A stretch of 64,000 nucleotides of DNA from Patiriisocius marinus (GTDB lineage Bacteria; Bacteroidota; Bacteroidia; Flavobacteriales; Flavobacteriaceae). Shown here in pieces: positions 1 to 64,000 of the stretch (position 1 is the first letter of the stretch; every line of letters starts with the position of its first letter). Where the stretch lies: positions 62,001-126,000 of the forward strand of contig NZ_BKCG01000008.1 of NCBI RefSeq assembly GCF_008974325.1, given 5' to 3'. The notes beneath the pieces are model-generated. The model did not search any database. It was not told the origin of the DNA and saw only the letters and a program-made list of their open reading frames with translations. The position numbers were made by a program, and so were the translations under genes.

Positions 1-188
1 TTCCAAGGTGCGATTAAATGAAACCCCTCACCTAAGGGTGGCTCATCAATTACAACCCCTTTATCAAATACTTTATAAAGCACTCCAGCTTCTCCAGAAC
101 CAATAGTTACAGCAGATTTTGCTAAAATGATAATTAATATAACCGCAAGAACGATTACTGGTATTCCAATTTTTGGTAATTTTTCCAT
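1..188 (-). CDS. Prohibitin-like SPFH/band 7 membrane protein (5' part only)
   Basis: Only the first 62 codons are inside the window; the gene runs off the left edge. The ATG is at 188. The N-terminus is a single hydrophobic anchor (about residues 7-24, rich in Ile/Val/Leu) followed by a short stretch containing GSGEAGVLYKVF and ending in GEGFHLIAPW. This is the usual opening of prohibitin-type SPFH proteins: anchor, then the first strands of the band 7 domain. Such proteins form large membrane-anchored rings and are often linked to quality control by FtsH-type proteases; that role is family knowledge, not visible here. It starts just 7 bases after the stop of the VWA-like gene and probably shares its transcript. 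Confidence 0.75.
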   Translation of the reverse strand, partial: MEKLPKIGIPVIVLAVILIIILAKSAVTIGSGEAGVLYKVFDKGVVIDEPPLGEGFHLIAPW

Positions 189-195
189 GATATGT

Positions 196-2229
196 TTATA
201 TAAGTCCGTTAAATTTTCTGATAAACCACTCGATTGAAAGTAGTAAAATAATCAATCCTAATAAGTATTTCCAATCGATTAAAGGTACTACTTTTTCTTC
301 ACTCTTTTGCACTGCTACATAGGCATCGCTTTCCACTAAACTATTAATCAACTCATCAATTTGAGTTGGAAAATAAGCTACTCCACTTGATTTTTCTGCG
401 ACTCTATTTAATTTTGAAATGTTAGCATTTAAAAACTGTTGCTCCACATTAAATTCTAAAATAGTGAAACTCCCACTTCTTGCTATCTCCTCGTCTTTTA
501 CAGAAACAGTATACGAGTATGTTCCTGCATCTAAATTACTTAAATCAACTTGGTAATAATTATTACGTAATAATAACGGAAACACCAATCGTTCTTTTGT
601 TTGATTATTAACAACCGAAATTGAAACCGAAGCGCTATTATCAAAAACAAAATTTTTATCAAAATACTGAGCAGAAATTTTAAGTGGTCTATTATTATAA
701 TAAAAAGTTTCGCTACTAACCTCTAGCCTACTTCTACGTTTATTTGAAGCAAGGTACTGCACCATCTTAGCTATAAATTGATCAAAATCTTCAAAGCTTT
801 TATCATTTAAGTAAGATTGAGCTCTCCATTTCCATAATCCTTCTGCATCCCATATTGCGTGACGTGAAGTCCCTTGTTCCATAGTCACTAACATTGGGCT
901 ATCACTTGCTATACCATCTATTGTTTGATCTAAAATAATTTCGTGAGGCACTGCAATAGACAATTCACCAAAATATGTGGTTAGTGGCGGCAACTCACTA
1001 AAACCTATATCATCTATCGAAAATGTTCCGTAATTAAGGTTTAAACTTGCACTAACATCTTCGTTTTGATTTACAACGTCTTTTGAAAATCTAGATTGAA
1101 TACTATTCAGAAATACCCAATCGGTTTGAGTACCTGTAATCACAAAAGAGTTTTTATTCAACTTTTCAAGTTCTTGAAAAACTGAAGAAAATTTTCTTAT
1201 TGGTTGATATAAAATCACCAATTGATAATCGTTAACTACTGATGCTGCTTCTTCAGGTTTTAAATATGTTACAGTTCGTTGCTCATTAGTTGCAATTGAC
1301 TTTTTTAGCATTCCCAAATCTGGATGAAGTACATCACTTACAATTAACACATTAGTAGCCTGATCAATTACTTCAACCCCAAATCGCTTATTATTATTCA
1401 CTGTATTTTTCTCATCACTCAAAGGCTTTACAGTTGCAGTATAGCGTTGCAATCCTACAGCAGTAGCGGGTACTATAGTTGAAACAGTTTTAGTATTATC
1501 TTGGTTTGTAAATGATAGAATTTCCCTGTAAACAACTCTGTTACCTTGGCTTATAACAAATTGTGAATTTACACTACCAGTTCCACTGTAAACTATTATA
1601 GCTTCAACGGGAAATTGATTTTTTAGAAAAGCATATCTATTAGTATTTAGCTGTTCAATTTTTAAATCGGTATACTTTGTAGAGTCTCCTAATATCACAG
1701 GATAAATAGGATGACTTAACAATGTGCTCGAAAATTCATAATCTGAACCAATAGTTTGATTCCCATCAGTTAACATCACTACAGGAGATTTTAGATTACT
1801 ATAAAGTTCTTTTATAGATTTAAAAGCAGCAGCAATATTAGAATTAGACTCGGTATTTGTTAAGGTATCTAGTGTTGAGAAACCATTTCCAAAAGAGTAA
1901 TATGAAATATCAAATTTCTCATTTAAAGCCTCATTAGATTTTATTTTATCAATCGCTAACGATAAAGCATCTTTTTGATTCAATTCCTTTATAGAAGTTG
2001 AATTATCAACAAGAATAGGTAATTGAGGTCTTTCAGTTGTATAGGATTCAGTTTTAAGCTGTGGATTTATCAATAAAATCAACAGCGCAAAAAGTGATAA
2101 AAATCTAAGAATTCCAAAAAGCCAACGAAGATTCCCCGTATATTTGGTTTTATAACCATACATAAACCCAGCTGCAATAATTGAAATTATAGCAGCAATT
2201 ATAATATAAAGTATAGTTTCTGGTGTCAA
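196..2229 (-). CDS. VWA-like membrane protein with MIDAS motif
   Basis: A 677-residue protein with two hydrophobic segments at the N-terminus (about 7-25 and 36-55), a large soluble region and a last membrane helix at about 653-672 followed by a basic tail. The soluble part begins as a von Willebrand A-type fold: a DxSxS metal site (D75, S77, S79) and a downstream TDG. The later part looks like Ig-like beta domains. The start is TTG at 2229; no in-frame ATG lies before the first helix, and the next Met is residue 23, inside that helix. Many Bacteroidota have such genes of unknown function near other VWA proteins of the BatA type. It lies between fabG and the prohibitin-like gene on the same strand. 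The VWA fold is clear; the job is unknown. Confidence 0.7.
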   Translation of the reverse strand: MTPETILYIIIAAIISIIAAGFMYGYKTKYTGNLRWLFGILRFLSLFALLILLINPQLKTESYTTERPQLPILVDNSTSIKELNQKDALSLAIDKIKSNEALNEKFDISYYSFGNGFSTLDTLTNTESNSNIAAAFKSIKELYSNLKSPVVMLTDGNQTIGSDYEFSSTLLSHPIYPVILGDSTKYTDLKIEQLNTNRYAFLKNQFPVEAIIVYSGTGSVNSQFVISQGNRVVYREILSFTNQDNTKTVSTIVPATAVGLQRYTATVKPLSDEKNTVNNNKRFGVEVIDQATNVLIVSDVLHPDLGMLKKSIATNEQRTVTYLKPEEAASVVNDYQLVILYQPIRKFSSVFQELEKLNKNSFVITGTQTDWVFLNSIQSRFSKDVVNQNEDVSASLNLNYGTFSIDDIGFSELPPLTTYFGELSIAVPHEIILDQTIDGIASDSPMLVTMEQGTSRHAIWDAEGLWKWRAQSYLNDKSFEDFDQFIAKMVQYLASNKRRSRLEVSSETFYYNNRPLKISAQYFDKNFVFDNSASVSISVVNNQTKERLVFPLLLRNNYYQVDLSNLDAGTYSYTVSVKDEEIARSGSFTILEFNVEQQFLNANISKLNRVAEKSSGVAYFPTQIDELINSLVESDAYVAVQKSEEKVVPLIDWKYLLGLIILLLSIEWFIRKFNGLI

Positions 2230-2332
2230 AGAGTTTTGAGTAAGTTGAATTGTGATTTAAAAATTTCTGAATTGCTGAAATATGTAACAACCAAAAATGT
2301 AATCACAAAAATAATGTGAATACCTTTTATAT

Positions 2333-3079
2333 TTAAGTTAGCATTCCACCGTCAACGTTTATTACTTGTCCAGTAATATATGATGACAGATCACTTGCTA
2401 AGAAAACACATGCATTAGCTATATCTTCTGGAGAACCACCTCTTTTAAGTGGAATTCCATCACGCCATTGTTGCACAGTAGCTTCATCTAATTTCCCTGT
2501 CATTTCAGTTTCGATAAAACCTGGAGCTATAACATTACTACGGATATCTCTAGATCCAAGTTCTAAAGCCACAGATTTAGAAAAACCGATGATACCTGCT
2601 TTTGATGCTGCATAATTGGTCTGTCCAGCGTTCCCTTTTACACCTACAATCGAACTCATATTGATAATAGAACCTTTACGTTGTTTCAACATAGTACGTT
2701 GTACAGCTTTAGTCATATTAAAAACCGATTTTAAATTCACTTCAATAACGTTATCAAAATCGTCTTCGCTCATTCTCATTAACAAGTTATCCTTAGTAAT
2801 CCCTGCATTATTCACAAGAATGTCAATGCTGCCAAAATCTTCTAAAACTGCAGCAGCTAATTCTTGAGATTGATCAAAACTTGAAGCATCACTTTTATAA
2901 GCTTTTGCTTTAATTCCACTTTTACTAAGCTCTTCAGCAAGTGCTTCAGCTGGTGCTGCAGATGAGTTATAAGTAAAGGCTACATTTGCTCCATGTTTAG
3001 CAAAAACTTCAACAATCCCTTTTCCTATTCCGCGGCTTCCGCCAGTAATAATAGCTGTTTTTCCTTCTAAAAGCTTCAT
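2333..3079 (-). CDS. fabG: 3-oxoacyl-[acyl-carrier-protein] reductase
   Basis: FabG reduces 3-oxoacyl-ACP with NADPH in fatty acid elongation in the cytoplasm. The 248-residue protein is a classical short-chain dehydrogenase: the dinucleotide motif TGGSRGIG at 12-19, NNAG at 90-93, the catalytic set S143, Y156 and K160, and the family C-terminal GQVINVDGGM. Length and motifs match FabG better than other short-chain dehydrogenases. The ATG at 3079 places the nucleotide loop at the expected distance from the N-terminus. It is transcribed away from the M16 protease gene, which ends in its own terminator at 3184-3214, so fabG probably has its own promoter in 3080-3180. Confidence 0.95.
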   Translation of the reverse strand: MKLLEGKTAIITGGSRGIGKGIVEVFAKHGANVAFTYNSSAAPAEALAEELSKSGIKAKAYKSDASSFDQSQELAAAVLEDFGSIDILVNNAGITKDNLLMRMSEDDFDNVIEVNLKSVFNMTKAVQRTMLKQRKGSIINMSSIVGVKGNAGQTNYAASKAGIIGFSKSVALELGSRDIRSNVIAPGFIETEMTGKLDEATVQQWRDGIPLKRGGSPEDIANACVFLASDLSSYITGQVINVDGGMLT

Positions 3080-3183
3080 ATCTATAGTTTTAAATACGTC
3101 TTAATATATTAATTTATTCTGAAATTTTATCCAAATTATAAAGGGATAAATATACTCAATACAAAAGCCAAAGCGAAATAAAA

Positions 3184-3214
3184 ATCCCCACAAATTATGA
3201 TAATTTGTGGGGAT
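3184..3214 (-). terminator. Intrinsic terminator after the M16 protease gene
   Basis: A perfect 14-bp inverted repeat (arms ATCCCCACAAATTA and its complement) with a 3-nt loop. Read on the minus strand it is followed by TTTTTATTT. It sits 30 bases past the stop of the M16 gene. Confidence 0.85.
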
Positions 3215-3245
3215 CTCAATTATGTGCAAATGTATTGGGTGATGC

Positions 3246-6218
3246 CTACATTTTTACATCTTCAACTTTTCCGTAGTTAAATAAATAATCGACGTCCATT
3301 TCTTGAACTTTCCCTAGTTGTTCAAGGGCTCCCATATCAACATCTTTCTTGTTACCTACTACCATCACATTGTATTCTTGTCCTTTGATATTTTCATTAA
3401 AGAAAGTTCTTAAATCTTCCATCTTCATTTCCTTAATAGCATTGTACATTGCTTCTCTATTATCTTCTTTTATACCTAAACGCTGCAGACTTTCGTACGT
3501 CCAGAATACATTAGATTTTGTAATACGTTGCGCTGCTAATTTTTTTAATGCCGCTGTTTTAGCTGCTTCAAATTGCTCTTGCGCTTCAGGCATATCACTC
3601 ATTAATCCCATCATCGCATCTACAGCTTGTGGCATTTTATTAGCTTGCGTACCTATATATGCCATCACATAATTAGAATCTTCTTTCTTACGAGCAGTTG
3701 AATAATTAGACCAAGCGGAATATGCTAAAGACTTAGATTCTCTAATTTCTTGAAAAACAATAGAAGATAACCCTGAACCAAAGTATGTATTAAACAAAGT
3801 AGAAACCGCCATATTCTCTGGAGAGAAAGGCGCTCCTTTTGCTAAAAACATCATTTCACTTTGAACCATATCATAGTCTACAAAATAAACATTACCTCCA
3901 GTTTCTTGCTCTGTGTAAACTGTTGCAGCAGGATAATCGTTTAAAGTTTCCTTTACAGTATGATGATCATTTAAAGCAGTTATTGCTGCATCAACATCTT
4001 TACCATAATAGAATACTCTTTGTTTGAAATCCTTGATACCTTTAGTTATATCTACCAATTCCTGAACATTCATTTCATTCATTTCAGCAACAGTATAAAT
4101 ATTACGTAAACGAGAGTTTTCGCCATATTTTGCATAGTTCATTAATCCTGAACGTAGAATACTTGCTTTGCTAGTTTTGTTATTTTGTCTTGACTTAACA
4201 ATTGACGCTACATATTTAGTATACGCTTCACTATCAGGTACAGCGTTATCTAACAAGTGTTCTAATAATTCTAACCCTTTAGGTAAATTTTCCTTAAGAC
4301 CACTGAGTCCAATATATGTTTGATCTCCACCTGCACTAACGTAATAATTAATACCTAATTTGTAAAACTCTTTTTTCAAATCTTCATTAGAATATTTATC
4401 AGTACCAAGGTATTCTAAATACCCAACCGCAAGACCTAGCTTTTTATTATTATCCCTTCCCATATCGAAGATGATGTTCATATCAAACAAATCATTAGAT
4501 TCATTTTTTATATAAGAAACTTTCAAACCATTATTAGTTGTTGTTTCTTTTATAGCTGAAGCATAATCAACATATTCTGGAGCTAAAGGTTTTGATTCAA
4601 TTTTATTAAACTCTGTGATATATTCCGAAGCTTTATCTCTGTTAAGGTTTACAGGAGTTATTCCTGGATTAGACACTTTTACAATGTTTTTATCTTCTCC
4701 TTTACGTTTGTAAGTGACCACATAATTATCTTTATAGAAATTATTAGCAAAAGCAACAACTTCTTCTTTAGTGATCTTCTTCAAAGCATCTAAATAAGCT
4801 ACTTTGTCTTTCCAATCAACTCTGTGGATAAACGCATCGTAATAAGCAGAAGCTACAGCTGTGCTATTCTCATATTGTTGTAATTGAGACTTCTTTAAAT
4901 CATTAACAACAGCTTCAATCATCCAATCTTCAAATTCCCCCTCTTTCAACAACTGAATTTGCTCTAAAATAAGTGACTTTACTTCATCAAGAGATTGCCC
5001 TTCTTTAGGCGAACCTGTAAATGCATGATAGCCATAGTCATTTAAGAAAGTAGTACTACAACCTGCATTCTGTACTAATTGCTTTTGATTCAAATTTAAA
5101 TCAATTAAACCTGCATTACCATTTGCAAGAATCATATCACACATTTGAACCAACTTTTCTTCTTGAGTATTCACCGCCTCAGTTCTAAAAGCAATTGAAA
5201 CACTTTCAGCTGTAGGCCCAAAAACCTCAGTAGTAACAACTTCTGTTAGTGGTGTTTCCTTTGGCAATACTGGATGATCAACATCTTTTCTTTCTAATTT
5301 CCCGAATGTATTTGCTACTTTCTCAATAGTCTCATCAAAGTTAAAATCTCCCACGAGTACCATAGCCATATTGTTAGGAACATAGTATTTGTCAAAATAA
5401 TTATTAATATCAATCAAAGAAGGTGCTTTTAAATGCGCTGCTGTACCAATAGTTTTTTGTTGACCATATGGGTGAGTAGGAAACAAACCTTCTAACATAG
5501 AAGCATAACGCTTTCTAAAGTCGTTATCCTGCCCTCTATTAAACTCTTCAAAAACCGCTTCTAATTCTGTGTGGAATAAACGCAATACTAATTCACTAAA
5601 ACGTTCTTCTTCTAAAGACAACCATTTGTCTAGTTCATTAGCAGGAATTTTATTCTTGTAAACCGTTTCTTCAAACCAGGTATGAGCATTTGTACCAGTA
5701 GCACCAAGCGAAGTCATCATTTTATCATATTCATTCGCAACAGAATAATTTGAAGCTTCTAATGAAACTTCATCTATTTTACGGTATAACTCTAAACGTT
5801 TTTCAGGGTCTTGCTCCGCTCTATGTTCTTCATATAACTGTGCAATTTGTTCTAAATATCCTTTTTCTTTTTCCCAATCAATTGATCCAACTTTAGAAGT
5901 TCCTTTGAAAACCATATGCTCTAAGTAATGCGCTAATCCAGTAGATTCTTTAGGGTCATAATTTGAACCGGCTCTTACAGCGATATAAGTTTGAATTTTA
6001 GGTTCATCTTTATTTTGACTTAAGTAAACTTTTAGTCCATTATCTAAAGTATACAGGCGCAATCCTGTAGGATCATTATCTACTGTTTCATAGCTATACC
6101 CTTTAGCATCATTTTGTAAGTGCGATGCAAAACCTGCTTTAGTAGTTTCAGCATTTTCTTTACAACTTGACATAAAAGCAACTAATGTACAAGCTAGCAA
6201 TAATTTTAGGTGTTTCAT
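3246..6218 (-). CDS. M16 family zinc peptidase, lipoprotein
   Basis: A 990-residue double-length M16 peptidase (pitrilysin/insulinase family), made of two M16 halves. It starts with a lipoprotein signal (lipobox ending FMSSC, Cys19), so the mature protein is probably anchored in the outer or inner membrane facing the periplasm. The inverted zinc motif HxxEH is present as HYLEH at 97-101, and an acidic helix with further Glu residues follows at about 175-190 as expected for the third ligand. The C-terminal half (about 540-990) keeps the fold without the zinc motif. These enzymes degrade peptides in a closed chamber; the natural substrate cannot be told. It stands alone between terminators at 3184-3214 and 6305-6340. 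Confidence 0.9.
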   Translation of the reverse strand: MKHLKLLLACTLVAFMSSCKENAETTKAGFASHLQNDAKGYSYETVDNDPTGLRLYTLDNGLKVYLSQNKDEPKIQTYIAVRAGSNYDPKESTGLAHYLEHMVFKGTSKVGSIDWEKEKGYLEQIAQLYEEHRAEQDPEKRLELYRKIDEVSLEASNYSVANEYDKMMTSLGATGTNAHTWFEETVYKNKIPANELDKWLSLEEERFSELVLRLFHTELEAVFEEFNRGQDNDFRKRYASMLEGLFPTHPYGQQKTIGTAAHLKAPSLIDINNYFDKYYVPNNMAMVLVGDFNFDETIEKVANTFGKLERKDVDHPVLPKETPLTEVVTTEVFGPTAESVSIAFRTEAVNTQEEKLVQMCDMILANGNAGLIDLNLNQKQLVQNAGCSTTFLNDYGYHAFTGSPKEGQSLDEVKSLILEQIQLLKEGEFEDWMIEAVVNDLKKSQLQQYENSTAVASAYYDAFIHRVDWKDKVAYLDALKKITKEEVVAFANNFYKDNYVVTYKRKGEDKNIVKVSNPGITPVNLNRDKASEYITEFNKIESKPLAPEYVDYASAIKETTTNNGLKVSYIKNESNDLFDMNIIFDMGRDNNKKLGLAVGYLEYLGTDKYSNEDLKKEFYKLGINYYVSAGGDQTYIGLSGLKENLPKGLELLEHLLDNAVPDSEAYTKYVASIVKSRQNNKTSKASILRSGLMNYAKYGENSRLRNIYTVAEMNEMNVQELVDITKGIKDFKQRVFYYGKDVDAAITALNDHHTVKETLNDYPAATVYTEQETGGNVYFVDYDMVQSEMMFLAKGAPFSPENMAVSTLFNTYFGSGLSSIVFQEIRESKSLAYSAWSNYSTARKKEDSNYVMAYIGTQANKMPQAVDAMMGLMSDMPEAQEQFEAAKTAALKKLAAQRITKSNVFWTYESLQRLGIKEDNREAMYNAIKEMKMEDLRTFFNENIKGQEYNVMVVGNKKDVDMGALEQLGKVQEMDVDYLFNYGKVEDVKM

Positions 6219-6304
6219 TTTTGGTTGGTTTAAATTTCTTTTTATTTTTTAGAACGTGATTTTTATAGAATAATTACACATTCAATAAACTATTTAAAAA
6301 ACGA

Positions 6305-6340
6305 AAAACGTTTGGATTTCGCGAAAAATCCAAACGTTTT
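6305..6340. terminator. Terminator after sucD
   Basis: A perfect 15-bp inverted repeat (AAAACGTTTGGATTT and its complement) around a short CGCGA-type loop, 30 bases past the sucD stop. The arms themselves give A/T tails on both strands, so it could work in both directions, though only sucD reads into it. Confidence 0.8.
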
Positions 6341-6369
6341 ATATTATATAGTGTTATTGATTATTGATA

Positions 6370-7242
6370 TTATCCTAATACCTCAGCAACTTTTTTTCCT
6401 ATTTCAGCTGGAGAATCTACTACGTGAATACCACATTCACGCATAATTTTCTTCTTAGCTTGAGCGGTGTCATCACTACCACCAACAATTGCACCTGCGT
6501 GCCCCATTGTTCTACCTGCTGGTGCAGTCTCACCTGCGATAAAACCAACAACTGGTTTTTTACTTCCGCTAGCCTTGTACCAGTTAGCCGCATCTGCTTC
6601 AAGTTGACCACCTATTTCACCAATCATAACCACAGCTTCAGTTTCTGGGTCATTAATCAACATCTCAACAGCTTCTTTTGTTGTAGTTCCAATAATTGGA
6701 TCTCCACCAATACCAATAGCAGTAGTAATACCTAAACCTTGTTTTACAACTTGGTCTGCAGCTTCGTACGTTAATGTACCTGATTTAGAAACAATACCTA
6801 CTTTACCTTTTTTAAATACAAAACCTGGCATAATACCTACTTTTGCTTCACCTGGAGTAATAACTCCTGGACAGTTAGGTCCAATTAAGCGACAATCTCT
6901 ATTTTTTATGTAGTTAGAAGCTTTAATCATATCTGCTACAGGGATACCTTCAGTAATTGTAATAATTACTTTAATACCTGCTTCAGCAGCTTCCATTATT
7001 GCATCTGCAGCAAAAGCTGGTGGTACAAAAATGATAGTAGTATCTGCTCCTACTTTTTCTACAGCTTCAGCAACTGTATTGAAAACTGGTCTATCTAAGT
7101 GAGTTTGTCCACCTTTTCCTGGTGTAACTCCCCCAACAACGTTCGTCCCGTATTCAATCATTTGTCCGGCGTGAAAAGTACCTTCACTACCCGTAAATCC
7201 TTGAACAATAATTTTTGAATCTTTATTAACTAAAACACTCAT
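6370..7242 (-). CDS. sucD: Succinyl-CoA synthetase, alpha subunit
   Basis: SucD pairs with SucC to interconvert succinyl-CoA and succinate with formation of ATP or GTP in the TCA cycle. The 290-residue protein has the CoA-binding Rossmann region at the N-terminus ([10 protein letters not shown] at 15-24), the conserved GPNCPG at 121-126, and the active-site histidine that becomes phosphorylated, H248, in [11 protein letters not shown]. The length is standard. No sucC lies in this window, as is usual in Bacteroidota where the two genes can be separate. A TACATTTG -7 box at 7342-7349 on the minus strand could drive it with a leader of about 95 bases. Confidence 0.97.
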
Positions 7243-7341
7243 AGTTGCTTTTACTATTTTAAAATGATTATTTATTTCTATGAAAACTAACTAGTAAACT
7301 GATTTAGCATTTCGGTTAAACCAATTGTTAATTTTGCGTTG

Positions 7342-7349
7342 CAAATGTA
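7342..7349 (-). promoter_or_regulatory. Candidate -7 box for sucD
   Basis: Minus-strand TACATTTG fits the Bacteroidota TAnnTTTG consensus. No TTG is found 17-23 bases upstream, so the call rests on the -7 box and on its position between the NTF2-like stop and the sucD start. Confidence 0.35.
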
Positions 7350-7379
7350 TGCTTTTTGCTTAAGCTTTTGAAGAAATTT

Positions 7380-7787
7380 TTACACTTTTACCTTCTCATA
7401 AGTACCATCAGTGTCATCACTAATAGTTGCTGGCTGGCTAACTTGATAGCCACGGTGTAATTTTCCATCTTTTAAATGCCATATTGATATAAAATGTGCG
7501 ATACCTAGTTCCTCTTCTGGATTCTCTACTGTACGTACATAGTATTTATAACGAGTTGTGACAACGCCCTCATCTTCAAGTACGTGGCTCACCTCTATTC
7601 TAAGATCATTGTAGGTTCTAGATATCTCAGCGAACGTAGCCTTAAGGTCGTCAAAATGCATGATAGTTAACCCATCAGTACTATTCCAAATAAACTCAAC
7701 ATCTGGGTGAAAAAACTTATCTAAAACTGTTTTATCCCTTAAAAAATCACTGTTGTAAAAATCCTTTACTATTTGTTTTGCACTCAT
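7380..7787 (-). CDS. NTF2-fold (SnoaL-like) protein
   Basis: A 135-residue cytoplasmic protein with no signal peptide. The order of a helix-rich start (VKDFYNSDFL), a PDVEFIWN strand, then a long run of beta strands ending in ISIWHLKDGKLHRGYQ is that of the cone-shaped NTF2/SnoaL fold. Members include ketosteroid isomerase-like enzymes and non-catalytic binding proteins; I see nothing that fixes the activity. The ATG at 7787 lies 3 bases past the stop of the lpxD-like gene, so the two are surely co-transcribed. That linkage hints at a role linked to the envelope, but this is inference only. Confidence 0.75.
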   Translation of the reverse strand: MSAKQIVKDFYNSDFLRDKTVLDKFFHPDVEFIWNSTDGLTIMHFDDLKATFAEISRTYNDLRIEVSHVLEDEGVVTTRYKYYVRTVENPEEELGIAHFISIWHLKDGKLHRGYQVSQPATISDDTDGTYEKVKV

Positions 7788-7790
7788 CGT

Positions 7791-8726
7791 TTATAAATTC
7801 TCTAGTTTATCAATGATTCCTGGAATCAATCTAATAGATGCCAGTTCTTTATATTTTTTTCTAAATTCGTCTGCAGGTGACCCAAAATACGATTTATATC
7901 CTGGAAGTGACTTACTTACACCACTTTGTGCAGAAATAATTGCTTTTTCTCCTATTGTAACACCGCTTGTAATTCCAGCTTGTCCCCAAATAGTGACAAA
8001 ATCTTCAATAACAACACAGCCCGCGATCCCAACTTGAGATGCTATTAAACAACGTTTTCCTATTACAGTATCGTGCCCAACGTGAACTTGATTATCAATT
8101 TTAGTCCCTTCGCCTATTATAGTTGAAGCTGTAACACCTTTATCAATAGTACATAAAGCCCCTAAATCTACATTATCCTCTAAAACTACATTCCCGCCAC
8201 TTATTAATTTATCAAACTTTTCTGGACGGTTTTTATAATAAAATGCATCTGCACCTAAAATTGTACCAGAATGTATTGTACATCCATTACCTATAACCGT
8301 GTTATCATAAATTACAACATTGCTATGTATTAAACAATCATCCCCAATTGTCACATTATTACCAACAAATGCATTAGGTTGAATTACTGTGTTCTTACCT
8401 ATCACAGCTGAGTCTGCAACCACCGAAGTAGCTCGCTTAAATGGATTAAAGTGATTTGTAAGCTTATTAAAATCGCTAAACGGCTCTTCTGATATAAGCA
8501 ATGCTTTTCCCTCAGGACAGTCTACTTTTTTATTAATTAATACAATAGTAGCAGCTGAAGCTAACGCTTTGTCATAGTATTTAGGATGATCCACAAACAC
8601 AATATCTCCAGGAGTAACAACATGTATTTCATTCATTCCCAATACTGGGAAGTTAGCATCACCAACAAAATCGCACGCTAATATAGTTGCGATATCCTGT
8701 AATGTTTGCGCCTTCAGAAATTTCAT
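7791..8726 (-). CDS. LpxD-like UDP-acylglucosamine N-acyltransferase (second copy)
   Basis: A 311-residue left-handed beta-helix acyltransferase with many hexapeptide repeats ([IV]-G-x-x-x) between about 105 and 260 and a C-terminal helix. It resembles LpxD, which adds the second hydroxyacyl chain to UDP-acylglucosamine in lipid A synthesis. The catalytic His equivalent is H218 in VHVGHDTVIG. It differs from the true lpxD at 13039-14064, in the same cluster, by a diverged N-terminal UDP-binding domain. A longer frame opens at 8771, but its first 15 codons run into the terminator hairpin at 8755-8794 and over the -7 box at 8748-8755, so I chose the ATG at 8726 (MKFLKAQ). Whether it acts on lipid A or on another nucleotide sugar is open. 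Confidence 0.8.
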   Translation of the reverse strand: MKFLKAQTLQDIATILACDFVGDANFPVLGMNEIHVVTPGDIVFVDHPKYYDKALASAATIVLINKKVDCPEGKALLISEEPFSDFNKLTNHFNPFKRATSVVADSAVIGKNTVIQPNAFVGNNVTIGDDCLIHSNVVIYDNTVIGNGCTIHSGTILGADAFYYKNRPEKFDKLISGGNVVLEDNVDLGALCTIDKGVTASTIIGEGTKIDNQVHVGHDTVIGKRCLIASQVGIAGCVVIEDFVTIWGQAGITSGVTIGEKAIISAQSGVSKSLPGYKSYFGSPADEFRKKYKELASIRLIPGIIDKLENL

Positions 8727-8747
8727 AGGTTTTGATAAATTGGATAT

Positions 8748-8755
8748 CAAATATA
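8748..8755 (-). promoter_or_regulatory. Candidate -7 box for the lpxD-like gene
   Basis: Minus-strand TATATTTG directly after the T-run of the preceding terminator and 21 bases before the ATG at 8726. No TTG at the best spacing; a TTGC lies 12 bases upstream, which is too close. Confidence 0.4.
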
Positions 8756-8794
8756 AAAAATCCCACCGCAATATCTATCGTGGTGGGATTTTTT
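8755..8794 (-). terminator. Terminator after the leucine-rich lipoprotein gene
   Basis: Arms AAAAAATCCCACC and its exact complement with a 14-nt loop, followed on the minus strand by a T-rich stretch. It lies 34 bases past the stop that the lipoprotein gene would use if its frameshift were repaired (8829), which supports the longer original reading frame. Confidence 0.85.
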
Positions 8795-8828
8795 TAATTC
8801 TGAAATATTAACTATTTAAATTTTGCTC

Positions 8829-8925
8829 TTATTCACTACAATTACCATCTATGATATCTTGTTGGGTTGGGTTGTAGGCGTTGTCATATACTGAATAGGA
8901 ACCTAATTCAATAACACTAAAAGGG
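8829..8925 (-). pseudogene. Frameshifted C-terminal tail of the leucine-rich lipoprotein
   Basis: The upstream frame stops early at 8903, but another frame continues the protein and ends with YDNAYNPTQQDIIDGNCSE and a stop at 8829. This tail matches the end of the related protein at 59418-61052 (NGYNPTPLQISNGDCSL). The minus strand reads CCCTTTT at 8925-8919; one extra T there would join LQTL to FSVIELGSYSVYDN and give nearly the same spacing to the YNPT motif as in the relative (14 versus 16 residues). The shift is thus probably a one-base loss in a T run, in the genome or in the assembly. Confidence 0.75.
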
Positions 8926-9964
8926 TTTGTAAGGCTGCAAAGTCAACAAGAGAAATGTTGTTATCAGCCCGAAATAAAGTCATATCAGAAGTAATATTTT
9001 CCAAACCATCTAAATTTATAAGACTTGGATTTAATTTTAATTTAAAATCATTAGTTACTGTTTGCAAACTTTGGAAACCTTCAATACTATTTAATGATTC
9101 ATTATTAATAATCTCTACTCTTCCATATATACTAACAACATTAGAAAGTCCATTCAGGTTTGTTAGCATCGTGTTATTTTCTATTATCATAGCATTTATA
9201 TCAGCTCTTAGTGAAGTTAATCCTGAAAGACCATCGATATTTTGAAGAGCATCATTCTCTCTTATCCAAAGTCTAATATCACTTGAAACTATATTGCTAA
9301 GAGCATTAATATCCGTTAATATTTCGTTGTCATATATATCAATCGAATTAGTCGATTGTAAATTCTCTAATCCATTTAAGCTTGTTAAGTGATTATTAAA
9401 ATCGATTACCAAACCTGATACACTGCTAATAGAAGCTAGAGGAGATAAATCAACAATAATTGGTTCATTTGAAAAATTTGATATCCTTAGAGTACCTGTA
9501 ATTTCGCAATAATTATTACTCCCAAATTCATTTACCATATCCTGATTTGACAAAACAATACCTCCGTCAAAAATATTATTTTCACAACTATTAGTTGTTA
9601 TAAAATCAACACTAGAACTATAAGCAACTTCATCATCAACAATAAAATAAGAACGAACAAAATAATTAGTAGCTGCGTTCAACCCATTAATAGTTACACT
9701 AAATGTGGTTTGACTCCCTTCTACCGCTATGTTGTTATCAGCCATTGTTGGATTACTCGTAGTACCATAAACAACACCTCGATCTGAGATAGCTGATGAT
9801 CCAGCATTTTCAATTGATACATTTACAATTGCATCAAAATCTGTAATTTCAGTAACATTGACTATTGATGTTGATGGAGTAACATTTTCTCCTGTTTCAT
9901 CATCCCCACCACAACTTTGCAGTAACCCAATTATACCTATAAATAGTAGTATTTTAATTTTCAT
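8903..9964 (-). CDS. Leucine-rich (receptor L-domain-like) surface lipoprotein, frameshifted
   Basis: The protein has a lipoprotein signal ending GLLQSCGGDDE, a fibronectin-like N-terminal domain (about 35-130) and a row of degenerate leucine-rich repeats of the type LNGLENLQSTNSIDIYDN, as found in receptor L-domain-like Bacteroidota surface proteins. The start at 9964 (MKIKILLF) was chosen because a longer frame from 10039 runs through the efp terminator at 10004-10036. The SCGGDDE start after the Cys resembles surface-exposure signals of Bacteroidota lipoproteins. The last about 25 residues are in another frame (8829-8925). It interrupts an otherwise housekeeping run (efp above, lpxD-like below), so it looks like a later insertion. 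Function unknown; likely binding or adhesion. Confidence 0.75.
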   Translation of the reverse strand: MKIKILLFIGIIGLLQSCGGDDETGENVTPSTSIVNVTEITDFDAIVNVSIENAGSSAISDRGVVYGTTSNPTMADNNIAVEGSQTTFSVTINGLNAATNYFVRSYFIVDDEVAYSSSVDFITTNSCENNIFDGGIVLSNQDMVNEFGSNNYCEITGTLRISNFSNEPIIVDLSPLASISSVSGLVIDFNNHLTSLNGLENLQSTNSIDIYDNEILTDINALSNIVSSDIRLWIRENDALQNIDGLSGLTSLRADINAMIIENNTMLTNLNGLSNVVSIYGRVEIINNESLNSIEGFQSLQTVTNDFKLKLNPSLINLDGLENITSDMTLFRADNNISLVDFAALQTLLVLLN

Positions 9965-10003
9965 TTTTTTTGTTTTCGCTATATGTTTCTTGGCTAAAAG
10001 AAA

Positions 10004-10036
10004 ACATCCAATAACTTTTAAAAGATTATTGGATGT
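10004..10036 (-). terminator. Terminator after efp
   Basis: Inverted repeat ACATCCAATAA / TTATTGGATGT with an 11-nt loop, then TTTTCTTTT on the minus strand, 27 bases past the efp stop. Confidence 0.8.
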
Positions 10037-10062
10037 CAAAAATATTAGATTTTAAAGAATAG

Positions 10063-10629
10063 CTATTCTTTTACACGCTCTTTGTACGTTCCTTTTTCAG
10101 TTTCAATTTTAATTTTGTCACCTTCATTAATGAACAATGGCACATTAACCTCTGCTCCAGTTTCCATAATAGCTGGCTTTGTAGCATTAGTAGCAGTGTT
10201 TCCTTTAACACCTGGCTCAGTAGATTGAACTTCTAAAATTACACTTGCTGGAAGCTCTACAGAAAGCGGTGCATTATCTTCTGTATTAATAATAACAGTA
10301 ACAACCTCCCCCTCTTTCATTAGCTCCGGCTTATCTAAAGCTGCTTCTACAAGACGAATTTGAGAATAATCTACTTCATTCATAAAGTGATAAAAGTCTC
10401 CATCATTATATAAAAACTGAAATTTATGTGTTTCAACACGTACATCTTCAATTTTATGTCCTGCAGAAAAAGTATTGTCAATTACTTTACCATTAGTAAC
10501 ACTTTTCAATTTAGTTCTAACAAACGCTGGCCCTTTTCCTGGCTTGACGTGAAGAAATTCCACAATTTTATAAATATCATTATTGTACTTAATACATAAA
10601 CCGTTTCTAATGTCTGAACTTGTTGCCAT
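10063..10629 (-). CDS. efp: Translation elongation factor P
   Basis: EF-P binds between the P and E sites of the ribosome and relieves stalling at proline runs. The 188-residue length and three beta-barrel layout are standard. The loop that enters the peptidyl transferase centre is PGKGPAF with Lys32 at the tip, so this is a lysine-type EF-P, not the arginine/rhamnose type. The C-terminal domain ends in the usual GDKIKIETEKGTYKERVKE-like stretch. It follows lpxA by 135 bases on the same strand and ends in a terminator at 10004-10036, making it the last gene of the lpx transcript or a separate unit. Confidence 0.96.
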   Translation of the reverse strand: MATSSDIRNGLCIKYNNDIYKIVEFLHVKPGKGPAFVRTKLKSVTNGKVIDNTFSAGHKIEDVRVETHKFQFLYNDGDFYHFMNEVDYSQIRLVEAALDKPELMKEGEVVTVIINTEDNAPLSVELPASVILEVQSTEPGVKGNTATNATKPAIMETGAEVNVPLFINEGDKIKIETEKGTYKERVKE

Positions 10630-10764
10630 AGTTTTATTTTGAATTATGAAATCAGATTATTAATTTTCATCTAGATTTCTACATATTATCTTTTTAAAGT
10701 AGAGTTCTTCCACTTTAAGTTTGTGAAATTGTATCACAGGTAGTTTTCTTATAAAATTTCAGAA

Positions 10765-11550
10765 TTAATTATTACTGAAATACCCTTTCATAATACCTCT
10801 TTTCGCATTTTTGATGAACTGTAAAATTTCATCACGCTCTGGAGTTGCTTCCATTTCTGCTTCAATAATTTCAGAAGCCTGAGTTGTATTATAATTTTTT
10901 TGATAGAGTAATCTATAAATATTTTGAATTTCTCTAATTTTTTCTGGATTGAAACCTCTTCTTCTGAGTCCTATAGAATTGATTCCTACATAAGATAAAG
11001 GTTCGCGTGCAGCTTTTACAAATGGCGGAACGTCTTTTCTCACTAAAGAACCCCCTGTTACAAATGCGTGGTTACCTACCATACAAAATTGATGTACAGC
11101 GGTCATTCCTGCTAGTATAACGTAATCCCCTACTGTACAGTGACCAGCAAGCGTACTATTATTGGAAAATATACAATTGTTACCCACTATACAATCGTGA
11201 GCAATATGACAATAAGCCATAATTAAACAATTATCCCCAATAACGGTTTTACCTCTATCAACCGTACCACGGTTTATAGTAACATACTCTCTAATAGTAA
11301 CGTTATCGCCAATAACTGCAGTTGTTTCTTCGTCTTGAAATTTTAAATCCTGTGGAATTGCAGAAATTACCGCACCTGGAAAAATATTACAATTTTTTCC
11401 TATGCGAGCACCTTCCATAATAGTCACATTAGATCCAATCCAAGTACCTTCACCAATCACAACATTATTGTGTATTGTTGTAAACGGCTCTATCACGACA
11501 TTTTTAGCGATTTTGGCGCCTGGATGTACGTATGCTAATGGTTGATTCAT
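10765..11550 (-). CDS. lpxA: UDP-N-acetylglucosamine acyltransferase
   Basis: LpxA transfers a 3-hydroxyacyl chain from ACP to the 3-OH of UDP-GlcNAc, the first step of lipid A synthesis. The 261-residue protein is a left-handed beta-helix built from hexapeptide repeats up to about residue 190, with a helical C-terminus. The catalytic histidine is H118 in CHIAHDC, matching His125 of the E. coli enzyme. The gene sits directly after lpxC-fabZ (89 bases), in the order lpxD, lpxC-fabZ, lpxA common in Bacteroidota. Confidence 0.96.
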
Positions 11551-11639
11551 TTGTATTTCTTATTATGTATTAAAACTGAAATGTTCTCGAAATACAAATT
11601 TATCTTATTAACAGAAGTTTTTGTAAATACTAAGTGCAT

Positions 11640-13046
11640 TTAGTTGTTTTTAGTTTTTACTATCTGAGCCATTAATTCTGCCTCAGTTACTAGTTTATCA
11701 TTTGCGTAAGCACTACCCTTCATATGCACAATACCCCTTCTAATTGGTGTAATTAATTCCAATTTAAAAATTAAAGTATCACCAGGATTAACCTGACGCT
11801 TAAACTTCGCATTATTAATTTTCATAAAAAACGTCAAATAGTTTTCTGGATCAGGAACGGTACTTAATGCAAGAATCCCTCCTGTTTGTGCCATAGCCTC
11901 AACTATTAGCACACCTGGCATTACCGGAGCTCCAGGAAAGTGACCAACAAAAAACGGTTCGTTCATTGTCACGTTTTTCAATCCTACTACATGCGTATCA
12001 CTTAACTCCATAATTTTGTCTACTAACAAAAATGGTGGTCTGTGAGGTAGCATTTCCATAATTGCATTTACATCCTTAACAGGTGTTGCAGTTATATCGT
12101 ATTTAGGTATTCCACTACGCTTTTCGTTTTTAATGATTTTAGACACCTTTTTAGCAAATTGTGTATTTGCGTGGTGCCCAGGTTTATTTGCTATAACTTT
12201 TCCGCGAATGCGAGTACCTATTAAAGCAAGATCACCTATTACATCTAATAATTTATGGCGCGCTGCTTCATTAGGATGATGTAATGTTAAGTTATCTAAT
12301 ATTCCATTAGGCTTAACACTTATCTCGTCTTTACCAAAGGCGTGACGAAGCTTTTCCATTGTTTTATCAGAAAGCTCTTTATCCACATATACAATAGCAT
12401 TATTAAGATCCCCACCTTTAATTAAACCGTGGTCTAATAATGTTTCAATCTCGTGTAAAAAACTAAATGTTCTTGAATCAGATATTTCTTCTTTAAATTC
12501 TGAAATGTGCTTTATAGAAGCATTTTGAGTACCTAAAACTTTAGTCCCAAAATCTACCATTGTAGTAACCTGATATGTATCTGAAGGGATTATTGTAATC
12601 TCACTTCCTGTTTCGTCATCAATATAATTGATTACATCAGTAATAACGTATTCTTCTCTTTCTGCTTTTTGCTCTAGTATTCCAGCTTTTTCAATTGCTT
12701 CAACAAAAAACTTAGACGAACCATCCATAATAGGTGGCTCTGAAGAATCTAATTCTAAATAACAGTTGTCTACTTCTAAACCTACTAAAGCAGCTAATAC
12801 GTGCTCTGAAGTTTGAATTTTAACACCTTCTTTTTCGAGATTAGTACCACGTTGAGTGTTTACAACATAATTAGCATCTGCCTCAATATGTGGCATACCA
12901 TCTAAATCTTTTCGAATAAAAACATACCCAGTATTTTCTGGAGCTGGCTTAAAAGTTAAGGTAACTTCTTTTCCCGTATGCAATCCTACACCTTTTAAAG
13001 AAATTTCTTTAGCTAGTGTACACTGTTTGTTTGAACAATTACTCAT
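11640..13046 (-). CDS. lpxC-fabZ: Bifunctional LpxC deacetylase / FabZ dehydratase
   Basis: A 468-residue fusion. Residues 1-305 are LpxC, the zinc deacetylase that commits UDP-acyl-GlcNAc to lipid A: zinc ligands H82 (SEHVLAAL), H264 and D268 ([10 protein letters not shown]), and the general acid/base H291 in GHHANT. Residues about 320-468 are FabZ, the 3-hydroxyacyl-ACP dehydratase: [12 protein letters not shown] at 333-344, with catalytic H369 and E383 in GHFPG...[11 protein letters not shown]. Such fusions are the normal form in Bacteroidota and couple the use of 3-hydroxyacyl-ACP for lipid A and for phospholipids. The start overlaps the end of lpxD by 8 bases, implying coupled translation. 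Confidence 0.97.
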
Positions 13047-14064
13047 TGTTTATTTTTTTTTCTATGCTATTAAATCTATCCATAATTTTAGGAAGATTTC
13101 TAAAATGTACATAACTCTTACTAAAGTCGCTATAGTTAAATGAAGGTGAACCTTGAATGGTTTCATTATCCTTAATATTTCTACCTACGCCACTTTGTGC
13201 TTGTATCCTAACGTTGTTTCCAATAGTTAAGTGTCCTGCAAAACCAACTTGTCCACCAATTAAGCAATTTTCGCCTATTTTAGTTGAACCAGCAATTCCC
13301 GTCTGTGCCGCAATAGCAGTGTTTTTACCTATTTCAACGTTATGTGCTATTTGTATTTGATTGTCTAATTTTACTCCACGTCTAATAATCGTAGAACCTA
13401 AAGTAGCTCTATCAATAGTGGTACCAGCTCCAATATCTACATAATCTTCGATAATAACGTTTCCTATTTGAGGAACTTTAGCAAATTCTCCTGCCTCATT
13501 AGGTGAAAATCCAAAACCATCTGCGCCTAATATCACTCCACTGTTTATCACACAGTGATTTCCAACAACGGATTCAGAATATATTTTTGCTCCAGAAAAT
13601 ACCGTACAATTATCTCCAATTGTAACGTTATCGCCTATATAAGCATTAGGGTAGATTTTTGTGTTATTACCAACGGTTACATTTTCTCCAATGTAAGCAA
13701 AAGCTCCAATATAAAGGTTCTCACCTAAACTACTAGACTCCGAAATGAATACTGGCTGTTCAATGCCGCTTTTATTCATTTTCACTTCATTGTAATATTC
13801 TAATAACTTAGAAAATGATTTATAAGCGTTTTCAACTCTAATTAAAGTTGTAGAGATTTCTTGTTCAGCGACAAAATCTTTGTCCACTATAGTAATCGAT
13901 GCCTCCGTTGAATAAATAAAAGGAGTGTATTTAGGGTTTGCTAAAAAAGTTAAGCTTCCTGGCGTTCCTTCTTCAATTTTAGAAAGCTTTGAAACTTCAA
14001 CTGCATCGTCACCTTCCACTTTTCCTTCAAGAATCCCTGCTATTTGGGTTGCTGTAAATTTCAT
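13039..14064 (-). CDS. lpxD: UDP-3-O-acylglucosamine N-acyltransferase
   Basis: LpxD adds the N-linked hydroxyacyl chain to UDP-3-O-acylglucosamine, the third step of lipid A synthesis. The 341-residue protein has an N-terminal uridine-binding domain (about 1-100, including [11 protein letters not shown]), a hexapeptide beta-helix (about 105-300) and a C-terminal helix. The catalytic histidine is H241 in QIAHNVEIG. It overlaps lpxC-fabZ by 8 bases and follows the HD-hydrolase gene by 92 bases. It is the canonical copy; a more diverged paralogue is at 7791-8726. Confidence 0.96.
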
Positions 14065-14156
14065 TGATTGGTTACGTTTATAGCAATTTATAGTTTCGGT
14101 TGTTTAATAGAAACCTTATAAAATTGCATAAGTGCAAAAATAGGAAAAAAGAGTAA

Positions 14157-15383
14157 TTAATAAGCCTTTGGATAACACAGATAATATTTAACCACTTTCT
14201 TAGACAATGCTTTTATATTTAACTGGTCGCTAGCCTTTGCTACATCTACAACCTTTCCAGATTTAGCTAAAATATTTATAGTATCAACATCCATTTTATA
14301 TGCTTGATTAGAGATACATCCATCAAAAACAAAGTAGCTTGCTTCGTGTTCCGAAATATTAAAGCGTGACATTATTTCTTCTTTCTTTAATGCAATCTTA
14401 CCTTCAGAAATTGGCTTTTTCTTTAATTTTACTTTTAACAAATCACGATTAAGGAGCATTTCAGAAACATTACGAAGTACAAAATCATCGTGATTCTGCC
14501 ATTCTTTCATCGCTCCTATTATATCATAGTCATCTAACTTAGAAAAACGATTTAATACTTTTTTACTAAAGTTATCTGGACCTATACTGTTCTTTAAAAA
14601 ATACGTTAAACCAGTGCTTGCTGGTAATGACATACCCTGAGCAGTCAACTCTTTTGCTCTTTTCAACACTTTAGTTAATAGTTGTTCTGCAACAATACCT
14701 GTTTTATGTAAATACACTTGCCAATACATTAGACGCCTTGCAACAATAAACTTCTCTACACTATAGATTGCTTTTTCTTCAACTACTAAACGATCTTCAA
14801 CCACATTTAGCATCGCAATTAATCGTTCACTATTTACAGACCCTTCACTCACACCAGTGTAAAAACTATCACGACGTAAATAGTCTAACCTATCCATATC
14901 TAATTGACTCGAAATAAGTTGGTGTAAAAATTTACGACTGTATTCATTTTTAAAAATAGTAATAGCAAGTGTTAATTTAGAGTTAAACTCAGTATTCAAT
15001 TCCTCCATAAACAACAAAGAAATATGCTCGTGAGAAACCCCTTCTACAATGCTATGTTCCATCGCGTGAGAGAAGGGACCGTGCCCGATATCGTGCAACA
15101 GAATAGCTATTAAAAGCGCCTCTTTTTCATCTTCTGAAACATCAACACCTTTAAACCTAAGCACTTGAATTGCTTTTGACATTAAATGCATTGCCCCTAG
15201 TGCATGATGAAATCGAGTATGATGTGCTCCTGGATATACTAAATACGACATTCCCATTTGCGAAATTCTACGCAACCTTTGAAAGTATGGATGAGCTATT
15301 AAGTCGAATATGAGTGTACTTGGAATAGTAATAAAACCATAGATTGGATCGTTTACTATTTTAAGCTTGTTGGGCTGTTTCAA
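14157..15383 (-). CDS. HD-domain phosphohydrolase
   Basis: A 408-residue cytoplasmic protein with an HD domain at about 50-180: H59 in RFHHALGAMH, the HD pair H97-D98 in LLHDIGHGPFSH, and an Asp in the LDMDRLDYLRRDS helix. This is the arrangement of dNTPase-like HD hydrolases (SAMHD1-type fold) and matches a family often found next to lpxD in Bacteroidota. The substrate is not known from sequence. The start is TTG at 15383; an in-frame stop lies upstream and the next Met is beyond residue 40, inside conserved sequence. It probably begins the lpx transcript. Confidence 0.85.
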   Translation of the reverse strand: MKQPNKLKIVNDPIYGFITIPSTLIFDLIAHPYFQRLRRISQMGMSYLVYPGAHHTRFHHALGAMHLMSKAIQVLRFKGVDVSEDEKEALLIAILLHDIGHGPFSHAMEHSIVEGVSHEHISLLFMEELNTEFNSKLTLAITIFKNEYSRKFLHQLISSQLDMDRLDYLRRDSFYTGVSEGSVNSERLIAMLNVVEDRLVVEEKAIYSVEKFIVARRLMYWQVYLHKTGIVAEQLLTKVLKRAKELTAQGMSLPASTGLTYFLKNSIGPDNFSKKVLNRFSKLDDYDIIGAMKEWQNHDDFVLRNVSEMLLNRDLLKVKLKKKPISEGKIALKKEEIMSRFNISEHEASYFVFDGCISNQAYKMDVDTINILAKSGKVVDVAKASDQLNIKALSKKVVKYYLCYPKAY

Positions 15384-15497
15384 ATTTTAACTTTAAATTA
15401 ATTGAGACATACGACAAAAAGTGATTTTCAATAGTAAATTTGAATCTCACGAATTTCTGAAATTATTAAAATTTCGGTATGAAAATTGATGATAATC

Positions 15498-15522
15498 AAG
15501 CTCGGTTACGATAACGGAGCTT
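15498..15522 (+). promoter_or_regulatory. Stem-loop in the porX leader
   Basis: AAGCTC-G-GTTA-CGA-TAAC-G-GAGCTT forms a hairpin of 6 and 4 pairs interrupted by one G-G mismatch. It ends 18 bases before the porX ATG and has no T-run, so it is not a terminator. It may affect translation or stability of the porX message. A TAAATTTG box lies upstream at 15435-15442. Confidence 0.4.
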
Positions 15523-15540
15523 TAGAACAAATATACAACT

Positions 15541-17091
15541 ATGAGCGAAATAAAGGTACTTTGGGTAGATGATGAAATTGACTTACTTAAACCACATATA
15601 ATTTTTCTAGAAAAGAAAAACTATAAAGTGACAACAGCTCAAAGTGGTATGGAAGCCCTAGAGGAAATAAAAGAGCAGAATTTTGATATTGTTTTTTTAG
15701 ATGAAAATATGCCAGGCTTAACTGGACTGGAAACTTTAGCTGAATTAAAAGAAATAAACGCCTCCCTTCCTGTGGTTATGATCACAAAAAGTGAAGAAGA
15801 GTATATTATGGAGGAAGCTATTGGCTCTAAAATTGCTGATTATTTAATTAAGCCTGTGAATCCTAATCAGATTTTATTGAGTTTAAAAAAGAATTTAGAC
15901 CATTCAAGATTAGTGAGTGCTAAAACTACTTCAAGTTACCAGCAAGAATTTAGAAAGATTGCAATGGACTTGTCAATGGTCAATAGCTTTGAAGAATGGG
16001 CAGATTTGTACCAAAAACTAGTCTATTGGGAACTTGAACTTGAAGGCATTGAGGACACTGGAATGTTTGACATACTCGAATCTCAAAAAAATGAAGCAAA
16101 TACACAGTTTTGCAAATTTATAGATAAACAATATCCTGAATGGTTTAATGGTGCTGACGCTCCAATAATGTCCCACACACTTTTTAAAGAACGCGTGGCT
16201 CCTAAATTAAAAAAAGGTGCTCCTACTTTATTAGTTGTTGTTGACAATTTACGTTACGATCAATGGAAAGCCTTTGAGCCTTATATTGCTAATAGCTATA
16301 AAAAGGATACGGAAGAAATGTATTATGGAATTCTCCCTACTGCAACTCAATATGCAAGAAATGCTATTTTTAGTGGATTAATGCCAAGTGATATGGAAAA
16401 AAAACATCCAGATCTATGGCTAAATGATACTGAGGAAGGTGGAAAAAACATGAATGAAGATAAATTTCTTGCCGCCCAATTAAAGCGATTAAAATTAGAT
16501 CTAAACTGGAGCTACCATAAAATTTCTAGTTTAAAACAAGGTAAGCGTTTAGCTGAAAATTTCAAAAGTCATAAAAATGATGATTTAACGGTAATAGTCT
16601 ACAATTTTGTTGACATCCTTTCCCACTCTAAAACGGAAATGGAAGTCATTAAAGAACTTGCTTCTACAGATAAATCATATAGATCATTAACTCAAAGTTG
16701 GTTTAAGAATTCACCATTGATGGATATAATTCAACAAGCTTCTTCAATGGGTTTTAAATTGATGATCACTACAGACCACGGAACAATTAATGTAAAAAAC
16801 CCTAGTAAAGTTATTGGAGATAAAAACACAAGTTTGAATCTACGTTATAAAACGGGTAAGAGTTTAACATATGAGGATAAAGATGTTTTAGCAGCAAAAG
16901 ATCCTGCTTCTATTCATTTACCAAAAATTAATATGAGTAGTTCATTTATCTTTGCAAAAGGTGATTTATTTTTTGCTTACCCTAATAATTATAACCATTA
17001 TGTGAGTTATTATAGAAATACCTACCAACACGGTGGAGTTTCACTTGAAGAAATGATAATCCCCTTTGTAACATTATCCCCAAGGCAATAA
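15541..17091 (+). CDS. porX: PorX, response regulator with PglZ phosphatase domain
   Basis: PorX is the regulator that works with the PorY kinase to control type IX secretion genes in Bacteroidota. The 516-residue protein has a receiver domain (1-120) with the acidic pocket D10/D11, phospho-acceptor D54 (VFLDENMPG) and K102 region (YLIKPVNP), a helical linker (about 125-210), and a PglZ/alkaline phosphatase-type domain from about 215 to the end. That domain shows LLVVVDNLRYDQW and TTDHGT, carrying metal-binding Asp and His residues. It lacks any DNA-binding domain, as is normal for PorX. The ATG at 15541 gives the standard N-terminus (MSEIKVLWVDDE). tsaE follows after 88 bases. Confidence 0.95.
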   Translation: MSEIKVLWVDDEIDLLKPHIIFLEKKNYKVTTAQSGMEALEEIKEQNFDIVFLDENMPGLTGLETLAELKEINASLPVVMITKSEEEYIMEEAIGSKIADYLIKPVNPNQILLSLKKNLDHSRLVSAKTTSSYQQEFRKIAMDLSMVNSFEEWADLYQKLVYWELELEGIEDTGMFDILESQKNEANTQFCKFIDKQYPEWFNGADAPIMSHTLFKERVAPKLKKGAPTLLVVVDNLRYDQWKAFEPYIANSYKKDTEEMYYGILPTATQYARNAIFSGLMPSDMEKKHPDLWLNDTEEGGKNMNEDKFLAAQLKRLKLDLNWSYHKISSLKQGKRLAENFKSHKNDDLTVIVYNFVDILSHSKTEMEVIKELASTDKSYRSLTQSWFKNSPLMDIIQQASSMGFKLMITTDHGTINVKNPSKVIGDKNTSLNLRYKTGKSLTYEDKDVLAAKDPASIHLPKINMSSSFIFAKGDLFFAYPNNYNHYVSYYRNTYQHGGVSLEEMIIPFVTLSPRQ

Positions 17092-17179
17092 TTTTTGTAA
17101 GAATTTTCGCTATGAATGTTTTTTATCGATTTTTTTGATAGAATATTACATTTAATCGATATATTCGCTTCTTTCAACG

Positions 17180-17593
17180 ATGAATTTAACTTATAAACTC
17201 CCCGAAATAAGCAAAGTAGCAAAAAGTGTTACTTCTAAGCTCCAGCATAGGACAGTTCTGTTTTATGGTGAAATGGGTGTGGGCAAAACTACCCTAATCA
17301 AAGAAATGGCCTCTGCACTTGGTGTGACTGACACTTTAAGCAGCCCAACTTTCTCAATTGTTAACGAGTATGAAGCCGGAGAGAATCTTCTGTACCATTT
17401 TGATTGTTATAGAATCGAAAATGAAACAGAAGCTTTAGATTTTGGAATTGAAGATTATTTAAGTTCTGATCAATTTATTTTTATAGAATGGCCAGAACGT
17501 ATAGCGGGTTTATTGCCCGAAAATACAACTAGGATCAACCTAACCAAAAACCAAGACGGAAGTAGAACAATAAACCTAATGCCTGTGAAATAA
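17180..17593 (+). CDS. tsaE: TsaE, ATPase of the tRNA threonylcarbamoyladenosine complex
   Basis: TsaE binds ATP and drives the TsaB-TsaD complex that puts t6A at position 37 of tRNAs reading ANN codons. The 137-residue protein has the P-loop GEMGVGKTT at 30-38, the family motif SPTFSIVNEY at about 55-64, and FIEWPERI late in the fold. It is a full-length, intact copy. Degenerate pieces of a second tsaE lie at 18683-18873, left from the tandem duplication of this region. Confidence 0.95.
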   Translation: MNLTYKLPEISKVAKSVTSKLQHRTVLFYGEMGVGKTTLIKEMASALGVTDTLSSPTFSIVNEYEAGENLLYHFDCYRIENETEALDFGIEDYLSSDQFIFIEWPERIAGLLPENTTRINLTKNQDGSRTINLMPVK

Positions 17594-17711
17594 ATCCCTA
17601 CAACACATACTTTTAATGAACATCTTCTAAGAACTTCTCACTTTTGATAATATTAATTTAGGCAAAATAACCTTTACCTGAGAAAAACTTAACAAGATAC
17701 GGCGAACATAG

Positions 17712-17744
17712 TTGGCGTACATGTGTTTTTTCGTGATAGATTTG
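17712..17744 (+). promoter_or_regulatory. Promoter of lipoprotein/membrane pair, copy 1
   Basis: TTGG at 17712-17715, a 21-base spacer and TAGATTTG at 17737-17744 fit the Bacteroidota TTG-N(17-23)-TAnnTTTG consensus. The same elements with the same spacer length recur before copy 2. Predicted leader is about 45 bases. Confidence 0.7.
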
Positions 17745-17795
17745 TAGTGTAAAACTTACAAACCATTTTATAACCTCACAAAAAAAACTAACATT

Positions 17796-17933
17796 ATGAA
17801 AGTAATTAAAACAGTATGTATCGTAGCGATTTTCTCAATGGGTCTATTTGCGTCTTGCACGCCAGAAAACCTAGAAAATGACCAAACAGAACAACAAATT
17901 GACAGAAGTATCCCAATCCCAAGACAAGGGTAA
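17796..17933 (+). CDS. Small lipoprotein, copy 1
   Basis: A 45-residue precursor starting MKVIKTVCIVAIF with a lipobox ending LFASC (Cys21), so the mature part is only about 25 residues (CTPENLENDQTEQQ...). It is real rather than chance: the copy 2 gene at 19063-19197 keeps the signal peptide, lipobox and the CTPENLEN start with mostly silent or conservative changes. Its last 56 bases overlap the start of the membrane-protein gene in the +1 frame, and the membrane gene starts 82 bases after this ATG in both copies. No known family. A role as a partner or assembly factor of the membrane protein is an inference. Confidence 0.8.
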   Translation: MKVIKTVCIVAIFSMGLFASCTPENLENDQTEQQIDRSIPIPRQG

Positions 17934-18405
17934 GAAGTCTCTTATAGTAGGTGGTTTGCTAGTAATTATTATTGCTAGTACTCCTATTTTATTTTATACA
18001 TATGAAAGTTTCCCAAACTCAACAGTTTGGGAAACTTATTTTTTTACATTAGAAACTAATTTCCCCTCTTGGATTAATTTTGCGTATTATCTTATTGGTA
18101 AGTCAATCCCATTATTATTATTACTTATTTGGTTTTTTACTTGTAAACATTGGTGGCACTGGATTATACTTGTTCCTATTGCGATGTATTCTTTTCAGAT
18201 ATGGGGCGTTTTAAATGAGAGCAATGGTATGGATGAAGTAGAACTAATCTATGTGATCCCATTAATGATGGTTCTCGTACCATTCGTTTACTTAATTAGA
18301 GCAAAGCTTTTCTCTAAAGTACGTGGTAATGATCTTGCTGCATTTGAAGCTGAATTAGGACAGAATCGTACTTTATGGCAACAAATTATCGATCTCTTTA
18401 GATAA
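17878..18405 (+). CDS. Four-helix membrane protein, copy 1
   Basis: A 175-residue protein with a charged N-terminus (MTKQNNK...KGKK), four predicted membrane helices (about 22-43, 66-87, 91-111, 119-143) and a cytoplasmic C-terminal amphipathic tail ending TLWQQIIDLFR. Strong motifs shared with copy 2 are YESFP, WET.FFT, a Trp-rich WFFTCKHWWHW patch between helices 2 and 3, and DEVE before helix 4. The pattern of positive charges suggests both ends face the cytoplasm. It starts inside the lipoprotein gene, so translation is probably coupled. I do not recognise the family. The aromatic patch could contact the membrane surface or a quinone-type ligand, but nothing proves this. Confidence 0.8.
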   Translation: MTKQNNKLTEVSQSQDKGKKSLIVGGLLVIIIASTPILFYTYESFPNSTVWETYFFTLETNFPSWINFAYYLIGKSIPLLLLLIWFFTCKHWWHWIILVPIAMYSFQIWGVLNESNGMDEVELIYVIPLMMVLVPFVYLIRAKLFSKVRGNDLAAFEAELGQNRTLWQQIIDLFR

Positions 18406-18442
18406 TACTACAAATTTGTTTTTAAAATAAAAACACTTTCCT

Positions 18443-18590
18443 AAAAAAATAAATACGTAAATTGGTGCTGTTATTAGTATAATAACCATAACAAATCTCA
18501 CTTTCCCATTTGCTAAATCATAGTTGCATTAATTTAATGCAATGCTAATATTAGCTATTATTGGTAATACATTTATCAACTAACTAAAAT
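18443..18590 (+). pseudogene. Decayed remnant of the 5' end of ald
   Basis: The stretch before ald (AAATCCGTAACTTGGTGCTG at 19720-19739) is mirrored at 18451-18470 as AAATACGTAAATTGGTGCTG, and the ald start ACCATGACAAAACC is mirrored as ACCATAACAAATCT with ATG changed to ATA at 18488. Without any gap, AATGCTAGAGGTTGC of ald codons 18-23 appears as AATGCTAATATTAGC at the same offset (54 bases from the start codon). Stops and many substitutions make it non-functional. Similarity fades after about 18590. Confidence 0.75.
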
Positions 18591-18682
18591 TGTTAAAATG
18601 TAATACAGATTGCTACAATGCTATGCGATAATCTCGTTAAATGATATGCTCATTCAACTAGTAACCTAAATGTTACATAATA

Positions 18683-18873
18683 GTTTTTTTCGAACAATAC
18701 ATTTAATCTATATTCGCCAAAACCACTAATTAGAATTTAGAGTAATTAGTATTTTTTTTTTAATAATAAATTAAGTTAAAGTATTATCTAAACATAACAT
18801 TTAGATTTTCAATAACAATAAAATATATCGAAGAGATACATAAAACAAAATGCACGTGAAATAGATCCCTACA
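18683..18873 (+). pseudogene. Decayed remnant of tsaE (promoter region and 3' end)
   Basis: 18683-18719 matches the region before tsaE (17130-17168): both have a T-run, then ACATTTAATC and ATATTCGC. 18829-18873 matches the end of tsaE (17557-17603): CGAAGAGATACATAAAAC against CGGAAGTAGAACAATAAAC, then TGCACGTGAAATAG against TGCCTGTGAAATAA and a shared ATCCCTACA. Some 280 bases of the tsaE body are missing between the two parts. This fixes the order of a former second tsaE copy. Confidence 0.75.
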
Positions 18874-18981
18874 GTAAATACACATTTTAGTAATTCTTCT
18901 AACAAAACAGGTTAAATTGTACGATTTTTAAGTTAAATAACTTAATAACTAAAAAAACCTGACAATATACGACGAAGAAAG

Positions 18982-19014
18982 TTGGTTAAAATTTATTTTT
19001 TCGCTATAGATTTG
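18982..19014 (+). promoter_or_regulatory. Promoter of lipoprotein/membrane pair, copy 2
   Basis: TTGG at 18982-18985, a 21-base spacer, TAGATTTG at 19007-19014; the downstream TAGTATAAAACTTACAAACC also matches copy 1. The elements are conserved although the bases between them have diverged. Confidence 0.7.
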
Positions 19015-19062
19015 TAGTATAAAACTTACAAACCTTAGTAGAAACTCACAAAAACCAAAATT

Positions 19063-19197
19063 ATGAAAGTATTTAAAAATGTATGTATTGTAGCGATTTT
19101 ATCAATGGGCTTATTCGCTTCTTGTACTCCAGAAAATCTTGAAAATGAACAACAAATCGACCCACATACCATCAAAGAAGTCCCTGCGAAAGGATAA
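19063..19197 (+). CDS. Small lipoprotein, copy 2
   Basis: A 44-residue precursor (MKVFKNVCIVAILSMGLFAS, then Cys21) whose mature part begins CTPENLENEQQID. Signal peptide, lipobox and the first eight mature residues equal copy 1, while the tail (PHTIKEVPAKG) differs. The last 53 bases overlap the copy 2 membrane gene in the +1 frame. Most changes relative to copy 1 keep the residue, a sign of selection on the protein. Function unknown. Confidence 0.8.
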   Translation: MKVFKNVCIVAILSMGLFASCTPENLENEQQIDPHTIKEVPAKG

Positions 19198-19672
19198 AAA
19201 AAGCCTTTTGTACGGTGGGATAATTGTTTTATTAATTGCAATTAGCCCATATTTCTTTTATGTATATGAAAGTTTCCCAAGTGATTCACAAACTTGGGAA
19301 ACTTCATTTTTTACAATAACTACGAGTTATGCTAATATTCAGGTATATTTTTGGTTTTTAACTGGAAAAATTGTTCCCATATACCTTCTATTGTTATGGT
19401 TTTTTACTTGTAAAAACTGGTGGCACTGGATCATTATGGCGCCATTATCTATTTATATATTTCAATTATGGTCTCTAGTAAACCAAAGTAGTAGTTTAGA
19501 CGAAGTAGAGATATACTATATGTTTCCTGTTATGCTTGTTTTAGTACCTTGTGTTTACCTAATAAGAGCTAAAATATTTAATAATATTCAAGGTAACGAT
19601 TTTGAAAAATTCGAAGAAGATTTAGGTAAAAAACGTTCTGTATGGGATCAAATTACTGATCTGTTTAGATAA
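19145..19672 (+). CDS. Four-helix membrane protein, copy 2
   Basis: A 175-residue paralogue of the protein at 17878-18405 with the same four helices and motifs: YESFP, WETSFFT, WFFTCKNWWHWII and LDEVEIYY, then the basic loop IRAKIFNN and a tail ending SVWDQITDLFR. I chose the ATG at 19145 because it matches the copy 1 start exactly in position relative to the lipoprotein gene (82 bases after its ATG); a TTG two codons earlier is less likely. The N-terminal tails of the two paralogues differ most, where they are also constrained by the overlapping lipoprotein frame. No recognised family. Confidence 0.8.
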   Translation: MNNKSTHIPSKKSLRKDKKSLLYGGIIVLLIAISPYFFYVYESFPSDSQTWETSFFTITTSYANIQVYFWFLTGKIVPIYLLLLWFFTCKNWWHWIIMAPLSIYIFQLWSLVNQSSSLDEVEIYYMFPVMLVLVPCVYLIRAKIFNNIQGNDFEKFEEDLGKKRSVWDQITDLFR

Positions 19673-19753
19673 AAAATATCAATTGCATATCTAAAAAATC
19701 ATCTTTATTTAAAAAAAATAAATCCGTAACTTGGTGCTGTTAACACAACCACC

Positions 19754-20953
19754 ATGACAAAACCAACATCCCCTTTTACTGCAGCACAGTTATTACCTCA
19801 AGAAGAAATGCTAGAGGTTGCAAAAAAAAGAGGTGATCTATATATAGGCTTACCAAAAGAAACTTACTTTCAGGAAAAAAGAATCTGTTTAACTCCAGAT
19901 GCCGTTGCTGCTGTTGTAGCTAATGGCCATAAAGTTTTATTAGAATCTGGTGCAGGAGAAGAAGCAGGCTTTAGTGATAAAAATTATAGTGACGCTGGAG
20001 CACAAATCACCAACGATACAAAAAAAGTTTTTGGTTGCCCTATGATTTTAAAAGTGGAGCCGCCTACAATGGATGAACTTGAAATGATGAATCCAAAAAC
20101 GGTTCTTATTTCAGCACTTCAATTAAAAACACGTCAAAAAAGTTATTTCCAAGCATTAAAACGTAAAAAAATAACCGCATTAGCATTTGAATTTATTAAA
20201 GATGAAGATCACTCATACCCTGCTGTAAAAGCACTTAGTGAAATAGCAGGAACAGCTTCCGTATTAATTGCAGCTGAGTTAATGGTGAATGCAAAAAAAG
20301 GTAAAGGACTTCTCTTCGGAAATATTAGCGGTGTACCACCAGTTGAAGTTGTAGTTATAGGCGCTGGGACTGTAGGACAATTTGCCATTAGATCTGCTAT
20401 GGGATTAGGAGCTAACGTTAAAGTATTTGACAGCTCCATAACTAGACTCCGCAAATTGCAATCTAATTTAGGCTGTACTTTATACACCTCTACTATCCAA
20501 CCAAAAAACCTTTTAAAATCTTTAAGACGATGCGATGTAGCTATTGGCGCTGTTCGAGGGGATAATCGATCTCCTATTATAGTTAGCGAACAAATGGTAG
20601 AAAAAATGAAAGAAGGAGCTGTAATTATTGATGTAAGTGTCGACATGGGAGGTTGTTTTGAAACTACCGAAATGACAAGTCACGATAAACCTACACATAT
20701 TAAACACGGTGTTATTCATTATGGAGTTCCTAATATTCCGGCAAGATACCCTAGAACAGCCTCAATATCAATAAGTAATATATTTACACCTTACTTACTT
20801 GAAATAGCTGAATGCGGAGGTGTAGAACAAGCTATACGTTATGACCCAGGTCTCGCAAATGGTTTGTATTTTTACCGAGGAATTTTAACAAGTAAATCTA
20901 TTAGTGATTGGTTCGATTTACCACACAGTGATATTAACTTGTTGATGTTTTAA
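19754..20953 (+). CDS. ald: Alanine dehydrogenase family protein
   Basis: A 399-residue member of the alanine dehydrogenase / transhydrogenase alpha family, which couples NAD(H) to oxidative deamination of L-alanine to pyruvate. The Rossmann motif VIGAGTVGQFA is at 201-211 and a Lys in ILKVEPP (K100) matches the pyruvate-binding lysine. The position of the catalytic histidine of classical Ald (in the TYLHLA motif) appears to be Gln123 (ISALQLKTR), so the substrate may differ. There is an N-terminal extension of about 28 residues. The start ATG at 19754 is preceded by the conserved TAACTTGGTGCTGTTA stretch also seen in the remnant at 18443. A hypothetical gene follows after 12 bases. Confidence 0.8.
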   Translation: MTKPTSPFTAAQLLPQEEMLEVAKKRGDLYIGLPKETYFQEKRICLTPDAVAAVVANGHKVLLESGAGEEAGFSDKNYSDAGAQITNDTKKVFGCPMILKVEPPTMDELEMMNPKTVLISALQLKTRQKSYFQALKRKKITALAFEFIKDEDHSYPAVKALSEIAGTASVLIAAELMVNAKKGKGLLFGNISGVPPVEVVVIGAGTVGQFAIRSAMGLGANVKVFDSSITRLRKLQSNLGCTLYTSTIQPKNLLKSLRRCDVAIGAVRGDNRSPIIVSEQMVEKMKEGAVIIDVSVDMGGCFETTEMTSHDKPTHIKHGVIHYGVPNIPARYPRTASISISNIFTPYLLEIAECGGVEQAIRYDPGLANGLYFYRGILTSKSISDWFDLPHSDINLLMF

Positions 20954-20965
20954 AAATACTACTTA

Positions 20966-21340
20966 ATGAATATAGCTAAACGTTTTGTTTTTTTCGGATT
21001 TGGATTTGTTATTGGACTTATCTTACTATTCTTCTTTTTAGGAGGAAAAAAGACAGGTTGCGATTATGGCCCAGAAGCAAGAGTTTTAAAAAACATTAGA
21101 ATAAAGCCTAAAAGTTATAGCGAAGAGGCGCTAAAAACTTTAGCAATTAACGGATGGGATTCTACGGTAATAAACATCGCATTAAAAAAAGGTGATGTCT
21201 TGTTTTCAGAAGGTAATCGCGAATTAGATTCCTGTAAACAATATGTAATAGAACATACTTATAAGGAAAAACCTTTTAAAATGCTAATTGAAAACTGTGA
21301 CTCAATAGCTAAAATACTTACCGTAGAAAGCTCAAATTAA
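20966..21340 (+). CDS. Hypothetical single-pass membrane protein
   Basis: A 124-residue protein with one N-terminal hydrophobic helix (about 8-26, FGFGFVIGLILLFFFLGG) followed by a basic patch and a soluble domain of mixed helices and strands (RVLKNIRIKPKSYSEEAL...). It has conserved-looking cysteines at about 32, 91 and 111. It follows ald by 12 bases and is probably in its operon. I do not recognise the family. Confidence 0.65.
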   Translation: MNIAKRFVFFGFGFVIGLILLFFFLGGKKTGCDYGPEARVLKNIRIKPKSYSEEALKTLAINGWDSTVINIALKKGDVLFSEGNRELDSCKQYVIEHTYKEKPFKMLIENCDSIAKILTVESSN

Positions 21341-21345
21341 GCAAC

Positions 21346-22518
21346 TTATATTTTTCTACGCGCTTTTTCTTTTTTCAATAATGTAAGCTCTCTACTTGTT
21401 TGACCCGCAACCGAAGTATTTTCTTCAGCACGTCTAATCAAATACGGCATAACATCTTTTACAGGCCCAAAAGGCATATATTTGGCAACATTATAGCCCA
21501 CTTGAGCCATATTGTAACTAATATGGTCACTCATACCATACAATTGGCCAAACCAAATTCTTTCGTCATTTTTAAACAACCCCTTTTCCTTAATAATTTC
21601 CATCGCTAGATAATTACTAGCTTCATTATGAGTTCCTACAAAAATTGAAATATCCTCTAGATTATCAAGAATATAATTCATCACTTCGTTAAAGTTGTCG
21701 TCTGTAGCTTGTTTACTCTCACAAATAGGCGATGGATACCCTTTTTCTTTAGCGCGGTCATTTTCTTTTTCCATGTAAGCACCACGTACCACTTTAAAAC
21801 CTAATTTATAACCTCCAGCAATAGCTTTCTGATGTTGTTCTTTTAAATAATCTAAACGATCCCAACGATAGCACTGTAAAGTATTATAAACAATAGCCTT
21901 CTTTTTATTGTACTTAGCCATCATTTGCTCACACAAATCATCAGCCGCATCTTGCATCCAGCTTTCTTCTCCATCAATCAACAAAGCAATATCTGAAGCT
22001 AATCCTGTTGAACAAACAGTATCAAAACGCTTCACTATTCTATCCCACTCTTCTTTTTCAGCTTCAGATAAAGACTCTTTTTCTGTGACTTTTTGCCATA
22101 TTTTAAAACGCCCAAAACCAGTAGGTTTAAAAACCGAAAATGGCATTGCATCTTTATGGTCAGCAAATTTTGTCAAGTTAACAACCATTTCCATAGTAGC
22201 ATCAAAATGAGACTCGTCCTCTTTGCCTTCAACTGAATAATCTAAAACTGAATGTACTCCCGCAGTATAAAGGCTATCAACCACAGGCATACAATCCTGC
22301 TCATTAACGCCTCCACAAAAATGATCGAACACAGTAGAACGTATCAAACCTTCTACTGGCAAATGCATATTTAATGCAAATTTGGTTGCTGCTGTTCCTA
22401 TGCGAACCAACGGCTCTTTTGAAATCATCTTAAAAAGAAAATATGCGCGTTCAAGCTCGCTATCACTTTTTAAAGAAAAAGCAATTTCAGTATTATCAAA
22501 AAGAGTATTCGATACCAT
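21346..22518 (-). CDS. Proline dehydrogenase
   Basis: A 390-residue FAD enzyme of the proline dehydrogenase (PutA N-terminal domain, PRODH) family, which oxidises proline to pyrroline-5-carboxylate and passes electrons to the respiratory chain. The TIM-barrel motifs are present: KVVRGAYMEKE, FVGTHNE and QLYGMSD, and the C-terminal YNVAKYMPFGPV and YLIRRAEENTS, whose two Arg residues bind the proline carboxylate. A longer frame opens at 22542, but the -7 box at 22540-22547 overlaps it, so I chose the ATG at 22518 (MVSNTLFDN). The gene is monofunctional, with no aldehyde dehydrogenase part. It is divergent from aroB. Confidence 0.93.
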   Translation of the reverse strand: MVSNTLFDNTEIAFSLKSDSELERAYFLFKMISKEPLVRIGTAATKFALNMHLPVEGLIRSTVFDHFCGGVNEQDCMPVVDSLYTAGVHSVLDYSVEGKEDESHFDATMEMVVNLTKFADHKDAMPFSVFKPTGFGRFKIWQKVTEKESLSEAEKEEWDRIVKRFDTVCSTGLASDIALLIDGEESWMQDAADDLCEQMMAKYNKKKAIVYNTLQCYRWDRLDYLKEQHQKAIAGGYKLGFKVVRGAYMEKENDRAKEKGYPSPICESKQATDDNFNEVMNYILDNLEDISIFVGTHNEASNYLAMEIIKEKGLFKNDERIWFGQLYGMSDHISYNMAQVGYNVAKYMPFGPVKDVMPYLIRRAEENTSVAGQTSRELTLLKKEKARRKI

Positions 22519-22539
22519 ATAATATATAATTGAGTATCG

Positions 22540-22573
22540 CAAATATAAATAGTTTTAGGTGCGTTAAAAACAA
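22540..22573 (-). promoter_or_regulatory. Promoter of proline dehydrogenase
   Basis: Minus strand: TTG at 22573-22571, 23-base spacer, TATATTTG at 22547-22540. It places the transcript start about 15 bases before the ATG at 22518. Confidence 0.55.
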
Positions 22574-22582
22574 GAAATCCTC

Positions 22583-22590
22583 TAAATTTG
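22583..22590 (+). promoter_or_regulatory. Candidate -7 box for aroB
   Basis: TAAATTTG on the plus strand, about 78 bases before the aroB ATG, back to back with the proline dehydrogenase promoter. No TTG at the right distance. Confidence 0.3.
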
Positions 22591-22668
22591 ACTTCGGAAA
22601 CATTAAATAATTAACCTATTGGTATTCAAGATTAACCATCCATAAATCAATAAAATTTCGGTTATAAA

Positions 22669-23739
22669 ATGAAATACATCATTAAAGAAAAAGGATCTGT
22701 TTATTGTAATGGAAATGTGTGGCAAAAACTTCAAGAGCTTTTGGATGATTTAAATCCCACAAAAATTTTTATACTCACTGACGAGAACACATCTAAATAT
22801 TGTTTAAAACATGTCTTGCAACATATTAATTTTAACAATCCTCCACTACAATTAACTGTACCCGCTGGAGAACATTATAAAACTATCGAAACTTGCTTAA
22901 AACTCTGGGAAGATCTTTCTGAAAAAGGTGCTGACCGAAGTAGTTTATTGATCAGCTTAGGTGGTGGAATGATAACTGATCTAGGTGGATTTGTTGCCTC
23001 TACTTTTAAACGTGGTATATCATTTATAAATATACCAACCTCAATGCTTGCTATGGTTGATGCATCTATTGGAGGCAAAAACGGTGTTGATTTAGGTGTT
23101 TTAAAAAATCAAGTTGGTGTTATTAATAATGCCCACTCAGTTATTATTGACACTCACTTTTTAAAAACACTCCCTTCTAACGAATTAACTTCTGGCTATG
23201 CCGAAATGCTCAAACATGGTCTTATTTATTCTAAAGATTATTGGGAATCCTTGAAAAGTTTTGATGTTGAAAATGTTCCAGCTACTGAAGAAGCTATTTG
23301 GAAATCAATTCAGATTAAGAATGAAATTGTAACCGTAGACCCAACTGAGCAAAATGAGCGTAAAGCATTAAATTTTGGGCATACTTTAGGTCACGCAATC
23401 GAATCGTATTGCCTAGAACATAACGAAAAAACTACACTTTTACATGGCGAAGCAATTGCCATTGGAATGATATTAACCTGTTATATTTCTAAGGAGCTAC
23501 TACAATTCCCTCTTTTAGATTGCAAAGAGGTTTCAAGCGTAATTTTAAAACATTTTCCTAAAGTTGAATTTTCAAATGAGGAAATAAATGCAATTATTGA
23601 GCTATTAAAGTATGATAAAAAGAATAAAAATGGTAATATCTACTTTGTACTTTTAAACGCTTTTGGCTCAATTAAAACAAATTGCATTGTTCGCAATGAA
23701 CTAATAAAAGAAGCATTCGATTTTTATAAAACTTTTTAA
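22669..23739 (+). CDS. aroB: 3-dehydroquinate synthase
   Basis: AroB converts DAHP to 3-dehydroquinate, step two of the shikimate pathway, with NAD and a divalent metal. The 356-residue protein has the NAD-binding SLGGGMITDLGGF, the TSMLAMVDASIGGKNGVDL block, metal-ligand His/Glu residues in SGYAEMLKHGL, FGHTLGHAIE and LLHGEAIAIGM. Length and motifs are standard. Its pathway partner aroQ lies far away at 62677-63093. The gene is divergent from proline dehydrogenase. Confidence 0.96.
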   Translation: MKYIIKEKGSVYCNGNVWQKLQELLDDLNPTKIFILTDENTSKYCLKHVLQHINFNNPPLQLTVPAGEHYKTIETCLKLWEDLSEKGADRSSLLISLGGGMITDLGGFVASTFKRGISFINIPTSMLAMVDASIGGKNGVDLGVLKNQVGVINNAHSVIIDTHFLKTLPSNELTSGYAEMLKHGLIYSKDYWESLKSFDVENVPATEEAIWKSIQIKNEIVTVDPTEQNERKALNFGHTLGHAIESYCLEHNEKTTLLHGEAIAIGMILTCYISKELLQFPLLDCKEVSSVILKHFPKVEFSNEEINAIIELLKYDKKNKNGNIYFVLLNAFGSIKTNCIVRNELIKEAFDFYKTF

Positions 23740-23820
23740 AAAAATCTTTTGTGTATTTGTTTTTTTACTAGCTTAGCTTAACGAACAAGCGCATGATTTT
23801 TAACGTAAAAGACTTTTCCT

Positions 23821-24153
23821 ATGAAACGAATCATAGTAGATTTTAAAAAATTGACTCCAGAAATACTTTCTCTTCTTGTAGAAAAATACCCCGATGGTTA
23901 CGACGATGACGCCGTAATAAGATTCAAAAATGCAAAAAACGAGACTGTTGAAGCTGTTGAAGTTAGAACAGACGATACTATTTATCTTGTAAAAGTTAGC
24001 ACTAAACTTGAAGTTTCAATGGCTAATTATGATGAAGATGATTATGATGACGATGAGCTAACTGACACGATTGCAGATATTGCAGACAAAAAATTTAAAG
24101 AAGCTGAGGAACTAGGTGAAGAAATGGATGATCCCGATGAAAATTTCGATTAA
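23821..24153 (+). CDS. Hypothetical acidic protein
   Basis: A 110-residue cytoplasmic protein. The first 65 residues form a compact alpha/beta domain (MKRIIVDFKKLTPEILSLL...); the rest is very acidic (EDDYDDDEL, then EELGEEMDDPDENFD). It is not similar to a family I can name. The gene has its own space of 80 bases after aroB and ends before a bidirectional terminator at 24181-24209. Confidence 0.7.
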   Translation: MKRIIVDFKKLTPEILSLLVEKYPDGYDDDAVIRFKNAKNETVEAVEVRTDDTIYLVKVSTKLEVSMANYDEDDYDDDELTDTIADIADKKFKEAEELGEEMDDPDENFD

Positions 24154-24180
24154 TAGTTAATCATTCACATTAAACAAAAA

Positions 24181-24209
24181 AAAAAGAGACCCATAAAAGG
24201 TCTCTTTTT
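24181..24209. terminator. Bidirectional terminator
   Basis: AAAAAGAGACC / GGTCTCTTTTT with a 7-nt loop, between convergent genes (acidic hypothetical and PfpI). A- and T-runs flank both sides, so it can serve both strands. Confidence 0.9.
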
Positions 24210-24227
24210 TTTAAATAAATTCTAAAA

Positions 24228-24776
24228 TTATACTCCTTGCATTTCGTGCTTACCTTCTTTAATCTCTTCAATCAATTTTGAATTAAATGCTGGTAAATCA
24301 TCTGGATTTCTACTTGTTACAAATCCGTTTTCACAAACTACTTCTTCATCAACCCAATTTGCTCCTGCATTTATTAAATCGTCTTTAATAGATGCAAATG
24401 AAGTCATTTTACGCCCTTTTACAACATCTGCTGAGATAAGTGTCCAAGGTGCATGACAAATTGCAGCTACAGGCTTGTGTTGCTTAAAAAAATCTCTAAC
24501 AAAAGTTAAAGCATCTTCGTTTCGTCTCAGCTTATCTGGATTAATAACGCCTCCAGGTAAAACTAAAGCATTGTAATCTGATGCAGAAACAGTATCAAGT
24601 GTTTCATTTACATCATATTCATTACTCCAATTTCCATCGCTCCACGATTTAATTTTTCCTTTTTGCTCACTCACAATATCGACAGTAAAACCTTCTGCTT
24701 CCATTGCTTTTTTTGGTGAAGATAGTTCTGATTCCTCAAATCCATTTGTTGCTAAAATTGCAATTCTCTTTTTCAT
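24228..24776 (-). CDS. DJ-1/PfpI family protein
   Basis: A 182-residue protein of the DJ-1/PfpI superfamily with the nucleophile elbow C107-H108 in AICHAPW and an acidic partner in GFEESEL (about 12-18). The region LVLPGGVINPDKLR marks the PfpI branch, whose members have been described as proteases, deglycases or stress chaperones. The true reaction cannot be fixed from sequence. It ends in the bidirectional terminator at 24181-24209. Confidence 0.88.
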   Translation of the reverse strand: MKKRIAILATNGFEESELSSPKKAMEAEGFTVDIVSEQKGKIKSWSDGNWSNEYDVNETLDTVSASDYNALVLPGGVINPDKLRRNEDALTFVRDFFKQHKPVAAICHAPWTLISADVVKGRKMTSFASIKDDLINAGANWVDEEVVCENGFVTSRNPDDLPAFNSKLIEEIKEGKHEMQGV

Positions 24777-24912
24777 AATCGTTCTATTTTTAATATTTGT
24801 TATACCCCAAAATTACTAATGAAGAGTGATAACCAAAAAGATTCGATTATAAGGTTTTACTAAAAATTGTTAAGGAAATTTAAAGACATACAATTAGATA
24901 AATTGTTTAAAA

Positions 24913-25431
24913 CTATTTAATATAGCGTTCTTTTAGAATATTACAGTGATGTATTTCGTGACCACTTATAATAAACCCTGCTGCCGCAACAGACAATGGT
25001 CCACCGCTTGCAGTTCCTTTATTAGTCATGACCTCGCTATTAAGAGAACTATAAAAATATATTGTTGCTGTTCTCGTAGCAATATATTCTTTAAGTAAGG
25101 AATCCATTGTTCTATCTGAAGCATTTGAGTTTAAAACAAAAACATCTTGATCAAATCCTGGAAGTACAGCATCTTGAGATCTAGCAAAAGTTAATGCTCT
25201 GTAAGCAAATACTCGCTCAGTGTCTATTAAGTGTAGTAAAATTTCCTTGGGAGTCCATTTACCTTCATCATATCTATAATCATAAATAGCTACAGGTAGA
25301 TCTTCGAAAAGTTTTGTTACGGATAACATTCCGTCACCAAGGGTTTCTAACAAATCAGTATTATCTGCTAGGGCTATATATTGTGAGTAATAGGGTAAGT
25401 AATCTGTTGATTGTAATTCTTCTTTTTTCAT
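24913..25431 (-). CDS. DinB-family four-helix metal-binding protein
   Basis: A 172-residue DinB/YfiT-like protein: a four-helix bundle with the three-histidine metal site H67 (LLHLIDTER), H158 and H162 (GHEIHH). Related proteins are thiol-dependent transferases or stress-induced proteins. Its promoter overlaps the terminator of the regulator gene upstream (25456-25493). Confidence 0.88.
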   Translation of the reverse strand: MKKEELQSTDYLPYYSQYIALADNTDLLETLGDGMLSVTKLFEDLPVAIYDYRYDEGKWTPKEILLHLIDTERVFAYRALTFARSQDAVLPGFDQDVFVLNSNASDRTMDSLLKEYIATRTATIYFYSSLNSEVMTNKGTASGGPLSVAAAGFIISGHEIHHCNILKERYIK

Positions 25432-25455
25432 GTGCTGTTAGTTGAGAGTTTTTCT

Positions 25456-25486
25456 CAAATATAAAAAACCACTTACCCGAAAGCAA
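25456..25486 (-). promoter_or_regulatory. Promoter of the dinB-like gene
   Basis: Minus strand: TTG at 25486-25484, 20-base spacer, TATATTTG at 25463-25456, 25 bases before the ATG. The TTG lies within the stem of the preceding terminator. Confidence 0.6.
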
Positions 25487-25493
25487 GTGGTTT
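25466..25493 (-). terminator. Terminator after the Lrp/AsnC gene
   Basis: AAACCACTT / AAGTGGTTT stem with a 10-nt loop, then TTTTTTAT on the minus strand. Confidence 0.8.
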
Positions 25494-25515
25494 AAATTAT
25501 AGATAAAAAAAGTTA

Positions 25516-25992
25516 TTAAAAAGCTCTAAATATAGAATGCATTAAGCGCTTTTTATCATTAATACTTTCTTCTAATGATATCATTGTTTCAGTTCTAGTA
25601 ACTCCCTCAATATCATCTATTAAATAGATAATCTCCTTTGCATGTGAGGTGTCTTTTGCACGAATTTTACAGAAAATATTAAACTTCCCTGTTGTGACGT
25701 GTGCAACTGTTACAAACGGTATTTCGTTTATTCTTTCTAAAACAAATTGGGTTTGAGAGGTTTTTTGAAGATATATACCAACGTAAGCAATAAAAGAATA
25801 CCCTAGTTTTTTATAATCCAATTTTAATGAAGATCCTGTAATAATCCCAGCTTCTTCCATTTTCTTAACTCTTACATGAACTGTACCGGCAGAAATACCA
25901 TGTTTCTTAGCGATATCAGTAAATGGAGTTCTCGTATTTTCAATAAGCATATCTAGGATGCTCTGGTCTGTTGTATCTAATTTAAATTTCAT
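25516..25992 (-). CDS. Lrp/AsnC-family transcriptional regulator
   Basis: A 158-residue regulator. It has an N-terminal winged helix-turn-helix (about 8-55: DTTDQSILDML..., FTDIAKKHGISAGTVHVRVKKMEEAG) and a C-terminal RAM ligand-binding domain (about 65-150), as in feast/famine regulators that bind amino acids and control their metabolism. A longer frame starts with GTG at 26007, but a TACTTTTG -7 box lies at 26007-26014, so I chose ATG at 25992. Possible targets nearby are the proline dehydrogenase or the M14 peptidase genes, but no shared operator was seen. Confidence 0.9.
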   Translation of the reverse strand: MKFKLDTTDQSILDMLIENTRTPFTDIAKKHGISAGTVHVRVKKMEEAGIITGSSLKLDYKKLGYSFIAYVGIYLQKTSQTQFVLERINEIPFVTVAHVTTGKFNIFCKIRAKDTSHAKEIIYLIDDIEGVTRTETMISLEESINDKKRLMHSIFRAF

Positions 25993-26006
25993 CTTATATT
26001 TTGTCA

Positions 26007-26014
26007 CAAAAGTA
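26007..26014 (-). promoter_or_regulatory. -7 box of the Lrp/AsnC gene
   Basis: Minus-strand TACTTTTG, 14 bases before the ATG at 25992. It overlaps the alternative GTG start and so argues against it. Confidence 0.4.
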
Positions 26015-26048
26015 CTGCACTTTTAATAATATATTGTAAGAAATACTA

Positions 26049-27197
26049 TTAATAAATTGAGTTTTTATGCGTTTCATCGAAAATAGACTCAATTTTCTGA
26101 CCAATATGATACGATTCTTGCGAATTTATCAAAACACGATTACCCTGTAAATCAAATATTTTGTGACCATATATTTTTTGATTGTTAGATATACTATCTA
26201 CAATCAATTGAAATTCAACTACATTTTCATTTAACACCTCTTTAAATTGACAACCAACTGTACCTAGTTTCCCCTTTTCAAGCAATACATTTATTAAAAC
26301 TATATCATTAAAGTTCTTTTCGTTTTCTGGAAGATGAAAATAGTTTTTCATCGCTTTATCGAGGGAAATATTTTCAGAAGCACTTAACAGAATTCCAACA
26401 AGGGCTAAAAAAACATAATACCTAGATGAATCTCGACTATAATCGTCACCTAAATGACCTGCTTCAACTAATATTGTAGGGGTCTCTAAAGCTGTAAATG
26501 AATCTCCCACACAATTAATATTAAATGAATCATCAAAACGACCAATATTATTAGGAATTTCTATTTCCAATAACTGCACTGCCCTATTTATATAACCAAT
26601 CGCTATTTTTCTAGCTAAAGTTATTTTGCGTGACTTTTCAGCAGCAGGTGCTAAAAATGAAATAGTCGCAGGGTTACCATTTGCAAAACCAAAAATGCTA
26701 CGCTGGTCATGTAAATTAAGACATAAATTTGGTTTTATAGAATCAAAACAGCCTCTTAATAATAAACTTTCTCTTTGAGTTTGTAATTGTGCATCTCTAT
26801 TAAGATCAATTTTATTAAAATTTTCGCGTGTATTTAAAATTGCTCCATCAGGATTTAAGATTGGAATTACAAAAAATGTATGCGTTTTTAAAAATAAATC
26901 AATTTCAGATTTATAGATTTCTTTAGAATTTAAAAATTTTAAAAAATCAAAAACACCCTTCGTCGTGGTACTTTCGTTTCCATGCATTTGAGACCAAGCT
27001 AACACTTTTTTTGATCCATTTCCAATTTTCAAAATTGGAATTTCTAGACCATTTTCTGAGAGTCCAAGTATTTCAATTTTGGCTATTTCCTGTAAATCTT
27101 TTAGGAGTAAATCGAGATGATTTAAAGTTATATATCTACCAGAAATTCTCGATTCAAAATTTTTATTAAACCAGTTTTTGAGATGTTCATTTTTCAT
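26049..27197 (-). CDS. M14-family zinc carboxypeptidase
   Basis: A 382-residue protein of the M14 carboxypeptidase fold. Zinc ligands are H72 and E75 in MHGNEST and a later His in LCLNLHDQR (about 163). The substrate-binding motif NTRENFNKIDLNRD and the Glu of ILVEAGHLGDD complete the site. No signal peptide is seen, so it acts in the cytoplasm unless exported otherwise; it may process peptides or muropeptides. The last 90 residues are a separate beta domain. It is divergent from a small HTH regulator, and a perfect 16-bp palindrome, probably an operator for that regulator, lies 27 bases before its start. Confidence 0.85.
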   Translation of the reverse strand: MKNEHLKNWFNKNFESRISGRYITLNHLDLLLKDLQEIAKIEILGLSENGLEIPILKIGNGSKKVLAWSQMHGNESTTTKGVFDFLKFLNSKEIYKSEIDLFLKTHTFFVIPILNPDGAILNTRENFNKIDLNRDAQLQTQRESLLLRGCFDSIKPNLCLNLHDQRSIFGFANGNPATISFLAPAAEKSRKITLARKIAIGYINRAVQLLEIEIPNNIGRFDDSFNINCVGDSFTALETPTILVEAGHLGDDYSRDSSRYYVFLALVGILLSASENISLDKAMKNYFHLPENEKNFNDIVLINVLLEKGKLGTVGCQFKEVLNENVVEFQLIVDSISNNQKIYGHKIFDLQGNRVLINSQESYHIGQKIESIFDETHKNSIY

Positions 27198-27223
27198 ACG
27201 CTTGTAAAGGTAAACAATGAGTG

Positions 27224-27239
27224 GTTTACATTTGTAAAC
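27224..27239. promoter_or_regulatory. Palindromic operator, site 1
   Basis: GTTTACA-TT-TGTAAAC is a perfect 7+2+7 palindrome. A weaker partner, TGTAAAGGTAAACA, lies at 27204-27217 and a GTTTAC half-site at 27259-27264. The same word recurs in the HTH gene promoter. Confidence 0.65.
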
Positions 27240-27403
27240 ATCGTGTAATTTGCAAATTGTTTACTTTAGACAACAAAATACAACTGTATCAATGTAGTTT
27301 TCAATAATAATTTAACAAAAACCCAATATATGCATTTAATCTTTTTATTTTCAGCTAATTAAATAACTACATATAAAGTATAGGTTTATATTGTTTTTAG
27401 ATT

Positions 27404-27410
27404 GTTTACA
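27404..27410. promoter_or_regulatory. Operator half-site
   Basis: GTTTACA, 22 bases before the full site at 27426; together with site 2 it gives two regularly spaced copies, about two helical turns apart. Confidence 0.4.
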
Positions 27411-27417
27411 AGTAATA

Positions 27418-27448
27418 TTGCAGTTGTTTACAAATGTAACTACCTTTG
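27418..27448 (+). promoter_or_regulatory. Promoter and operator of the HTH gene
   Basis: TTG at 27418-27420, a 20-base spacer and TACCTTTG at 27441-27448 fit the Bacteroidota consensus fully. The spacer is filled by GTTTACAAATGTAAC (27426-27440), a near-perfect copy of the palindrome, so a bound repressor would block the polymerase. It also shows that translation cannot start upstream of about 27455. Confidence 0.7.
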
Positions 27449-27479
27449 TGATAGAATTTCAACACAAAACAACGTTACG

Positions 27480-27959
27480 GTGGTAAACAGTGCACATTTT
27501 GCTAAAAGGCTTCAAAAAATCTTAGAATATTATGGACTTTCAGCTACTGCTTTTTCTGAAGAATTATCTTTTAACAGGTCTACTATTTCACACTTATTAT
27601 CTGGAAGAAATAAGCCTAGTTTAGAATTTGTTATGAAAGTTTTAGAGCGATTTCCTGAGGTAGAATTACACTGGCTTTTGAACGGAAAAGGGACCTTCCC
27701 TACTTCTAAAAATGATGAAGAAAATATTGCAAAACTAAAAGAAGAAATCTTGAAGTTGAAGAAAAACCCACCTGTTCAAGTGGAGAAAATAGCTTCAGAA
27801 AAAGTGATTAGTGAAATTGAAAATCCATCACTACAGAATAATGAAACACAAGCCGCTTCACAAATTAAAATTTCCGAAGCATTTCAAAAAAACAATCCAA
27901 TTGAGCGAATTGTAATTTTTTACACAAATGGTACTTTTAAAGAATATAAAAGTGAATAG
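27480..27959 (+). CDS. HTH (XRE-type) transcriptional regulator
   Basis: A 159-residue protein with an N-terminal five-helix XRE/Cro-type DNA-binding domain (about 5-65: FAKRLQKILEYYGLSATAF, SEELSFNRSTISHLLSGRNKP) and a Lys/Glu-rich, probably coiled-coil and disordered tail. The open frame extends to 27402, but the promoter at 27418-27448 lies inside that extension, so I chose GTG at 27480. The protein most likely binds the GTTTACA-N2-TGTAAAC palindromes found in its own promoter and before the divergent M14 gene, i.e. autoregulation. This link is inference from position and symmetry. A lipoprotein gene follows after 48 bases. Confidence 0.85.
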   Translation: MVNSAHFAKRLQKILEYYGLSATAFSEELSFNRSTISHLLSGRNKPSLEFVMKVLERFPEVELHWLLNGKGTFPTSKNDEENIAKLKEEILKLKKNPPVQVEKIASEKVISEIENPSLQNNETQAASQIKISEAFQKNNPIERIVIFYTNGTFKEYKSE

Positions 27960-28007
27960 CCATTGGAATCATCAGCTAAAAAGCGGAAATTTGTATAAAA
28001 ATCAAAT

Positions 28008-28400
28008 ATGCGAATTACAGCTCTCCTTTTATTATTTTTAGTTGTTACTAGTTGCTATAGTCCTGAACGTGACTGTACGTCGTTTAAAACTGGGGTTTTT
28101 AAGTTTGAAGAACTCGTTGGTACTGAGTTAGTTTCATCTACAATTAGACGTAACGATTCTATTTCAATAGAAACTTATAACGCTGTAGTTGACACATTTT
28201 CAGTAAGATGGATAAATGATTGTGAGTATATAATGCGCAAATTGAATCCAAAAAATAAATATGACGAAGAAGCAGTACATTTTAAAATATTGACTACTAC
28301 TAAGGATTCATATACCTTTGAATATAGGATGGTTGTTAAAAAAGAGAACAATCCTCGAAGAGTTGAAAAAGGTACCGTAACTAAAATTGGTGATATATGA
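28008..28400 (+). CDS. Small hypothetical lipoprotein
   Basis: A 130-residue precursor with a lipobox ending VVTSC (Cys16). The mature part contains two further Cys (in RDC and NDCEY) and a beta-rich domain of about 110 residues ([18 protein letters not shown]...). I do not recognise the family. It overlaps the methyltransferase gene by 4 bases (ATGA), so the two are translationally coupled. Confidence 0.75.
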
Positions 28401-29212
28401 ATGATGAAAAAGCGTATTGGGACAACCGTTATGAAGAAGAAACTACTGGATGGGATTTAGGTGCTGTCTCACCCCCTTTGAAAGAGTATTTTGATCAACT
28501 TACCACTAAAGACATTGCCATACTTATACCTGGCGCAGGCAATGCATATGAAGCTGCCTATTTACATGATAATGGCTTTAGCAATGTCACCGTGGTAGAT
28601 ATTTCAGAAATACCACTTAACAATTTTAAAAAAAATCATCCTACATTTCCTTCTGAAAGATTAATACATCAAGATTTCTTCAAGCATAAAGGCGAGTACG
28701 ATCTTATTATTGAACAGACATTTTTTTGTTCATTTAACCCATCAAGGATGAATCGTGTAAAGTACACTACCAAAATGCTTTCGCTTTTAAAACCAGATGG
28801 AAAATTAGTTGGGCTGTGGTTTAACATCCCTCTAGATGCTACTACCGAAAAACGCCCTTACGGTGGTACAAAAAAGGAATACCTCTCCTATTTTGCTCCT
28901 TCATTTGAAGTTCTCACATTTAAACCAGCACATAACTCATACATTGAACGTGATGGAAAAGAGTTTTTTGCAATATTAAAGAAACGAAATATAAAAAAAC
29001 AACAGAACAACCCATTACACGGTATCACTTTAAAGCATATTCTAGAGCATTTAGTTGCCGTTTATGGTTGGGAACGTATGGATCAAGAGGTCAGAATAAA
29101 TTGTTTTGCTATCAATCCTGCTATTAAATCTAGTTTGCGTTTTTTACGTAAAACACCTTGGGCAAGAGAAAAAGTAGAACGGTTATATTTAAAATCTTTA
29201 AAGGAAAAGTAA
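28397..29212 (+). CDS. TPMT-like methyltransferase fused to a VF530 domain
   Basis: A 271-residue protein of two parts. Residues 1-195 form a class I SAM-dependent methyltransferase of the thiopurine methyltransferase type: [10 protein letters not shown], the SAM loop [11 protein letters not shown] (43-53), VVDIS, and the late [10 protein letters not shown] segment. Residues about 204-265 match the VF530 (DUF2132) domain: [44 protein letters not shown]530 proteins are small helical proteins suggested to bind DNA and are usually separate. The fusion may target the methyltransferase to a nucleic acid or just link two conserved stress genes. Substrate unknown; TPMT-like bacterial enzymes act on thiols, thiocyanate or halide-type acceptors. 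Confidence 0.88.
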
Positions 29213-29266
29213 GCTTTTCTGCTCTATAAAATTCCACTATCCAAAAATACTCATCACCTTTGCACA

Positions 29267-29650
29267 ATGACAGAATTAGAATTTTTACAAGCCGAAATAT
29301 TCAAAGGATTAACAAACTTGAATAAAAAAGCTACCGAAGCGAAAGAATATAAATTTGATGAATCAGATTTCGCTACCATTTTAGAACGCGCTGAATACAA
29401 CGGTCTAGGAATATATAATATCACTACGTGGCTAAAAAGAACGACTTTTGGCACTATTACTCACGCGGATCAATCTAAAAAAGCTACTGACTCTCGTTGG
29501 TATCATCGTGCATTTCTAACTATGAAAACACGACAAGAAGGCTTAACATATGCAGCTGACTTTAAAGTACCTGCTAAGTTACTCGCAAGGTTTTCTCCTG
29601 TAGCAGTGCCCGTAAAACCCGTTACTGAAGTTTCTACCGAAGAAGAATAA
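29267..29650 (+). CDS. Hypothetical protein
   Basis: A 127-residue protein, no signal or membrane segment. The N-terminal part is helical (MTELEFLQAEIFKGLTNL), followed by TWLKRTTFGTITHADQSKK and an acidic C-terminus (EVSTEEE). It is convergent with mscL with only one base between the stops. No family recognised. Confidence 0.65.
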   Translation: MTELEFLQAEIFKGLTNLNKKATEAKEYKFDESDFATILERAEYNGLGIYNITTWLKRTTFGTITHADQSKKATDSRWYHRAFLTMKTRQEGLTYAADFKVPAKLLARFSPVAVPVKPVTEVSTEEE

Positions 29651-29651
29651 T

Positions 29652-30080
29652 TTACTTTTTAGATTTCAACATAGCATTTTGTTCCTTCATCAGTTCTTCG
29701 ATATTTGAAAGAATTTCAATGTTTTTAGGTGTTTCTACCGTTTTATTTTTAGGGTCTTGCGCCTTTTTCTTAAAACGGTTAATAAACTTAATGACTATAA
29801 ATATGGTTAATGCAATAACTACAAAGTCAATTAACACCTCAATTAGTTCTCCATAACCTATTGCTACTTCTTTTGCCTCACCTACAGCTTGTTTTAAAAC
29901 ATATTTACGCTCAGCAATATTTACATCATCAGTAAGCAGCGACAGTGGTGGCATCACTACTTTTTTCACTAAAGTATTTACTACATTATTGAATGCCGTA
30001 CCTATAATAATCCCGACAGCCATGTCGATCATATTCCCTTTTATAGCAAAATCTTTAAACTCTTCAATAAAGCTTTTCAT
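29652..30080 (-). CDS. mscL: Large-conductance mechanosensitive channel
   Basis: MscL forms a homopentameric pore that opens under membrane tension and releases solutes on hypo-osmotic shock. The 142-residue protein has the N-terminal amphipathic helix (MKSFIEEFKDFAIKGN), the pore-lining TM1 (MIDMAVGIIIGTAFNNVVNTL), a periplasmic loop longer than in E. coli, TM2 (LIDFVVIALTIFIVIKF) and the cytoplasmic helical bundle. It follows parC by 18 bases and may be in its transcript. Confidence 0.96.
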   Translation of the reverse strand: MKSFIEEFKDFAIKGNMIDMAVGIIIGTAFNNVVNTLVKKVVMPPLSLLTDDVNIAERKYVLKQAVGEAKEVAIGYGELIEVLIDFVVIALTIFIVIKFINRFKKKAQDPKNKTVETPKNIEILSNIEELMKEQNAMLKSKK

Positions 30081-30098
30081 ATATAGTATTCTGAAATA

Positions 30099-32879
30099 TT
30101 AAAACAATGTAGCTTGCCCGTCCTCATCAATCTGTGGGTCTTCACCATCAATATCTAATTTTGGTTTAGGTTTTCCCTCAGTGTCTGAATTGACTGCCCC
30201 TTCTCCTTTTGCTGTTTCGCTAGAGACATTTACCTCATCAACTATTTCAATACTTTCCGGAGTAACTTCTTGCGGCTCTTCAAATGGCAATGGCGATAGC
30301 GCATTAATTTCAAGAACTTTCTCTTTTGTCAATTGATTCCCCATTGCGGTAATACCTTTAATAGAGATAAAATCTTCTAAGTCAAGTTCTAAATTTTCTT
30401 CTCGCTCCTGCCCTCTTTTTTTACCAAATACAATTTCAGCGACAGGTCTATAATCAGTAAAAAAACGTTCTAAATACGATTTTTCATGGTCAGTTATCAC
30501 TTGTTCTTCTTTGTCTGGATTTTCAATTAGGAATCGTTTTACGTAAAACAATTCTTTTTCACCTTCCCAGTAAATAACCGTTAAAGGCTTTTTTGGAATC
30601 CACTTTTCAAGCACTATCATATCCTCATCAAAATGTAGTGTTACTTCAGGAATCACTGTTTTAACAATACCCTTTTGATTTACAATTAAAAGGCGGTCTT
30701 CACTTTTAAATTCGCCTAATAGTTCTCCTCTAGCATCAAGATTTAAACGCTGAACAGTATCATCAAACCAAATTTTGCGTGGTTTCAACGTAGAAAGTCC
30801 CTTCTCTTTTAATTCAATTCGCTTTACAGGATACTTGGTGACTATGTTTCCTTTAGAGCCACGTCCTTTCACTAAAATATCACTAAAATCTAAATCCCAT
30901 TTTAATTTTTTAATACTTCCGCTTTGTCTTAAAAGCACAGTAACCACTTCAGCTTCTCCGTTAGGGTTTGCCGTAAAATAAAGAACTTTCGAGCCTTTAT
31001 TTCCGTTAGTCATGTCATATTCCTTATCGCGTGTCATTGCTGTAACAGCAAAACGTTTAACGTATGTTGGGCCTTTTAAACCATCCTTATAGATTAGATT
31101 ATAAATTGTACGTTTATCTTTCTTTTTAAAAACTGCGACATGTAGAATGTTTTTACCAACAAAGGTTTTGCTATCTACTTTGTGGACCATCATTTTTCCG
31201 TCTGCAGTGAATGCAATAATATCATCAATATCACTACAATCAGTTACATACTCATCACGTTTTAAACTAGTACCTATAAACCCTTCCTCACGATTTACAT
31301 AAAGTTTAGTATTACGGATAACTACTTTAGTGGCTTCAATATCATCAAATACTTTAATCTCAGCTTTACGCTCTTTTCCTTCACCATAGTCTTTTTTAAG
31401 TCGTGTAAAGTAATCGATTGCATATTGAATTAAATTATCTAAGTGATGCTTTACTTGAGCTATACTATCCTCTAATGCATCAATTTTTTGTTGTGCCTTA
31501 TCAATATCAAATTTTGAAATACGTTTAATTCGAATTTCAGTTAATCTTACAATATCCTCCTCTGTAACAGCGCGTTTTAAATGAGTGGTATGAGGTTTTA
31601 AACCTTTGTCTATTGCCTCAATAACACCTACCCAAGTTTCCTCTTCTTCAATATCACGATAGATTCGGTTTTCTATAAAAATACGCTCTAAACTAGCGTA
31701 GTGCCATTGTTCTTCAAACTCGCCCAATTGTATTTCTAATTCACTTTTCAGCAATGAAACTGTACGATCTGTTGATCTTCGTAGCATTTCAGAAACACCA
31801 ATAAATAAGGGTTTGTTGTCTTCAATAACACAACCCAATGGCGAAATTGATGACTCACAGTTTGTGAAAGCATACAGTGCATCAATAGTTTTATCTGGAG
31901 AAATACCTGATGCTATATGGATCATAATTTCCACATCTGCCGCAGTATTATCTTCTATTTTTTTGATCTTGATTTTACCTTTGTCATTTGCTTTAAGAAT
32001 AGAATCTATTAAAGATCCTGTGTTAGTACCAAATGGTATTTCCCTTATAACTAAGGTGTTTTTGTCGTGCTGTAAAATACGCGCACGACTTTTAATTTTA
32101 CCGCCACGTAATCCATCATTATAGTCAGTAACATCAACCATTCCTCCTGTGGGGAAATCTGGATATAAGCTAAATCGTTTTCCTTGTAAATGCTTTACCG
32201 ATGCATCAATCAACTCAATAAAATTATGTGGTAATACTTTAGTTGACAGCCCTACCGCAATCCCTTCTGCTCCTTGTGCAAGTAGTAAAGGAAACATTAC
32301 AGGTAGGTTTATAGGCTCTTTACGACGACCATCATAACTGGCTTGCCATTTCGTGATTTTTGGGTTGTATACGACATCTAAACCAAACTTAGAAATACGT
32401 GCTTCAATATATCGCGATGCAGCTGCTCTATCTCCTGTAAGTATATTACCCCAGTTCCCTTGGGTATCAATTAACAAGTCTTTTTGACCTATTTGCACCA
32501 TTGCATCTGCTATACTTGCATCTCCGTGTGGGTGATACTGCATAGTATGCCCTACGATGTTTGCTACTTTATTGTAACGACCATCGTCAAGATCTTTCAT
32601 CGAATGCATTATACGACGTTGAACAGGCTTAAACCCATCTTCAATAGCTGGAACAGCACGTTCTAGGATTACATAACTCGCATAATCAAGAAACCATTCA
32701 CGGTACATTCCTGAAATTCGTGTTATCGTTTCTCCACCTTCATCCTCTTCGCCATCTTCCATAACTTCAGCTTCGTGAACTTCGTTATCACTATCATTAG
32801 GCTGTCCTTCTTGATTTTCGTTCTGAATATCTTGAGGGTCTAGTGCTTCGTCGTTATTGTTTGAGTTATCTTCACTCAT
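30099..32879 (-). CDS. parC: DNA topoisomerase IV subunit A
   Basis: ParC with ParE decatenates daughter chromosomes. The 926-residue protein carries the winged-helix/TOPRIM-binding core with the active-site Tyr157 (AAASRYIEAR), the quinolone-interacting loop YHPHGDASIADA (115-126, with Ala where many GyrA proteins have Ser), coiled coil around 440-500 and a degenerate C-terminal beta-pinwheel (about 530-800). There is an unusual acidic N-terminal extension of about 50 residues and a long acidic C-terminal tail. It overlaps the DUF1016 gene by 4 bases. It is called ParC, not GyrA, because parE lies in the same operon and a GyrA-box QRRGGKG is not seen. Confidence 0.92.
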   Translation of the reverse strand: MSEDNSNNNDEALDPQDIQNENQEGQPNDSDNEVHEAEVMEDGEEDEGGETITRISGMYREWFLDYASYVILERAVPAIEDGFKPVQRRIMHSMKDLDDGRYNKVANIVGHTMQYHPHGDASIADAMVQIGQKDLLIDTQGNWGNILTGDRAAASRYIEARISKFGLDVVYNPKITKWQASYDGRRKEPINLPVMFPLLLAQGAEGIAVGLSTKVLPHNFIELIDASVKHLQGKRFSLYPDFPTGGMVDVTDYNDGLRGGKIKSRARILQHDKNTLVIREIPFGTNTGSLIDSILKANDKGKIKIKKIEDNTAADVEIMIHIASGISPDKTIDALYAFTNCESSISPLGCVIEDNKPLFIGVSEMLRRSTDRTVSLLKSELEIQLGEFEEQWHYASLERIFIENRIYRDIEEEETWVGVIEAIDKGLKPHTTHLKRAVTEEDIVRLTEIRIKRISKFDIDKAQQKIDALEDSIAQVKHHLDNLIQYAIDYFTRLKKDYGEGKERKAEIKVFDDIEATKVVIRNTKLYVNREEGFIGTSLKRDEYVTDCSDIDDIIAFTADGKMMVHKVDSKTFVGKNILHVAVFKKKDKRTIYNLIYKDGLKGPTYVKRFAVTAMTRDKEYDMTNGNKGSKVLYFTANPNGEAEVVTVLLRQSGSIKKLKWDLDFSDILVKGRGSKGNIVTKYPVKRIELKEKGLSTLKPRKIWFDDTVQRLNLDARGELLGEFKSEDRLLIVNQKGIVKTVIPEVTLHFDEDMIVLEKWIPKKPLTVIYWEGEKELFYVKRFLIENPDKEEQVITDHEKSYLERFFTDYRPVAEIVFGKKRGQEREENLELDLEDFISIKGITAMGNQLTKEKVLEINALSPLPFEEPQEVTPESIEIVDEVNVSSETAKGEGAVNSDTEGKPKPKLDIDGEDPQIDEDGQATLF

Positions 32880-33976
32880 ATGGTATTTTCTTCTTTGTCA
32901 ATAATAGATTTCAATTCTTCTTTGCTTGGTAAAATAGTTTGGTATTTACTCGCAAATATCTGTTCATTATTTTCTGGCAATGTATACTCTACAACGGACT
33001 CTCGTTTATTTTGACATAAAACTATTCCTATTGTTTTATTTTCATCTTCTAATCGTAATTCTCTATCGTAATAATTGACGTACATCTGCATTTGACCTAA
33101 ATCTTGATGTTTTAATTCGCCAATTTTCAAATCAATTAAAACAAAACATTTTAATATTCTATTATAAAACACTAAATCAATTCTAAAGTGTGTATCATCT
33201 AAAGAAATTCTTTTTTGTCTAGCCACAAACGTGAAACCATTTCCTAATTCTAATAAAAAATGCTCTAACTTATTGATGATTTCTTGTTCTAAATCATTTT
33301 CAGAATAATTAGGTAGTTCTGGAAGTCCTAAAAATTCTAGTATATAAGGATCTTTAATCACATCTTTTGGTTTTTCTAAAATGTGTCCCTTTTTAGAAAG
33401 CTCTTGTACCTCCGCTTTATCTCTACTAAGTACTAGTCTTGTATATAAAGCTGAATCATACTGACGGTTTAGTTCTCTAACACTCCAGTTGTTCTTTCTA
33501 GATTCTATTTCATAAAACTGCCTTTCAGAAAGATTGTCAATTCGCATAAGCTTTAAGTAATGAGACCAACTCAATAAAAATCTATGCTCTTTTTGACTCT
33601 TGGTTTTACTTAATTGCGTTTTTGAATTATGTTGTTCTAAATAGGCAGACACTGCCTGACCTTTTTTTAAAAAATCAGCAGACGCTGTCTGACCTTTTCC
33701 ATAAACTAAGTAAAAGTTACGCATTTGTTTCAAGTTTGTCACTGAGAAACCTTTACCAAATTCTCTTGTCAATACTTTTGAAAGTCCCTTTATCGTTTCT
33801 TTGCCATACTTTGCTCTTTCTTCTCCTCCTTGTTCCTCTTCAATAAGCATTCTACCAATCTCAAAATATGTCATTACCATAGTCTGATTCACGGTACGTA
33901 AAACCTGACTTTTAGCAGAATGTAACAAAGTTACAACCTCCGTAAACAACTTATTATTTGATGGAATTAATTTCAA
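32876..33976 (-). CDS. DUF1016 family PD-(D/E)XK nuclease (YhcG-like)
   Basis: A 366-residue protein with the DUF1016 N-terminal helical domain (about 5-165) and the C-terminal nuclease domain (about 195-345): FRIDLVFYNR, then LIDLKIGELK with the D-x-K core and QMQMYVNYYDRE. YhcG-type proteins are found as accessory nucleases, sometimes with restriction-modification or defence systems. Between the two domains, residues about 94-115 hold an 11-residue repeat (KGQTASADFLK / KGQAVSAYLEQ) coded by a palindromic DNA repeat. The start is TTG at 33976, preceded by an in-frame stop. It sits between parE and parC and overlaps parC by 4 bases. Confidence 0.85.
   Translation of the reverse strand: MKLIPSNNKLFTEVVTLLHSAKSQVLRTVNQTMVMTYFEIGRMLIEEEQGGEERAKYGKETIKGLSKVLTREFGKGFSVTNLKQMRNFYLVYGKGQTASADFLKKGQAVSAYLEQHNSKTQLSKTKSQKEHRFLLSWSHYLKLMRIDNLSERQFYEIESRKNNWSVRELNRQYDSALYTRLVLSRDKAEVQELSKKGHILEKPKDVIKDPYILEFLGLPELPNYSENDLEQEIINKLEHFLLELGNGFTFVARQKRISLDDTHFRIDLVFYNRILKCFVLIDLKIGELKHQDLGQMQMYVNYYDRELRLEDENKTIGIVLCQNKRESVVEYTLPENNEQIFASKYQTILPSKEELKSIIDKEENTI
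33644..33698. repeat. Two 33-bp-spaced palindromic repeats inside the DUF1016 gene
   Basis: CAGACACTGCCTGACCTTTT at 33646-33665 and CAGACGCTGTCTGACCTTTT at 33679-33698 match at 18 of 20 bases. Each holds a hairpin: GGCAG-ACA-CTGCC (33644-33656) and CAGAC-GCT-GTCTG (33679-33691). The period of 33 bp keeps the reading frame. Confidence 0.75.
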
Positions 33977-34086
33977 AAGTTTTTAGTATGCTATTAGAAT
34001 ATTTTGAATATACTGTTCTATTATTTCGTTTTTGATATGTTCAGAATCTTATACTTTGAATTTAAACTCTCGTTTTACATACAAGA

Positions 34087-35937
34087 CTAATCCTCAACAG
34101 TATCAAGCTCCACTTTCAAGTTATTAATAATGAACTCTTGTCTATCTGGGGTATTTTTTCCCATATAAAATTTCAGCAGTTCTTCTATACTCATCTGTTT
34201 ATCTAACATGACAGGATCTAGGCGTATATCTTCGCCAATAAAGTGAACAAATTCATCTGGAGAGATTTCACCTAAACCTTTAAATCGTGTAATTTCTGGT
34301 TTTGGCTTCAACTCCTCCATCGCATTTCTACGCTCTTCTTCGCTATAACAATATATTGTTTTCTTCTTATTTCGGACTCTAAACAAAGGGGTTTGTAAAA
34401 TAAACAAATGCCCTTCTTTAATCACTTCAGGAAAAAATTGTAAAAAGAACGTTATTAATAGCAAGCGGATATGCATTCCATCAACATCAGCATCAGTCGC
34501 AATTACAATATTGTTGTAACGTAAATCTTCAATTGATTCTTCAATATTTAACGCGGCTTGCAATAAGTTGAACTCCTCATTCTCGTAAACAATCTTTTTA
34601 GTGAGTCCGTAGCAGTTTAATGGTTTACCTTTTAAACTGAAAACCGCCTGCGTATTTACATCTCTACTTTTTGTAATACTACCACTAGCACTATCTCCCT
34701 CAGTAATAAATAAAGTAGATTCTAGATTACGTTCTTTTTTTGTGTCGCCTAAATGAATACGGCAATCACGTAATTTCTTATTGTGAAGATTCGCTTTTTT
34801 AGCACGATCCTTCGCTAGTTTTCTAATTCCAGAAAGCTCTTTACGTTCGCGTTCTGCAGTTAAAATTTTGCGCTGAATTTTCTCAGCAACTTCTGCATTT
34901 TTATGTAGGTAATTATCTAACTGTGTTTTAACAAAATCGTTTATATACGTTCGCACTGTTGGCAAATCGCCGCCCATATCTGTAGAACCCAATTTAGTTT
35001 TTGTTTGACTTTCAAAAACTGGCTCCATCACTTTTATACTAATGGCACTCACAATGGATTTTCGAATATCACTAGAGTCGTAATTTTTACCGTAAAACTC
35101 TCTAATTGTTTTTACTAAACTCTCCCTATAAGCTGCTAAATGTGTTCCTCCTTGTGTAGTATTCTGTCCATTTACAAAACTGTGGTACTCTTCACTATAT
35201 TGCGTTTTACTATGTGTTAGTGCAACCTCAATATCGTCACCTTTTAAATGAATTACAGGGTATAACATATCTTCTTGCGACATATTATCTTCCAACAAAT
35301 CCTTTAAACCATTTTCACTGTAAAATTTTTCGCCATTAAAATCTATTGTCAATCCTGGATTTAAATAGACATAATTACGAAGCATCTTCTCAACATATTC
35401 GTTGCGGTACTTATAATTTTTAAAGATTACTTCATCGGGAATAAAAGTAACTTTCGTTCCTTTTCTCTTACTACTTTCTTCAATTTCACTTTCTTCTTTT
35501 AGTTCACCTTGAGAAAACTCGGCATACTTACTTTGATTATCTCTACTAGATTCTACTTTAAAAAAAGAGGACAAAGCATTGACAGCTTTTGTACCTACTC
35601 CATTTAAACCAACCGATTTTTTAAAAGCTCTAGAGTCGTACTTTCCCCCTGTGTTCATCTTGCTTACTACATCCACAACTTTACCTAAAGGAATACCACG
35701 CCCGTAATCACGAACTTTTACAATCTTATCCTTAATACGGATTTCAATTGTTTTACCAGCCCCCATAACAAATTCATCGATACAATTATCGAGAACTTCT
35801 TTAAGCAAAATATAGATTCCATCATCGGCTGAGGAACCATCTCCAAGCTTTCCAATATACATCCCAGGACGCATCCTTATATGCTCTTTCCAATCGAGCG
35901 ATCGTATATTATCTTCTGTATATTTAGTATCTGACAT
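34087..35937 (-). CDS. parE: DNA topoisomerase IV subunit B
   Basis: ParE is the ATPase subunit of topoisomerase IV. The 616-residue protein has the GHKL ATPase domain ([23 protein letters not shown] with Asn in the metal-binding helix, [25 protein letters not shown]), the transducer domain, and a TOPRIM domain with [11 protein letters not shown] and [15 protein letters not shown], ending in [12 protein letters not shown]. The short, insert-free C-terminus fits ParE better than GyrB. It is the first gene of the run parE, DUF1016, parC, mscL, with 110 bases to the DUF1016 gene. Confidence 0.94.
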
Positions 35938-36296
35938 AAAACGTGTGAATAGTTGTTAAATATAGTCTTTCGAGCGAACACTTGGAATATATCCAAAACA
36001 AAGTAATTAACAATTAGAGATTTTAAATTGTTAATATTTCTTATTTAATCTTCGGAAATTTTACGAATTTATATATCGTTCAAACTAATTTATATAATGC
36101 TAAAATTAAACAGATATATGCTATTCAACAAATTGTAATCATATTAATAATCTGGTTAAAATTTCACATAAACAAAAGCATAAAAATTTATATTAACAGT
36201 ATTTAAGAATTATTAACTGACTTTAAATATTATTTAAGATATAACGAAATGTTAAAGCTAATTTAAGAACGGCAAAGCTCTAATAGTTTTGTCATT
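35938..36296. other. Intergenic region between divergent parE and PAP2 genes
   Basis: 359 very AT-rich bases without an open frame of note. It should hold both divergent promoters. A one-mismatch -7 box (minus TATATTTA) is at 35957-35964, 20 bases before the parE ATG. On the plus side TAGTTTTG lies at 36284-36291, too near the ATG at 36297 for a normal leader. No hairpin or repeat seen. Confidence 0.5.
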
Positions 36297-37142
36297 ATGA
36301 TAAAACAACTAACATTTTTCGCCTTACTACTATTAGTAATTAGCAATAGTTTAGCTCAAAGTGAATCACCCTATGAATGGGACTGGACAAAAGACGGAAT
36401 TTGGACCGGAGTAGCCATAGGCGGTACTGCCGTTGGATATTCACTTATAGTTAATAAAGAGGATATTAATCCGGAGGAATTTGCTCGCATTCAAAATAAC
36501 TTACAAGAAGAAATCGACAATATCAATTTTATTGATCGATGGGCTGCGGGTAATAATAATGAAAAAGCTGGTGAAATAAGTGATGTCCCATTTGCACTTT
36601 CGTTTGTTGCACCTTTCGCAATGTTATTTGATGATGAGATCAATGATCATACAGGGCAATATTTAGGAATGTATCTCGAAAGTTTAGCAACAACAGGTGC
36701 CATGTATACTATTACAGCAGGACTTGTAAACCGAAGCAGACCTTATGTGTATGACAATAGCGGAGAGACAGGTCTCGCAAGAAGACAATCTGGAAACGGA
36801 CAACGCTCCTTCTATTCTGGTCACGTAGCCGTTACCGCAACAGCAACATTTTACATGGCTAAAGTTTACAGCGATTTCAATCCTGATGCTAGCCCAACTG
36901 GAAAAGCATTCATTTGGGGAGGTGCCGCAGCGCTACCTGCAGCTGTAGGATATTTCAGAATGTCTGCTGGAGAACATTTTTTAACCGATGTTGCACTAGG
37001 ATATCTTTTAGGAGCTGCAACTGGAATATTAGTACCTGAATTACACAAAAAGAAAATGGACGGTATTTCAATATACACAACTGGTGGTCAAAGCCCACTT
37101 GGAGATGATTATACTGCAATGGCTCTAAGAATAGCGTTTTAG
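36297..37142 (+). CDS. PAP2-family phosphatase, exported
   Basis: A 281-residue type 2 phosphatidic acid phosphatase-like protein with a signal peptide (MIKQLTFFALLLLVISNSLAQ-type, cleaved about residue 20). The three PAP2 motifs are present: NRSRPY (145-150), SFYSGHVAV with H176, and R221...GEHFLTD with H227 and D231. It has fewer membrane segments than typical PAP2 lipid phosphatases, so it may act on lipids or on soluble phosphates in the periplasm or outer membrane. It stands alone and ends in a terminator at 37165-37198. Confidence 0.9.
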   Translation: MIKQLTFFALLLLVISNSLAQSESPYEWDWTKDGIWTGVAIGGTAVGYSLIVNKEDINPEEFARIQNNLQEEIDNINFIDRWAAGNNNEKAGEISDVPFALSFVAPFAMLFDDEINDHTGQYLGMYLESLATTGAMYTITAGLVNRSRPYVYDNSGETGLARRQSGNGQRSFYSGHVAVTATATFYMAKVYSDFNPDASPTGKAFIWGGAAALPAAVGYFRMSAGEHFLTDVALGYLLGAATGILVPELHKKKMDGISIYTTGGQSPLGDDYTAMALRIAF

Positions 37143-37164
37143 AACTAATCTTTCACTAATTTAG

Positions 37165-37198
37165 AAAAAGCGTGTTGATTAATTTCAAAACGCTTTTT
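37165..37198 (+). terminator. Terminator after the PAP2 gene
   Basis: AAAAAGCGT / ACGCTTTTT stem, 16-nt loop with further partial pairing, followed by a T-run, 22 bases past the stop. Confidence 0.7.
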
Positions 37199-37325
37199 TT
37201 TCTATAAAAAAGCTGCAATTATAGCTAAAAATCCTCTTTTTAATAAAAGTTTAATACTTATTGAGCCCCCTAATTCTATTATCCTGTTAATTTTACCCGC
37301 TTAATTAATTTTTAACTAAAATAAA

Positions 37326-38561
37326 ATGAATCAAAAAGATCTTTTAAAAATTGCAGCGGACTTCGGTAGTCCAGTTTACGTGTATGACTCACAGGTTATA
37401 GAAAATCAATATAAACGTTTAACAGGTGCATTTAAAAAGATTAAACAGTTAAAGATTCATTACGCAGTTAAAGCACTATCTAACATTTCTATATTAAAAT
37501 TAATAAAAAACCAAGGCGCTGGACTTGATACAGTTTCTATTCAAGAAGTACAATTAGGATTAGCCGCAGGGTTTAAACCTGAGGATATTATTTTTACTCC
37601 AAACGGTGTTGCACTTGAAGAAATTGAAAGTGTTGCTAAAATGGGGATTCAAATAAATATTGACAGCCTTACTTTTTTAGAAGCATTCGGAACAAGAAAT
37701 AAAAATATACCCGTATGTATTCGTATTAACCCACATGTAATGGCTGGCGGTAATTCTAATATTTCCGTAGGACATATTGATAGTAAATTTGGAATTTCAA
37801 TTCACCAAATACCCCATATTCTACGTATTGTAAAAAATACTGGGATGAAAATTAATGGAATCCATATGCATACTGGAAGCGATATATTAGACATTGATGT
37901 ATTTCTATATGCAAGCGAAATTTTATTTGAAACAGCTAAAAACTTTGATAACTTAGAGTTTATTGATTTCGGATCTGGCTTTAAAGTCCCTTATAAAGAA
38001 GGTGATATTGAAACTAATATTGAAGAATTTGGTGAGAAGCTTACAGAACGTTTTAATACGTTTTGTAAAAATTATGGAAGAGAGATAACACTCTCTTTTG
38101 AACCTGGAAAATTCCTTGTAAGTGAAGCGGGTCAATTTCTTGTTAAAGTAAATAGCATAAAGCAAACAACATCAACCGTTTTTGCACAAGTAGATAGTGG
38201 GTTCAATCATTTAATTAGACCAATGCTTTACGGTGCTCAACACGAAATTTTAAACATTTCGAATCCAGAAGGAAACGAACGCTTTTATACTGTTGTTGGT
38301 TACATATGTGAAACTGACACTTTTGCAAACAATAGAAGAATTTCAGAAATTAAAGAAGGTGACATCCTATCTTTTAAAAATGCTGGAGCATATTGTTTTT
38401 CAATGGCTAGTAATTATAATTCTAGATATCGCCCTGCCGAAGTATTATGGATGGACGGAAAAGCACATCTAATAAGAAAAAGAGAAACTTTTGAAGATAT
38501 TACTAGAAACCAGATTGAAGTTAATATTCCTTCTAAAAAAGTTTTAGCAGAAGCAATTTAA
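37326..38561 (+). CDS. lysA: Diaminopimelate decarboxylase
   Basis: LysA removes CO2 from meso-diaminopimelate to give lysine, using PLP. The 411-residue protein is a fold III PLP enzyme: the Schiff-base lysine K49 in IHYAVKALSN, the HMHTGS motif after the strand at about 180, FIDFGSGF, SFEPGKFLV, and the C-terminal CETDTFA block with YCFSMASNYN. These match LysA rather than ornithine/arginine decarboxylases. Ends in a strong terminator at 38585-38614. Confidence 0.94.
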   Translation: MNQKDLLKIAADFGSPVYVYDSQVIENQYKRLTGAFKKIKQLKIHYAVKALSNISILKLIKNQGAGLDTVSIQEVQLGLAAGFKPEDIIFTPNGVALEEIESVAKMGIQINIDSLTFLEAFGTRNKNIPVCIRINPHVMAGGNSNISVGHIDSKFGISIHQIPHILRIVKNTGMKINGIHMHTGSDILDIDVFLYASEILFETAKNFDNLEFIDFGSGFKVPYKEGDIETNIEEFGEKLTERFNTFCKNYGREITLSFEPGKFLVSEAGQFLVKVNSIKQTTSTVFAQVDSGFNHLIRPMLYGAQHEILNISNPEGNERFYTVVGYICETDTFANNRRISEIKEGDILSFKNAGAYCFSMASNYNSRYRPAEVLWMDGKAHLIRKRETFEDITRNQIEVNIPSKKVLAEAI

Positions 38562-38584
38562 TAACATTTAAACTCAATCCATAA

Positions 38585-38614
38585 AAAGAGCCCCTCAATT
38601 AAGAGGGGCTCTTT
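38585..38614. terminator. Terminator after lysA
   Basis: AAAGAGCCCCTC / GAGGGGCTCTTT, perfect 12-bp stem, 6-nt loop, 23 bases past the lysA stop and before the convergent ychF stop. Confidence 0.9.
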
Positions 38615-38671
38615 AAGTTTATAACTTACTATGTTGTTCGCTAATAAAATAGCAGCAACAGTTAAGAATAT

Positions 38672-39766
38672 TTAGACGTTAAATCTAAAGTGCATTACAT
38701 CACCATCATTAACAACATATTCTTTTCCTTCAACACCCATTTTTCCAGCTTCCTTTACTTTTGCTTCGCTACCCAGCTCAACAAAATCAGAATATTTTAT
38801 AACCTCTGCACGAATAAATCCTTTTTCAAAATCAGTATGTATTACACCCGCAGCTTGTGGCGCAGTAGCTCCTACCGGAATAGTCCAAGCACGAACCTCT
38901 TTTACACCTGCTGTGAAATAGGTTTGTAAATTTAATAATTTATATGCTCCACGAATAAGTTTAGCAGATCCTGGTTCAGATAAACCAAGGTCCTCTAAGA
39001 ACATCTGGCGCTCTTCGAATGATTCTAATTCGGTTATATCTGCCTCTGTTCCTACCGCAAGTATAACAACCTCTGCATTTTCGTCTGCAACAGCTGCTTT
39101 TACTTTATCTACATAAGCATTTCCATCTGCAGCCGCATCTTCATCAACATTACAAACATACATAACAGGCTTATCTGTAATAAACTGTAATGGTCTAACA
39201 AACTCTTCTCTTTCCTTTTCTGTAAACTCAACAGCACGAACAGAAATTCCTTGTTCTAATGCTTCTTTAATTTTAAGCAAAACAGCCTCCTCTTTCTGAG
39301 CATCTTTATTACCAGTTCTTGAAGCTCTTTTAACTTTTTCAAGTTTTTTATCGGTTGTTTCAAGATCTTTTAATTGAAGCTCTATGTCAATTGTTTCCTT
39401 ATCTCTTATAGGGTCTACACTACCATCAACGTGAACAATGTTTTCATTATCAAAACAACGCAATACGTGCAATATAGCATCAGTTTCACGAATATTTCCT
39501 AGAAATTGGTTTCCTAACCCTTCTCCTTTACTAGCTCCTTTTACAAGACCTGCAATATCCACTATCTCAACCGTTGCTGGCAAAACACGTTCAGGATTTA
39601 CAAGTTCTTCTAATTTCACTAATCGATCATCCGGTACATTTACAACCCCTATGTTAGGCTCAATGGTACAAAATGGAAAGTTAGCACTTTGCGCTTTTGC
39701 ATTTGACAAACAGTTAAATAAGGTTGATTTTCCAACATTAGGTAATCCTACAATTCCAGCTTTCAT
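38672..39766 (-). CDS. ychF: Redox-regulated ATPase YchF (Obg-like)
   Basis: YchF/OLA1 is a conserved P-loop NTPase of the Obg group that prefers ATP and binds ribosomes. The 364-residue protein starts with the P-loop GLPNVGKST at 7-15, followed by [19 protein letters not shown] (G3 region), a helical insert, and a TGS domain at the end ([20 protein letters not shown], then [13 protein letters not shown]). A longer frame from 39799 adds 11 residues before the usual MKAGIVGLP start; I chose ATG at 39766. Convergent with lysA. Confidence 0.95.
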
Positions 39767-39938
39767 AAAAAATCTATTAAGTGATTTAAACGGCTGCAAA
39801 GATATGTTTTTAACCGAAATTTTAATGCGTAAAATTCATCCGATCCAAAAAAATATAGGAAAACTTTATATTCTGTTTATCAATTATTTAACACAACCAA
39901 ACGTACATTTGTATCAATAATAAACAAAAACTATAACC

Positions 39939-40511
39939 ATGAAAAAAATAGCAATTACTTTAGGTGCAGCACTTTTTACACTACTAGGTGTACAAGCACA
40001 AAATAATACGGACGTCAAAAAGGAAACAGTTACTAAAAAAATTGTTACTACCGATGATTATAAAAAAACTGTAAAAGTTGTTGAAGAAATTGATAAAGAG
40101 ATTGATATATTAGATGTTCCTGAAAACGGTAAGGAAGAACTTTCTCCAAATAAAATATCAAAAAAAATGGACGAAGTAAATGTCCTTACAGATGAAACTG
40201 TTGTTGATACTAAAAAACAAATGATGGACGCTAACGCAAAATCAAAAACTGAAGCTCGCCTTAAAAAAGAACTTGAGATGTCTAAACAAATGCAGGCAAA
40301 CAAAGAGCAAATGAAAAAGGCTAAATATGAAGCTAGTCAAAAGTTACTTGAACTAGAGCGTTTAGAACGTAAGGCTGTATTAACAAAAAAAATAGGACAA
40401 TCTGCTGATGAAGCAAAAATGCAATCTCCAGAAGTTCAACAAGCTAGAAAAGAATATGAAGCTGCTTTAGAAAAAGCTAACAAAGCTGAATTAGGTATGA
40501 AGAAAATGTAA
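39939..40511 (+). CDS. Exported coiled-coil protein
   Basis: A 190-residue precursor with a signal peptide (MKKIAITLGAALFTLLGVQAQ, cleaved near residue 21). The mature protein is very rich in Lys, Glu and Ala and forms a long predicted coiled coil from about 105 to 185 (KTEARLKKELEMSKQMQANK...). No family recognised; likely periplasmic. It has its own promoter space after the divergent ychF and a terminator at 40532-40562. Confidence 0.75.
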   Translation: MKKIAITLGAALFTLLGVQAQNNTDVKKETVTKKIVTTDDYKKTVKVVEEIDKEIDILDVPENGKEELSPNKISKKMDEVNVLTDETVVDTKKQMMDANAKSKTEARLKKELEMSKQMQANKEQMKKAKYEASQKLLELERLERKAVLTKKIGQSADEAKMQSPEVQQARKEYEAALEKANKAELGMKKM

Positions 40512-40531
40512 ATTATTCTTTTATATTATTT

Positions 40532-40562
40532 AAAAAAGCCGAGATTTTGTCTCGGCTTTTTT
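40532..40562. terminator. Bidirectional terminator
   Basis: AAAAGCCGAGA / TCTCGGCTTTT stem, 5-nt loop, A- and T-runs on both sides, between the convergent coiled-coil and hydrolase genes. Confidence 0.9.
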
Positions 40563-41380
40563 TAGTTCCCTAAACTAGATATTATTGTTTCATTATATAA
40601 AGGAAATAAAACTATATTGTGATGGTTTGCTTCAGGCAGTGTGTAAAATGTTAATTGATCTTTAGGAAGTAATTCTGCTAATTTTACACCTGAATTATAT
40701 GGTACAATTTGGTCTTTTTTTCCATGGTATATAACTACTGGCGATTTTACACGCGTTATATAGCTATTACTGTTTAGTCTAATTTTTAAAAACTTATCTA
40801 AAAAGGGAATTATTGAAAATTTCTGCTTTGCTATATCTAGTAAATTATAAAAAGGTGTTTCTAAAATTAATTTTCTAGGATTATTTTTAGAGGCTACATA
40901 AGTGGCAAACCCAGTTCCTATTGACCTTCCATAAACTACAATATCTGTCTCTTTATAATTTTTCAATAAGTAATCGTACCATAACTGAGTATCTTCAAGC
41001 ATTTTCTGTTCATCGATTACACCTGTACTTTTACCGTACGTTCGATAATCAACTACAAGCACATCATACTCAAATCTTGTGAAATAATTTGCAACCTCTC
41101 CCCACCTTGATAAATCTCCTGCATTACCGTGAAAATATAAAATAACACCTTTAGGATTAGGTACTGTAAAATGAATACTGTTTAAATTTACGTTATCTTC
41201 AGTTGTAAGGTTAACCTCTTCATAAGGCTGGTCAAATTCGAAATAATAATCGAAAGGTAATTGTGATGAGGCAAAAACAATACGCTCTTGCTTTGTATAA
41301 ATATATGAAGTAAACGCAATAAACAATACTGCTACAATTAATAGAATAACTCCTCCTGTCATCAATAATTTCTTTTTCAT
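40562..41380 (-). CDS. Alpha/beta hydrolase, membrane-anchored
   Basis: A 272-residue protein with an N-terminal membrane anchor (about 7-28) and an alpha/beta hydrolase fold. The oxyanion motif HGNAGD is at 84-89, the nucleophile S153 in GRSIGTG, acid D223 in HGKKDQIVP and the histidine at 253 or 254 in ANHHN. The layout is that of BEM46-like (S33/DUF1749-type) hydrolases; the substrate is unknown. Its stop lies in the terminator at 40532-40562. Confidence 0.85.
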   Translation of the reverse strand: MKKKLLMTGGVILLIVAVLFIAFTSYIYTKQERIVFASSQLPFDYYFEFDQPYEEVNLTTEDNVNLNSIHFTVPNPKGVILYFHGNAGDLSRWGEVANYFTRFEYDVLVVDYRTYGKSTGVIDEQKMLEDTQLWYDYLLKNYKETDIVVYGRSIGTGFATYVASKNNPRKLILETPFYNLLDIAKQKFSIIPFLDKFLKIRLNSNSYITRVKSPVVIYHGKKDQIVPYNSGVKLAELLPKDQLTFYTLPEANHHNIVLFPLYNETIISSLGN

Positions 41381-41415
41381 TTGTACTAATGTTTAATTTG
41401 CTAAATAGCTATAGA

Positions 41416-41423
41416 CAAATTTA
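41416..41423 (-). promoter_or_regulatory. Candidate -7 box for the hydrolase gene
   Basis: Minus-strand TAAATTTG, 36 bases before the ATG at 41380; no TTG at the right distance. Confidence 0.35.
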
Positions 41424-41449
41424 CATCTACTATGTATTAATTAAAGTTT

Positions 41450-41464
41450 CTATGAATTTCATAG
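41450..41464. promoter_or_regulatory. Palindrome upstream of the hydrolase gene
   Basis: CTATGAA-T-TTCATAG, a perfect 15-bp palindrome about 27 bases upstream of the -7 box, a position suited for a regulator. The regulator is unknown. Confidence 0.35.
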
Positions 41465-41578
41465 CGAAAACAAAAATATTGATGTTTTTGAGACTGTCAC
41501 TAATAAACGGAAACTAAGTAAGCGAATTTACTTAGGTTATTCACTATTTAATACTTCTGTGATATTTCAGAATAAAAA

Positions 41579-41606
41579 AAAGAGCCTCGATTTCTCGAGA
41601 CTCTTT
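41579..41606 (-). terminator. Terminator after rpsA
   Basis: AAAGAGCCTCGA / TCGAGACTCTTT stem with one G-U pair, 4-nt loop, then an A/T run (T-run on the minus strand), 25 bases past the rpsA stop. Confidence 0.8.
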
Positions 41607-41630
41607 CTATATATAACAAAGTGTAAGGTA

Positions 41631-43544
41631 TTAAACTTTACCGTCCATTTTATCTTTTAAAGCTTGAAGTGCTGAGTTAGCATCACCTAAAGTAGGTTTA
41701 GACTCATCAGATTGTTGCTTCGCTTTCTTAGCAGCTTGCTTAACAATTTTAGCTTCTTCTTCTTTGTGAATAGCCATATGAGAAGCTACCACTTTCTTAA
41801 ATTCTTTATTGAATTCAATAATTTGGAATACTGCTTCTTCACCTTTCTTCACATCTGTACCATCTTCTTTTTCTAAATGACGCTTTGGCACGAATGCAGA
41901 GATATCATCGTTAAAGTTGATTACCGCACCTTTATCTACAACCTCATCAATTGTAGCTGTGTGCTTAGTACCTACTGCAAACTCATCCTCGTATTTATCC
42001 CAAGGGTTGTCAGTAGTTTGTTTGTGACCTAAGCTTAATTTACGACCATCAACGTCAAGTTCAAGTACTACTACTTCTAACTTGTCTCCAATGTTTGTAA
42101 ACTCACTTGGATGCTTAATTTTCTTAGTCCAAGATAAATCGCTAATGTAGATAAGACCGTCGATACCTTCTTCAAGTTCAACAAATACACCAAAGTTTGT
42201 AAAGTTACGTACAATACCTTCATGCTTAGAACCTACAGGGTACTTAGTAGTAATATCTGTCCATGGGTCTGGAGTTAATTGCTTAATACCAAGGCTCATT
42301 TTACGCTCTTCGCGATCCATTGTCAAGATTTGAGCTTCAACAACATCACCAACATTTACGAAATCGTTCGCGCTACGTAAGTGTGTAGACCAAGACATTT
42401 CACTAACGTGGATTAATCCTTCTACTCCTTCAGCTACTTCGATAAATGCACCGTAATCTGCGATTACAACAACTTTACCATTCACTTTATCTCCTATTTT
42501 AAGCTCTTCACCAAGTGCATCCCAAGGGTGTGCGCTTAATTGTTTAAGACCTAATTGGATACGTGTTTTATCCTCATCAAAATCAAGGATTACAACGTTC
42601 AATTTCTGATCAAGCTCAACTATTTCGTTAGGGTGGTTGATTCTAGACCAAGAAAGATCTGTAATATGAACCAATCCATCAACTCCACCAAGATCAACAA
42701 ATACTCCGTAAGATGTAATGTTTTTAACAACACCTTCAAGTACTTGACCTTTTTCAAGCTGCCCAATAATTTCTTTTTTCTGCTCTTCGATATCTGCTTC
42801 GATAAGCGCTTTGTGAGATACTACAACGTTTTTAAATTCATGGTTGATTTTCACAACTTTGAATTCCATTGTTTTACCAACATATACATCGTAATCTCTA
42901 ATTGGCTTCACATCGATTTGAGAACCTGGTAAGAAAGCTTCAATACCAAATACATCTACGATCATACCACCTTTAGTACGACATTTAACAAATCCATTAA
43001 CGATAGTTGCTTCATCGTGTGCTTTATTAACACGATCCCAAGCCATAATGGTTCTTGCCTTACGGTGAGATAAAATTAATTGACCAGTAGCATCCTCACG
43101 AACGTCAATCAATACTTCTACTTTATCACCAACTTTTAAATCTGGGTTGTAACGGAATTCGTTTAATGATACTACACCTTCACTTTTTGCGTTGATGTCA
43201 ATAATCGCATCACGATCACTGATAAATACCACTTCACCTTCTACTACTTCATCATCTAAAGTATCTACAAAGTTTTCAGTTACTAATTTTTCAAACTCTT
43301 CTAACTTACCATCATCTACAGGGTCAATTCCTTCTTCGTAGTTGTGCCAGTTAAAATCAGTTAAAAACTTCTCTGGATCTTTCTCTTTTAAAGAAAGTTC
43401 TCTTTTTGGTTTTGCTTCAACAGCTACTGCTGTATCAGTGTCTTGAACCTCAACTTCTGGTGTAGAAACCTCTACAGCTGGAGTTCTTTTTCTTGTTTTC
43501 TTAGCAGAGTCATTTCCTGCTTCGTTGTTTGCTTTGTCAGCCAT
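41631..43544 (-). CDS. rpsA: 30S ribosomal protein S1
   Basis: S1 binds mRNA and helps bring it to the 30S subunit; it matters in Bacteroidota, whose genes lack Shine-Dalgarno sites. The 637-residue protein has six S1 (OB-fold) domains, e.g. GQVLEGVVKNITSYGVFVDL, GDKVNGKVVVIADYGAFIEV and GSKHEGIVRNFTNFGVFVEL, and differs from the E. coli protein by an N-terminal acidic/Thr-rich extension of about 60 residues and a Lys-rich C-terminal tail. Promoter at 43698-43727 with a leader of about 145 bases; terminator at 41579-41606. Confidence 0.95.
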   Translation of the reverse strand: MADKANNEAGNDSAKKTRKRTPAVEVSTPEVEVQDTDTAVAVEAKPKRELSLKEKDPEKFLTDFNWHNYEEGIDPVDDGKLEEFEKLVTENFVDTLDDEVVEGEVVFISDRDAIIDINAKSEGVVSLNEFRYNPDLKVGDKVEVLIDVREDATGQLILSHRKARTIMAWDRVNKAHDEATIVNGFVKCRTKGGMIVDVFGIEAFLPGSQIDVKPIRDYDVYVGKTMEFKVVKINHEFKNVVVSHKALIEADIEEQKKEIIGQLEKGQVLEGVVKNITSYGVFVDLGGVDGLVHITDLSWSRINHPNEIVELDQKLNVVILDFDEDKTRIQLGLKQLSAHPWDALGEELKIGDKVNGKVVVIADYGAFIEVAEGVEGLIHVSEMSWSTHLRSANDFVNVGDVVEAQILTMDREERKMSLGIKQLTPDPWTDITTKYPVGSKHEGIVRNFTNFGVFVELEEGIDGLIYISDLSWTKKIKHPSEFTNIGDKLEVVVLELDVDGRKLSLGHKQTTDNPWDKYEDEFAVGTKHTATIDEVVDKGAVINFNDDISAFVPKRHLEKEDGTDVKKGEEAVFQIIEFNKEFKKVVASHMAIHKEEEAKIVKQAAKKAKQQSDESKPTLGDANSALQALKDKMDGKV

Positions 43545-43691
43545 TTGTTTTAATTAGAAAATCTTTTCTGAAATAGTCTAGATTTCCATTTTGTATTCTG
43601 AAGTTTTTAACTAGTCTAAACACTTAGACCTCAGAAGGGTTATATTAGATTTAAATAAAAATACCCACTCACTAGTTTAAATCGTTAAATG
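43545..43691 (-). promoter_or_regulatory. rpsA leader region
   Basis: About 147 bases between the predicted rpsA start site and its ATG, long for this genome. It carries TTCTGAA twice (43566-43572 and 43596-43602), a word recurring in other intergenic regions. S1 represses its own message in E. coli; a similar role here is inference. Confidence 0.35.
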
Positions 43692-43697
43692 GGGCTG

Positions 43698-43727
43698 CAA
43701 AAATAATCTTTTCTTTGCTAAAAGCAA
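43698..43727 (-). promoter_or_regulatory. Promoter of rpsA
   Basis: Minus strand: TTG at 43727-43725, 19-base spacer, TATTTTTG at 43705-43698. Confidence 0.55.
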
Positions 43728-43741
43728 AACATAGAACAATA

Positions 43742-43771
43742 AAAAAGAGACCGTATAAACAGTCCCTTTTT
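43742..43771 (-). terminator. Terminator after the lipoprotein gene at 43795
   Basis: AAAAAGAGAC / GTCCCTTTTT stem with one wobble pair, 9-nt loop and A/T runs, 23 bases past the stop. Confidence 0.7.
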
Positions 43772-43794
43772 TATATTAAATATTTAAATCTGTA

Positions 43795-44682
43795 CTAATC
43801 TATTAGTATTTGCCCTATTCGTGTTATACCACTTGTTTCATGTGTCCAAGAAAAAGTTCCTCCAGAAACAGAGCTACAGGATGAATTCATATATTCAATA
43901 CCAAAAATTAAATTAGATTGCCCTAAATCCCAATTCACTGTACCATTAAAATTACTTTGTTGATTAAATGCTAAAACACCTTCATCAGCTAAACCCAATA
44001 AATTTACAATAGGAATCCAGGGAGTTGCTAAGCAACTAGATGATCCTTGCTCCATAGCTGTATCTGTAAACATAGTATTACCAAAAGTTACCATAACAAC
44101 AGATATAGTAGTTCCGCTTAAATTATTAGGATTTAAATCTCCATTAGCTAAAATATTCCAAGTACCTGAAAATCCTGGATTGGTTGTATCGCTAAAAGTA
44201 CCTGTATAAGATATAGCAACTTTATTACTTCGACTTTTTATAATATACGCATGATAATTTTCTTGAAATAATTGTAGATCATTAATCTCAAACTCATTAG
44301 TATCCCCTTCAACAACTGTAAAACTTGAATTCGCTCCACTAAAAGTATAACGATTTTGTTTCGTCGCTTTAACATTTTGAACTCCCGTAAAAGTTTCAGT
44401 AGTCCCGTTAATTAATTCAATTGTAGCCGTATAAGCAGTATTATTACCTAAATTAACCCAAATTTTCCCTCTTAATTGAGATGTTTTAGACGCAACTACA
44501 CCGTGGTAAATACCTTGGCTTGTAGAATCGAATAATTGATTAGGCGTTTGCTCTTTTGCAGATATACCTATTTGAGTTGTTAAATCTACAGTGTTCTCAT
44601 TAACTTCTAAATTTTCGGTTTGACAACCTGCTAGCAACATACTTCCAAGAATCACTAGGAGTAGTGTATTTTTAAATTTCAT
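43795..44682 (-). CDS. Surface lipoprotein, paralogue A
   Basis: A 295-residue precursor with a lipobox ending MLLAGC (Cys20). The mature protein is beta-rich and shares its whole length with the gene at 45367-46320: the segments SAKEQTPN.LFDST, GIYHGVVAS, GKIWVNLGNN, AISYTGTFS, SGTWNILANG, VMVTFGNT and QQSNFNGTVNWDLG recur with small changes. Such domains look like flavobacterial cell-surface modules, but I know no named family. An inverted repeat (TGATAG...CTATCA, 44697-44718) lies just before the ATG. Confidence 0.75.
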   Translation of the reverse strand: MKFKNTLLLVILGSMLLAGCQTENLEVNENTVDLTTQIGISAKEQTPNQLFDSTSQGIYHGVVASKTSQLRGKIWVNLGNNTAYTATIELINGTTETFTGVQNVKATKQNRYTFSGANSSFTVVEGDTNEFEINDLQLFQENYHAYIIKSRSNKVAISYTGTFSDTTNPGFSGTWNILANGDLNPNNLSGTTISVVMVTFGNTMFTDTAMEQGSSSCLATPWIPIVNLLGLADEGVLAFNQQSNFNGTVNWDLGQSNLIFGIEYMNSSCSSVSGGTFSWTHETSGITRIGQILID

Positions 44683-44696
44683 AAATTTGGTTCTTT

Positions 44697-44718
44697 TGAT
44701 AGGTGTTAAACGCTATCA
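44697..44718. promoter_or_regulatory. Small inverted repeat before lipoprotein A
   Basis: TGATAG-GTGTTAAACG-CTATCA, 15 bases before the ATG at 44682. Could be a leader hairpin or an operator; weak. Confidence 0.25.
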
Positions 44719-44797
44719 TTGTTAGTTGAAAAAATTATTGTTAAAAGTAGATAAAACACAATAAAACTGTTAGCTATATCTAATTATAATTAAAAAC

Positions 44798-44805
44798 TAT
44801 ATTTG
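44798..44805 (+). promoter_or_regulatory. -7 box of the META-domain gene
   Basis: TATATTTG, 20 bases before the ATG at 44826; no clear -33 TTG. Confidence 0.4.
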
Positions 44806-44825
44806 TTGAATACTAATTACAAACG

Positions 44826-45281
44826 ATGGAGAAACTATTAATCCTTATTTTTAGCATAACAGTTATGTCTTGTAGCACTACAAAAACAAACAATACTTCT
44901 AAAAAAAACACAGAAGAGGTTATATTAAATAGCAATAGACTGCACGATATCTGGGTAGTGAAAGAACTATTTAGAGAAAAACTACAAAACATTTCAGATG
45001 AGACACGAAAACAGATAACGCTAGAAATTTTCACAAATGACATGAAAATATTAGGTAATGATGGCTGTAATAATTTTTTTGGAAAAATAATTAAGGTAGA
45101 TGCTTCTAAAATATCCTTTACATCAATAGGAAGCACCAAAAAAATGTGCCCACATATGGAAACATCTAACAATTTCTATAAAGCAATGAATGACATTACT
45201 AACTATCGATTAGAAAAAACGTACTTATACCTTTTAGACGCAAACAATAATGAACTATTAAAACTATTAAAAGTAGATTAA
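44826..45281 (+). CDS. META-domain (HslJ-like) lipoprotein
   Basis: A 151-residue precursor with a lipobox ending TVMSC (Cys16). The mature part is a single META domain: LHDIWVVKEL at the start, the family core GNDGCNNFFGKI, then KISFTSIGSTKKMCPHMETSNNFYKAM and a last strand pair LYLLDANNNELLKL. META proteins occur in heat-inducible HslJ and in secreted inhibitors of unknown target. It lies between the two paralogous lipoproteins A and B and points the other way; its stop faces the stop of B across the terminator at 45309-45346. Confidence 0.88.
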   Translation: MEKLLILIFSITVMSCSTTKTNNTSKKNTEEVILNSNRLHDIWVVKELFREKLQNISDETRKQITLEIFTNDMKILGNDGCNNFFGKIIKVDASKISFTSIGSTKKMCPHMETSNNFYKAMNDITNYRLEKTYLYLLDANNNELLKLLKVD

Positions 45282-45308
45282 CTCTAATAAGATACTTTTA
45301 AGGCAAAA

Positions 45309-45346
45309 AAAAGGGCTAAACAATACATTTATTGCTTAGCCCTTTT
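45309..45346. terminator. Bidirectional terminator between META gene and lipoprotein B
   Basis: AAAAGGGCTAA / TTAGCCCTTTT stem with a 16-nt partly paired loop (CAAT...ATTG). Confidence 0.85.
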
Positions 45347-45366
45347 GTAATCAAAATTACTAATAT

Positions 45367-46320
45367 TTAAGGAACAACGTCAACATATATTTCACCTTGT
45401 CTTACTGTTGCATCAGCTGCAGCGGTCCATGTAAAACTACCACTACTTTCTAAAAGACAACCTAAACCAACCGATTTCCCTAACAAACCTGGAACTTGCG
45501 GATTGATATAAGTTGGAGAACCTATGTACCATGAATCACTATATCCTAAATCCCAATCAACAACACCATTAAAATTACTTTGTTGCTTAAAAGCCATAAC
45601 ACCTTCATTTGGATTTCCACCAAAATCTACGATAGGTATCCAAGCGCTATTGTTCCAACAATTAAAATTTCCAGCTTCCGATTCCATTACTGAATCTACG
45701 AAAGTCGTATTACCAAAAGTTACCATCACTTGAGAGATAGTAGCTCCATTATAACCGTTAGGACTATCTATGCCATTTGACAGCACATTCCAAGTTCCAG
45801 CGAAAGCAGTATTACCTGTTTCATTAAAAGTACCGGTATAGCTTATAGCCATTCTAGTACTTGTACTTTTAATTGCAAAAACAGCATAATCTGAACTATC
45901 TAAAAATTCAACTGCATATATTTCTGGATTATATACACTATTTGCTTTAACTATAAAGCTTCCTTTCTTTCCTTTAAAAACATAATTAGAATCTCCGCCT
46001 CTTGTACTGTTTTCAACACCTACAAAACTTGCTTTTATACCATCTTGCATTTCTACAACAGCAGTAAACTTCGTATTATTACCTAAGTTAATCCATATTT
46101 TCCCTCTAGATTGAGAGTTTTGAGATGCAATAACACCATGGTAGATCCCTTTTTTTGTTGAGTCAAATAAAGGATTGGGTAGTTGCTCTTTTGCATTTAA
46201 AGCTACTTGAGATGTAAGAGAAGCTACTTCGGTTTCTAACACTACAGATTCTTGTTGACAACTAGTAACAATCATACATCCTAATGTCACCAAAAGTATT
46301 GGCATTTTAAATTTCATCAT
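45367..46320 (-). CDS. Surface lipoprotein, paralogue B
   Basis: A 317-residue precursor with a lipobox ending MIVTSC. It is homologous over its full length to paralogue A (43795-44682), with the same order of motifs: LNAKEQLPNPLFDSTKKGIY, GKIWINLGNNTKF, AISYTGTFNETG, FAGTWNVLSNG, VMVTFGNTTFVD and QQSNFNGVVDWDLG, and a longer C-terminal part. Two ATG codons in a row start the frame; the second (46317) fits the MKFK start of paralogue A. Function unknown. Confidence 0.75.
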   Translation of the reverse strand: MMKFKMPILLVTLGCMIVTSCQQESVVLETEVASLTSQVALNAKEQLPNPLFDSTKKGIYHGVIASQNSQSRGKIWINLGNNTKFTAVVEMQDGIKASFVGVENSTRGGDSNYVFKGKKGSFIVKANSVYNPEIYAVEFLDSSDYAVFAIKSTSTRMAISYTGTFNETGNTAFAGTWNVLSNGIDSPNGYNGATISQVMVTFGNTTFVDSVMESEAGNFNCWNNSAWIPIVDFGGNPNEGVMAFKQQSNFNGVVDWDLGYSDSWYIGSPTYINPQVPGLLGKSVGLGCLLESSGSFTWTAAADATVRQGEIYVDVVP

Positions 46321-46460
46321 TTTAAGGTTTGATTAGTTATAATGTGCAAGAATATAGATAAAAGGTATGAAAACCTATTTTAAATCTATCTAATTTTAAC
46401 CTAAATAATTAAAAATGAATAAAATAACCCGATGTAAAAACTACGTAATAACTAGCAAAA

Positions 46461-47156
46461 CTAAATGCGACCTGCTATCCTATCTTTAGCTAATTGTAAA
46501 ATTATGTGAAATTGGTCTTCAAGGTTCATTTCACTATTATCAATTTCAATAGCATCTTTAGCCTTGATTAGTGGGGAGTCTTTTCTAGTTGAATCAATTC
46601 GATCTCTATCCACTACATTTTTAAGTACATCTTCAAAGACAACTTTATCACCACGACCAAGTAATTCTTTGTACCTACGTTCAGCTCTTGTTTGAGCAGA
46701 TGCATCTAGGAAAATTTTAAGCTCTGCATTGGGAAAGACAACAGTACCTATATCACGGCCGTCCATCACCACTCCTTTAGCATCACCCATTTCTTGTTGT
46801 TGAGTAACTAGTTTTTTACGTACCTCACTAACTGTTGCAACAGGGCTTACAAAACTAGACACTTCTAAGGTTCTAATTTGCTTCTCCACATTTTCGCCGT
46901 TTAAATAAACTTCGGAAATAGTCGTTTCTGGATTTTTCTTGAAGCTTATAATCACTTGGTCTAATGAATCTATGAGTGCTTGTTGATTAAAGGATGTTTC
47001 GGATATAAAATTATTGCGCATTGCAAATAAGGTTATAGCACGATACATTGCGCCAGTATCTACATAAATGTAGTCTAACCAATCTGCAAGTTGTTTTGCA
47101 ATGGTACTTTTTCCTGTTGATGAAAAGCCGTCAATGGCAATAGTAATTTTAGGCAT
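46461..47156 (-). CDS. cmk: Cytidylate kinase
   Basis: Cmk phosphorylates CMP and dCMP. The 231-residue protein has the P-loop GFSSTGKST at 10-18, the VDTGAMYRAIT motif that binds the acceptor, DGRDIGTVVFP, and the LID/RARR-like RRYKELLGRG. Length and motifs are standard. Its ATG overlaps the porQ stop by one base (TAATG), so the two are translationally coupled, an arrangement often seen in Bacteroidota. Confidence 0.95.
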   Translation of the reverse strand: MPKITIAIDGFSSTGKSTIAKQLADWLDYIYVDTGAMYRAITLFAMRNNFISETSFNQQALIDSLDQVIISFKKNPETTISEVYLNGENVEKQIRTLEVSSFVSPVATVSEVRKKLVTQQQEMGDAKGVVMDGRDIGTVVFPNAELKIFLDASAQTRAERRYKELLGRGDKVVFEDVLKNVVDRDRIDSTRKDSPLIKAKDAIEIDNSEMNLEDQFHIILQLAKDRIAGRI

Positions 47157-48175
47157 TATTGTAAGTCAATGTTTAAACCAAAGAAACTTGTTGATGCAGC
47201 CGAGTTGTATTTAGAATACGCATAGCTTAATCGCAATTTATTCAATTTAATTCCAAATCCGGCACTAATTCCTGCAAAAGCTCTACGTTCTTCAATGCGT
47301 AGTTCTTCTCCTCTTCTAAAATTGTATCCTAGTCTAATATTAAAACCGCTTTCTGGGAATAATTCAATCCCTACAATTATGTGTCTAATTGCGTGATCAA
47401 AGAAATTTACATTTTCTGCTGTAACATTTCCTTCTAAATCTGTGGTTTCGCGATCTGGATTTGAAAAGGCTACATTCCATCGTTGCATATTCTCTAAAGT
47501 AAAATGCCAACGTAATGGAATTCGTTCTAAAATTTGGGAAGCCCCAAAAATTAACTCGAAAGGGAGTTGTTCTATTTCAACATCATAAGGAGTAATTTGT
47601 GTTCCAATATTACGTGCAACTCCTGTTATTTGTAAATCCCAATCTTCATAAACATACATCAATCCTAAATCCACAGCTACTCCAAAAGAGCTATATTGTT
47701 CTAATTTTGATGAAATAAGCTTAACATTTGCTCCATAATGAAAATTTGTAAATGGTATATTACGTGCGTGTCCAACTGAAACCGCTACTTCTCCTCCACT
47801 AAAATCACTAGTAGGATTCCCTTGTTCATCATACCCTTCAAAATTTCCGTAATTTATATAGGTAACACCTGCATTGATTACTTGTGTTCGTCTGTCCCAT
47901 AAATATGCATATGCTACGGTTCCATAGTTAACATCACCTAAATAGTTGTTATAATTAACTGAAAGTTGGTTATCCATTTCTGGATTTATAGCAGCAGGAT
48001 TAAACAATCCTTGAATGGGATCGTAATCGTAATTAGTTACCGTTTTACCTCCTAATGCAGCTTGACGCGGGTTATTTACCAAATTTAGAAACTGGTATGT
48101 TGACCTTCCCCCTATTTGCGAATACGCAGATACGGTAAAAAGAATACATAAAAAAAATAAAACCTTATGGGTCAT
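47156..48175 (-). CDS. porQ: PorQ, type IX secretion outer-membrane protein
   Basis: PorQ is an outer-membrane barrel of the type IX secretion attachment complex (with PorU, PorV, PorZ). The 339-residue precursor has a signal peptide (MTHKVLFFLCILFTVSAYSQ) and a PorV/PorP-like barrel start, STYQFLNLVNNPRQAALGG, typical of this family, then alternating strands ending in YSKYNSAASTSFFGLNID. A longer frame opens at 48217 but the extra residues are not signal-like, so I chose ATG at 48175. It and porX show that this strain has a type IX system. It follows lon and precedes cmk. Confidence 0.92.
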   Translation of the reverse strand: MTHKVLFFLCILFTVSAYSQIGGRSTYQFLNLVNNPRQAALGGKTVTNYDYDPIQGLFNPAAINPEMDNQLSVNYNNYLGDVNYGTVAYAYLWDRRTQVINAGVTYINYGNFEGYDEQGNPTSDFSGGEVAVSVGHARNIPFTNFHYGANVKLISSKLEQYSSFGVAVDLGLMYVYEDWDLQITGVARNIGTQITPYDVEIEQLPFELIFGASQILERIPLRWHFTLENMQRWNVAFSNPDRETTDLEGNVTAENVNFFDHAIRHIIVGIELFPESGFNIRLGYNFRRGEELRIEERRAFAGISAGFGIKLNKLRLSYAYSKYNSAASTSFFGLNIDLQ

Positions 48176-48236
48176 AGATATGCTGCGCAGGGTAACTTTC
48201 AATGATAACGAATGCAATATTAATTTATTTTCAGCA

Positions 48237-48267
48237 AGGACAAAAAGAGTTTACAACTTTCTGTCCT
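48237..48267 (-). terminator. Hairpin between lon and porQ
   Basis: AGGACA...TGTCCT with a further 5-bp stretch (one mismatch), 25 bases past the lon stop. There is no clear T-run, so it may be a weak terminator or an RNA-processing hairpin. Confidence 0.4.
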
Positions 48268-48291
48268 CACATCAAATAGTTTAATAAAAAG

Positions 48292-50745
48292 CTAGTCTAA
48301 CTTTTTAGCATTCTTTACTTTCTCTTTAGTAAGAGCTAGGTCGAGAACATCACTCATATCTTTCACATAGTGAAATTTTAATCCTTTTAAATATTCAGGA
48401 TTAATTTCTTCTATGTCTCTTCTATTTTCTTCGCAAAGTAAAATTTCTTTAATACGTGCGCGTTTGGCAGCTAGAATTTTTTCTTTAATTCCACCTACTG
48501 GAAGTACTTTACCTCTAAGTGTAATTTCACCAGTCATTGCAATGCTCTTTTTAACTTTACGCTGAGTAAATAATGACACTAATGAAGTTAACATAGTTAT
48601 ACCTGCACTAGGTCCATCTTTTGGAGTTGCTCCTTCTGGAACGTGAATATGGACATTGTATTTATTGAATATTTCAGGATTAAGCCCTAAAAGTTCTGCA
48701 TTAGCTTTAATATATTCCATTGCTAAGGTTGCACTCTCTTTCATAACTTTACCAAGATTCCCAGTCATATTTAAAGAACCTTTACCTTTACTTAAAGTTG
48801 ATTCTATAAACAGTATATCTCCACCTACACGGGTCCAAGCTAAGCCTGTTACTACACCTGCTACATCATTATTCTCATATTTGTTACGCTCCATACGTGG
48901 CGCTTTCAATACCTCAATAATGGTATCATTTGTAATTTTTTTATCGTAAGGTTCCTCCATTGCAATTTTCATTGCAGCATAACGAACCATTTTAGCTATT
49001 TGCTTTTCTAATCCACGAACACCACTCTCACGAGTGTATCCTTCAACAATTTTTTCTAATTGTGGCTTTGCTATTGTTAGGTCTTTTTTAGAAAGCCCGT
49101 GCTCTTTTAATTGCTTAGGCAATAAATGTTGTTTCGCAATTTCAACTTTTTCTTCAATAGTATATCCCGTTACATTAATAATCTCCATACGGTCACGTAA
49201 TGCTGGCTGTATAGTACTTAAACTATTAGAAGTAGCAATAAACATAACTTTAGAAAGGTCGTATCCTAATTCTAAAAAGTTGTCATAGAATGCACTGTTT
49301 TGCTCAGGATCTAACACCTCTAACATTGCTGAAGAAGGATCGCCTTGACTCCCAACCGAAAGCTTATCAATTTCGTCTAAAACAAATACGGGATTACTTG
49401 TCCCTGCTTTCTTTAAACTTTTTATGATACGTCCAGGCATTGCACCAATATAGGTTTTACGATGCCCACGTATTTCTGCTTCATCCCTTAAACCTCCTAA
49501 TGAAATTCTAATATATTCTCGACCTAAAGCTTCTGCAACAGATTTCCCTAAGGATGTTTTACCAACTCCCGGAGGTCCGTACAAACAGAGTATTGGCGAT
49601 TTCATATCATTACGTAGCTTTAACACTGCGAGGTATTCAATAATACGTTGCTTTACATCTTCTAAACCAAAATGATCTCTATCTAATATTTTTTTAGCTC
49701 TTTTTAAATCAAACTTATCTTTTGAAAACTCGTTCCAAGGTAAGTCTAGCATTAAATCAAGATAGTTTTTCTGTATACTGAACTCAGCTACTTGCGGGTT
49801 CATTCGCTGCATTTTAGCTAATTCTTTATCAAAATGCTTTTGTATACTTTCATCCCACTTTTTAGCTTTACCTCTTGTACGCATTTCTTCAATTTCAGCT
49901 TCACTAGAGTTTCCCCCTAGTTCTTCTTGAATTGTTTTCATTTGTTGGTGCAGAAAATAATCACGTTGCTGCTTATTGATATCATTGTGTACTTTAGACT
50001 GAATATCCTTTTTAAGCGAAAGCTTTTGGATTTCAATTTCCATAAAACGCAATGTTTCTAAAGCACGATCCTTTAAATCATTTATTTGAAGTAATTTCTG
50101 TTTCTCTTCAACTGTAATATTCAAATTTGAAGAAACAAAGTTTACTAAAAACGAAGGGCTCTCAATATTCTTAATCGCAAATGATGCTTCACTAGGGATA
50201 TTGGGACTGTCCTTTATTATTGCTAAAGACTTTTCTTTTATACTATCTACTATAGCCTGAAACTCTTTATTGTCAATTGCGGGACGAGCTTCAGCAACAG
50301 CTCTAACAGTTGCAGTTAAGTAAGGTTCTGTTGTAATTACTTCAGCAACACTAAAACGTTTTTTACCTTGAATAATAACTGTAACGTTACCATCAGGCAT
50401 TTTTAAAACCTTTAATATTTTAGCTACTGTACCAACAGTATTAATATCATCTATTCCAGGTTCTTCTTCATCTTCTTCTTTTTGAGATACTACCCCAATT
50501 ATTTTACCTGCTTTATTTGTTTCATTAATAAGCTTAATTGACTTATCTCTCCCCGCAGTAATAGGGACAACAACTCCTGGAAACAACACTGTGTTTCTTA
50601 ATGGAAGTATTGGTAAAATTTCAGGAAGCTCTTCATTGTTCATTGCTTCTTCATCTTCTGTAGACATCAATGGTATAAACTCGGCATCATCTTGAAATTC
50701 CTGTAATGACAAGTTGTCTAATATAGTAAGTTTCGATTTTGACAT
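48292..50745 (-). CDS. lon: ATP-dependent protease Lon
   Basis: Lon degrades misfolded and regulatory proteins. The 817-residue protein has the N-terminal substrate-binding LON domain ([20 protein letters not shown]), a helical domain, the AAA+ module (Walker [19 protein letters not shown] Walker B) and a C-terminal serine peptidase with Ser in KDGPSAGIT and the dyad Lys 43 residues later in [10 protein letters not shown]. It is full length and of the LonA type. A 10-bp palindrome lies 28 bases before its ATG (50773-50782). Confidence 0.97.
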
Positions 50746-50772
50746 AATATGTTTTGGGACAATGTGTCACTT

Positions 50773-50782
50773 CTATTAATAG
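50773..50782. promoter_or_regulatory. Palindrome upstream of lon
   Basis: CTATTAATAG is a perfect 10-bp palindrome, flanked by GTGTCACTT and TGGGACCTTGTC, with the words GACAAGGTCCC and GACACATTGTCCC on the minus strand. It could be an operator or stress element; no matching regulator is known here. Confidence 0.25.
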
Positions 50783-50989
50783 TGGGACCTTGTCTATTTA
50801 ATTCGATTTATAAAATAAATTTAGAAAATGCCTGATATACAATACCTTTAGTTGCACTCTCTATTATTATAGACCAATTTGTATGCCATAGCTTAAGGTA
50901 GGGTTTTATTAATATTTCAGAATAAATTTTAGAAAGTGTAACAAACTAGAAACAAGCGTATCTTTATAACACAACCATCAAACAACACA

Positions 50990-51535
50990 GTGTCACTTAA
51001 CCAACAAGACATAACAAGCTTAATTAAATTGTGCCAAGACAATAACCATCTTGCACAATTAGAAATTTACAATCGCTATCAAAACGCAATGTTTAATGTG
51101 TCGTTGAGGATTGTTAAGGATAGAGCTTTAGCCGAAGATGTAATGCAGGAATCATTTATAACTGCATTTTCAAAGCTAAATAGTTTTAAAGGTACAGCAA
51201 CTTTTGGCGCGTGGCTAAAACGTATTGTAATTAATAACAGTTTGACAGCTTATAAAAAAGCCCAAAGGTACACACCTTTAGAAAAGCAAGCCGAAGTAGG
51301 AATTGAAGATAATGACGGAGTCACAGATACAATGCACCATAATGAGCAAATGCAACAGGTTTTAGTTGCTATGAAAACATTAAAAGACAGATACCAACAA
51401 GTATTAACACTTCATTATATTGAAGGATTTGATACGGATGAAATTTCTGAAATTTTCAACATTACAAATGCTACGTGCAGAACTTTATTATCCAGAGCAA
51501 AAGAGAGTTTGCGTAAAAAAATACAATTACAATGA
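50990..51535 (+). CDS. ECF-type RNA polymerase sigma factor
   Basis: A 181-residue extracytoplasmic-function sigma factor. Region 2 covers about 20-85 (EIYNRYQNAMFNVSLRIV, then AEDVMQESFITAFSKLN) and region 4 about 118-175 (LKDRYQQVLTLHYIEGFDTDE, then NATCRTLLSRAKESLRKK). The start is GTG at 50990. It is followed at once by its likely anti-sigma factor (4-base overlap), so it is presumably inactive until a membrane signal releases it. Confidence 0.93.
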   Translation: MSLNQQDITSLIKLCQDNNHLAQLEIYNRYQNAMFNVSLRIVKDRALAEDVMQESFITAFSKLNSFKGTATFGAWLKRIVINNSLTAYKKAQRYTPLEKQAEVGIEDNDGVTDTMHHNEQMQQVLVAMKTLKDRYQQVLTLHYIEGFDTDEISEIFNITNATCRTLLSRAKESLRKKIQLQ

Positions 51536-52074
51536 AAGATGAATTAGATAACTTATTTGAATCCCACAAAGGGACATTTGATACGGCAAAAGCACCGGTA
51601 AATCATCTGGCACGTTTTATGGAAAAACTGCACCAAAAAGAAACAGCTGTAAAAACTAATAATAACTGGTTACGCCCTATTTCTATTGCAGCAAGTATTG
51701 TTTTGATACTATGCTTAGGTACAGTTGGTTTTTCATTAGTTGATACAGAAAATTCGTTTGCATCACTTCCTCCTGAAATGATAAAAACCGAAACATTCTT
51801 TAAATCATCAATTAATACAGAACTACAAAAGCTTAAAGCATTTAATGATCCAGAATTACAAGAAATAATTACCGAAACACTAACCGAAATAGACCTTTTA
51901 GAAGCTCAATACTCAGATTTAAAAGAAGATTTATCGCAAAGCGGAAATGATAACCGTGTAATTGCCGCGATGATTTCGAATTTTCAAGACAGAATAAACT
52001 TGCTTCAAGAAGTACAAGAAACCTTAAAAGATATTACAACTTTAAAACAAAATAACGATGAAAACATATTATAA
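51532..52074 (+). CDS. Anti-sigma factor-like membrane protein
   Basis: A 180-residue protein with a cytoplasmic N-terminal part of about 45 residues, one membrane helix (about 48-66, SIAASIVLILCLGTVGFSL), and a periplasmic helical part rich in Glu and Leu, probably coiled coil (about 95-175). Position right after and overlapping the sigma gene (ATGA) makes an anti-sigma role likely. The start is MKDELDN. The last 17 bases overlap the next gene. Confidence 0.75.
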   Translation: MKDELDNLFESHKGTFDTAKAPVNHLARFMEKLHQKETAVKTNNNWLRPISIAASIVLILCLGTVGFSLVDTENSFASLPPEMIKTETFFKSSINTELQKLKAFNDPELQEIITETLTEIDLLEAQYSDLKEDLSQSGNDNRVIAAMISNFQDRINLLQEVQETLKDITTLKQNNDENIL

Positions 52075-53149
52075 CATACTTGTTTTATGCTTCCTATTTC
52101 CTTTAGTAGCATTCGCTAATAGCGATACCAAATTTAAAGGTAAGTACACCAAAGAAAAAACTGTAAATAAAGAATTTAAAGTACAAGCAGACGCTAGTTT
52201 GACTATTGATAACAAATACGGAAATATCACCATCGCTACTTGGGATGAAAACCGAACTGTTATTGAAGTTATCATTAAAACTAATGGAGATAATGAAAAG
52301 GATGTACAAGAACGACTCAATGACATCTCTATAGATTTAAGTGGTACTAACACTAGTGTAAACGCTAAAACTAATATTGATAAAAAAGAAAATTCTTGGG
52401 GATGGAAAAACAACAAGAGCGTTTCTATGGAAATCAATTATATAATTAAAATGCCCAAATCAAATAGTGTAAACTTATCAAATATCTATGGCGCAATTTC
52501 ATTAGACAACTTGGATGGTAATGCAGATATTACAGCTAAATACGGACAAGTAAATATTGGTAATTTAAATGCTATTTATAATGAGTTGACATTAAAATAT
52601 ATTGATGCTGCAAATATCGATTTTATAAAATATGGAACTATTAATTCGGCATATTCCGATCTTAACTTAAGAAAAGTGGGGGATATAAAACTTTTTGCAG
52701 ATTACACTAAAACCAAAATTGGCTCGGCAGGTTCAATCAAGTATAAAAATCGTTACGGAAAAATTAGAATTGAAGATGTAAAAGACATTAGTGGTGACGG
52801 ATCATATAATGAAGTTAGTATTGAGGTTATATCCGGGCAGTCAGTATTTGATTTACGTTACAGCGGCTTATCTGTTTCTAAGTTTACTGCTTCAGCTAAA
52901 AATGTAACGATTGATGGTAGATACTCTCGTATTAATTTAGGGATTGATTCAAACTACTCTTTTAATCTAGAAGCCGATTTAAATTATGGAAGCCTTAAAG
53001 GAACTGATGTACTTACATTAAAGCCTCAGGAAGGAAAAGGAAGGAGCAAGCACTACGAAGGCTATTATGGCTCACCGTCTTCAAAAAACAAAATTACAAT
53101 TGACTCATCATACGGTACAGTAACATTTAAAAGAATTCAAACTAACTAA
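52058..53149 (+). CDS. Exported beta-solenoid protein (DUF4097-like)
   Basis: A 363-residue precursor with a signal peptide (MKTYYNILVLCFLFPLVAFAN, cleaved about 21). The mature protein is a series of short strand repeats, e.g. LTIDNKYGNITIATWDEN, DGNADITAKYGQVNIGNLN, TINSAYSDLNLRKV and VTIDGRYSRINLGID, the YG/YS.I pattern of DUF4097-like beta-solenoids. It follows the anti-sigma gene with a 17-base overlap, so its output is tied to the sigma operon. Likely an envelope protein; function unknown. Confidence 0.8.
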   Translation: MKTYYNILVLCFLFPLVAFANSDTKFKGKYTKEKTVNKEFKVQADASLTIDNKYGNITIATWDENRTVIEVIIKTNGDNEKDVQERLNDISIDLSGTNTSVNAKTNIDKKENSWGWKNNKSVSMEINYIIKMPKSNSVNLSNIYGAISLDNLDGNADITAKYGQVNIGNLNAIYNELTLKYIDAANIDFIKYGTINSAYSDLNLRKVGDIKLFADYTKTKIGSAGSIKYKNRYGKIRIEDVKDISGDGSYNEVSIEVISGQSVFDLRYSGLSVSKFTASAKNVTIDGRYSRINLGIDSNYSFNLEADLNYGSLKGTDVLTLKPQEGKGRSKHYEGYYGSPSSKNKITIDSSYGTVTFKRIQTN

Positions 53150-53160
53150 AATCACTTATT

Positions 53161-53886
53161 ATGAAACTAAAATCTATCTATACTATAGTACTAATAGTAT
53201 GCACTATTCCACTAGCTAATGCACAATGGGGTAAAAAAATAAGCGGAAGCGGAAACCTTATCACTAAAAATATAAATACATCAGACTATGATATTATTGA
53301 CACAAAGGGTTCGATGGATGTTATTCTAGAAAAAGGAACTGAAGGAGCTATTAAAGTAGTTGCCGATGACAACATTATTGATCTAATAAGTATTTCGACA
53401 GAAGGAGATGTTTTAAAAATAGTAATGAAAGAAAAAGTAAACTATTACTCTAAAAATGGAATCAAAGTTTATGTTCCTTTCACAGATTTAAAAGAGATAC
53501 TGTTAAAAGGATCAGGAGACCTTATAAGCAAATCGCCAATTGTGACACATTCATTTAGCTGCACACTCGTAGGTTCTGGAGATTTAGAAACAGAAATTAA
53601 AGCTGAAACTGTAGTTGCATATATGAAAGGTAGCGGTGATATTGACCTTGCTGGAAGTACTAATCAATTATCAGTTGAAATGACAGGAAGTGGAGATTTT
53701 AATGCTTTTAATTTAAAGTCTCAATCAACTGACGTTTCCCTAAAAGGATCTGGAGATATTGAAGTAAATGCCCAAAAAACGATTAAAGCTCGCTTATTAG
53801 GAAGTGGCGATATTACTTATTCAGGTAATCCTGCAACTAAAGATGTAAATGTAAAAGGCTCTGGAGATATTGATTCTAGAAACTAA
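53161..53886 (+). CDS. GIN/DUF2807-type exported protein
   Basis: A 241-residue precursor with a signal peptide (MKLKSIYTIVLIVCTIPLANA, cleaved about 21). The mature protein has regular repeats with a GSGD motif (GSGDLISKS, GSGDLETEI, GSGDIDLAG, GSGDFNAFN, GSGDIEVNA, GSGDITYSG, GSGDIDSRN) about every 18-22 residues, a beta-helix of the head-GIN (DUF2807) type. It is the last gene of the sigma operon and ends in a perfect terminator at 53920-53954. Confidence 0.85.
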   Translation: MKLKSIYTIVLIVCTIPLANAQWGKKISGSGNLITKNINTSDYDIIDTKGSMDVILEKGTEGAIKVVADDNIIDLISISTEGDVLKIVMKEKVNYYSKNGIKVYVPFTDLKEILLKGSGDLISKSPIVTHSFSCTLVGSGDLETEIKAETVVAYMKGSGDIDLAGSTNQLSVEMTGSGDFNAFNLKSQSTDVSLKGSGDIEVNAQKTIKARLLGSGDITYSGNPATKDVNVKGSGDIDSRN

Positions 53887-53919
53887 CTACACCCATACTA
53901 ATACAAAACTATTAAAATT

Positions 53920-53954
53920 AAAAACGCCAAAAAGAATTTCTTTTTGGCGTTTTT
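53920..53954 (+). terminator. Terminator of the ECF sigma operon
   Basis: AAAAACGCCAAAAAG / CTTTTTGGCGTTTTT perfect 15-bp stem, 5-nt loop, T-rich tail. It also faces the convergent DUF6252-like gene. Confidence 0.9.
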
Positions 53955-53990
53955 AATTTGTGCCTTTTATTGACACTTATTATTTTACAG

Positions 53991-55433
53991 TTATAGAATA
54001 TTCAAATTGAATTCTCCTTCTGTAATAGTACGTATTGTAGGGTCAACTCCTGAAGGATCAACAGCATTAAATGCAAAGGTTGCATTAATAGCTCCAGTTT
54101 CAGCATCGTAGTTTTGAATAGTTAACATTCCTGGATTAGAAGAATAAACTGTTTCAATTCCTGCTGGTGAATATGTACCTACTTTTTCATCTCCATTAAT
54201 TACTTCAGTACTCATCATATATACACCAACTTCAATATCTCTTGGAAATTTAATCTCCATATTTTGTCCATCTGCCATTGCAGCTGAAACTGTAACGACA
54301 TCTACTTCATTAATTTCTTCTGAAGTAAAAGTTACATCTGCTCCATCTGGTAAATATTCTAAACCATCAATTACAGCTCTAAAAGGTGTAGGCGTTGGAT
54401 CTGGAACTCCTTCAAAGTAAATTACAAATGCTCCTTCCGAAATGGTAAAAGTTTCAGGATTTTGCCCTAGAGGATCTGTTGCAGTAAATGAGAATGTTCC
54501 TTCTAAAATTCCTTCAACAGTATTAAACTGTGTGAATGTTATTGTTCCAGGATTAGAACTTAAGTTCTCTTGTCCAGTATTAGGATTGTAAACACCTATT
54601 AATTTAGTTCCATCAGAAATATCGCTTTCCATTTCAAAAGTCCCTACTCCCGTTGTAGATGGAACATCGATTCTAATTAATTGTCCTGAACCTGTTAAAG
54701 CTTCAAGCTTAAATATCATATCGTCACCTACGGTATTTGTAGTGATTGTAAAACTTTCATCAATATGCTCTGATCCATCAACTAATGCGTAGAAATCATC
54801 AACCATCATTGGCTCATCATCTTCACCGCCACCGTCTCCGCCGCCATCGCCTCCGCCGTCACCACCACCAATGGTACTACAGTCAGCTGAAACAACTTCA
54901 CCAGAAAGCACTTGAAATGTAATATTTGTAAATGAACCACTTTGAATATTTACAGTAGCCGTTGTAGTATTACCACTACTATCTGTAATTTCACGTGCTC
55001 CAATAAAACTAAATGTTCCTGTAACTAGGTTATCAATTGTATTTAATGAAGTTACCGTAAGTGTTCCTTCTCCACCAGCTAAGTTAACAGAAGAGAATGG
55101 ATTTGTAATATCGCCATTAGGAACATATTGCGCAGGATTAGTAATTGATCCAAGATCGTAAGTACATTCTCCTGCAGTACCAAGAGCTAAGTTTATAGCG
55201 TCACCATTTGCATTAAATCCTGTAATTACTAGTGCTCCATCGTTATAAACACCACTTGTTGAGGCAGCCGTAAAAGCTACACCATCAACTAAAGCAACAA
55301 ATTGTGCCGGACCTGAAGGTTCGTTATTTTCGTTTCCAGGGAACTGACCTTCAAGAGGTTCGTCTTCACAAGATGAAAATTGAAACGCCATAAAGGCTAT
55401 GAGCATCCAATTAAGTAGTCTAAGTTTTTTCAT
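53991..55433 (-). CDS. Three-domain DUF6252-like surface lipoprotein
   Basis: A 480-residue precursor with a lipobox ending FQFSSC (Cys23). Three related domains follow (about 40-185, 215-345, 352-480), each starting with a VDG motif and ending in TITEGEFNLNI, TISEGAF or a similar strand, with SSNPGTITFTQFNT-type cores. These look like DUF6252-type beta domains. Between domains 1 and 2 is a flexible GGGD-repeat linker (DNA at 54825-54869). Cell-surface role likely; ligand unknown. Confidence 0.75.
   Translation of the reverse strand: MKKLRLLNWMLIAFMAFQFSSCEDEPLEGQFPGNENNEPSGPAQFVALVDGVAFTAASTSGVYNDGALVITGFNANGDAINLALGTAGECTYDLGSITNPAQYVPNGDITNPFSSVNLAGGEGTLTVTSLNTIDNLVTGTFSFIGAREITDSSGNTTTATVNIQSGSFTNITFQVLSGEVVSADCSTIGGGDGGGDGGGDGGGEDDEPMMVDDFYALVDGSEHIDESFTITTNTVGDDMIFKLEALTGSGQLIRIDVPSTTGVGTFEMESDISDGTKLIGVYNPNTGQENLSSNPGTITFTQFNTVEGILEGTFSFTATDPLGQNPETFTISEGAFVIYFEGVPDPTPTPFRAVIDGLEYLPDGADVTFTSEEINEVDVVTVSAAMADGQNMEIKFPRDIEVGVYMMSTEVINGDEKVGTYSPAGIETVYSSNPGMLTIQNYDAETGAINATFAFNAVDPSGVDPTIRTITEGEFNLNIL
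54825..54869 (-). repeat. 12-bp repeat coding a (GGGD)n linker
   Basis: Nearly exact 12-bp units rich in G and C, giving (GGGD)n in the lipoprotein at 53991-55433. It is the most GC-rich stretch of this AT-rich window and a likely site of copy-number change. Confidence 0.8.
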
Positions 55434-55490
55434 ATAAATAGGCGTTTGCTTTAGGTAATAACCGCAAACATAATTAAAAATTGTATAATA

Positions 55491-56804
55491 TCATGATTTT
55501 CTTGGCACTCTCAAAAGCAACACCACTCCTATTGCAAAAAACACAACAAGAAATAATATGGAATTACGCATCGTTCCTGTAATGTGATCAATCACTCCAT
55601 AGATGAGCATTCCGAACACTATTCCTATCTTCTCAGCAACATCGTAAAAGCTAAAATAAGAAGTTGTATCCTTTGTTTCTGGTAAAAATTTAGAATATGT
55701 TGATCTTGACAAAGCTTGAATACCACCCATTACTAATCCTACAACTCCAGCCGTTATATAAAACTGTATAGGTTCGTATATAAAAAACGCCGTGATACAG
55801 AGGAATACCCAAATAACATTAATAACTATTAACGTTTTAATATTTCCGAAGCGAGTTGCAGCCTTAGACGTTAACCAAGCTCCAAGTATAGCAACTAACT
55901 GAATAATCAAAATACTCCCAATTAAACCAATAGTTTTAGCATCATCTCCACCCCAATTAATTTCTTGCTCACCAAAGTAAGTCGCAATTAACATTACTGT
56001 TTGTACCGCCATACTGTACACAAAAAATGCCGCGAGATAACGCTTCAACTTTAAGTTTTCTTTAAGCGATGCATATACTGTTTTAAGCTCTCTAAAACCA
56101 TTAAATAATACTTTAGCAGTAACCTTTTTATCACTTTTATTTCCTTTAGGTAAGTGATAAAAGGAATATTGACTGAAAATTATCCACCAAATTCCTACAG
56201 TTATAAAAGAAATTTTCATGGCTTTCACACTTGCTTCCCCACCTTCACCTAAACCAAACAATTCTGGCTTCATAACCATTACAAGATTAAAAACTAGCAA
56301 CAATACACTTCCAAAATATCCTAAAGAATATCCTTTAGCACTTATTGCGTTTTGTTGTTCTTTAAATGCTACATCTGGTAAATACGAATTATAAAAAACT
56401 AAACTTCCCCAAAACCCGATAAGTGCAAGGAAATAAACAAATAAGCTTATGTAAATATGTTCTAGTGAAAACCAATAGAGGCCAATGCAACTTAGCGCCC
56501 CTAGATAACAGAAAAACTTCATAAAATTTTTCTTGTTCCCAACGTAATCTGCTACTCCAGAAAGAAGTGGTGATGTAATTGCAACAACTAAAAATGCTGC
56601 TGCAGTAGTGTATGTTATTAAAGGAGTACTTCTAATTTGACCTCCAAAAACCATAACGGTTTCAACACCTGCTTTTGAAAATAGCGCTCCATAAAAAATA
56701 GGAAATACTGCCGAAGCAATCACCAAACTATAAACAGAATTTGCCCAATCATAAAAGGCCCAAGCATTCAATAATTTTTTTGATCCTTTAGCTAATGTTT
56801 CCAT
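55491..56804 (-). CDS. Atg22/UMF1-like MFS transporter
   Basis: A 437-residue membrane protein with about 12 helices and the opening LLNAWAFYDWANSVYSLVI, which is the signature of the vacuole effluxer Atg22-like branch of the major facilitator superfamily (UMF1). The loop GGIQALSRSTYSKFLPE is also typical. Atg22 exports amino acids from fungal vacuoles; the bacterial substrates are not known. It is preceded by a terminator at 56831-56859 and lies between two lipoprotein/protease genes. Confidence 0.9.
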   Translation of the reverse strand: METLAKGSKKLLNAWAFYDWANSVYSLVIASAVFPIFYGALFSKAGVETVMVFGGQIRSTPLITYTTAAAFLVVAITSPLLSGVADYVGNKKNFMKFFCYLGALSCIGLYWFSLEHIYISLFVYFLALIGFWGSLVFYNSYLPDVAFKEQQNAISAKGYSLGYFGSVLLLVFNLVMVMKPELFGLGEGGEASVKAMKISFITVGIWWIIFSQYSFYHLPKGNKSDKKVTAKVLFNGFRELKTVYASLKENLKLKRYLAAFFVYSMAVQTVMLIATYFGEQEINWGGDDAKTIGLIGSILIIQLVAILGAWLTSKAATRFGNIKTLIVINVIWVFLCITAFFIYEPIQFYITAGVVGLVMGGIQALSRSTYSKFLPETKDTTSYFSFYDVAEKIGIVFGMLIYGVIDHITGTMRNSILFLVVFFAIGVVLLLRVPRKS

Positions 56805-56830
56805 AGAATATTATTAGAGGTCTAAAATAA

Positions 56831-56859
56831 AAATATCCCAACAATAAGTTGGGATATTT
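56831..56859 (-). terminator. Terminator after the M48 gene
   Basis: AAATATCCCAAC / GTTGGGATATTT perfect 12-bp stem, 5-nt loop, A/T-rich tail, 36 bases past the M48 stop. Confidence 0.85.
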
Positions 56860-56894
56860 AAGAAGCAAAACTTCTAATCTTATTAACAAGTAAG

Positions 56895-57710
56895 TTATTT
56901 TTTAAATGTAGTTACTCCAAATTTCTTAGCTTCTGCTCTAGCCTCTGGCGCCCAACTTTTGATATTATCAATTCTTGTTTGGTTTGCAGGGTGTGTGCTT
57001 AAAAACTCAGGTGGTGCACCACCTCCAGCAGCACTCATACTTTCCCATAAGCGAGCTCCTACAATAGGATCATATCCAGCAATAGCCATTAATGTAAGCC
57101 CTATTCTATCTGCTTCAGTCTCGTGACTACGGCTAAAAGGTAACATTCCTAAAACATTTGACCCTACTCCAAAAGCTTGATTGTAGATCGCAGCATTTTC
57201 TGAACTTGCTGTTCCTACTGCTACTCCTACTGCTGCTACTTGTTGAATTTGACTTGCACTCATACGTTGCTGCCCATGATTTGCAAGCGCGTGAGCAACC
57301 TCGTGCCCCATAATAGCTGCAACACCAGCCTCATCTGCCGCTATAGGCATAATCCCTGTGTAAAATACAATTTTACCCCCTGGCATACACCAAGCATTTA
57401 CGGTTGGGTCATCTACTAACTTATATTCCCAAGCATAATCTTTTAAGTAACCTGCATAGCCATTAGCTGTTAAATAACGCTCAGCTGCAGCAGATATTTT
57501 TTGTCCTACATTAGTAACCATTCTTGCATCAGCAGTACCAGTTACAACTTTATTCTCAGTTAAAAACTGATCGTATTGTTGAAAAGCCATTGGTAATATT
57601 TGCGAATTAGGGACTAACGCTAAAGTAGACTTACCTGTAAACGGGTTGGTTGTACAAGCAACTACTAATAAAGCAATTGCAATTATTGCAATAGATTGTT
57701 TTAATTTCAT
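56895..57710 (-). CDS. M48-family metallopeptidase, lipoprotein
   Basis: A 271-residue precursor with a lipobox ending LVVAC (Cys19). The M48 zinc motif HExxH is HEVAH at 136-140, with the third ligand Glu in SHETEADRIG about 60 residues later. A VNAWCMPGGKIVFYTG segment precedes it, as in periplasmic BepA/LoiP-like and OMA1-like proteases, which degrade or chaperone misassembled outer-membrane proteins. A direct role is inferred from family. Confidence 0.92.
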   Translation of the reverse strand: MKLKQSIAIIAIALLVVACTTNPFTGKSTLALVPNSQILPMAFQQYDQFLTENKVVTGTADARMVTNVGQKISAAAERYLTANGYAGYLKDYAWEYKLVDDPTVNAWCMPGGKIVFYTGIMPIAADEAGVAAIMGHEVAHALANHGQQRMSASQIQQVAAVGVAVGTASSENAAIYNQAFGVGSNVLGMLPFSRSHETEADRIGLTLMAIAGYDPIVGARLWESMSAAGGGAPPEFLSTHPANQTRIDNIKSWAPEARAEAKKFGVTTFKK

Positions 57711-57853
57711 GATGATGGTTTTAAATTAGTGCTAAAATACAATTTTAACATTTCAATGGGATTAATTAATAATTAAAATTTTTTATTTAGAAAAACAAAA
57801 ACCGTTCCACATAGTTTATCAAAACCTTAAGATTTTAAACGAGTGCTTATCAA

Positions 57854-57861
57854 TACCTTTG
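57854..57861 (+). promoter_or_regulatory. -7 box of the gene at 57910
   Basis: TACCTTTG, 48 bases before the ATG at 57910; it argues against starting translation at 57859. Confidence 0.4.
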
Positions 57862-57909
57862 AAAACAATATCGGAATGGAATTTGATACTCATTCTAAAA
57901 AACATTATT

Positions 57910-58425
57910 ATGAAACATATTATACTATTATTAGCAATAGCTACAAGCGCATTATTTTCATCTTGTGAAGGCGATCAAGGGCCTCCAGGACAAGATGGAA
58001 TTAATTTATTAGGACAAGTATTTGAAGCAAACGTAAATTTCACTATAAATAATGATTATAGAAACCTAGTTTCTATTCCTTCAAACATAGAAGTTTTCGA
58101 AAGTGATGCCATTTTAGTATATTGGTTAGAAGATGTTGTAAGTGATGGTAGCGGAGGCACAATAGATGTATGGTCGCCTTTACCTCAAACTATTTATGTT
58201 GACAATGGCTCATTTCAATACACATTTAACCATACATTTTTAGACGTATTGTTATTTCTTCAAGGAGACATTCCGCTAAATACAATTGACAGTGGTTTTA
58301 CAAACAATCAAATTTTTAGAATTGCGATAGTTCCTGCTGAATTTGCGACAAACTCACCATCTATGTCAGATATAATTGATCAATATAATATTGACGACAC
58401 AACATTAGAAACAGTTTCATTTTAA
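57910..58425 (+). CDS. Lipoprotein with collagen-like stub
   Basis: A 171-residue precursor with a lipobox ending ALFSSC. Right after the Cys comes a short collagen-like run, GDQGPPGQDG, then a beta-rich domain of about 140 residues (VFEANVNFTINNDYRNLVSI...). Such G-x-x stubs follow the lipobox in a number of Bacteroidota surface lipoproteins. An upstream frame adds 17 residues but overlaps the promoter; I chose ATG at 57910, which begins a good signal peptide. Function unknown. Confidence 0.7.
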   Translation: MKHIILLLAIATSALFSSCEGDQGPPGQDGINLLGQVFEANVNFTINNDYRNLVSIPSNIEVFESDAILVYWLEDVVSDGSGGTIDVWSPLPQTIYVDNGSFQYTFNHTFLDVLLFLQGDIPLNTIDSGFTNNQIFRIAIVPAEFATNSPSMSDIIDQYNIDDTTLETVSF

Positions 58426-58455
58426 GCCGAAATTTTAATCACATAAAAAAATGTT

Positions 58456-58941
58456 ATGAATAAGATATTTCTTGCTATATTGAGTATCGCTTTTATAAGC
58501 TGCAATACATCAGCCCAAAAAGGAAAACAGAAGAAAGAAGAATTTAAAATACATAAAACTGAAGCTCAATGGAAAGCCGAGCTTACGGACAGTCAATTTA
58601 ATGTACTTCGCGAAGAAGGGACGGAACGTCCATTTTCAAGTCCATTAAATAAACAATATTCTAAAGGAACCTATGTGTGTGCAGCTTGTGCTACACCACT
58701 ATTTAAATCTGAAAATAAATTTGACAGCGGAACCGGATGGCCATCATTTGATAGCGTAATTGATGGGAACGTAGCATTTGATACAGATTACAATTTAGGC
58801 TATGCTCGCACAGAGGAGCATTGCGCAACTTGTGGAGGTCACTTAGGACATGTCTTTAACGATGGCCCAAGAGAGACTACAGGTAAAAGGCACTGTATCA
58901 ATGGTGTCGCATTAAACTTTATACCAGCAAACAATGAGTAA
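58456..58941 (+). CDS. msrB: Peptide methionine-R-sulfoxide reductase, exported copy
   Basis: MsrB repairs methionine-R-sulfoxide in proteins. The 161-residue precursor has a lipobox ending AFISC (Cys16), so it works in the periplasm. Zinc ligands C75, C78, C123 and C126 and the catalytic C147 in KRHCINGVAL are present. The position of the resolving Cys is Thr94 (GTGWPSF), so recycling must use another thiol or an external donor. The next gene, overlapping by 8 bases, is a second, cytoplasmic msrB with the resolving Cys. Confidence 0.95.
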   Translation: MNKIFLAILSIAFISCNTSAQKGKQKKEEFKIHKTEAQWKAELTDSQFNVLREEGTERPFSSPLNKQYSKGTYVCAACATPLFKSENKFDSGTGWPSFDSVIDGNVAFDTDYNLGYARTEEHCATCGGHLGHVFNDGPRETTGKRHCINGVALNFIPANNE

Positions 58942-59329
58942 ATATCCAGTACAAAAAACCGAAGCCGAATGGAAAAAAGAACTAGGCGAAGAACGTTATA
59001 AAATATTGAGAGAAAAAGGTACTGAGCGCCCTAACACAGGAGCCTACAATTTAACTTTTGAAAACGGAACCTATGTCTGTGGAGCTTGTGAAAATCCACT
59101 ATTTGAAAGTTCAAGTAAATTTGAAAGTAGCTGTGGTTGGCCTAGTTTCGATGAAAGTATTGAAGACAGTGTAGAATATGTTAAAGATATATCAATGGGT
59201 ATGATCCGTACCGAAATAGTTTGCGCAAACTGCGGAAGCCATTTAGGTCACGTTTTTGAAGATGGCCCAACTGATACGGGACAACGTTATTGCATAAATT
59301 CTCTTTCTGTAGATCTAGATGAGGATTAA
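58934..59329 (+). CDS. msrB: Peptide methionine-R-sulfoxide reductase, cytoplasmic copy
   Basis: A 131-residue MsrB without signal peptide. Zinc ligands C49, C52, C97 and C100, catalytic C120 (RYCINSLSV) and a resolving-type C67 (SSCGWPSF). The pair gives the cell one reductase for the envelope and one for the cytoplasm. The start overlaps the exported copy by 8 bases; both are surely on one message, which ends at the terminator 59356-59393. Confidence 0.95.
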   Translation: MSKYPVQKTEAEWKKELGEERYKILREKGTERPNTGAYNLTFENGTYVCGACENPLFESSSKFESSCGWPSFDESIEDSVEYVKDISMGMIRTEIVCANCGSHLGHVFEDGPTDTGQRYCINSLSVDLDED

Positions 59330-59355
59330 GTATTTATATTTATTAAAATCTTAAG

Positions 59356-59393
59356 CTCCTTTTAAGTATTTATAGTGCTTTAAAGGAGTTTTT
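59356..59393 (+). terminator. Terminator after the msrB pair
   Basis: CTCCTTTTAAG / CTTTAAAGGAG stem with a minor mismatch, 11-nt loop and TTTTT, 27 bases past the stop. Confidence 0.75.
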
Positions 59394-59417
59394 AGTATAT
59401 TTAAAGCAAAAAGAATT

Positions 59418-61052
59418 ATGAAAATTTTAAAATTTTTCATTTTTAGCTTAATTATTGTTTTAAGTTTGAACAGTTGTGGAAGTGATGATGAAACAATGGT
59501 GGATGCTGAAGAGCAGCAAACTACAGATGATATGGACGGTGATGGTGATGGTGACGTAACACTTCCTAATCTTTTATTATGTACTACCATTGAAAATTTT
59601 ACTTATGAAATAGTAAATGGTGACTTGACAATGGACTGGGATGACTGTAATAGTTCAAATGGATCTAATGTCTCTTATAACATAGATATAAAAGCGTATT
59701 ATTATAATTGTGATTCGGGTAATTATCAATATTCTAATTTTCTTTTTGAAGAATTTATTAACAGTAATTATACTTTAGAGAATGTAGGTCAAGTAGGGAG
59801 AGTTAAAGTAAATATCAGGGCAGTAGATGCAAACGGAAACTGGTCATCTTCTTTTCAGGAGATAATTAAAATAGTTCCATCTAATGGTATTTATGAAGGA
59901 AATTTAGCAATTACTACTTCTGAATATTTTGAACTTCTAAATGATGCCGAAATACATACCGTAAACGGAGATTTAATTATAACCAGTAGTTGTCCGGTTG
60001 GAGGAAATTTTCAGTATGGAAATATAGATTCAATTATAGGATTATCTGGAATTACTACTGTTACTGGCAATATTATATTTGATGGAACCCGCCATAGTAA
60101 TTTAACTTCTTTAGAAGGACTTGAATCTCTTGTTAATTTTGATGGTGATGTAACAATTGAAAATTTTACAAATTTGAATGATATTTCAGCAATAAGTAAT
60201 ATCACGAGCTTAAATAATTTAACAATTAACAATTTGCCTAATCTATCTGAAATAATAGGATTTAATAATATTAATGAAAGTGTAGGAGATATTAATATAC
60301 AAGGCTCCGCTACAATAAATATTTTAAATAATGTTACCTCAGCAAATGATGTTGAAATAAACACTTCAGAAGAGATTACCGCTTTTACTAATGTAATTAC
60401 TTTAGAAAATTTGAATTTAGGAAATACTTCTGCACTAAATGGATTTGATTTATTAGAATCTACAAATATTTTAAGTTTAGGGAATGTAAATTTTTCTGAC
60501 CCTCAATCTTTTAGTCAATTAATCTCTGTAGATGAACTATTAATTTATAATATTTCAAATAACACTTTTGATTTTTTAAATAATCTTGAAGAAATTAATA
60601 CTTCAGTTGTATTAGTAAACAATTCTAATATTCAAACATTAGATTTTGAATCTGTAAGTACCACAAATCCTATAAATTTTACTATACAAAATAATTCAAA
60701 TTTACAATCTATTACAGGGTTAAATAATATAACGAGCCTTAAGAGTTGCACAATTCAATCTAATAATTCATTAATAAGTATTGATTTTTTATCAAGCATA
60801 AATACCATTACAGAATCTTCGCTAGTAATTAATGAAAACAACCTATTAACCAATCTCGATGCACTTTCTAATTTAAACTATATAGAATGTCCGGGTCAAT
60901 TAATAGTTACTGATAATTTTAACCTTGGAGATTTATGTGGTTTGCAAACACTTTTTACGAATAACGGTCTTTGTTCTTTTGAAGCCACTATTGAAAACAA
61001 CGGCTACAACCCTACCCCATTACAAATTTCAAACGGAGATTGTTCATTATAA
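59418..61052 (+). CDS. Leucine-rich (receptor L-domain-like) surface lipoprotein
   Basis: A 544-residue precursor with a lipobox ending LSLNSC and a following SDDE. A short acidic linker (DDMDGDGDGD) leads to a fibronectin type III-like domain (about 50-155), then a long array of degenerate leucine-rich repeats (GLSGITTVTGNIIFDGT, SLEGLESLVNFDGDVTIEN, LNNLTINNLPNLSEI, ...). The end, NGYNPTPLQISNGDCSL, matches the tail of the frameshifted relative at 8829-9964 and shows what that protein originally looked like. No type IX sorting domain is seen, so it is a lipoprotein. Likely adhesion or binding. Confidence 0.85.
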   Translation: MKILKFFIFSLIIVLSLNSCGSDDETMVDAEEQQTTDDMDGDGDGDVTLPNLLLCTTIENFTYEIVNGDLTMDWDDCNSSNGSNVSYNIDIKAYYYNCDSGNYQYSNFLFEEFINSNYTLENVGQVGRVKVNIRAVDANGNWSSSFQEIIKIVPSNGIYEGNLAITTSEYFELLNDAEIHTVNGDLIITSSCPVGGNFQYGNIDSIIGLSGITTVTGNIIFDGTRHSNLTSLEGLESLVNFDGDVTIENFTNLNDISAISNITSLNNLTINNLPNLSEIIGFNNINESVGDINIQGSATINILNNVTSANDVEINTSEEITAFTNVITLENLNLGNTSALNGFDLLESTNILSLGNVNFSDPQSFSQLISVDELLIYNISNNTFDFLNNLEEINTSVVLVNNSNIQTLDFESVSTTNPINFTIQNNSNLQSITGLNNITSLKSCTIQSNNSLISIDFLSSINTITESSLVINENNLLTNLDALSNLNYIECPGQLIVTDNFNLGDLCGLQTLFTNNGLCSFEATIENNGYNPTPLQISNGDCSL

Positions 61053-61175
61053 ATGAGTAGCACATTTCGGCTAAAAACTTAAATGTTCCTATTGATAATT
61101 TCATACAAGAGATTATGAGTAGGAATTTTTCTTTTTGTAAATTTGAACTTTAAAATTAATCAAGAAAAATACACG

Positions 61176-62552
61176 ATGAGCAAATACGATGTTATTGTTT
61201 TAGGATCTGGCCCTGGAGGCTATGTAACCGCTATTAGAGCGTCACAACTAGGATTGAAAACCGCAGTAGTGGAAAAGGAAAGCCTTGGGGGCGTTTGCCT
61301 TAATTGGGGATGTATCCCTACTAAAGCGCTTTTAAAAAGTGCACAAGTATTTGATTATTTAAAACACGCAAGTGATTACGGGTTAACCGTAAATGAATAT
61401 GACAAAGATTTTACTAAAGTAGTTGAGCGTAGCCGTGGCGTAGCCGAAGGAATGAGCAACGGAGTAAAGTTTTTAATGAAAAAAAATAAAATTGACGTTA
61501 TAGAAGGCTTTGGAAAATTGAAAGCCGGAAAAAAGATTGACGTTGATGGAAAAGAATATAGTGCAGACCATATTGTAATTGCAACTGGAGCACGATCTCG
61601 CGAATTACCAAACCTTCCACAAGACGGAAAAAAGGTAATTGGATACAGAGAAGCAATGACACTTAAAAAGCAACCAAAATCTATGATTGTTGTAGGTAGT
61701 GGAGCAATTGGTGTTGAATTTGCACACTTCTACAATGCAATGGGAACAGAAGTTACTATTGTTGAATACCTTCCTAATTTAGTACCTCTTGAAGATTTAG
61801 ATGTTTCAAAGCAATTTGAACGTTCATTCAAAAAAGCAGGTATTAAAGTAATGACAAACAGTTCGGTTGAGAAAGTGGACACTTCTGGTAAAACAGTTAA
61901 AGCAACTGTAAAAACTAAAAAAGGAGAAGAAATTATTGAAGCTGATATCGTACTTTCAGCGGTTGGTATTGTTACAAATATTGAAGGTATAGGCCTTGAA
62001 GATGTTGGTATCGTTACTGATAAAGGTAAAGTTATGGTAAATGATTTTTACCAAACTAATATCCCTGGATATTACGCAATTGGAGATATTACTCCTGGTC
62101 CTGCCTTAGCTCACGTGGCTTCTGCTGAAGGAATTACTTGTGTTGAAAAAATTGCAGGAATGAATGTTGAAGCTATTGACTACGGAAATATTCCTGGGTG
62201 TACATATGCAACTCCAGAAATTGCAAGTGTAGGGATGACAGAACAACAAGCAAAAGATGCTGGCTACGACATTAAAGTAGGTAAATTCCCTTTCTCTGCC
62301 TCAGGAAAAGCAAGCGCAGCCGGAACAAAAGACGGTTTTGTAAAAGTAATTTTTGACGCTAAGTATGGCGAATGGTTAGGTTGCCATATGATTGGTGCTG
62401 GAGTTACTGATATGATTGCTGAAGCAGTTTTAGGACGTAAATTAGAAACAACTGGTCACGAAGTTCTTAAAACAATCCACCCTCACCCTACTATGAGTGA
62501 AGCAGTAATGGAAGCTGTTGCAGATGCATACGACGAAGTAATACACCTGTAA
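61176..62552 (+). CDS. lpd: Dihydrolipoyl dehydrogenase
   Basis: The E3 component that reoxidises dihydrolipoamide in the pyruvate, 2-oxoglutarate and branched-chain dehydrogenase complexes. The 458-residue flavoprotein has the FAD motif GSGPGG (10-15), the redox disulfide C41-C46 in GGVCLNWGCIPTK, the NAD motif VVGSGAIGVEFA, a GYYAIGDITPGPALAHVA FAD loop and the C-terminal HPHPTMSEAVMEA with catalytic His-Glu. An upstream TTG extends the frame by 11 residues; I chose ATG at 61176 (MSKYDVIVLG). A TAAATTTG box at 61138-61145 overlaps that extension. Terminator at 62575-62609. Confidence 0.95.
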   Translation: MSKYDVIVLGSGPGGYVTAIRASQLGLKTAVVEKESLGGVCLNWGCIPTKALLKSAQVFDYLKHASDYGLTVNEYDKDFTKVVERSRGVAEGMSNGVKFLMKKNKIDVIEGFGKLKAGKKIDVDGKEYSADHIVIATGARSRELPNLPQDGKKVIGYREAMTLKKQPKSMIVVGSGAIGVEFAHFYNAMGTEVTIVEYLPNLVPLEDLDVSKQFERSFKKAGIKVMTNSSVEKVDTSGKTVKATVKTKKGEEIIEADIVLSAVGIVTNIEGIGLEDVGIVTDKGKVMVNDFYQTNIPGYYAIGDITPGPALAHVASAEGITCVEKIAGMNVEAIDYGNIPGCTYATPEIASVGMTEQQAKDAGYDIKVGKFPFSASGKASAAGTKDGFVKVIFDAKYGEWLGCHMIGAGVTDMIAEAVLGRKLETTGHEVLKTIHPHPTMSEAVMEAVADAYDEVIHL

Positions 62553-62574
62553 TGCTAAGTATTTTGTAAAACAT

Positions 62575-62609
62575 AAACCCCGAATTAGATTTAATTTAAT
62601 TCGGGGTTT
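62575..62609 (+). terminator. Terminator after lpd
   Basis: AAACCCCGAATTA / TAATTCGGGGTTT perfect 13-bp stem, 9-nt loop, then a T-run, 23 bases past the stop. Confidence 0.9.
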
Positions 62610-62676
62610 TTTTGACTTTATTCATTTATTAAGTAAAGTGAATTGTCTTAGCACTTTCAATTTTACTAAATAGTAA

Positions 62677-63093
62677 TTACTCAATAAAACTAGTAATTGC
62701 TAAATCATAACTCTGTAAACCAAAACCTAAAATAACACCTTTAGCTCCTGGTGAAATATACGACTGATGTCTAAACTCCTCTCTACCAAAAGTGTTAGAA
62801 ATATGCACTTCAATAACTGGAGTAGTAATAGCTTTAACTGCATCACCTATAGCAATTGAAGTATGCGTATATGCTGCTGCATTTAAAATAATACCATCAT
62901 AATCAAAACCTACTTCTTGCAGTTTAGAAACTAACTCCCCTTCGATATTAGATTGGAAATATTCTAATTCGATGTTTTTAAACTTAAATTGAAGATTACT
63001 AAAAAAATCTTGGAACGTTTCGGCTCCATAAATTTCTGGTTCTCGTTTTCCTAATAGATTAAGATTAGGACCATTTATGATAATAATTTTCAT
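62677..63093 (-). CDS. aroQ: Type II 3-dehydroquinate dehydratase
   Basis: AroQ dehydrates 3-dehydroquinate to 3-dehydroshikimate, step three of the shikimate pathway. The 138-residue protein has the family start INGPNLNLLGKREPEIYG with active Tyr22, an AAAYTHTSIAI segment with the active-site His, and VEVHISNTFGREEFRHQSY. The promoter box TATATTTG lies only 5 bases before the ATG, so the message is probably almost leaderless. Confidence 0.95.
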   Translation of the reverse strand: MKIIIINGPNLNLLGKREPEIYGAETFQDFFSNLQFKFKNIELEYFQSNIEGELVSKLQEVGFDYDGIILNAAAYTHTSIAIGDAVKAITTPVIEVHISNTFGREEFRHQSYISPGAKGVILGFGLQSYDLAITSFIE

Positions 63094-63097
63094 AGTT

Positions 63098-63126
63098 CAA
63101 ATATAGCCAAAAATAAAAAAGACCAA
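63098..63126 (-). promoter_or_regulatory. Promoter of aroQ
   Basis: Minus strand: TTG at 63126-63124, 18-base spacer, TATATTTG at 63105-63098. The TTG is inside the stem of the preceding terminator, and the predicted transcript start is at or very near the aroQ ATG. Confidence 0.6.
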
Positions 63127-63143
63127 TGCATGGCATCGGTCTT
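63119..63143 (-). terminator. Terminator after the outer-membrane protein gene
   Basis: AAGACC-A-ATGC / GCAT-C-GGTCTT stem with one mismatch and a 3-nt loop, then TTTTTTATTTTT on the minus strand. Confidence 0.8.
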
Positions 63144-63163
63144 AAAGTATGTTTTAGTATTTT

Positions 63164-63676
63164 TTAGAAATCAAATAACAAACCAAGTCTAGCGTGTAAG
63201 TATCCACTATCATCAACTTGATCTCCTAATTCTAAAAACGTATATTTTGTTTCTACAAAAATATTTACATTATCAATTAAATTGTAAACATATCCAGCTC
63301 CTACGTTACCTCCTATTTCACTACTTGTAAATTTTTCTTCACCTGTAGAAAAACCACCTACATCAGTCTTGTCTACAAATGTGCTAGACAAGTATTCACC
63401 ACCAGCAATTGCATAAAAACCTCTACCAATGTTGTAGCGTGCATTTAAATCTACAGCAAACCATTTTAGACGGTCATTATCTGCTATTTCAGCAAAAGCA
63501 AATGTGTTTGTATTACTTATTCCCCATTTTTCATTTAGTTCATAAATAAGATCAACAGATCCACCACCACCATCAAGTCCAGTAAGATATCCTGCTCCAA
63601 AACCAGCTTTAAAACCTTGAGCACTAGCTGTTGCAAATCCTGCAATCATAACAAATAAAACTATGTATTTTTTCAT
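63164..63676 (-). CDS. Outer-membrane beta-barrel protein
   Basis: A 170-residue precursor with a signal peptide (MKKYIVLFVMIAGFATASAQ, cleaved after residue 20) and about eight alternating hydrophobic strands (FKAGFGAGYLTGL, GGSVDLIYELNEKWG, ..., HARLGLLFDF). The last residue is Phe, as in barrels folded by the BAM complex. The function is unknown; similar small barrels are common in flavobacteria. A -7 box TATTTTTG lies at 63702-63709. Confidence 0.85.
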   Translation of the reverse strand: MKKYIVLFVMIAGFATASAQGFKAGFGAGYLTGLDGGGGSVDLIYELNEKWGISNTNTFAFAEIADNDRLKWFAVDLNARYNIGRGFYAIAGGEYLSSTFVDKTDVGGFSTGEEKFTSSEIGGNVGAGYVYNLIDNVNIFVETKYTFLELGDQVDDSGYLHARLGLLFDF

Positions 63677-63701
63677 TCTGAAATTTTAAAAATTTATATA
63701 A

Positions 63702-63709
63702 CAAAAATA
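63702..63709 (-). promoter_or_regulatory. Candidate -7 box for the barrel gene
   Basis: Minus-strand TATTTTTG, 25 bases before the ATG at 63676; no TTG at the best distance. Confidence 0.35.
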
Positions 63710-63729
63710 CAGTATTTACTATAATAAAA

Positions 63730-63754
63730 AAGTGGAAACAAGATGTTTCCACTT
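63730..63754 (-). terminator. Terminator after the right-edge gene
   Basis: AAGTGGAAACA / TGTTTCCACTT perfect 11-bp stem, 3-nt loop, TTTTTTATT on the minus strand. Confidence 0.85.
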
Positions 63755-63779
63755 CATTTAACATAGGTTTTATCGTTGT

Positions 63780-64000
63780 TTATAGAAATGAATATCCTGC
63801 CCAAATTTGAAACACGTTATTCTGATTTTTATTACTTGTAAACTCATCATTATTTACATTTGAAATACCTTTATTGTAGCGTAATCCAAACAAGAACGAT
63901 TTTAATGAATATGATACACCTAATGCAATACCTATATCTAAATCATTAAAAGCTTCTTTATTATCAATTTCAAGACCTTCATCATCAAAAATACGTTCTC
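63780..64000 (-). CDS. Outer-membrane beta-barrel protein (3' part only)
   Basis: The last 73 codons of a gene that enters from the right edge. The sequence shows paired strands typical of an outer-membrane barrel (DLDIGIALGVSYSL, SFLFGLRYNKGIS, NNVFQIWAGYSFL) and ends in a hydrophobic C-terminal residue. It resembles PorT-like barrels (the outer-membrane beta-barrel family of Bacteroidota). It lies on the same strand as the barrel gene at 63164, separated by its own terminator. Confidence 0.7.
   Translation of the reverse strand, partial: ERIFDDEGLEIDNKEAFNDLDIGIALGVSYSLKSFLFGLRYNKGISNVNNDEFTSNKNQNNVFQIWAGYSFL

What the first reader, a model, noticed from the sequence alone, without database searches (positions are those of the whole stretch)
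17125..19766. Old tandem duplication of the tsaE-to-ald interval with decayed flanks
The sequence shows two units. Unit 1 runs from the tsaE upstream region through tsaE, a small lipoprotein, a membrane protein and a decayed ald start (17125-18590). Unit 2 repeats the tsaE upstream region (18683-18719), the tsaE 3' end (18829-18873), the lipoprotein, the membrane protein and the true ald start. The ald remnant keeps the same 54-base offset between start codon and the AATGCTA word, so it is not chance. The housekeeping parts decayed while both lipoprotein/membrane pairs stayed open, which suggests selection for two copies of the pair.
Basis: seen in the sequence. Interest (0 to 1): 0.75.

Follow-up and report, generated by a model that had tools for sequence, protein, structure and literature searches.

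The report
Duplicated, allele-swapping lipoprotein-membrane gene pair
A marine bacterium carries two side-by-side versions of a tiny lipoprotein plus membrane-protein gene pair, left by an old duplication, at a spot where related bacteria appear to swap diverged versions of the same pair, as peptide-communication genes do elsewhere; its function is untested.

Summary
The duplication is real. Window 17559-18547 and 18830-19813 align colinearly, from the tsaE 3' end through a 45/44-aa lipoprotein and an overlapping membrane gene to the first ~60 nt of ald. The second tsaE is almost gone; its supposed upstream copy is weak (1 of 300 shuffles as good). Both pairs are intact.

It is not a plain duplication. 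Membrane copy 1 is sister to the single copy of Patiriisocius marinistellae; pairing it with copy 2 is rejected (AU p=0.013). The promoter plus signal-peptide part says the opposite (u1+P. marinistellae rejected, p=0.034). The switch falls at lipoprotein nt 108. Sister species with diverged alleles switch at nt 98-112 in 5 of 7 chosen pairs. The clearest is Luteirhabdus/Thermobacterium: similar flanks around a ~2-kb replaced block. The lipoprotein ends in Gly in 96 of 96 rows, and the membrane protein covaries with the middle domain of a nearby AraC-type sensor.

Best reading: an old tandem merodiploid at a recombining, allele-diverse locus, possibly peptide signalling. Duplication: near certain. 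Allele exchange: likely. Signalling: inference.

The parts
15541..17091 (+). porX (T9SS response regulator PorX), conserved left flank
   Evidence: NCBIfam NF052313 E=1e-256
17180..17593 (+). tsaE, intact
   Evidence: Pfam TsaE 7.6e-37
17683..17795 (+). upstream/leader of lipoprotein 1, with a TAGATTTG box at 17737-17744 that resembles the Bacteroidota -7 box (motif recalled, not tested)
   Evidence: 17683-17784 is 80% identical to 18953-19054; box aligned in relatives, position checked
17796..17933 (+). lipoprotein 1 (45 aa, lipobox-like ..FASC, ends PRQG)
   Evidence: 96 relative rows all end in Gly
17878..18405 (+). membrane protein 1 (175 aa), overlaps lipoprotein 1 out of frame by 56 nt; the vertically inherited type
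   Evidence: 76% to P. marinistellae, clade 100/99
18443..18547 (+). decayed ald upstream region and first ~20 codons (start ATG now ATA at 18488)
18684..18717 (+). possible copy of the tsaE upstream region (weak)
   Evidence: score 39; 1 of 300 shuffles as good
18830..18881 (+). remnant of tsaE 3' end and following bases
   Evidence: 18838-18881 is 77% identical to 17567-17610; alignment from 18830
18953..19062 (+). upstream/leader of lipoprotein 2, TAGATTTG at 19007-19014
19063..19197 (+). lipoprotein 2 (44 aa, ends PAKG)
19145..19672 (+). membrane protein 2 (175 aa from ATG 19145), diverged allele; overlaps lipoprotein 2 out of frame by 53 nt
   Evidence: 53% to copy 1; groups with Planktosalinus-type rows 98/91 on a long branch
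17903..17903 (.). best single change point of unit 1/unit 2 identity (83% before, 63% after) = lipoprotein nt 108
19754..20953 (+). ald (alanine dehydrogenase), intact right flank
   Evidence: Pfam AlaDh_PNT_C 4.9e-61
20966..21340 (+). 124-aa ORF that follows ald in most relatives too

Best explanation
An old tandem duplication (or single-crossover insertion, which leaves the same tsaE-pair-ald'/tsaE'-pair-ald structure) made a merodiploid of the lipoprotein/membrane-protein locus that sits between tsaE and ald in many Flavobacteriaceae. The spare tsaE and ald decayed; both pairs were kept. The pairs behave as two alleles: pair 1 is the vertically inherited one, and pair 2, from lipoprotein codon ~36 through the membrane gene, is a diverged version behind a promoter and signal peptide of the lineage's own kind. 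A junction at about the same place separates alleles of sister species, so the locus recombines allele cassettes. Most likely mechanism (inferred): the lipoprotein is processed to a short lipidated peptide with a conserved C-terminal Gly; the membrane protein, encoded in an overlapping frame, handles, exports or recognises it; an AraC-type membrane sensor encoded nearby in many relatives reads it, with allele-specific matching. Shown here: duplication, intact pairs, incongruent trees, junctions, covariation. Inferred: allele exchange in the window itself, lipidation, topology, peptide handling, signalling.
For: Duplication. Both pairs open and constrained. Tree conflict: membrane protein rejects mem1+mem2 (p=0.013, 38 of 98 rows used); 5' DNA rejects u1+P. 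marinistellae (p=0.034, 28 of 60 rows used). Site patterns: intergenic + lipoprotein N-part u1=u2 53, u1=Pmar 28, u2=Pmar 24; overlap + membrane gene 41, 117, 48. Shared junction: window nt 108 (log-likelihood gain 14.2); 5 of 7 sister-species pairs 98-112 (gains 15-59), the other two 145 and 264; 4 of the 17 tandem loci tested a against b, 105-108, but with weak gains (3.2-8.4). Allele replacement: L060/L117, porX DNA 94%, ald DNA 91%, membrane protein 53%, with sharp edges. Aequorivita a copies belong with L115/L117/L119 by membrane protein (100/100), but the 5' DNA of the 6 a copies tested rejects a clade with L115 and L117 (p=2e-7). Covariation of membrane protein with sensor middle domain: partial rho 0.52, p=0.002, 21 loci. 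All 96 lipoprotein rows end in Gly.
Against: The lipoprotein leader and signal-peptide codons are conserved at the DNA level (4-fold identity 0.55 versus 0.31-0.38 in tsaE, ald and mem; leader 75% versus 47% after tsaE; 42 of 79 loci), so part of the 5' likeness and the junction may be constraint rather than exchange. The clade mem1+mem2+P. marinistellae is not rejected (p=0.218), so fast evolution of an old in-lineage copy fits too. In the 5' tree a third genome of the genus (L108) falls between P. marinistellae and u1+u2 (89/78), and u1+u2 is not a starred clade. No donor of mem2 is identified; its branch is long. ald covaries with the sensor middle domain as strongly (0.50), so linkage may explain part of the covariation. 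The window has no such sensor gene beside ald; the genome's best full-length homologue is 33% identical on another contig. The sister pairs were picked because their membrane genes differ; the pairs L069/L073 (no drop in identity) and L066/L102 (only a gradual decline) show no clear junction.
Confidence: 0.55

Rival explanations
1. Plain tandem duplication inside the Patiriisocius lineage before the split from P. marinistellae, loss of copy 2 there, and fast evolution of copy 2 here; 5' parts stay alike by constraint or gene conversion. No allele exchange.
For: Shared ~20-nt insertion in u1, u2 and P. marinistellae; genus clade of the membrane proteins not rejected (p=0.218); 5' DNA constraint; long mem2 branch.
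Against: mem2 groups with Planktosalinus-type rows (98/91; 95/93); mem2 is nearer to P. marinistellae (59%) than to mem1 (53%); allele replacement is plain in L060/L117 and likely in other pairs.
Confidence: 0.3
2. A contact or secreted killing pair: the short lipoprotein is a toxin-like peptide and the membrane protein its immunity partner; both alleles are kept to be immune to two types.
For: Small lipoprotein plus linked membrane protein, allele replacement and doubling.
Against: No PADLOC match at E<=0.1 except a weak 2TM effector hit for copy 1 (E=0.012); a regulator's middle domain covaries with the membrane protein, which killing pairs do not need; the membrane protein is present in 318 of 395 family genomes, more like a core trait.
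Confidence: 0.15
3. Neutral relic: duplicated DNA still decaying, the second pair open by chance.
For: Flanking tsaE and ald copies did decay.
Against: Probability of 175 open codons about 5e-7 for copy 2; differences between the copies by codon position 64/40/87.
Confidence: 0.03

Closest known systems
Rap-Phr signalling pairs of Bacillus (Even-Tov et al. 2016, PMC5199041; abstract and outline seen)
   Different: There the phr gene is duplicated within the locus and the receptor is Rap; here a peptide-like lipoprotein and a membrane protein are duplicated together, and no signalling is shown.
ComQXPA and agr polymorphic quorum-sensing loci (only search listings seen; locus anatomy recalled)
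   Same: Small precursor gene beside a membrane-protein gene and a sensor; in relatives, a variable block between conserved flanks that ends inside the sensor gene.
   Different: No AgrB or ComQ family match in Pfam or NCBIfam; sensor is an AraC-type one-component protein, not a histidine kinase; precursor is a lipoprotein; Gram-negative.
Aequorivita tandem pair at the same locus
   Same: Two lipoprotein/membrane pairs between tsaE and ald, of different types, with the best change point at lipoprotein nt 105-108 in the 4 loci tested (weak gains).
   Different: The a copy is of another membrane-protein type than either window copy, so an independent event; ald and tsaE remnants between the pairs were not searched for.

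Membership tests
Tandem duplication / merodiploid | Colinear direct repeat including truncated flanking genes at the join | tested here: met
   17559-18547 versus 18830-19813
Tandem duplication / merodiploid | Duplicated genes are each other's nearest relatives | tested here: inconclusive
   Membrane protein: mem1+mem2 rejected p=0.013. 5' part: u1+u2 is the best arrangement, 94/88
agr/ComQXP-type polymorphic signalling locus | Variable block with sharp edges between near-identical flanks | tested here: met
   In relatives, not in the window: L060/L117; partly in L047/L049, L063/L089, L079/L110
agr/ComQXP-type polymorphic signalling locus | Dedicated processing enzyme of the AgrB or ComQ family | tested here: not met
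   No Pfam or NCBIfam match above cut-off for either membrane protein; no PDB relative by sequence at E<=1 and no fold match at E<=0.001
agr/ComQXP-type polymorphic signalling locus | Sensor histidine kinase in the locus | tested here: not met
   Pfam finds only HTH_18/AraC domains in the neighbour sensor of L060 and L117; in the window a proline-dehydrogenase-like ORF (name recalled) follows orf124
agr/ComQXP-type polymorphic signalling locus | Secreted peptide with allele-specific activity | not testable with these tools
   Needs culture experiments
Toxin-immunity pair | Match to known toxin or immunity families | tested here: not met
   one weak PADLOC 2TM hit E=0.012
Toxin-immunity pair | Growth inhibition relieved by the partner | not testable with these tools
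   Needs culture experiments

The most novel reading that the evidence does not exclude
Flavobacteriaceae carry an undescribed peptide-communication locus, typically between tsaE and ald: a ~45-aa lipoprotein ending in P-x-x-G or P-x-x-x-G, an overlapping membrane protein (its family present in 318 of 395 genomes) and, often nearby, an AraC-type membrane sensor whose middle domain matches the allele. Alleles are exchanged as cassettes with preferred edges (lipoprotein codon ~35, sensor residue ~130), giving communication groups, and the window caught a lineage holding two alleles at once.
Probability: 0.28. Interest if true: 0.85.

Novelty: new variant of a known kind. Interest (0 to 1): 0.58.

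Why it matters
If the allele reading is right, a widespread locus next to the PorX gene of a large marine bacterial family is a recombining specificity locus, and peptide-type kin signalling would become directly testable in Bacteroidota. The window's two-allele tandem would be a natural case of duplication before a change of specificity, as proposed for Rap-Phr (PMC5199041, abstract). If only the duplication is right, it is an ordinary paralogue pair.

Tried and rejected
Rejected or led nowhere: (1) the two pairs as each other's sisters throughout. (2) The tsaE-upstream repeat as strong evidence: weak and in promoter-like sequence. (3) A known family for the membrane protein: Pfam, NCBIfam and PADLOC gave nothing convincing; PDB by sequence none at E<=1; AlphaFold model pLDDT 74.6, pTM 0.57, best Foldseek E 1.4. 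(4) A structured RNA: no Rfam match at gathering score in 15000-22000. (5) dN/dS as a clock: synonymous sites are saturated even between the window and P. marinistellae porX and tsaE. (6) First genome-contig scan with one protein found nothing; the alignment scan found 428 relatives, of which the best 80 (79 loci) were kept, so counts from named loci lean towards close relatives.

(7) Literature: 8 searches. I saw listings with titles and abstract starts, plus the abstract and outline of PMC5199041. No listed title or abstract start mentions this gene pair; no held paper has two of PorX, alanine dehydrogenase and tsaE. Most subscription papers are not held, so absence is weak. The TPR label given to the sensor's middle domain in my scripts and notes is recalled from its look; Pfam found only the AraC helix-turn-helix, so I do not rest on it.
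Full report
WHERE IT IS. The window lies in an unnamed 3.56-Mb genome (G000, contig C8) of the same genus group as G008. G008's contig C3 has the same length (376,120) as the Patiriisocius marinistellae KK4 contig that carries this locus. The order is porX, tsaE, lipoprotein, membrane gene, [join], lipoprotein, membrane gene, ald. The own genome holds just these two copies of the membrane gene.

OBSERVATION. The claimed duplication is confirmed. Repeats at one spacing (1267-1271 nt) run from the tsaE stop to the ald upstream region, and one alignment joins 17559-18547 to 18830-19813. Both outer segments score far above dinucleotide shuffles. The second tsaE copy is reduced to its last ~35 nt. 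The further upstream match (18684-18717) is only as good as the best of 300 shuffles, and 10 relatives' tsaE upstream regions match the gap no better than chance. Homology of the ald remnant ends at 18547; its start codon is now ATA.

BOTH PAIRS ARE REAL GENES. Open frames of 175 codons would be expected by chance at about 2e-6 and 5e-7. Differences between the two membrane genes by codon position are 64/40/87 over 172 codons; dN/dS is 0.23 with dS 1.6, close to saturation. The membrane gene overlaps the lipoprotein gene out of frame by 56 and 53 nt in the window, and by 50-59 nt in 95 of 96 pairs of the named loci; the other, L108, has a broken membrane gene.

THE LOCUS ELSEWHERE. The membrane protein family is found in 318 of 395 genomes of the family, drawn evenly from a larger group at 95% completeness or more. 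Of 79 named loci (from the best 80 of 428 matches), 68 show both tsaE and ald, and 17 of these hold two pairs: 16 with Aequorivita titles plus UBA3591. All 96 lipoproteins read from the 79 loci end in Gly, with Pro at the fourth (73) or fifth (23) place from the end. Among 20 more distant loci my filter found a lipoprotein frame in two, both ending in Gly and not overlapping the membrane gene; the filter is narrow, since it missed the one in L011 seen.

TWO HISTORIES IN ONE UNIT. In a tree of 98 membrane proteins, copy 1 is sister to P. marinistellae (100/99), while copy 2 sits on a long branch with Planktosalinus-type rows (98/91). In a set of 38 of those rows, copy 1 + copy 2 is rejected (AU p=0.013), but copy 1 + copy 2 + P. 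marinistellae is not (p=0.218). For the DNA from the tsaE end to lipoprotein codon ~27 (28 of 60 rows), unit 1 + unit 2 is the best arrangement (94/88, not starred), with L108 next to them, and unit 1 + P. marinistellae is rejected (p=0.034). Site patterns agree: u1=u2 leads in the intergenic and lipoprotein N-part (53 against 28 and 24), u1=P. marinistellae in the overlap and membrane gene (117 against 41 and 48). All three share a ~20-nt insertion after the TAGATTTG-like box, absent in the other 10 loci aligned, so the 5' part of unit 2 is of this lineage. The best single change point between units 1 and 2 is position 17903, lipoprotein nt 108; unit 1 against P. marinistellae has its best, weak, change point at 18349.

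THE SAME JUNCTION BETWEEN SPECIES. Luteirhabdus pelagi (L060) and Thermobacterium salinum (L117) have porX at 94% and ald at 91% DNA identity. Their flanks run at 75-100% per 100 nt. From lipoprotein nt ~102 identity falls to 57-71% in the membrane gene; inside the neighbouring sensor gene it is 79-81% in the part coding the DNA-binding end, then 43-55% through the middle, and it returns abruptly to 98% at L060:6001. Their membrane proteins are of different types (53%; tree). Sensor residues 26-130 are 83% and residues 131-385 only 22-23% identical. In seven sister pairs chosen for diverged membrane genes the change point was nt 98-112 in five, and 145 and 264 in the others; in four Aequorivita genomes (of 17 tandem loci) the a/b change point was 105-108 but with weak gains. 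L069/L073 (almost identical alleles) shows no drop, and L066/L102 only a gradual decline. Aequorivita a copies are of the L115/L117/L119 membrane type (100/100), yet the 5' DNA of six of them groups with the b copies (94/81) and rejects a clade with L115 and L117 (p=2e-7). Against exchange as the only cause: the 5' part is itself unusually conserved at synonymous and leader sites (42 of 79 loci), so constraint contributes.

A POSSIBLE PARTNER. In many relatives a divergently oriented gene for a ~575-aa protein, with an AraC-type helix-turn-helix in the two scanned, lies between the membrane gene and ald or just after ald-orf124. In 21 loci (of 119 candidates, after dropping multi-copy, broken, incomplete or duplicate ones) membrane-protein distances follow the sensor middle domain (partial rho 0.52, p=0.002 given porX, ald and the sensor N part), not its N part (-0.02). 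ald follows the middle domain as well (0.50), so linkage is not excluded. The three closest pairs fit cognate change: L060/L117 (porX 100, ald 99, membrane 53, middle 23), L047/L049 (98, 98, 68, 40), L069/L073 (98, 98, 99, 91). In the window no such gene adjoins ald; a 33% full-length homologue lies on contig C1.

HOW IT MOST LIKELY WORKS. The lipoprotein would be cut and lipidated at its ..SC site and expose a ~25-residue peptide with a near-fixed start (CTPE in 95 of 96 rows), a fixed end (G) and a variable stretch between. The overlapping membrane protein (AlphaFold helices 22-44, 65-88, 94-112, 119-148 and two short ones; mean pLDDT 74.6) would process or hold it, and a membrane sensor would read it. 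Two alleles in one cell would let it send or sense two types. Lipidation, topology and signalling are inference.

JUDGEMENT. Tandem duplication: near certain. Retention of both pairs by selection: likely. Diverged allele in unit 2: likely, but an old, fast-evolving in-lineage copy is not excluded. Signalling: plausible, unproven.

Noticed in passing
window 17683-17880 and relatives: The lipoprotein leader and signal-peptide codons are conserved beyond the protein: 4-fold site identity 0.55 versus 0.31-0.38 in tsaE, ald and mem; 90 nt before the start 75% versus 47% after tsaE (42 of 79 loci). Could be an RNA or DNA signal.
   Followed up: partly
G272, G463, G355, G400, G241, G333: Arrays of ORFs of about 320-440 aa that carry the membrane domain, several with two matches in one open frame, lie close to the single-domain gene, mostly on the opposite strand (on the same strand in G400).
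   Followed up: no
G002, G003, G004, G005 (L121-L125, L132, L139-L141): Same-genus draft genomes break their contigs just after tsaE or inside the lipoprotein/membrane genes, as if the spot were variable or repeated.
   Followed up: partly
L123:2758-6003 (G005) and L084:6607-8214: Other small gene sets sit at this spot; in G005 four ORFs lie upstream of ald and no membrane gene was found on that contig stretch. By eye, a ~150-aa and a ~390-aa ORF are shared with L084.
   Followed up: no
L057:523-1056, L108:4001-4474 (= G007), L113:4020-4546: Membrane genes that look broken (a stop, or two frames), so the pair is sometimes lost.
   Followed up: no
window 18443-18473: The ald upstream copy is 94% identical over 31 nt although the ald remnant beside it has decayed; perhaps still a promoter.
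   Followed up: no
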